In this document: piece after piece, positions 1 to 21,384 of the stretch | How the letters are laid out: every line of letters starts with the position of its first letter | Position numbering within the stretch: position 1 is the stretch's first letter | Assembly: GCA_020431945.1 (NCBI GenBank) | Contig: JAGQHH010000211.1 | Location: forward strand, 1 to 21,384 | Source: Cyanobacteria bacterium HKST-UBA02 | GTDB lineage: Bacteria; Cyanobacteriota; Vampirovibrionia; Obscuribacterales; Obscuribacteraceae | DNA length: 21,384 nucleotides | Direction: 5' to 3' | Translations under genes and position numbers: made by a program | Notes under the pieces: generated by a model | Seen by the model: the letters and a program-made list of their open reading frames with translations, nothing else | The model's database searches: none | What the model was told of the DNA's origin: nothing

Positions 1-940
1 GCTCGGTGACCGAGACGAGCATGATATTCATAATGCCGATACCGCCCACCAGAAGAGATATGCCGGCGGTGGCCCCGAGCAGGACTGTAAAGAGCCCAGT
101 CATCTTCTGGCTGGCCTCGAGCAAATCCTGCTGGGAGCGAAGATAGAAGTCATCCACCATGGGCGGTATTATCCTGTGTCTCAGCCTCAAAAGATTCGTG
201 ATCTGGAACTGAGCCGGCAATATATCGTCCTCTGTTTTCGCCTGTACCAGGATATATTGAACCGAGCGACCGGTGGCTGCATTGAAACCGAGCAAGCGAT
301 TGTAAGCGGTGGTGAGAGGAACGATCACCATGTCGTCCATATCCATGAAGCTGCTGCTGCCCTTTTTCTCCATTACTCCGATCACTTTGAAGAATTCGCC
401 TCTGATTAGAATATCCTTGCCTACCGGATCGACGCCGGACTCGAAGATAGCCTCGCTGACCGTCTGACCGACAACACAAACACGCTCGTTATGCTCGAGA
501 TCCTGCTCGTTGAAAAACCGACCTGACTCGACATGGAAATTGCGCACCTGGCAATAGCCGGGCGTGGTACCGACTACGGTGGTAAGCGAATTCTGCCCGC
601 CGTACTGGACTTGCAGCGGTGAATTGATGCCGGGCGCTACCGCCCCAACCGTCGGGCACATGTCTCTGATAGCATCTGCATCAGCCACGGTCAGAGTGGC
701 TGAGCTGCCCATACCCATGCTCACATGGCCGACACTGGCGGAGCCGGCACGCAGATAGAGGATATTGGACCCGAGGGCGCGTATCTGCCGGTCCGATTCG
801 GCCCTTGCCCCTTCGCCCACCGCCAGAAGAGCGATTACCGCGGCGATACCGAAAGTAATACCGAGAATTGTCAGGAAGCTTCGCAAACGATTGGCCAGAA
901 TACCCTGAAGAGCCAGCCTGGCCATCTCGATAATCGACAC
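1..940 (-). CDS. MacB-type ABC transporter permease, 3' end cut by window edge
   Basis: Inner-membrane permease of a MacAB/LolCDE-type ABC exporter. It works with the adaptor encoded just upstream and a separate ATPase. Translating from a GTG at 940-938 gives about 313 residues: a first membrane helix at about 15-40, a large periplasmic domain, then a helix whose end reads GGIGIMNIMLVSVTE, the hallmark MacB motif. The remaining helices lie beyond position 1. An AGGAGCG ribosome site (951-945) precedes the GTG, and the adaptor stop codon is only 14 bases upstream, so the two genes form an operon. There is no nucleotide-binding domain before the first helix, unlike E. coli MacB, so the ATPase must be another gene, probably further left. 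The substrate cannot be read from sequence. Family call is firm; the exact start is likely. Confidence 0.9.
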   Translation of the reverse strand, partial: MSIIEMARLALQGILANRLRSFLTILGITFGIAAVIALLAVGEGARAESDRQIRALGSNILYLRAGSASVGHVSMGMGSSATLTVADADAIRDMCPTVGAVAPGINSPLQVQYGGQNSLTTVVGTTPGYCQVRNFHVESGRFFNEQDLEHNERVCVVGQTVSEAIFESGVDPVGKDILIRGEFFKVIGVMEKKGSSSFMDMDDMVIVPLTTAYNRLLGFNAATGRSVQYILVQAKTEDDILPAQFQITNLLRLRHRIIPPMVDDFYLRSQQDLLEASQKMTGLFTVLLGATAGISLLVGGIGIMNIMLVSVTE

Positions 941-954
941 GCCAACCGCTCCTG

Positions 955-2436
955 CTAGTGCCTTCTGGGCATACCCATGCGTCTCATGCCCCGGCCGCTG
1001 TTGTTCGACTCCTGATAGCCGCGCTTAGCCAGCTCTTCTTTGGACAGCGAGGTAAGAACCAGGTCGCCTTCCTTGAGACCACTGATCACTCTGGTATCGG
1101 ATCCGGCTGTCCGACCTGCTTTTATAGGATGGAATTTGGGATTGCCTTCGGCATCAGGTACTAAAACCCCGGTTTTGCCTTTTTCAGAGATGACACATAC
1201 GGTCGGAACGATCAGGACATTTTCGAGCTTGCCGGCAAGAAATTCGGCATTGACGTTCATGCCGGACATGAGGTGCTCCTCAGGGTCATCTTCGATAGAG
1301 GAGTGAACCTCGAAGGTGGTGACGTTCTGGGTTACCACCGCCGCCGGTGCGATGAGAGTAACCTTCCCGTGAAACTCCTGGTCGGGATAGGCGTTGGCGA
1401 CGATTCTCGTGGGCTGCCCGGTCTTCAGATGCCCCATATCAGTCTCGGAGACATAGGCGATCACCTCGAGCCTGCTTGCCAGGGAGACTATCGAGCTCGA
1501 AGTAGCGGAGTCGGTAGCCGCGGAGGTGGTAGGCGTGACGATGGAGCCTTCCTCGGCGTACTCTTGCGAGATGATTCCATCGAAAGGCGCCTTGATCCTG
1601 GTGTCATTGAGCTGGCTCTCGAGATACTTGAGCTGGCCTCTAGCTTGCTCCCGGGCATGCTGTGCAGCACGGACGTCCTCTTCCCGGGAGCCTGCTTGCA
1701 GGAGGCTGAAACGCTGTTTGGAAGTATCCAGATCGGCCCTGGTCTGGGCGAGCCCGGCTACTGCCTGCTGCAATTCCTGCCTGGCTTGCTCCAGAGAAAT
1801 CTGGGAGACATTCTCCACGGTGACGGCATTGAGACGATCCTGATCCGAAACAGCCCCTTCCTGAGCGAGCTGTTTCATGCGCATGGCATTGGTCTTGTCC
1901 CGCACGAGCTCAGCTTCTCTGGATTTGACCAGGGCTTTTGCCCGGTTCACCGCCTGATTGGCGAATCTGACACCGTCCTCGCTCTTGCGCACTTGAGCCT
2001 CGGCCTCGGCAATCTCCTGGGGGCGGTTTCCATTGACAGCCTTGTCATAATTGGCGTCAGCCAGATTGAGGGCGGAGCGGGCAGCTTCCACCTGGCCGAT
2101 GAGATTGCTGTCGTCCATGAGAGCAATCAGCTCTCCCCTTTTGACCTTCTGCCCCTGGCTGACCAGAAGCCTGCGTATCAGGCCGGTGACTTTGGGGCTG
2201 ATCTTCACTTCGTGTTCGGGCTTCACCGTCCCGGAAGCCGAAATGGTCAGGTCCATGGAGCCGCGCTGCACCCTTGTGGTGATCTGTGCCTTCTCGCTCT
2301 TCGGAGAGCCGCCGAGTTGCTGGTAGGCGAAATAGCCTGCCACAGCGAACACCACCGCCACTATCAGAAGTACTAAAACCCTGGGAGCGCTCTTTCTGGC
2401 GACACCACCGCCTGTTTGCAGCTTCTCTTTGAGCAT
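955..2436 (-). CDS. MacA/HlyD-type periplasmic adaptor subunit of an efflux system
   Basis: Membrane-fusion protein that links an inner-membrane ABC permease to an outer-membrane channel. Of 493 residues, one membrane anchor lies at about 19-38. A biotinyl-lipoyl-like half motif (SPKVTGLIRRLLVSQGQKVK, about 80-99) is followed by a long Ala/Glu/Gln-rich alpha-helical hairpin (about 112-275). The second lipoyl half starts at TRIKAPFDGIIS (about 279-290), and beta-barrel and membrane-proximal domains end near 470. The hairpin is longer than the MacA average. The tail is Arg/Met/Gly-rich (GMRRMGMPRRH). The permease starts 14 bases after its stop. The start used is ATG at 2436-2434, preceded by a weak GAGAA; another upstream ATG is out of frame. 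It is transcribed divergently from the response-regulator gene, which may control it (inference). Confidence 0.92.
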   Translation of the reverse strand: MLKEKLQTGGGVARKSAPRVLVLLIVAVVFAVAGYFAYQQLGGSPKSEKAQITTRVQRGSMDLTISASGTVKPEHEVKISPKVTGLIRRLLVSQGQKVKRGELIALMDDSNLIGQVEAARSALNLADANYDKAVNGNRPQEIAEAEAQVRKSEDGVRFANQAVNRAKALVKSREAELVRDKTNAMRMKQLAQEGAVSDQDRLNAVTVENVSQISLEQARQELQQAVAGLAQTRADLDTSKQRFSLLQAGSREEDVRAAQHAREQARGQLKYLESQLNDTRIKAPFDGIISQEYAEEGSIVTPTTSAATDSATSSSIVSLASRLEVIAYVSETDMGHLKTGQPTRIVANAYPDQEFHGKVTLIAPAAVVTQNVTTFEVHSSIEDDPEEHLMSGMNVNAEFLAGKLENVLIVPTVCVISEKGKTGVLVPDAEGNPKFHPIKAGRTAGSDTRVISGLKEGDLVLTSLSKEELAKRGYQESNNSGRGMRRMGMPRRH

Positions 2437-2478
2437 GAGGTTCTCGTGTTCACCATGGAATCACTGCTTAGAAGCTTG

Positions 2479-2484
2479 ATTTTA
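2479..2484 (-). promoter_or_regulatory. possible -10 box for the efflux operon
   Basis: On the minus strand the hexamer reads TAAAAT, five of six matches to TATAAT. It would start transcription about 35 bases before the adaptor ATG. No good -35 hexamer lies at the right distance, so an activator may be needed or the match may be chance. Confidence 0.22.
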
Positions 2485-2542
2485 CCACCATCTAGCTATC
2501 TATATGTGATCCGAGGAATCTCACCAGTTGGCATCCATCAAC

Positions 2543-2569
2543 GGGTGACTCCGACCACCCATATGGGTG
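2543..2569. promoter_or_regulatory. operator-like inverted repeats between efflux and regulator genes
   Basis: The core is a perfect 14-bp palindrome, CACCCATATGGGTG (2556-2569). A third half-site GGGTG lies at 2543-2547, inverted relative to the CACCC at 2556-2560. The three half-sites sit in the 214-bp divergent region between the adaptor start (2436) and the response-regulator start (2651). This is the expected place for a dimeric regulator such as the neighbouring LuxR/NarL-type protein. The palindrome is seen directly; the operator role is inference. Confidence 0.4.
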
Positions 2570-2650
2570 AATATTTCGTGCATACAGCCTCTTGCTGTCG
2601 AACATAAGGTAACGTGGTAGAAACAGAGTTCGTTGGCCGGGCCGAATCTT

Positions 2651-3364
2651 ATGTCATCGCAATCATCCAGCACGCTAAAAGTCGTGGTCGTGGACGACCA
2701 CAGCATCGTCAGAGTCGGACTGAGGATGCTTCTCGATACCTGGTCCGAGATCGAGCTGGTTGGTGAAGGCAAAGACGGTGTCGAGGCCATAGAGCTGGTG
2801 GAAGCGCTTTCGCCTGATATAGTCCTGATGGACATCGCCATGCCGACCATCGACGGCATCGAGGCCTCTCGCAGAATCCGAGCCTTCAATAAAGATGTCA
2901 GAATAATCATGCTCACTTCTCACACGGACATAAAGGTGATCCAGGCCTCCCTGGCAGCCGGCGTGAACGGCTACTGCCTCAAGGATGTCAGCGACGATCG
3001 TCTCAAGAGAGCGATCCTGTCCGTGGCGGAAGGAGATGTCTGGCTGGACGCCCGAGCCAGCAAGGATATTTTGCGTATAGCCTGCGGAGAGCAGTCGACC
3101 GATACAAAAGAGATATCCGCCGGTGCCGAAAAGCTCGAAGAAGAGGGAGCCGAGACAGAAGGCAAGACCTATGGCAGTCTATCCAGCCGCGAGATGGAGG
3201 TTCTCCAGCTCCTGGTGCAAGGTCTCACCAATAAAGAGATAGGCAAGAAACTCTTCATAACCAGGGACACCGTCAAGACACATATTCGCCATATCATGGA
3301 AAAGCTGGCAGTCAGCGACCGCACCGAAGCAGCCGTCAAAGCGGTCCGCTGCAATATGGTCTGA
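2651..3364 (+). CDS. NarL/FixJ-family response regulator (REC + LuxR-type HTH)
   Basis: Cytoplasmic DNA-binding response regulator of 237 residues. The N-terminal receiver domain has the acidic pair D15-D16, phospho-acceptor D61 in DIVLMDIAMP, T89 and K111. An unusually long acidic linker (about 145-172, rich in Glu) leads to a LuxR/GerE helix-turn-helix (about 175-234; SSREMEVLQLLVQGLTNKEI, then TRDTVKTHIRHIMEKL). All phosphorylation residues are present, so it should be an active receiver. An in-frame TTG at 2633 would add six residues; neither start has a strong ribosome site and I prefer the ATG. It is the first gene of a signalling cluster with a receiver-kinase fusion and a hybrid histidine kinase, the likely phosphate donors. 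Targets are unknown; the divergent efflux operon and its own promoter are candidates. Confidence 0.93.
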   Translation: MSSQSSSTLKVVVVDDHSIVRVGLRMLLDTWSEIELVGEGKDGVEAIELVEALSPDIVLMDIAMPTIDGIEASRRIRAFNKDVRIIMLTSHTDIKVIQASLAAGVNGYCLKDVSDDRLKRAILSVAEGDVWLDARASKDILRIACGEQSTDTKEISAGAEKLEEEGAETEGKTYGSLSSREMEVLQLLVQGLTNKEIGKKLFITRDTVKTHIRHIMEKLAVSDRTEAAVKAVRCNMV

Positions 3365-3443
3365 CAGAAATATCACCCACCCGGGAAAGCTTGTCGCCTC
3401 GAGGGTCGATGCCTGTACATGCTTTCGATGCCATATTGGTATG

Positions 3444-3449
3444 AGGAGG
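3444..3449 (+). promoter_or_regulatory. strong ribosome binding site deciding the start of the receiver-kinase gene
   Basis: A perfect AGGAGG lies 8 bases before the ATG at 3458. An upstream in-frame ATG at 3419 has no such site, so the shorter protein is favoured. Confidence 0.8.
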
Positions 3450-3457
3450 CAACCGCC

Positions 3458-5092
3458 ATGCATACTGCTAGCGCCTTACAGGCAGATACTGCACCCGCCA
3501 CCAGACCGATCTCGATCCTGGTAGTCGAGGATCAGGAAGTTCTCAGACTGGGACTGAGATTGAGTCTAAGCGACGCCGACGACATCGTCATCGTGGGCGA
3601 GGCGGGTGATGGTCCGGCGGCAGTGCGCATGGCGGCCGAGCTCCAACCCGCCCTGATCCTCATGGATATAGGTCTGCCGGGCTTCGACGGTGTGGTAGCC
3701 ACCAAGAAAATCAAAATGGACCAGGATGCAAGAGTTCTGGTCTTGTCCAGCCACAGCGAGGAGAAATCCATTTATGCAGCCCTGGAAGCCGGAGCCGACG
3801 GATACTGTCTCAAGGACACGTCGAAGAACCAGCTCATCTCGGCGATCAGATCAGTGGCCCAGGGCGGGACATGGCTATCCAACGATATCGCAGAGAAGAT
3901 GTTCCAGTCACTCCGGGCAGTGGATCCGGAAGCGACCAATCAGCACGCAGCCCTCAACACGCTCGAACTCCGGATTCTCAATTCGATTTTCGAGGGCTCG
4001 AACATGATAGACATCTGCCAGGAGCTGAATCTGTCTCAGGAGGAAGTGCTGGGCTACACTACAAGAGTTCTACAAAAAATAGCCGTCAAAAAACCTGCCG
4101 AAGACGGCAATGATTCGGGCAAGAAAAGAAGAATCACCGGCGAGCACGTGCTCTCGAGAATCTGCAGCCGGTGCTACGAGCATTTGCCGCTCGATTCCGA
4201 AGAGTGCCCCTTTGACGGCTCCGCAGCTGATATCGACGAGCTTGTGGGAACAGTCTTCGCCGATCGATACGAGATTCTCTCGGTTCTCGGATCGGGATCC
4301 GGAGGCACCGTCTATAAGGCCAGACACCGATTCATGCACAAGCTCGTGGCAATCAAACTACTGCATGGCGAGCACCTCAAAGATCTGGACCTGCTCAGGC
4401 GGTTCAGGCAGGAGGCGACATCATCCTCTGTACTCCAGCACCCGAACATCGTCAGTGTCCTGGACTTCGGCTTTTCCAGCCAGGGAGAGCCTTTCATGAT
4501 CATGGACTATCTCGACTGCTACTCCCTGGCCACTATTCTCGAAGGGAAGAGCTATCTGGAACCAGGTGAGGCAATTCCAATTTTCTTGCAGATCTGCGAC
4601 GGTCTCGAAGTCGCTCATCAACACGGCATCATTCACAGGGACTTGAAGCCAGGCAATATACTGGTCTCCGGCTTTGGAACCGAATCCATAAACGTTCGGT
4701 TGGCTGACTTCGGAATCGCCAAGATAACCAGACCCCTGGTAGAGGGTGATCTGGTCAAGACGGATATCGGGCAGGTGTTCGGTAGCCCACTCTATATGAG
4801 CCCGGAGCAATGCCGGGGCGAAGACCTGGATCCAAGCTCGGACATCTTTTCCATGGGCTGCGTCATGTACGAGACACTTGTCGGTCACCCTCCGGTGGTA
4901 GGCAAGAATGCAGTGGAAGTAATGTACAAACGAACCACGGAGAAGACTCCTCACATCGGCGGCACCGAGCGTGGTGCCACTCTGCCTGCCCTGCTCCAGG
5001 AAGCAGTAATGAAGGCCCTGAGAGACGAAAAATACGATCGCTATAGACGAATCGGCGAATTGAAGACACTGCTCACCGGCCTCGTGTTCTGA
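3458..5092 (+). CDS. receiver domain-Ser/Thr protein kinase fusion
   Basis: A 544-residue cytoplasmic protein joining two-component and Hanks-type signalling. Domains in order: receiver (about 18-135) with E24-D25, phospho-acceptor D70, S97/S98 and K119; a divergent LuxR-like helical segment (about 166-212); a small metal-ribbon-like motif with C236, C239, C250 and D253; and a complete protein kinase (about 270-542). Kinase motifs are the Gly loop LGSGSGGTVY (277-286), VAIK lysine K300, HRDLKPGN (393-400), DFG (417-419) and SPE (448-450). Nothing essential is missing, so both receiver and kinase should be active. No membrane segment or PASTA repeat is seen. Phosphorylation of D70 probably gates kinase activity (inference). 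It lies 93 bases after the response regulator and 16 bases before the hybrid kinase, on the same strand. The helical segment may no longer bind DNA. Confidence 0.93.
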   Translation: MHTASALQADTAPATRPISILVVEDQEVLRLGLRLSLSDADDIVIVGEAGDGPAAVRMAAELQPALILMDIGLPGFDGVVATKKIKMDQDARVLVLSSHSEEKSIYAALEAGADGYCLKDTSKNQLISAIRSVAQGGTWLSNDIAEKMFQSLRAVDPEATNQHAALNTLELRILNSIFEGSNMIDICQELNLSQEEVLGYTTRVLQKIAVKKPAEDGNDSGKKRRITGEHVLSRICSRCYEHLPLDSEECPFDGSAADIDELVGTVFADRYEILSVLGSGSGGTVYKARHRFMHKLVAIKLLHGEHLKDLDLLRRFRQEATSSSVLQHPNIVSVLDFGFSSQGEPFMIMDYLDCYSLATILEGKSYLEPGEAIPIFLQICDGLEVAHQHGIIHRDLKPGNILVSGFGTESINVRLADFGIAKITRPLVEGDLVKTDIGQVFGSPLYMSPEQCRGEDLDPSSDIFSMGCVMYETLVGHPPVVGKNAVEVMYKRTTEKTPHIGGTERGATLPALLQEAVMKALRDEKYDRYRRIGELKTLLTGLVF

Positions 5093-5108
5093 CCTCCGGA
5101 GTTTAGCC

Positions 5109-6626
5109 ATGGCGAAAACAAGAGAACTGACAGCAGAAGCTGAGATGGAGAAGGAGTTGGATATCATCTCCAGAGCCTTCGGCATCACGCTTCCGGATCT
5201 AGTAGAGCAGATCAAGACTCTGCTTGCATCGGAGCAGGAGAAACAATCGGATCAACAGGGACTGGATGAAGCGATCACAAGAGCGCACCAGTTACGGGGC
5301 TCCGCCGGAGCTTATGGATTCACCGAAGTCAGCCTGACCGCCGGCATTCTCGAGGATCAGCTGATTCTTCTCAAGCAAGGCATAGTCAGCGATACAGACA
5401 GAATCGCAGGCAGTGTCGTTGCCGCTCTGCATCTCCTTGAAAGTCAATGTCGAGGAATTTCGCGTAATCTACTCGACCAACCCGAACGAGAGGAAACCGA
5501 ACCATCTGCTGACTTCGAAACAATCGAACAGACCGATCAAACCGACATGGTTCTGCTCGTCGATGATGATCCTGCCTTTGTCAACTTCGTTCGCACTGTA
5601 CTTACTACCGGAAACGAGCCTACCAGGGTCATCTCCGTAGACAGGCTGGCCGAGGCTCGGCTCCTTCTCGAGGATATGAAACCGGATGTACTTCTGCTCG
5701 ATCTCGGCTTGCCCGATAGCCAGGGACTGAATACTTTTCTCGATATCCGAGAACGAGTAGAGGATATTCCGGTCCTCATTCTCTCAGCTCTCAACGACAC
5801 AAGGGTGGCGGACAGGGCAGTCGCATGCGGAGCCCAGGACTATCTGATCAAGAGCCGTCTCTCGAAAAGCGCTCTAAGAAGATGCGTTCGCTACGCTAAA
5901 GCGCGCTTCCAGGTAGAGCGGAGCGCCCACCGCCTCAGGGCCATAGAGGACTTCACAGCCACTCTCGCACACGACTTGAAAGTGCCGGTCCAGGCCATGG
6001 AGCGGATCACCCGACATATACTTGTCCAGAATCAACTTCCGGATGAAATGAGCGAGACCATGAGAATCCTGCACAGCTCCAATCAGAGAGTGCTCACCCG
6101 CCTCGAGGATCTCCTGGAGCTCTACAGCCTGGAATTCGGATCGGTGAGACCGGATCTGATAGAATGCGATATCACGTCGTTACTCGAAGAGTGCATTGAA
6201 TCAAAACGACCCGACCTCGAGCGCCGAGATCTCAGTTCCGAGCTGACCTCGACAGGCACCACGCCTTTCCTGACTGATTCGCTGCTCCTCAAAAAGATCG
6301 TCCTCGAACTGATCGAGAATGCATGCAAATTCGCCGATCCCGGTAGTGCGGTCAGTCTCGATCTGGAAGCCGATGAGACGAAAGTCTCACTTACTGTTAC
6401 ATCGAGGGGCCAGACTATTCCGAAAACACAATTGCGAAGCCTCTTCAAGTCATTCTGGCGGGGCACTCCCGGAGTCTGTTACGTTCCGAGCACAGGCACC
6501 GGTCTTTACTATTGCAATCAAATAGCCAGGATCCTGAGCGGCTCCATGAGCTGCACCAGCAACGATGGTACGACTTCATTCAAGGTATTGCTTCGTGCCG
6601 GTGAGAATTCCACACAGCAACACTGA
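5109..6626 (+). CDS. HPt-REC-histidine kinase hybrid
   Basis: A 505-residue soluble hybrid sensor kinase. An N-terminal HPt domain has phospho-His H60 in AHQLRGSAGAYGF. A receiver domain (about 146-260) has D152-D153, acceptor D198 in DVLLLDLGLPD, S226 and K248. A HisKA domain has H288 in LAHDLKVPVQ, and a HATPase domain follows with N box ELIENACKFA (400-409) and G2-like GTGLYYCNQIA (463-473). The expected DxGxG box is replaced by SRGQTI (432-437), so the adenine-contacting Asp is absent; ATP binding could be weakened. No membrane helix or sensor domain is evident, so input must come from a partner or through the receiver. The order HPt first, kinase last is unusual. The ATG at 5109 follows CGGAG (5097-5101). 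It is probably co-transcribed with the two regulators upstream. Confidence 0.92.
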   Translation: MAKTRELTAEAEMEKELDIISRAFGITLPDLVEQIKTLLASEQEKQSDQQGLDEAITRAHQLRGSAGAYGFTEVSLTAGILEDQLILLKQGIVSDTDRIAGSVVAALHLLESQCRGISRNLLDQPEREETEPSADFETIEQTDQTDMVLLVDDDPAFVNFVRTVLTTGNEPTRVISVDRLAEARLLLEDMKPDVLLLDLGLPDSQGLNTFLDIRERVEDIPVLILSALNDTRVADRAVACGAQDYLIKSRLSKSALRRCVRYAKARFQVERSAHRLRAIEDFTATLAHDLKVPVQAMERITRHILVQNQLPDEMSETMRILHSSNQRVLTRLEDLLELYSLEFGSVRPDLIECDITSLLEECIESKRPDLERRDLSSELTSTGTTPFLTDSLLLKKIVLELIENACKFADPGSAVSLDLEADETKVSLTVTSRGQTIPKTQLRSLFKSFWRGTPGVCYVPSTGTGLYYCNQIARILSGSMSCTSNDGTTSFKVLLRAGENSTQQH

Positions 6627-6664
6627 AGAAAAACAGTGCTAAGCATGGAGCACGGAGGTGTTCC

Positions 6665-7621
6665 ATGAAAGCCGCAGCTAGATTTCTGACGATTATCCTT
6701 ACTGTCCTGACCCTGGCATTACCGATGCCACCAGCCCTGAGCCAGACCGAGAGCTCAGGGAGCAAGCCGAGGGTGGCTCTCGCTCTCGGAGGCGGCGGCG
6801 CCCGCGGTGCCGCCCATGTAGGGGTCCTCGAAGTCCTGGAGAAGGAGGGTCTCAAGCCCGACCTGATCGTGGGCAACAGCATGGGGGCCATTGTCGGAGG
6901 GCTCTATTGCGCCGGCGTTCCTCTTTCCGAAATCGAGCACATCATGGAATCCGGCGAGATCAAAAAAGCATTCAAGCCCGTGCCTGTCCCGGTCCAGATC
7001 ATGAAGAAAGCGATCGGGAAGCTCGCCTTCTGGAGAGAAAAGGAATATCCGGGCTTCTACTCCGGCAAGGCTCTGGAAGACTTCGTCAACGATCAGGTCG
7101 ATGAGGACAAACGCTTGATCGAGAATCTCGACTCTCCCTTCGCGGCGATTGCCGTAGACCTCACCGACGGTCAGGCCTATCGTCTCACCAGGGGAAACCT
7201 CGGTCGAGCCGTTCGAGCCAGCTCCAGCGTACCCCCGATATTCAAACCCGTGGAAGAAGATGGTCATGTCTATGCCGACGGCGGGATCAGAGCCAATCTT
7301 CCGACCTTCCCGGCAAAAGATCTCGGCGCCGACGTGGTCATAGCCGTCAATGTGGATGAAGAGCTCGCCCGGGTAAACAAGGACGAACTCAAGTCATACG
7401 GACGTCTTGCCGACCGACTGTCAACGATACTGCTGGCAGTGCGAGACAATTTCCATGAGACCCGGGCCGACCTGGTCCTTCGCCCCGAAGTCACTGGAAT
7501 CTCTCTGCTCTCCATCGAGAACGAAGACTATCAGAAAGCCATCGAGGCAGGACGGCAGGCAGCCAGGAAGAATCTCGACTCGATCAGAGAACTCTACGCC
7601 GAAAAAGTGGCGGCCAGATAA
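6665..7621 (+). CDS. exported patatin-like phospholipase (RssA/NTE family)
   Basis: Predicted lipid acyl hydrolase of 318 residues. A Sec signal peptide (about 1-26, ending PPALSQ) directs it out of the cytoplasm. The patatin fold shows the oxyanion loop GGGGARG (42-48), nucleophile elbow GNSMG with S72, and the DGG dyad with D205, so the Ser-Asp dyad is intact. Substrates in this family are phospholipids or other acyl esters; the actual one cannot be told. A strong GGAGG (6654-6658) sits 6 bases before the ATG. It lies 38 bases after the hybrid kinase on the same strand and could be the last gene of that transcript. It converges with the alpha/beta-hydrolase gene, with only eight bases between the stop codons. 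Confidence 0.93.
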   Translation: MKAAARFLTIILTVLTLALPMPPALSQTESSGSKPRVALALGGGGARGAAHVGVLEVLEKEGLKPDLIVGNSMGAIVGGLYCAGVPLSEIEHIMESGEIKKAFKPVPVPVQIMKKAIGKLAFWREKEYPGFYSGKALEDFVNDQVDEDKRLIENLDSPFAAIAVDLTDGQAYRLTRGNLGRAVRASSSVPPIFKPVEEDGHVYADGGIRANLPTFPAKDLGADVVIAVNVDEELARVNKDELKSYGRLADRLSTILLAVRDNFHETRADLVLRPEVTGISLLSIENEDYQKAIEAGRQAARKNLDSIRELYAEKVAAR

Positions 7622-7629
7622 AGACTCAG

Positions 7630-8622
7630 TCAGTCGCTGGATAAGGTCACGGGGCTGGCGGAGTCGGAGAGACCACCACTGTTTCGAGACAGCCTGGGGA
7701 GCCGGCTTTCGATCCAGTCGTCGAGAATTCTGGCAACACCATCGTCAAGGGTCTGCTGCTCGAGAATCAGGTGACCCCACCCGGGAATCACTCGGAAGTC
7801 GACATCGCTCGAGCCCATCTTCTTCACCAGATGCGGTACCGACTCGGTTTTGAAGAGCCGGTCTTTCTCACCGGATAGAATGAGAACCGGAAGATGTTCG
7901 GGCAGTCCTGCCACATCCTCCAGAGAACGCCTGTTTGTCACCGTCGCCTTGACGAGCTTGGTAGGGCTGGCATCATGTCTGATTTTCGGATCGTTGACAT
8001 AGTCATCGATGACCGCCTGGTCATGACTTACATCCTGACAAACGTAGGGCGTCAATGATAAAGGCGATTTCGGATGCACCACACCGCGGACCACATCAGG
8101 GAACCATCTCAGCCTGGGGTGGAAGCGCTGCTTGTAACAGAGAGCGCTGAGAATAGCGCCGTCCACGAGATCAGGCTCCTCGACGCATGCCCAGACGGCA
8201 AGGTTGGCGCCCATGCTCTCACCGAGCAAGATGAGAGGATAGTCGGGATACTGCTTACGAAGAAAACGCAGAGAATCCATCAAGTAGGTCTTGCTGCTCT
8301 CGTAATTGATATTCTTGTCGCCGCCGAACCTCTCGGACTCGCTGAGCCAGCGACCGAAGCCACTGAGGTCGAAGGCATATACCGGTAATCCCTTACCAGC
8401 CAGGTGCCGGGCGGTGGCATCGAATGAATCGGCACAGAGTGTAAAACCATGCACTGCCAGAACGATTCCACGAACAGGTCTGGACTCGTCCCGCCAGACG
8501 ACAACCGGAAATTCCAGGCCGGCAGCTTCCTCGGGGGAGACCTTATACTCCACTTCCGCCGGCGCCGGAGAACCAGCCAGAAGCATGATCAGGCCGACAG
8601 CTAGAATCAAGATATTTTTCAT
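7630..8622 (-). CDS. exported alpha/beta hydrolase (S33/monoacylglycerol-lipase-like)
   Basis: A 330-residue serine hydrolase with a Sec signal peptide (about 1-22, ending SPAPA). It has the alpha/beta-hydrolase signature: oxyanion-region HGF at 58-60, nucleophile elbow GESMG with S136, acid D254 in SGEKDRLF, and H284 in GWGHL. The layout fits the monoacylglycerol lipase/serine aminopeptidase S33 clan, so a lipid or small ester is the probable substrate. The last 25 or so residues are Ser-rich and probably disordered. Its ATG overlaps the stop of the upstream glycosyltransferase in an ATGA, which implies translational coupling and a shared envelope-lipid or glycan role (inference). Confidence 0.9.
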   Translation of the reverse strand: MKNILILAVGLIMLLAGSPAPAEVEYKVSPEEAAGLEFPVVVWRDESRPVRGIVLAVHGFTLCADSFDATARHLAGKGLPVYAFDLSGFGRWLSESERFGGDKNINYESSKTYLMDSLRFLRKQYPDYPLILLGESMGANLAVWACVEEPDLVDGAILSALCYKQRFHPRLRWFPDVVRGVVHPKSPLSLTPYVCQDVSHDQAVIDDYVNDPKIRHDASPTKLVKATVTNRRSLEDVAGLPEHLPVLILSGEKDRLFKTESVPHLVKKMGSSDVDFRVIPGWGHLILEQQTLDDGVARILDDWIESRLPRLSRNSGGLSDSASPVTLSSD

Positions 8623-9812
8623 GATGGCGTCCGACTGAGCCCCATTGCTGTATCAGGAGAGCCTGTCTCAATCATATCGACAAATCCTCTCACCAGATTC
8701 CGATCCGAGAATTTTTCTGCGACCCTGTCCCTGAGCGCCATTGTCCGCGCTTTTAACTCAGCGCTGCCCAGATGATGGCGCTGCAATTCTCGGATTCTAC
8801 CGGCAAGTGCTCCGGGTTGCGAGAGGTCATTAAGAAAGAAAGAGTCTTCCACGATGAATCGGCCGCCGGGGTGCGGATGACAGATGATCGGCACCGAAAG
8901 TAGAGCCGCCTCGATGAGCACATTGCCGAGACCCTCATTAAGACTGGGCAGGACGAAGATGTCAGCAGCAGCGATCATCGACAGGGCCTGACCCGGTGGC
9001 AGGGTGACGAACCTCACTCGATCCGCGAGAAGTCGCCTGCCGAGGGACTTCAGAGCTTGCGAGTCGGCGTCCTCGGCGCCGCAAATCAGCAACTTAATCT
9101 TTTCGTCAGCCAGGGAGGCGACTTCTTCGATCAGATAATCGATACGCTTGTGGTAACGGTTGAAGGCAGCACTGCAGACGATCAGGCAGTCATCCGGTCC
9201 GGCACCGGCATTCGCCCTGGAATCACCGGTCTCGGTATCGATAATGCTCTCCACGTCGATACAGTTGCTCAATAGAGCCATCCGGGAAGCCGGGATACCG
9301 GCTTCGAGCGCTTCTTCCATGGCGCCGGGATGCAATTGCTGGACAAAGTCGAAGGCTCGGTAGCTCCCCGGTCTCAGGGCTCCACCGTTAGCGAAGATCA
9401 CCCGGTATTCGAGACCCTTCAGCCGGGAGACGGACTGGAGCATATGAGCCAGGGGAACATCTTTCACCCAGACGATATCCGGGCGCAGGCGCCTGAGCTC
9501 GATGAGAAGGCCGGGAAAAAAGGTGATCTGCTCGATCCCGTATGTGAGCTCGAAGCGATTCTTCTCCGGCAAAAAAGGCAAGTGGGAAAGAGGCTCGATC
9601 AGTGGATGGAGACGCGAGAAATTGGGTATTGTGACCGCGCCTGGCGCCTTTCCACCGGTCAGGAGATGGACGTCCAGATCGGTCAATCGGGAAAGAGCGT
9701 CATACCAGCGCTGGGTGGAAGCCTCGAATCCGCGCTTCACATTGCCGAGACCGCTCGACACCAGAGCGATCCTGGGTCTCCTGCTCGATTTTGCTCTATC
9801 TCTTGAGATCAA
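8619..9812 (-). CDS. GT4-type (GT-B fold) glycosyltransferase
   Basis: Cytoplasmic or membrane-peripheral retaining glycosyltransferase of 397 residues. The C-terminal nucleotide-sugar half has a donor-phosphate-binding basic region at RYHKRID (219-225, K222), and the E-x7-E motif in NEGLGNVLIEA (E293 and E301), both typical of family 4. The N-terminal half has a Rossmann start RIALVSSGLG (14-23). The acceptor is unknown. The start is a TTG at 9812-9810; no in-frame ATG lies near the Rossmann start, so TTG is the best choice. The stop overlaps the start of the exported hydrolase by four bases. The divergent GT21-like gene begins at the same point, so this gene's promoter must lie inside that coding region. 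Confidence 0.9.
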   Translation of the reverse strand: MISRDRAKSSRRPRIALVSSGLGNVKRGFEASTQRWYDALSRLTDLDVHLLTGGKAPGAVTIPNFSRLHPLIEPLSHLPFLPEKNRFELTYGIEQITFFPGLLIELRRLRPDIVWVKDVPLAHMLQSVSRLKGLEYRVIFANGGALRPGSYRAFDFVQQLHPGAMEEALEAGIPASRMALLSNCIDVESIIDTETGDSRANAGAGPDDCLIVCSAAFNRYHKRIDYLIEEVASLADEKIKLLICGAEDADSQALKSLGRRLLADRVRFVTLPPGQALSMIAAADIFVLPSLNEGLGNVLIEAALLSVPIICHPHPGGRFIVEDSFFLNDLSQPGALAGRIRELQRHHLGSAELKARTMALRDRVAEKFSDRNLVRGFVDMIETGSPDTAMGLSRTPS

Positions 9813-11068
9813 TGAGATGGATCTACTTACGAAGACACTTCGGGAGGCATTATACTTTGTGTTTTATGTTCGTCCTATCTGCAGTTCTAATCGCTATCAC
9901 CATCATCGCTGCCTGGGTGCAGACGATCTCTTTTCGGCGTCTGTGCGACTATGTCGAGACCGAACTCGAGGCGGAGAGACCGGATTACCAACCTAAAGCA
10001 TCTGTAATATTGCCTTGCAAAGGGCTGGATCCAGGATTCCGCGAAAACATCAGCCGTCTTCTGGAGCAGCGCTATCGAAACTTCGAGGTCATCTTCGCCG
10101 TGGCTGAGGAGAGCGATGCCGCGTACAGCCATCTGAAAGAGCTGGTGGAGCGTTACAGCGACAGGGCCAGAATCATCATCGCCGGGGTTTCGCAGAACCG
10201 GGCCCAGAAGCTCAACAACCAGCTCAGCGCCCTGAATCTTGTAGCCGAGGACAGCGAAGTCCTGGTCTTCGTCGATTCAGACGTAATCGCCAGAGAAGAC
10301 TTCCTCGACTGCCTGATCAGACCCCTGGCGGATCAGACGGTGGGGGTCACCACCGGCTACCGCTTCTACATTTCGAGCTCCGCCAATCTTCCTGCGGTTC
10401 TGCGCTCCCTATGGAACAGGATGTCGGCCTGGGAGATGGCCAGCGACCATGCCTTTGCCTGGGGTGGAGCAATGGCAGTGCGCAAGGAGATCTTCGCCCG
10501 GGCCGGGGTGAAAAGCGCCTGGGAAAGAGCAGCCGATGACGATCTTTCGCTTACCACCTGCATCAAGGCTCTCGGGCTCACCGTGCATTTCGTCCCGCAA
10601 TGCCTGGTGGCCAGCGATGGCAACGCCAGCCTCAAAGAGATAATCGACTGGACGAACAGACAGCTGATTCTCACCAAAGTCTATTACCGTCCCCTCTGGC
10701 TCAGGGCCATAACCCGGGCCCTGGTGATGCTCGTCTGGCTCGGCGCGGTCACGGCAGCAGCCATCGGCACCTTCGTCTACCAGGACAGTGGCTGCCTGAG
10801 CGCCCTGATTGCCGGTGCCACCATACTTCCGGTGGAGGCTTACTTCCTTGTGAGGGCACGCAGTCTCTGGGAGAGAGTTCTGGCCGATCGTGGTCAGCAT
10901 CTCAGAGAATCGCTCTGGAGCTCATGCCTGGCCATCCCGATGGCGCATGTGGTGCTCCCTTTCCTGACACTATTCTCGGTGCTCACCAATAAGATACAGT
11001 GGCGTGGAGTCACCTACGAGCTCAGAAGCCCGAGGGAAATCCTGGTGGTATCACAGTCTCAAGGCTGA
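9812..11068 (+). CDS. GT2/GT21-like membrane glycosyltransferase (HpnI/ceramide glucosyltransferase type)
   Basis: An integral-membrane processive-type glycosyltransferase of 418 residues. One N-terminal helix (about 18-37) precedes a GT-A domain beginning ASVILPCKGLDPGF (63-76), the pattern seen in ceramide glucosyltransferases and the hopanoid enzyme HpnI. Metal-binding DSD is at 155-157, the acidic motif ADDDLSL at 241-247, and an RQ near 283 sits where the Q/RxxRW motif normally lies. Three or so C-terminal helices follow (about 300-392). It probably adds a sugar to a lipid on the cytoplasmic face. The ATG at 9812 has only a weak GAG ahead; a TTG at 9791 or an ATG at 9866 are alternatives. 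No neighbouring hopanoid or sphingolipid gene fixes the substrate. It ends two bases before the stop of the convergent SRPBCC gene. Confidence 0.87.
   Translation: MRWIYLRRHFGRHYTLCFMFVLSAVLIAITIIAAWVQTISFRRLCDYVETELEAERPDYQPKASVILPCKGLDPGFRENISRLLEQRYRNFEVIFAVAEESDAAYSHLKELVERYSDRARIIIAGVSQNRAQKLNNQLSALNLVAEDSEVLVFVDSDVIAREDFLDCLIRPLADQTVGVTTGYRFYISSSANLPAVLRSLWNRMSAWEMASDHAFAWGGAMAVRKEIFARAGVKSAWERAADDDLSLTTCIKALGLTVHFVPQCLVASDGNASLKEIIDWTNRQLILTKVYYRPLWLRAITRALVMLVWLGAVTAAAIGTFVYQDSGCLSALIAGATILPVEAYFLVRARSLWERVLADRGQHLRESLWSSCLAIPMAHVVLPFLTLFSVLTNKIQWRGVTYELRSPREILVVSQSQG
9849..9854 (-). promoter_or_regulatory. candidate -10 box for the GT4/hydrolase operon
   Basis: The minus strand reads a perfect TATAAT here, about 30 bases before a start site consistent with the TTG at 9812. 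It lies inside the 5' end of the divergent glycosyltransferase gene. No convincing -35 hexamer is found 16-18 bases upstream. Confidence 0.33.
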
Positions 11069-11070
11069 TA

Positions 11071-11622
11071 TCAGTTGTTTGGAATATTGCGGACCAGTTT
11101 GCGCCCTTCGGCACTGTCCTTGAAGCTTGCCTCGGCAAGAGCCTTGGCCTTGCGAAGGCGCTTATTGATCCTGCCCTTCAGAAAGGCGTTCACAAGAAAA
11201 CGCGGCACCGGCAGCCCGGCATCGACATAAGACGAGATTTTGAAATTGGTCTTGTTCTCTCCCACAGTGGAGAGTTTCCAGTCCCCTGTAAAAGCTTTGA
11301 CATGCTCGGATTTGATCAGATCGTATTTGAGAATCTCATTCTCTTTGATCCTGATTTTGATAAGCATCGACACCGTACCCATAAAAGGTATCGATGGAAA
11401 TTTTTCCTCGATTATCGCTTCATTCGAATCTGCTTCTCTTTTCTTGAATTTAAAATCGAATTTCTGATCATCGGTTATGGTCTTCCAGACCACCGGACGG
11501 GGAGCATTGATGACGATGCTCGAGACCACAGGCTTGTGCTCGTGATTCGCAAAAGCAGGCGAAGCCGACAGGAGAGCTCCTGTTACAAGAGACACAAAAA
11601 TCGTTGATCGAATTAATTGCAA
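11071..11622 (-). CDS. exported SRPBCC/START-like protein
   Basis: A 183-residue protein with a clear Sec signal peptide (about 1-25, ending SPAFA). The mature part has the helix-grip pattern of the SRPBCC (polyketide cyclase/START) superfamily: a starting strand VVSSIVINAPRPVVWKTITD (32-51) and alternating strands (GTVSMLIKIRIKEN, WKLSTVGENKTNFKISSYVD), then a long C-terminal helix (about 145-170). Such folds bind hydrophobic ligands in a cavity, so lipid or small-molecule binding in the periplasm is plausible. No catalytic residue can be named. The start is a TTG (11622-11620) preceded by a purine-rich GGAGAAGGGGGG; the closest upstream ATG is out of frame. It lies 61 bases after the LRV-repeat gene on the same strand. 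Confidence 0.75.
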   Translation of the reverse strand: MQLIRSTIFVSLVTGALLSASPAFANHEHKPVVSSIVINAPRPVVWKTITDDQKFDFKFKKREADSNEAIIEEKFPSIPFMGTVSMLIKIRIKENEILKYDLIKSEHVKAFTGDWKLSTVGENKTNFKISSYVDAGLPVPRFLVNAFLKGRINKRLRKAKALAEASFKDSAEGRKLVRNIPNN

Positions 11623-11646
11623 CTCTGCCGCCCCCCTTCTCCATAA

Positions 11647-11652
11647 ATTATC
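11647..11652 (-). promoter_or_regulatory. candidate -10 box for the SRPBCC gene
   Basis: The minus strand reads GATAAT, five of six matches to consensus. It would give a leader of about 18 bases that includes the purine-rich ribosome site before the TTG start. The -35 (TTGCGC at 15-base spacing) is poor. Confidence 0.28.
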
Positions 11653-11675
11653 GCTTTATGAACCGGGGCGCAAGG

Positions 11676-11698
11676 GGTAGCGGCTACGGACCGCTACC
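11676..11698. repeat. perfect 8-bp stem-loop at the end of the LRV-repeat gene
   Basis: GGTAGCGG (11676-11683) and CCGCTACC (11691-11698) form a perfect inverted repeat with a 7-base loop. The loop contains the stop codon of the LRV gene (minus strand). No T-run follows on either strand, so it is not a typical intrinsic terminator. It may stabilise the 3' end or pause ribosomes. Confidence 0.45.
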
Positions 11699-12343
11699 GA
11701 ATCCCTCCGGCGATCCTCGCAGCTCGCCCACTGCTGCCTCGAAAGAAAGATTTCCCGATCTGATTCGGGATTGCAGTTTGAGAGCACGCACAACCGTATC
11801 TCTGGTGAGCAAACTTTCCCTGACCAGAAGAAAGCCGAGATTCACCTTCTCCCGACGAGCAAGTTCCACAAGACCCGGAATCCTGCCTTCCTGAAGTAAT
11901 CCTGCCGCCACCAGGAGCTCGCCGAGCCTGGCCACCAGACCGGGCTCGTGCACATAGCCTCGAGCCCGCAGATGGTGCTCGAATTCCAGGCACTCCAGAC
12001 TGCGCCTGGCAAAATCACTGACATATGGATTGCTGTCCTCCAGGAGTCTCAGCAGATATTTCTCCGGTAAAGACGTCTCCTCCGCCAGAGACAACCTGAC
12101 ATCTATGTCAGGATCGCAACAGAGCCTTTCCAGGAGCTCCTCCGGAGCCGAACTGTTACAGGCAATGCTTGCCCGCACGTCCGGATGGGGATCGTTTACC
12201 AGCTCCTTCAAAAGAGAAACAGGGGTGGCAGGATTCTCCGCCAGCCGCCGCCTCATCTTGAAGTCCCCGTTCCGGTAGATCTTCCATAAAATTCCGGCAG
12301 GAGCCTGCGGATCCCCTGCCACTATATAGTCTTTGATTTGCAC
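11684..12343 (-). CDS. LRV/HEAT-like repeat protein with MshEN-like C-terminal domain
   Basis: A 219-residue soluble protein of unknown role. Residues about 28-125 form four or so 24-residue helical repeats of the leucine-rich-repeat-variant type, visible as LAENPATPVSLLKELVNDPH followed by related units containing DVRASIACN and DVRLSLAEE. Residues about 138-208 contain two related halves (LGELLVAAGLLQEGR; LGFLLVRESLLTRD), resembling the N-terminal MshEN/T2SSE module of secretion ATPases, some of which bind cyclic di-GMP. The start chosen is GTG 12343-12341, behind GGGAGGTAGG; an upstream in-frame GTG at 12391 gives an unlikely MVVVV start. A structured region with an intrinsic terminator lies 110-190 bases upstream on the same strand and may control it. 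Protein-protein scaffolding is the best guess. Confidence 0.75.
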   Translation of the reverse strand: MQIKDYIVAGDPQAPAGILWKIYRNGDFKMRRRLAENPATPVSLLKELVNDPHPDVRASIACNSSAPEELLERLCCDPDIDVRLSLAEETSLPEKYLLRLLEDSNPYVSDFARRSLECLEFEHHLRARGYVHEPGLVARLGELLVAAGLLQEGRIPGLVELARREKVNLGFLLVRESLLTRDTVVRALKLQSRIRSGNLSFEAAVGELRGSPEGFGSGP

Positions 12344-12354
12344 CTTGCTACCTA

Positions 12355-12360
12355 CCTCCC
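12355..12360 (-). promoter_or_regulatory. ribosome binding site deciding the LRV-repeat gene start
   Basis: The minus strand reads GGGAGG, continuing TAGG, about 7-11 bases before the GTG at 12343. It lies inside the longer reading frame that begins at 12391, and favours the shorter protein. Confidence 0.55.
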
Positions 12361-12419
12361 AGCTGTCCGATTCAGCGACAACAACAACCACTACTAAAGG
12401 GAGCTAACTGGTTATGCCA

Positions 12420-12533
12420 GTAATAGGTCAGCCGGTAACACCGACTCTTGAAAAAGATGACGAGGGAGGTCATCCCTGAACCTCCCCCGTCCATCAACCG
12501 CATTGTAAGTAGCCCGCGAAGTCTACCTATTAC
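12420..12533 (-). ncRNA. structured RNA element (leader or small RNA), unknown class
   Basis: This holds most of the structure in the 303-bp gap between the LRV gene start (12343) and the small membrane-protein gene (12647). A perfect 9-bp inverted repeat, GTAATAGGT (12420-12428) and ACCTATTAC (12525-12533), closes a domain containing a 12-bp stem with one mismatch (12459-12470 with 12480-12491). A small 6-bp hairpin lies near 12433-12447. On the minus strand the long stem is followed by a T-run, as in attenuators and riboswitches, and the LRV gene starts about 110 bases downstream. I do not recognise a known riboswitch or tRNA. Pairings are seen; RNA function and strand are inferred. Confidence 0.4.
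12451..12491 (-). terminator. intrinsic terminator pointing left
   Basis: Reading the minus strand, a 12-bp stem with one mismatch (arms 12491-12480 and 12470-12459) and a 9-base loop is followed three bases later by TTTTT (12455-12451). This is a classic rho-independent terminator. It could end transcripts of the GIY-YIG operon that read antisense to 12647-12976, end a small RNA, or act as an attenuator before the LRV gene. On the plus strand no T-run follows the stem. Confidence 0.65.
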
Positions 12534-12609
12534 GATGTTGCCCTACGAAGATAGACAGCAGCATCCCCCGACATAGTTATTCTTAATATGGGCCGGAGAT
12601 GCAAAGAAG

Positions 12610-12637
12610 TTGAAATGATTGTAAAAGCCTTTAGAAT
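12610..12637 (+). promoter_or_regulatory. sigma70-type promoter for a probably leaderless mRNA
   Basis: TTGAAA (12610-12615), a 16-base spacer and TAGAAT (12632-12637): each hexamer matches consensus at five of six positions. The expected start site is about 12643-12646, at or within three bases of the ATG at 12647, leaving no room for a ribosome binding site. Confidence 0.55.
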
Positions 12638-12646
12638 TTCTTCCTT

Positions 12647-12976
12647 ATGAGCAGGCTCAAGGTTATCAAAGAGCTTTTCAACTGGTTCCTCAACCAGTTT
12701 CCTGATTCGGGCTTGATTGCCATGGCTGTCATGGCCTCTGGCTTTGGAATTCTCTTGTTCCTTCATTTTATTGGCGGAAAAGAAGCAGCGCCCGGACAAA
12801 CGGTGCGTGCGCAGGCACCGGCGCCGGTCGTGCACCACCATCACTACTATTACTATTATCCGAACGGAAATGGTCAGTACACCGAGCACTATGTCAGGAG
12901 CCGTTTCGGCGAGCCGGACAGACCGGCTTCCGGAGGCAACTACTCATTCGCCTCCGGCCAGGCGTCGGCTTATTGA
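12647..12976 (+). CDS. small single-span membrane protein with His/Tyr-rich segment
   Basis: A 109-residue protein that I do not recognise. A short, partly basic, amphipathic N-terminus (1-20) is followed by one hydrophobic helix (about 22-43), a Pro/Ala linker and a run of four His and five Tyr (63-71). A Gly/Asn/Ser/Tyr-rich tail ends ASAY. The His run could bind metal and the Tyr run could be an adhesive or phosphorylation site; both are guesses. The ATG directly follows a good promoter and has no Shine-Dalgarno sequence, so the mRNA may be leaderless. Its last 7 bases overlap the 3' end of the convergent GIY-YIG gene. The promoter, the helix and lack of internal stops support it as real; no family is assigned. 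Confidence 0.65.
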   Translation: MSRLKVIKELFNWFLNQFPDSGLIAMAVMASGFGILLFLHFIGGKEAAPGQTVRAQAPAPVVHHHHYYYYYPNGNGQYTEHYVRSRFGEPDRPASGGNYSFASGQASAY

Positions 12977-13236
12977 GCGGAATTCTGCTCGTCTCTTTCT
13001 TCTTCGATCAATCGCACCTTCTCTGCTCGTGACATCTGTTTGAGCCTGTATTCGTGGCTCATGGCCTGGGAGCGAGTCGGAAAGCTGCGGCTGTAGACGA
13101 GCTCCACCGGCAGCCTCGAGCGTGTATAACGCGCTCCTTTGCCGAGGTTGTGGGCCTTCATCCGGCCGTCCAGATCATTGGTCCAGCCTGTATAGAACGA
13201 CCCGTCCGCGCAGCAGACTATATAAGTGAAATTCAT
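12970..13236 (-). CDS. GIY-YIG nuclease superfamily protein (UPF0213/YhbQ-like)
   Basis: An 88-residue single-domain GIY-YIG protein, the usual size for this stand-alone family. The GIY part is TYIV (4-7) and the YIG part YTG (15-17), followed by conserved R25, KGARYTRSRLP (33-43) and the catalytic Glu candidate E62 in HEYRLK. Active-site residues Y5, Y15, R25 and E62 are all present. Members such as YhbQ have been linked to DNA repair or degradation of damaged nucleic acid, but the specific role here is unknown. Its ATG overlaps the TGA of the upstream esterase by one base (TGATG), so it is probably translated by coupling. The 3' end overlaps the convergent small membrane-protein gene. Confidence 0.9.
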   Translation of the reverse strand: MNFTYIVCCADGSFYTGWTNDLDGRMKAHNLGKGARYTRSRLPVELVYSRSFPTRSQAMSHEYRLKQMSRAEKVRLIEEERDEQNSAQ

Positions 13237-13964
13237 CAGCGGCTATCAGGCCCGCCTACATAGTGGAGCACCATTTCCTCCCACTCAGGCCAGTCATGGG
13301 CGAAGCCGTCCCAGGTCCGGAAAGCATGCCAGACTCCGAGACTCCATAGATGGTTCGAGAGCTCCACCGAATGTGCGTAAGCATTGTCATCGCGACCGGT
13401 GGAGAAAATGATGTCGAGCTCCTTTATCTTCTGGACATGGTCCGGAGCATCGTGCATGCGGCGCACCAGTTCCACAGGGTTGCCCTGGTGGACATTTTCG
13501 TCATAGTGGTCGCCCACCCATTCTCTGATGTCATAGACGCCGCTCAAGCCGACAACACGATTGAAGTGCTCCGGAAAACGAAGACCGATATTGAGGGCGT
13601 GATAAGCACCGAAACTGGCGCCCATGGCGATACTATAAGGATTGTCGTTCTTGCTCCGGGTGAGAGGCAGGACCTCGTCCACCACATATTGCTGATACTG
13701 CAGATGCCTGATCGCCCGCTCACCGGGGTGGACATGGCCGTTGTACCAGCTCTCGGAGTCCACGCTGTCGAGACAATAAATCTGGAGCCAGCCCTCCTCC
13801 AGATGTTGCCTGAGAACATTCATCATGCCCCGGTTTTCCCAGTCGAAAAAACGTCCCTGGGATGTCGGAAAGCAAAGCGCCCTGGCGCCACCATGTCCGA
13901 AAACGAGCAACTCCATGTCTCTTCCGAGATTATGGCTGTACCACCGGTGATATTCTCTGTGCAT
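13236..13964 (-). CDS. esterase of the Esterase-D/PF00756 type
   Basis: A 242-residue cytoplasmic alpha/beta hydrolase; no signal peptide is seen. Nucleophile elbow GASFGAYHA places the catalytic Ser at S117. The acid is D192 or D193 in STGRDDN, and the base H223 in DGFAHDWPEW. The N-terminal HREYHRWYSHNLGRDMELLV and the strong conservation around W/H residues resemble bacterial carboxylesterases annotated as esterase-like PHB depolymerases or S-formylglutathione hydrolase relatives. Substrate is unknown. The start at ATG 13964 follows GAGGGAG (13975-13969); an upstream in-frame ATG at 14009 has no such site. The gene lies 60 bases after the exported unknown gene and is coupled to the GIY-YIG gene downstream. 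Confidence 0.87.
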   Translation of the reverse strand: MHREYHRWYSHNLGRDMELLVFGHGGARALCFPTSQGRFFDWENRGMMNVLRQHLEEGWLQIYCLDSVDSESWYNGHVHPGERAIRHLQYQQYVVDEVLPLTRSKNDNPYSIAMGASFGAYHALNIGLRFPEHFNRVVGLSGVYDIREWVGDHYDENVHQGNPVELVRRMHDAPDHVQKIKELDIIFSTGRDDNAYAHSVELSNHLWSLGVWHAFRTWDGFAHDWPEWEEMVLHYVGGPDSR

Positions 13965-13968
13965 AGGT

Positions 13969-13975
13969 CTCCCTC
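13969..13975 (-). promoter_or_regulatory. ribosome binding site deciding the esterase start
   Basis: The minus strand reads GAGGGAG, four bases before ATG at 13964. It supports this start over the upstream ATG at 14009, which would put the site inside the coding region. Confidence 0.6.
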
Positions 13976-14024
13976 TGGAATTGGGGGATTGTAACACCCG
14001 GACCGGCATAAGATCAGCCTTTCG

Positions 14025-14546
14025 TTACTTTCTGGATAGCTTGACCGGCTCTTCGAACCAGTATCGATAAGTCATGAATCCATCCGAGTCGCGACCCAGA
14101 CGCTCGAGATACCCCCTGGGTCCACTTGGATCGGCATGAAAGAACCGAAAATTGCCTTCCGGACCGAAGGGTGCACAGGTCACCCGGCACGGCGTCGGGG
14201 GTTTCTTGCCTTTCCAGTGAGCCAGCACCGTCTTCTTGATGGTCATGGGGCTTTCTGTATACGAAGGTATCTCGGACTTGATTGTCTTCGAGATGAAAGG
14301 CATGACAATGCGCTTTGCCACTCTCATGATCATCATGTCATTCGTATATACGGGTCCGGTTATCCACTGAGGCGGTCCTGTCCTCTGGTATTCGCGGCTG
14401 CGGCGATCGACCTGAGGCGTGGCCCTGGTGAGCACAACATCGCTGTGACCCTGATCCACGACTTCCAGCGAGCCTTTCAATGCCTCATCCGCCCCGGCGG
14501 GAGCGCCGAGAAAAAGAGCCGTGAGAACCAGGAACGCCAGCCGCAT
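14025..14546 (-). CDS. exported protein of unknown function
   Basis: A 173-residue protein with a typical Sec signal peptide (about 1-19, hydrophobic core LAFLVLTALFLG, cleavage after PAGA). I do not recognise the mature part. It contains two close cysteines, C120 and C124 (PCRVTCAPFG), which could form a disulfide or bind a metal, and it is rich in Arg, Pro and aromatics towards the C-terminus (FMTYRYWFEEP). The ATG follows GGGGACTGATTC, a weak ribosome site. It heads a minus-strand group with the esterase and GIY-YIG genes. It is divergent from the helicase gene with 58 bases between starts. Confidence 0.75.
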   Translation of the reverse strand: MRLAFLVLTALFLGAPAGADEALKGSLEVVDQGHSDVVLTRATPQVDRRSREYQRTGPPQWITGPVYTNDMMIMRVAKRIVMPFISKTIKSEIPSYTESPMTIKKTVLAHWKGKKPPTPCRVTCAPFGPEGNFRFFHADPSGPRGYLERLGRDSDGFMTYRYWFEEPVKLSRK

Positions 14547-14587
14547 GAATCAGTCCCCCTGTCTTCATTCTACAGGCGAGCCGACAT

Positions 14588-14593
14588 GATAAT
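14588..14593 (+). promoter_or_regulatory. possible -10 box for the helicase gene
   Basis: GATAAT, five of six matches, sits 11 bases before the GTG at 14605. A weak -35 (TTCATT, 14564-14569) lies 18 bases upstream. If real, the transcript would have almost no leader; the GTG indeed lacks a clear ribosome site. Confidence 0.25.
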
Positions 14594-14604
14594 CTAACCG
14601 GACT

Positions 14605-17568
14605 GTGGAGAAAACGACCCTCACTCGCGACGACTGGCTCGACCAGCTCCGGTTCCAATATCCGCTCAGGAAGTACCAGAGCGATATTATCTCGCTTTGC
14701 GATCGAAAGCTGAAAGACGGCGAAAAAGAGCTCCACATAGTCGCTCCGCCGGGATCGGGCAAAACCATTATCGGTCTCGAGATCGTCAGCCGATTCCGCT
14801 GCCCGAGCCTGGTAGTCTGCCCCAATACCACAATCCAGTCGCAATGGGCGGACAAGCTCGGTCTCTTTTTAGAACCCGAATTCGCCGAGCTCGCCAGGCC
14901 CGCCATAATCGGAACCCACGAAGACAGACCCCTCAAACCGATCACGGTGCTTACCTACCAGGTCCTTTCGGTGCCGGGCAAAGAGCAGGAGTTTCTCGAA
15001 AGCCACGCCCTCAAGGAATGGACCGACGAGATGGCGCAGAGCCGCTCTCTGAGCCGGGGCGAAGCCGAGGTCCGCATCCTCGACCTGAAAGCCAATAACA
15101 AGAGCGCCTACAAAAAAGAGATCAGCCGTCATATCACCCGCCTGCGTCGCAAGCTAACCGACGTCATGACCCTGGAGGAGATCCTCCACGAAAACGCCCT
15201 GGGCCTGGTGCAAGCCCTCAAGCGCCAGGGATGCGGTCTGGTCATCTTCGATGAGTGCCACCATCTCACCGATTACTGGGCTTCGGTGATGATACACCTG
15301 GTACGCCGCCTGGACAACGTCACCGTGGTCGGTCTCACCGGCACGCCGCCCGAGGCCAAGACCGGCAAGCAGAAAGCACGCTATCTCACCCTTGTAGGCG
15401 AGATCGATTTTCAGGTGCCCACACCGGCCCTGGTGAAAGAAGGAGGGCTGGCGCCCTTTCAAGATCTCGTCTATTTCACCGAGCCCACCAGTGAAGAGCG
15501 CGATTTCCTCAAAGAAAAGCACCAGGATCTGCACGAGATTATTCAAAACAAAAACTTCCGCGAATTTGTCGAAAGCCAGAAACAATTCGTCGAGCGCAAA
15601 CCTGAGCTCGCCATGGCGCTTGCCCGCTACTTCTACGCGGGTAAATTGCCTCTGCCGGGCGACCTGGTGGTTTCGGAAGCAGTGAGACAGTCTCCGCAGC
15701 TCGATGACTGGCTCGAGCTCCTCGAGGACTTCGCTCTCAATCATCTCAAAACCAGCGCCGACAAAGACGACCATGAGCTGCTCAAAACAATCGGCAGCGC
15801 TCTCAAGAAAATCGGCTTCAGCCTGTCCGAGAGAGGGATCAGATCCACCGCCTCGCCGGTGGACAGGGTGCTCGCTTATTCCCGGAACAAGAGCCGGGCC
15901 GTCGCCACCATTCTCGACACTGAATACGCGACTCTCGACGATCGTCTCAGGGCCCTCGTAATCACGGACTTCGAGCGCATGTCCGCAACCGTGCTCAAAT
16001 CGGTATCGACAGTGCTCGATGCCGATGCCGGAGGAGCCATCGCCGTGGTAAGAGAGCTCATCGCCCACCCGGTGTCGGCATATATCAATCCCTGCCTGGT
16101 GACCGGCTCTCTGGTTCTAATCGACAGCCGCATCACCAGGACTTTCACCGAGACGGCCAGACGTTATCTCGAAGAAGCCGGCGAAAAGACCGAGCTCGAG
16201 CTCGCCCCCTTCGAAGCCGATCCCGGTCTCACCAGTGTCAGCCTCCCCGGGGGCGACTGGAGCACAAGATTATATGTAGGTCTGCTCACCAGCGCTTTCG
16301 AGACCGGAGTGACCAAATGTCTGGTGGGCACCAGGGGTATCTTCGGAGAGGGATGGGACTCCCAGCAGCTCAATACAGTGATCGACCTGACCACCACCAC
16401 CTCGCCGGTCTCGGTCAAGCAACTCCGGGGGAGGGGCATCAGGCTCGATACCAGCAATATCAGCAGCGCCTTGGCCGACCGCAAAGTCACCAACAACTGG
16501 GATGTGGTGGCCATCGCCCCGGAGCTCGAAAAGGGGCTGAACGATTATTCGCGATTCGTGCGCAAGCATCAGGGCTATTTCGGCATAGCCGACGACGGCC
16601 AGATTGAGTGCGGCGTCGGTCATGTCCATCCTGCTTTCTCCGATCTGACACCGGCAGAAGTCTTCGCATCGCTTCAGTCTTTCAATGAGGAAATGCTGAA
16701 AAGAGCTCTGGTCAGAGATCAGATCTATGAGCTCTGGAAGGTAGGAAAGCCTTATGCCAACCGGCAGCTGGGCTGCATCGAGATAGCCGCTCTGCCGGCT
16801 CCCGGCGCGCAGCCGGCCCATGTTCGTGCCGGCAGCACCTACCCCGAGCATGCCCGGCAGTTGCGTCAGAGACTCCACCGCGCCCTGGGGATCTATATAG
16901 CAGGCGGGATTGTGGCTTCCATCGCCCTTGCCGGAGTGCTCATGGACCCGTTCCTGTGCCTGGTATCGTCGATGGTGATCGTCACCATGTCGACCATTCT
17001 CGGTCTGAGACAGAGAGCGATGGTGAAAGACGAGCTCGAGGAGTTTGTCGTGGTCGAAGCCTCCGGCGATCGAGCCGGCTGCCTCTCCAGCATCGCCAGA
17101 GCCGTGCTCGATTCCCTCATTGACAGAAATTTCCTCCCCGAGGATATCGAGCCGGAAGATATCGTAATCAGCCAGCGAAGCCATGACAATTACAGGGTAT
17201 TTCTCGACGGAGCCAGCGAAGAGCACACGAAGATCTTCGTAAAGGCCTTCGAGGAAGTCATGGCTCCGGTGACGAATCAGCCTTATCTGATTCCGCGCTA
17301 CAGTTTCAACCTGGAAGGTCTGAATGAGAAGGCGAGAAAAACCTTTTTCAACCTCTACCTGACCGGTCGAGCCGAGCCCGATATAGCGGCATACCATGCC
17401 GTACCCAGGCTCCTTGCCCGGTCCGAGAAAGGCAGAGAGTCTTTCGAATTCGCCTGGAACCACTATGTCAGTCCTGGCTTTGTCGTAGCCACGCAAGAGG
17501 ATCCGGTAATCCTGCAAAAATATTTCGGGCTCGGTCCGAGTCTTGCCGAGAGATTATTGTGGGATTAG
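14605..17568 (+). CDS. SF2 DEAD/DEAH-type helicase with a C-terminal transmembrane hairpin
   Basis: A 987-residue superfamily 2 ATPase. RecA-like domain 1: Q-motif-like LRKYQSDII (21-29), Walker A APPGSGKT (47-54), motif Ia VVCPNTTIQSQW (70-81), Walker B DECH (216-219), motif III GLTGTPP (243-249). Between it and the second RecA domain lies a long helical insert (about 295-540). Domain 2 has GTRGIFGEGWDS (575-586) and motif VI QLRGRGIR (606-613). After this come two adjacent hydrophobic segments (about 761-779 and 782-800) separated by MDP, then a soluble alpha/beta domain (about 810-987). Complete motifs predict an active ATPase acting on DNA or RNA. Membrane segments in an SF2 helicase are unusual. 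The start is GTG at 14605 with poor ribosome site. The M28 peptidase gene follows 13 bases later. No methylase or nuclease partner is visible. Confidence 0.9.
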   Translation: MEKTTLTRDDWLDQLRFQYPLRKYQSDIISLCDRKLKDGEKELHIVAPPGSGKTIIGLEIVSRFRCPSLVVCPNTTIQSQWADKLGLFLEPEFAELARPAIIGTHEDRPLKPITVLTYQVLSVPGKEQEFLESHALKEWTDEMAQSRSLSRGEAEVRILDLKANNKSAYKKEISRHITRLRRKLTDVMTLEEILHENALGLVQALKRQGCGLVIFDECHHLTDYWASVMIHLVRRLDNVTVVGLTGTPPEAKTGKQKARYLTLVGEIDFQVPTPALVKEGGLAPFQDLVYFTEPTSEERDFLKEKHQDLHEIIQNKNFREFVESQKQFVERKPELAMALARYFYAGKLPLPGDLVVSEAVRQSPQLDDWLELLEDFALNHLKTSADKDDHELLKTIGSALKKIGFSLSERGIRSTASPVDRVLAYSRNKSRAVATILDTEYATLDDRLRALVITDFERMSATVLKSVSTVLDADAGGAIAVVRELIAHPVSAYINPCLVTGSLVLIDSRITRTFTETARRYLEEAGEKTELELAPFEADPGLTSVSLPGGDWSTRLYVGLLTSAFETGVTKCLVGTRGIFGEGWDSQQLNTVIDLTTTTSPVSVKQLRGRGIRLDTSNISSALADRKVTNNWDVVAIAPELEKGLNDYSRFVRKHQGYFGIADDGQIECGVGHVHPAFSDLTPAEVFASLQSFNEEMLKRALVRDQIYELWKVGKPYANRQLGCIEIAALPAPGAQPAHVRAGSTYPEHARQLRQRLHRALGIYIAGGIVASIALAGVLMDPFLCLVSSMVIVTMSTILGLRQRAMVKDELEEFVVVEASGDRAGCLSSIARAVLDSLIDRNFLPEDIEPEDIVISQRSHDNYRVFLDGASEEHTKIFVKAFEEVMAPVTNQPYLIPRYSFNLEGLNEKARKTFFNLYLTGRAEPDIAAYHAVPRLLARSEKGRESFEFAWNHYVSPGFVVATQEDPVILQKYFGLGPSLAERLLWD

Positions 17569-17569
17569 A

Positions 17570-17575
17570 AAGGAG
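17570..17575 (+). promoter_or_regulatory. ribosome binding site deciding the M28 peptidase start
   Basis: AAGGAG lies 6 bases before ATG 17582 and directly after the helicase stop. A longer frame from 17543 would overlap the helicase and has no such site. Confidence 0.75.
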
Positions 17576-17581
17576 AAAACG

Positions 17582-19150
17582 ATGACAGCGAGCACCACTG
17601 CCGATGCAATCCTGGAGCATATAAAGAGCCTGGCCTCGGACCGCTTCGAAGGAAGGTCACCGGGAAGCGATGGCGAGAGAATCACCATCGATTATCTCCG
17701 GGACTGTTGCCGGCACATCGGCCTGGCGCCGGCAGGGGAAGACGGCTATTTCCAGAGAGTACCGGTTATCGGAATCAAATCGAAACCGGTCGTATCATTC
17801 AAAACAGGCTCATCGACCCTGACTCCCTCATTTCCCGAGCAATTCGTCGCCATGTCCCGCTCCCTAAAGGATGCTATAGAAATCGAAAATGCTCCCGTAG
17901 TATTCGTCGGCTACGGAATCGAGGCCCCGGAATACGGCTGGAACGACTACAAGGATAAGGATGTCCGGGACAAAATCGTGATCGTTTTGATAGGCCAGCC
18001 GGGAAGACCGGACAGAGAGGATTCCACAAGACTCGACGAGAGTTTTTTCCGGGGTCGGGCTCTTACTTATTATGGTCGCTGGACATATAAATACGAAAAG
18101 GCTTCCGAAAAAGGCGCTGCTGCTGTTTTGATAGTTCATGAAAGCGAGCCCGCCGGTTACGGTTATGACGTGGTGAAAGCGAGCTGGAGCGGCGAGAATT
18201 TCGATCTGGGCAGAGCTCGAGAGCGCGTGCGGGCCGAAGGCTGGCTCTCTCTGGATTCGGCAGAGAAGCTCTTTGCCATGAGTGGCAGGTCGTATCTGGA
18301 ACTCAAAAAAAGCGCCGGGCAGCCTGACTTCGAGCCGGTGGATCTGGGCACCACCGCTGATATTTCGGTGGCCAATACCACCAGAGAATTCGACTCCCAC
18401 AATGTCCTGGCCATGATCGAAGGAGAAGACCCGGATCTCAAGAAAGAGTGCATCGTATACAGTGCACACTGGGATCATTTCGGCAAGAAAGAGAAAGACG
18501 GCAAGGTCGAGATCTATAGCGGCGCCCTGGACAACGGCTCAGGGGTGGCCATGGTCCTGGAGATCGGCCGGCGCTTCATACAGGAGAAGCCGCGGCGCTC
18601 GATTCTCTTCTTTTTCACCACCCTGGAAGAATCAGGACTGATCGGCTCGCAGTATTATATTCAGAATCCTATCTTCCCTCTCGATAAAACAGTGGCTGTC
18701 ATAAACCTGGACGTCATGAATCTCTGGGGCGCGACCCGGGAGATAATCAGTATCGCCCACGGTCATTCCACTCTCGACGAGAATCTCCGCGTCCGGGCCG
18801 CTGAGCAGAATCGCACGGTGATACCGGATGTAGAGCCTGAGAAAGGCTATTTCTACCGCTCCGATCATCTGCCCTTTCTACAGAGCGGCGTTCCCGCTCT
18901 CTTTTTCCTCAATCCAGGCTCTTCATATATAGACAAAGATCCGGACTATGCAACACGAAAGAAGGCCGACTATATCAGCAACGATTATCACAAGCCTTCG
19001 GACAAGGTCAAAGACGACTGGGACATGGCGGGAGCGGTGGAAGACGTGGAGCTGCTTTTTCAGGTCGGTAAGGATCTCGGCAACGAGAGCGGCAGGCCGT
19101 CGTTCAAACCGGCATCAGAGTTCTTCAAGGAATATCAAAAGACGAACTGA
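17582..19150 (+). CDS. M28-family zinc metallopeptidase with PA-like insert
   Basis: A 522-residue aminopeptidase-type enzyme. The N-terminal part LASDRFEGRSPGSDGERITI (17-36) is typical of M28 peptidases. A PA-like region (about 100-200, VFVGYGIEAPEYGWNDY) is inserted before the catalytic domain. All di-zinc ligands appear: H296 and D298 in SAHWDHFG, bridging D317 in GALDNGSG, E349/E350 in TLEESG, D377 in INLDVMN, and H470 in NDYHKPSD. It should therefore be active, cleaving N-terminal residues or small peptides. Unlike most M28 relatives it has no signal peptide, so a cytoplasmic role is predicted. It follows the helicase by 13 bases and is probably co-transcribed. Its last 16 bases overlap the 3' end of the convergent NUDIX gene. 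Confidence 0.92.
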   Translation: MTASTTADAILEHIKSLASDRFEGRSPGSDGERITIDYLRDCCRHIGLAPAGEDGYFQRVPVIGIKSKPVVSFKTGSSTLTPSFPEQFVAMSRSLKDAIEIENAPVVFVGYGIEAPEYGWNDYKDKDVRDKIVIVLIGQPGRPDREDSTRLDESFFRGRALTYYGRWTYKYEKASEKGAAAVLIVHESEPAGYGYDVVKASWSGENFDLGRARERVRAEGWLSLDSAEKLFAMSGRSYLELKKSAGQPDFEPVDLGTTADISVANTTREFDSHNVLAMIEGEDPDLKKECIVYSAHWDHFGKKEKDGKVEIYSGALDNGSGVAMVLEIGRRFIQEKPRRSILFFFTTLEESGLIGSQYYIQNPIFPLDKTVAVINLDVMNLWGATREIISIAHGHSTLDENLRVRAAEQNRTVIPDVEPEKGYFYRSDHLPFLQSGVPALFFLNPGSSYIDKDPDYATRKKADYISNDYHKPSDKVKDDWDMAGAVEDVELLFQVGKDLGNESGRPSFKPASEFFKEYQKTN

Positions 19151-19809
19151 GGCCGGTCTTTCAACTCTTCGAAGCGCTCCGGGATCAGGCTGTAGAGCCG
19201 AGCCGGGCGATAAGAGCCTTCCTGGGACATCTCATCGAGCTCTTTCAGAATTCCGGATGAGAGGAATTTCTTGCGAAAGTTGCGATTGTCCACCGGCTTA
19301 CCCAGAACAGCCTCATAAACCACCTGGAGCTCCCGGAGGGTGAACTTCTCAGGAAGCAGGCTGAAAGCCGCCGGGGTGTACTCGATCTTGTACTTGAGCC
19401 GGGTGAGAGCATAGTCGACGATCTCGCGGTGATCGAACGCCAGATCCGGAAGCTCCCCGGTTGGCCACCAGGCCACACCACTGGCATCGGTGTCGGCTTT
19501 CAGATCGAGGGAGTCGGCCCGGAGCAGCGCCATATACGATACCGTCACAGTCCGCCCCCGGGGGTCTCGATCCCGGGCTCCGAAAGTATAGAGCTGCTCG
19601 AGGAAGACATCCCGGACATTGGTCTCTTCCACGAGCTCGCGGTGGGCAGCCTCATCGAGATCGGCGTCCTCATCGGTGACGAAGCCTCCGGGCAGGGCCC
19701 AGGAAGAGCGGAACGGATCGTATTTGCGTTTGATCAAGAGCACTTCGAGCACACCCTGCTCCACGGCGAAGGCGACTATGTCCACGGTCACTCGAATGCT
19801 CCTGCTCAT
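19135..19809 (-). CDS. NUDIX domain-winged helix regulator (NrtR-like)
   Basis: A 224-residue protein with an N-terminal NUDIX domain (about 1-140) and a C-terminal winged helix (about 147-210; LLPEKFTLRELQVVYEAV, then NRNFRKKF). This pairing defines the NrtR-type repressors, which sense ADP-ribose and control NAD or pentose metabolism genes. The NUDIX box is altered: the spacing before AAHRELVEE has one extra residue, and the usual EETG is EETN (61-64). Hydrolysis may be weak or absent, as in several sensor-type members. The ATG overlaps the stop of the GNAT gene in an ATGA, so it is translationally coupled. Its target genes are not evident in the window; autoregulation of the SPFH-RHH-GNAT group is possible. 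It converges with the M28 gene, overlapping by 16 bases. Confidence 0.88.
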   Translation of the reverse strand: MSRSIRVTVDIVAFAVEQGVLEVLLIKRKYDPFRSSWALPGGFVTDEDADLDEAAHRELVEETNVRDVFLEQLYTFGARDRDPRGRTVTVSYMALLRADSLDLKADTDASGVAWWPTGELPDLAFDHREIVDYALTRLKYKIEYTPAAFSLLPEKFTLRELQVVYEAVLGKPVDNRNFRKKFLSSGILKELDEMSQEGSYRPARLYSLIPERFEELKDRPQFVF

Positions 19810-20343
19810 AAGCTCTTAGTATAAGCCTCGAGATCAGGCCAGGCATAGATGACATGAGCCATATCCCGGTAATCAGGCGGCGGCATGACGCCCTCTATGC
19901 GCCTTCCTCCATGGCGCCGATAGAAGGAGCAGGCCGCCAGATTATCAGCAATGCACCAGAGCATGACATTCGGCGCCCCACTTGCAGCCAGGATTCGCAG
20001 ACCCTCGCTGAGGAGCAGGCTGCCAGTTCCCCGGCGCTGGCAAGACGGATCGACATAAAGTGCCCGGATCTGCTTGCTGTATTCCAGGGGGGGGATGGTC
20101 ATTGTCCGTGGCCCCGAACATCCCGGTAATCACTCCCTCAGTCGATTCGCTTACCAGAGATACCCAGCGGGGATCCACCGACCGGTCGGCAAAGCTTCTG
20201 CATCTTTCATTCTCATCGAAGCGCTGGAGAAAACCTGCCGGTAAGAGATACCCGAGAGACTCCCGCCAGACTCTCATAAAAAGATCAGCCAGGGCCGGGG
20301 CGTCCGATTCTCTTGCTCGCCTGATCTCAATCGAGCCTGACAT
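19806..20343 (-). pseudogene. GNAT acetyltransferase split by a frameshift at a G8/C8 run
   Basis: The N-terminal half of a GNAT N-acetyltransferase (MSGSIEIRRARESDAPALAD onward) reads from 20343 to about 20100. The C-terminal half with acetyl-CoA motif A (ALYVDPSCQRRGTGSLLL) reads in another frame to 19806. The two meet at a run of eight C on the coding strand (20094-20087). Removing one C joins them into one frame of about 178 codons with a normal GNAT layout, so a one-base slip is the cause: sequencing error, real mutation or phase variation. The start overlaps the ribbon-helix-helix gene by 17 bases, and the stop overlaps the NUDIX start in ATGA, so the gene sits in a tight operon. Substrate unknown. 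Confidence 0.8.
20087..20094. repeat. eight-base G homopolymer causing the GNAT frameshift
   Basis: An uninterrupted run of 8 G on the plus strand (8 C in the coding direction). Seven would keep the acetyltransferase in frame. Runs of this length are prone to polymerase slippage and to base-calling error. Confidence 0.85.
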
Positions 20344-20533
20344 CGGGCTTCTCCACCTGCTCCTGCCTGATCACTCCATAGTCTTGCTTCTCTTTTCCTT
20401 TATAGCGGGAAAGGGCCTGGCGCAGAAGATACTCTATCTGCCCGTTGACACTGCGCATCTCCTGTTGCGCCCAGGACTCCAGGTCGTTATAGACCTGTTG
20501 ATCGATACGCAGTAAGAAAGACTTTCGCGGCAT
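20327..20533 (-). CDS. Arc/MetJ-type ribbon-helix-helix protein paired with SPFH gene
   Basis: A 68-residue small DNA-binding-type protein. MPRKSFLLRIDQQVYNDLE (1-19) forms the expected beta strand and first helix, followed by SVNGQIEYLLRQALSR for the second helix; this is the ribbon-helix-helix fold of Arc-like proteins. From memory, proteins of this sort (SVN-QIE-LL-EAL) often lie next to SPFH/band-7 genes that end in PVVN-GTLY, as here; a role beyond DNA binding has not been fixed to my knowledge. The start at ATG 20533 is four bases after the SPFH stop, with GAG ahead of it; an upstream ATG at 20557 would add eight poor residues. The 3' end overlaps the GNAT start. A toxin-antitoxin antitoxin role is possible but no toxin is adjacent. 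Confidence 0.8.
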   Translation of the reverse strand: MPRKSFLLRIDQQVYNDLESWAQQEMRSVNGQIEYLLRQALSRYKGKEKQDYGVIRQEQVEKPDVRLD

Positions 20534-20537
20534 TATC

Positions 20538-21384
20538 TCAATATAGTGTCCCGGCATTCACTACCGGCTGGGCCTGGGTATCGCTGCAGAGCACCACCAG
20601 GAGATTGCTCACCATGGCAGCTTTGCGCTCGTCGTCGAGATTGAGCAACTCAGTCTTGGTGAGATCCTCCAGGGCACCGGTGACGATGCTCACCGCACCA
20701 CTGACAATGGCTCGCCGGGCCGCCACCACGGCTTCCGCTTGCTGGCGCTTGAGCATGGCCATGGCGATCTCCGGAGCATAAGCCAGGTGAGAGATCCTGG
20801 CCTCGTCCACGGTGATGCCTGCTACCGCCAGTCTCTGATCGAGCTCCTGCTTGAGAGTATGAGAGACCTCGTCGACACTGCTTCGAAGCGTGGTCTCCTC
20901 CTCCTCGCCATCATAAGAATAAAGATTGGCCAGATGTCTCACGGCAGTCTCGCTCTGCACCCGCACGAAAGCCTCATAATGATCCACGTCGAAAATGGCC
21001 CGGGAAGGCTCCGAAACGTGCCAGACCACCACCGCTGCGATCTCGATGGGATTGCCCCGGCGGTCGTTGACCTTGAGCACCGGCGACTGGAAATTCTGCA
21101 TCTTGAGAGAAATCGACCGGCGGCTGCAAAATGGATTGACCAGAACCAGACCGTTTCTTTTCACAGTACCGCTATAGGTACCGACAAAAATCAAGACCAT
21201 CGAATAGTTCGGCTGAATGACCGCGAAGCCCCGGCTGAGATAGAAGGAAGCCATGAGAATCACGCCCGGGAGCAGGATCTGGCCATAGTCGCTGCTCCAG
21301 TGCTCCCCCAGGGCGAGAAAAACCGATACGAAGGCCAGGGCCGACCAGCCCATGATTCCAATTAAAACCAGAAGACCTGCCCAG
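20538..21384 (-). CDS. SPFH/band-7 domain membrane protein, 5' end cut by window edge
   Basis: A membrane-anchored scaffold protein of the SPFH (stomatin/prohibitin/flotillin) superfamily. The visible part shows two N-terminal hydrophobic segments (the first running into the right edge, the second around GVILMASFYL), then the band-7 domain: RGFAVIQPNYSMVLIFVGTY, and GNPIEIAAVVVWHVSEPSRA, followed by FVRVQSETAVRHLA and ARISHLAYAPEIAMAMLKRQ. A C-terminal helix ends NLLVVLCSD and PVVNAGTLY, the typical tail of this subfamily. An ATG at 21353 could be the start, but the frame stays open to 21384 and the upstream codons are hydrophobic, so the true start is probably outside. It should oligomerise at the inner membrane and organise lipid or protein microdomains. 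It heads the RHH-GNAT-NUDIX group. Confidence 0.9.
   Translation of the reverse strand, partial: WAGLLVLIGIMGWSALAFVSVFLALGEHWSSDYGQILLPGVILMASFYLSRGFAVIQPNYSMVLIFVGTYSGTVKRNGLVLVNPFCSRRSISLKMQNFQSPVLKVNDRRGNPIEIAAVVVWHVSEPSRAIFDVDHYEAFVRVQSETAVRHLANLYSYDGEEEETTLRSSVDEVSHTLKQELDQRLAVAGITVDEARISHLAYAPEIAMAMLKRQQAEAVVAARRAIVSGAVSIVTGALEDLTKTELLNLDDERKAAMVSNLLVVLCSDTQAQPVVNAGTLY

Follow-up and report, generated by a model that had tools for sequence, protein, structure and literature searches.

A 21,384-nucleotide stretch (hereafter the window) from the uncultured Cyanobacteria bacterium HKST-UBA02, a non-photosynthetic cyanobacterial relative, carries a recurrent two-component module with an attached receiver-bearing Hanks-type Ser/Thr kinase. 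The module comprises a NarL/LuxR-type response regulator, a receiver-Ser/Thr kinase fusion (RSTK) and a histidine kinase (HK) in which an HPt and a receiver (REC) precede the catalytic part. We judge the chances about even that the cluster is a two-component circuit with two outputs, in which the HPt serves as intake and the REC acts as a switch like that of LvrB. More tentatively, we suggest that in Obscuribacterales modules with an HPt intake port and a second output, a Hanks kinase derived from a former LuxR regulator, have been assembled repeatedly. Support came from domains, residues, gene association, phylogeny and structural likeness.

Gene content and layout of the cluster

ORF calls and Pfam searches agreed with a sequence-only reading of this DNA in placing three consecutive genes on the same (+) strand, and likewise bore out its count of one histidine kinase, three receivers, one HPt and one Hanks kinase in the cluster. 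Residues are numbered from the ORF starts at 2633 (regulator), 3419 (RSTK) and 5109 (HK).

2651–3364, + strand: NarL/LuxR-type response regulator, 237 aa from ATG 2651 (Pfam REC and GerE)
2681–3016, + strand: regulator receiver domain with D67 (Pfam REC, E 8.8e-27)
3176–3343, + strand: regulator LuxR/GerE helix-turn-helix (Pfam GerE, E 1.1e-21)
3458–5092, + strand: RSTK, 544 aa from ATG 3458, in the order REC, degenerate LuxR HTH, Cys-rich ribbon, Hanks Ser/Thr kinase
3515–3850, + strand: RSTK receiver domain with D83 and K132 (Pfam REC, E 7e-22)
3959–4087, + strand: degenerate LuxR HTH of RSTK (GerE below cut-off; predicted helices)
4163–4216, + strand: CxxC...CPxDG segment of RSTK, ahead of the kinase domain (alignment and model)
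4268–5083, + strand: Hanks-type kinase domain with K313, HRD D408 and DFG D430 (Pfam Pkinase, E 2.7e-47)
5109–6626, + strand: HPt-REC-HisKA-HATPase histidine kinase, 505 aa (Pfam)
5178–5411, + strand: HPt domain with H60 (Pfam, E 2.2e-7; helical bundle in the model)
5550–5855, + strand: the HK's own receiver with D198 and K248 (Pfam REC, E 6e-19)
5946–6134, + strand: HisKA/DHp with H288 (Pfam, E 1.4e-5; 25.5 bits, just below the cut-off of 26.9)
6276–6596, + strand: HATPase_c with N404, G1 Asp replaced by Ser432 (Pfam, E 1.9e-14)

The regulator and RSTK genes are separated by 93 bp (54 bp when measured to the upstream ATG of RSTK), and RSTK and HK by 16 bp, and neither gap contains a terminator-like site on the + strand. 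Terminator-like matches were above chance (12 vs 4.4); 8 of the 12 lay on the − strand, mostly within genes. Promoter-like sites were about as frequent as chance predicts (3 against an expected 2.2). Nothing in the whole window matched Rfam or the tRNA models, and our own profiles revealed no two-component genes in it beyond the three. The absence of sensor or membrane domains from the three proteins, reported earlier, was confirmed by Pfam and hydropathy: no membrane helix was found in any of them, and the top mean hydropathy over 19 residues was 1.37.

A patatin-like phospholipase gene encoding an N-terminal hydrophobic stretch (6665–7621, +) starts 38 bp past the HK gene and could share a transcript with it; tried as a conserved fourth member, it was rejected, with 0 matches in 20 relative loci (8 seeded by the kinase). 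Divergent from the regulator gene, the region 2–2436 (−) encodes part of a MacB-like permease and an HlyD/RND-type adaptor, a possible target of the cluster regulator. A 987-aa ResIII/XPB-like helicase is encoded at 14605–17568 (+), 9.5 kb from RSTK, and helicase homologues lie near RSTK genes in G042 and G040 (L156, 2164–5694; L157, 11680–15312).

The first gene had been called a LuxR-type DNA-binding regulator, and it indeed combines a receiver (key residues D67 and K117) with a helix-turn-helix that retains TVKTHIRH..KL and an intact recognition helix, as in the NarL/FixJ family; its ORF is also open from TTG 2633. For RSTK, the start at ATG 3458, with GAGGAGG ahead of it, is that of the database copy P0004, and the ORF is open from ATG 3419. 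D83, K132, K313, D408 and D430 were invariant in 47 of 47 rows of the RSTK alignment. The protein has the VAIK Lys, HRD Asp and DFG Asp of Hanks-type kinases, and the closest solved folds found by Foldseek were PknB-type kinases, with PknB at the top. It also contains a GerE remnant that the sequence-only reading had missed (E 6.2e-4; 19.8 bits vs a Pfam cut-off of 23.5). This HTH is still helical in the model, its recognition-helix residues are gone, and RSTK thus lacks the intact LuxR recognition helix of NarL/FixJ proteins. The CxxC...CPxDG segment is probably zinc-ribbon-like. Taken as a whole, RSTK resembles a NarL regulator in which a Hanks kinase has become the output.

Recurrence of the module in relatives

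We searched the 53 genomes of the order (that of G004) with the kinase and obtained 51 matches in 27 genomes at E ≤ 1e-40; 48 of the 51 REC-HK loci were fetched, 6–20 kb each, leaving out G045:C323, G021:C274 and G041:C43. A class search of 382 genomes drawn from the larger group (E ≤ 1e-50) returned 14 genomes with a kinase relative, all already among the order set, and the nearest named proteins were labelled Candidatus Obscuribacterales, Melainabacteria or Cyanobacteria bacterium. Among the 80 loci listed by a contig scan, most were other kinases matched through generic kinase patterns, and our own profiles found a two-component domain in 1 of the 102 STK ORFs of those loci (L001). The kinase tree (69 rows), a 60-row RSTK tree and the regulator tree were quick trees with some long branches. 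Only a 38-row RSTK tree was built carefully, the 60 rows having been cut by taking fewer database rows and by removing identical copies and L176 (long branch).

Conservation of the gene order in relatives, proposed earlier as the check on this cluster, held in part. Regulator, RSTK and HPt-REC-HK do recur together, so the neighbours are conserved together in relatives, but in the fetched loci all three parts were found in only 2 of the 53 order genomes, G019 (L148) and G021 (L149). At both loci the regulator lies on the other strand, and at L148 RSTK and kinase are separated by an additional receiver of 152 aa. The L149 kinase is represented by overlapping separate ORFs for its HPt-REC and HK halves (11073–11903 and 11882–12685), and may be a split gene, a broken gene or an assembly error. 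RSTK was also present by a REC-HK without fused HPt at three further loci: L166 (G005), with REC-HK and RSTK in overlapping genes together with REC-HPt, a GAF/PAS hybrid kinase and a NarL regulator; L176, where RSTK adjoins a kinase of a different REC-HK branch; and L195, where one gene separates RSTK from REC-HK. In addition, the database clusters P0005 (RSTK, 81% identical) and P0126 (HPt-REC-HK, 59%) have the same sources and the same longest contig of 69,494 bases, so they probably lie on one contig and would represent a further co-occurrence of the two proteins. Of the parts of the module, the Ser/Thr kinase varies most in its presence.

Among the regulator matches listed, the best two in the 53 order genomes were the regulators beside the HPt-REC-HK of G021 and G019, and the window regulator clustered with those of L148, L149 and L211, the last at a contig edge (SH-aLRT 97 in a quick tree built from 46 regulators, all from fetched loci and chosen partly from the best regulator matches listed). 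Within a locus, the receivers of regulator and RSTK were 42% (window), 46% (L148), 45% (L149) and 40% (L166) identical, and the HK receiver matched either output receiver at 21–28% in the window, L148 and L149 and at 22–28% in L166.

The RSTKs gave a different picture. A single clade of the window RSTK with those of L148 and L149, a group named after the first quick tree was seen, was rejected in the 38-row tree (p-AU 1.8e-6). The window RSTK fell among RSTKs from elsewhere in genomes, and that of L166 in another part of the tree. Because the window and L148/L149 proteins do not form one clade, the simplest reading of these sequences is that the module acquired or swapped its receiver-kinase more than once; differential loss from an ancestral pair could also account for the pattern.

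RSTKs were found near histidine kinases in other settings as well, 6 of 12 other RSTK-seeded loci (L150–L161) having a histidine kinase within 2 kb. One such arrangement, RSTK followed by a gene of ~218–275 aa and a histidine kinase of 601–624 aa, recurs in three genomes (L156, 6726–10899; L157, 6522–10632; L161, 252–4365). The G019 module itself is flanked on one side by complex I (nuo-type) genes and on the other by a GT20 trehalose-phosphate-synthase-like gene, which adjoins the module in G021 too (one flank examined).

In the 69-row tree 14 HPt-fused REC-HKs, the window HK among them, formed one clade (SH-aLRT 100); its row P0134 is a fragment in which no more than the end of the HPt is left, and P0133 and the L148 row represent one protein. 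This clade is sister to 13 REC-HKs (SH-aLRT 99). Leaving aside L177, whose contig stops at the kinase, all 12 assessable sister loci have a NarL regulator in the fetched stretch, adjoining the kinase in 10. A separate HPt protein occurs in 10 of the 12, and 5 of those 10 (L162–L166) also have a hybrid HK-REC; in the two hybrid kinases checked by Pfam, GAF-PAS (L166) or PAS (L164) precedes the HK. P0127 appears in the alignment as a fusion of REC-HPt with REC-HK (its precomputed Pfam list shows no HPt), so the HPt of the window HK may derive from such a neighbouring gene by fusion. The fused and separate HPt profiles align (hhalign E 7e-19), a similarity that falls short of proving orthology. 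Beside the sister REC-HK of L177 (G047), 1493–8233 (−) encodes a 2246-aa STK-HK-REC protein with HstK-like order.

Proposed route of the signal and alternatives

The histidine kinase had been read as having all its phospho-residues. The receiver Asp, H60 and H288 were indeed found; the HATPase G1-box Asp is replaced by Ser432. D198, K248, H288 and N404 were invariant in the 14 HPt-clade and 13 sister kinases, and the receiver switch residues S/T226 and Y/F245 were present in 27 of 27. In the model, one helix (253–307) runs from REC alpha5 into DHp; domain packing was left out of the argument because the AlphaFold model had an overall pTM of 0.44 on 18 sequences. D244 and R258 of the HK receiver, invariant in 27 of 27 kinases, map by their 14-residue spacing to what may be one of the two OmpR-type receiver salt bridges named in PMC9981736; the second is not conserved across the 27. 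The FATGUY motif, a mark of intermediary receivers (PMC9981736), was absent from the HK's own receiver in an alignment judged by eye.

In Leptospira, an upstream kinase phosphorylates the REC of LvrB, the catalytic domain is released and a separate receiver protein is phosphorylated (PMC13269768). LvrB (8vc9) topped the Foldseek list for the window HK. It ranked 18th of 24 PDB sequences by profile E-value and was the only one of the 24 whose best stretch (147–501) spans both REC and HK; VIA-align did not single it out. The window HK has an apparently phosphorylatable REC directly N-terminal to DHp-CA with a modelled joining helix, as in LvrB, but carries an HPt besides. Since that HPt precedes the REC, we describe the protein as working like LvrB rather than as a plain member of its type.

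The sequence-only reading had proposed a full phosphorelay from HK through REC and HPt to a response regulator. We revised this, because the HK receiver resembles the regulatory REC of LvrB and the HPt stands ahead of it, which makes a route from sensor to HPt to REC, and from the activated kinase to regulator and RSTK, the likelier one. An upstream hybrid kinase encoded elsewhere would phosphorylate H60 of the HPt, and H60 would pass the phosphoryl group to D198. The phosphorylated receiver would rearrange its dimer and free the catalytic domain, as in LvrB, and H288 would then become phosphorylated. H288 would serve D67 of the regulator, leading to transcription, and D83 of RSTK, leading to Ser/Thr phosphorylation, with the kinase domain replacing DNA binding as output. 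We infer every phosphotransfer step, its direction and the activation of the Ser/Thr kinase. The presence of one HK and two NarL-type output receivers supports the earlier suggestion that one signal may branch into transcription and Ser/Thr phosphorylation.

A classical internal relay from H288 through D198 and H60 to D67 and D83, with the HPt as exit port and a domain order that is merely unusual, would fit the presence and conservation of all phospho-residues and the fusion of HPt and REC to the kinase, which favours an intramolecular relay. We hold it to be rather doubtful, because the REC lies on the N-terminal side and connects to DHp in the model through one unbroken helix, as in LvrB, and L178, L200, L191 and L201 pair a REC-HK with a NarL regulator, the HPt being absent from the fetched stretch. 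It is still less probable that the HK is mainly a phosphatase or scaffold and that other kinases charge the receivers. The G1-box Asp usually contacts adenine, and Ser432 might weaken ATP binding; of the 14 HPt-clade rows, 3 have Ser and 1 has Thr at this position, and 1 of the 13 sister rows has Ser. Against this, Asn stands there in 10 of the 14 and 12 of the 13, as it does in E. coli CusS (VENPGTPI), a working kinase, and the N box, the G2 glycines and the catalytic His do not vary among the 27 kinases. The CusS precedent would cover Asn and does not vouch for Ser432.

The least probable reading, which we consider improbable, is that the genes are chance neighbours in kinase-rich genomes and that RSTK answers another kinase. 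Hanks kinomes are indeed large in both genomes with the full set, where the RSTK query gave 117 matches in G019 and 124 in G021 (E ≤ 1e-45; 150 candidates scored each), and most modules of relatives lack an RSTK. Full REC+STK matches, however, are few (at least 4 in G019 and at least 2 in G021), so we estimate chance adjacency at ~0.1% per locus, assuming ~1 gene per kb, and two distinct RSTK lineages occur at modules with related kinases and regulators.

Relation to known systems and meaning

BarA/ArcB-type unorthodox kinases also hold HK, REC and HPt within one protein, in the order HK-REC-HPt; the window order is HPt-REC-HK, which sets it apart from unorthodox phosphorelay kinases. In the yeast Sln1-Ypd1-Ssk1-Ssk2 pathway a His-Asp relay ends in a Ser/Thr kinase; receiver and kinase are separate there and fused in the window RSTK, and we do not claim homology. 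The likeness to the LvrA-LvrB-LvrC system (PMC13269768) lies in a REC directly before DHp-CA, no other sensor and a receiver-bearing output, and by analogy REC phosphorylation by way of an upstream kinase is predicted to switch the window HK. Unlike that system, the window HK carries an HPt ahead of REC and may serve two outputs, a Ser/Thr kinase among them, with the upstream kinase outside the window.

The nearest published mirror image found was PA3346 of Pseudomonas aeruginosa, a receiver joined to a Ser/Thr phosphatase that is stimulated by a histidine kinase (PMC12189002); in both cases a receiver would control a Ser/Thr phospho-enzyme, which is a phosphatase there and a Hanks kinase here. 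HstK of Anabaena, going by a title cited in PMC2176072, likewise couples Hanks and histidine kinases in the cyanobacterial lineage. It does so in one polypeptide, whereas the window has a receiver-kinase fusion and a histidine kinase in a separate gene. Rice CHARK (PMC7814049) and Candida CHK1 (PMC9069115) are listed as eukaryotic proteins that mix both kinase kinds. Among the literature titles searched, with most subscription journals outside the scope, no receiver-Hanks-kinase fusion beside an HPt-REC-HK was found.

In bacteria, the best-known contact between histidine kinase and Ser/Thr kinase systems is cross-phosphorylation (PMC12189002). If the proposed circuit is true, a receiver domain would bring a Hanks kinase under the immediate control of a histidine kinase, a bacterial analogue of yeast Sln1-Ssk2 logic. 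Because the recurrent gene set names the partners, such cross-system signalling is testable with three proteins, and the HPt-REC-HK order raises the question whether a REC-controlled kinase can take its input from an HPt. The module also bears on the large kinomes of the non-photosynthetic relatives of cyanobacteria.
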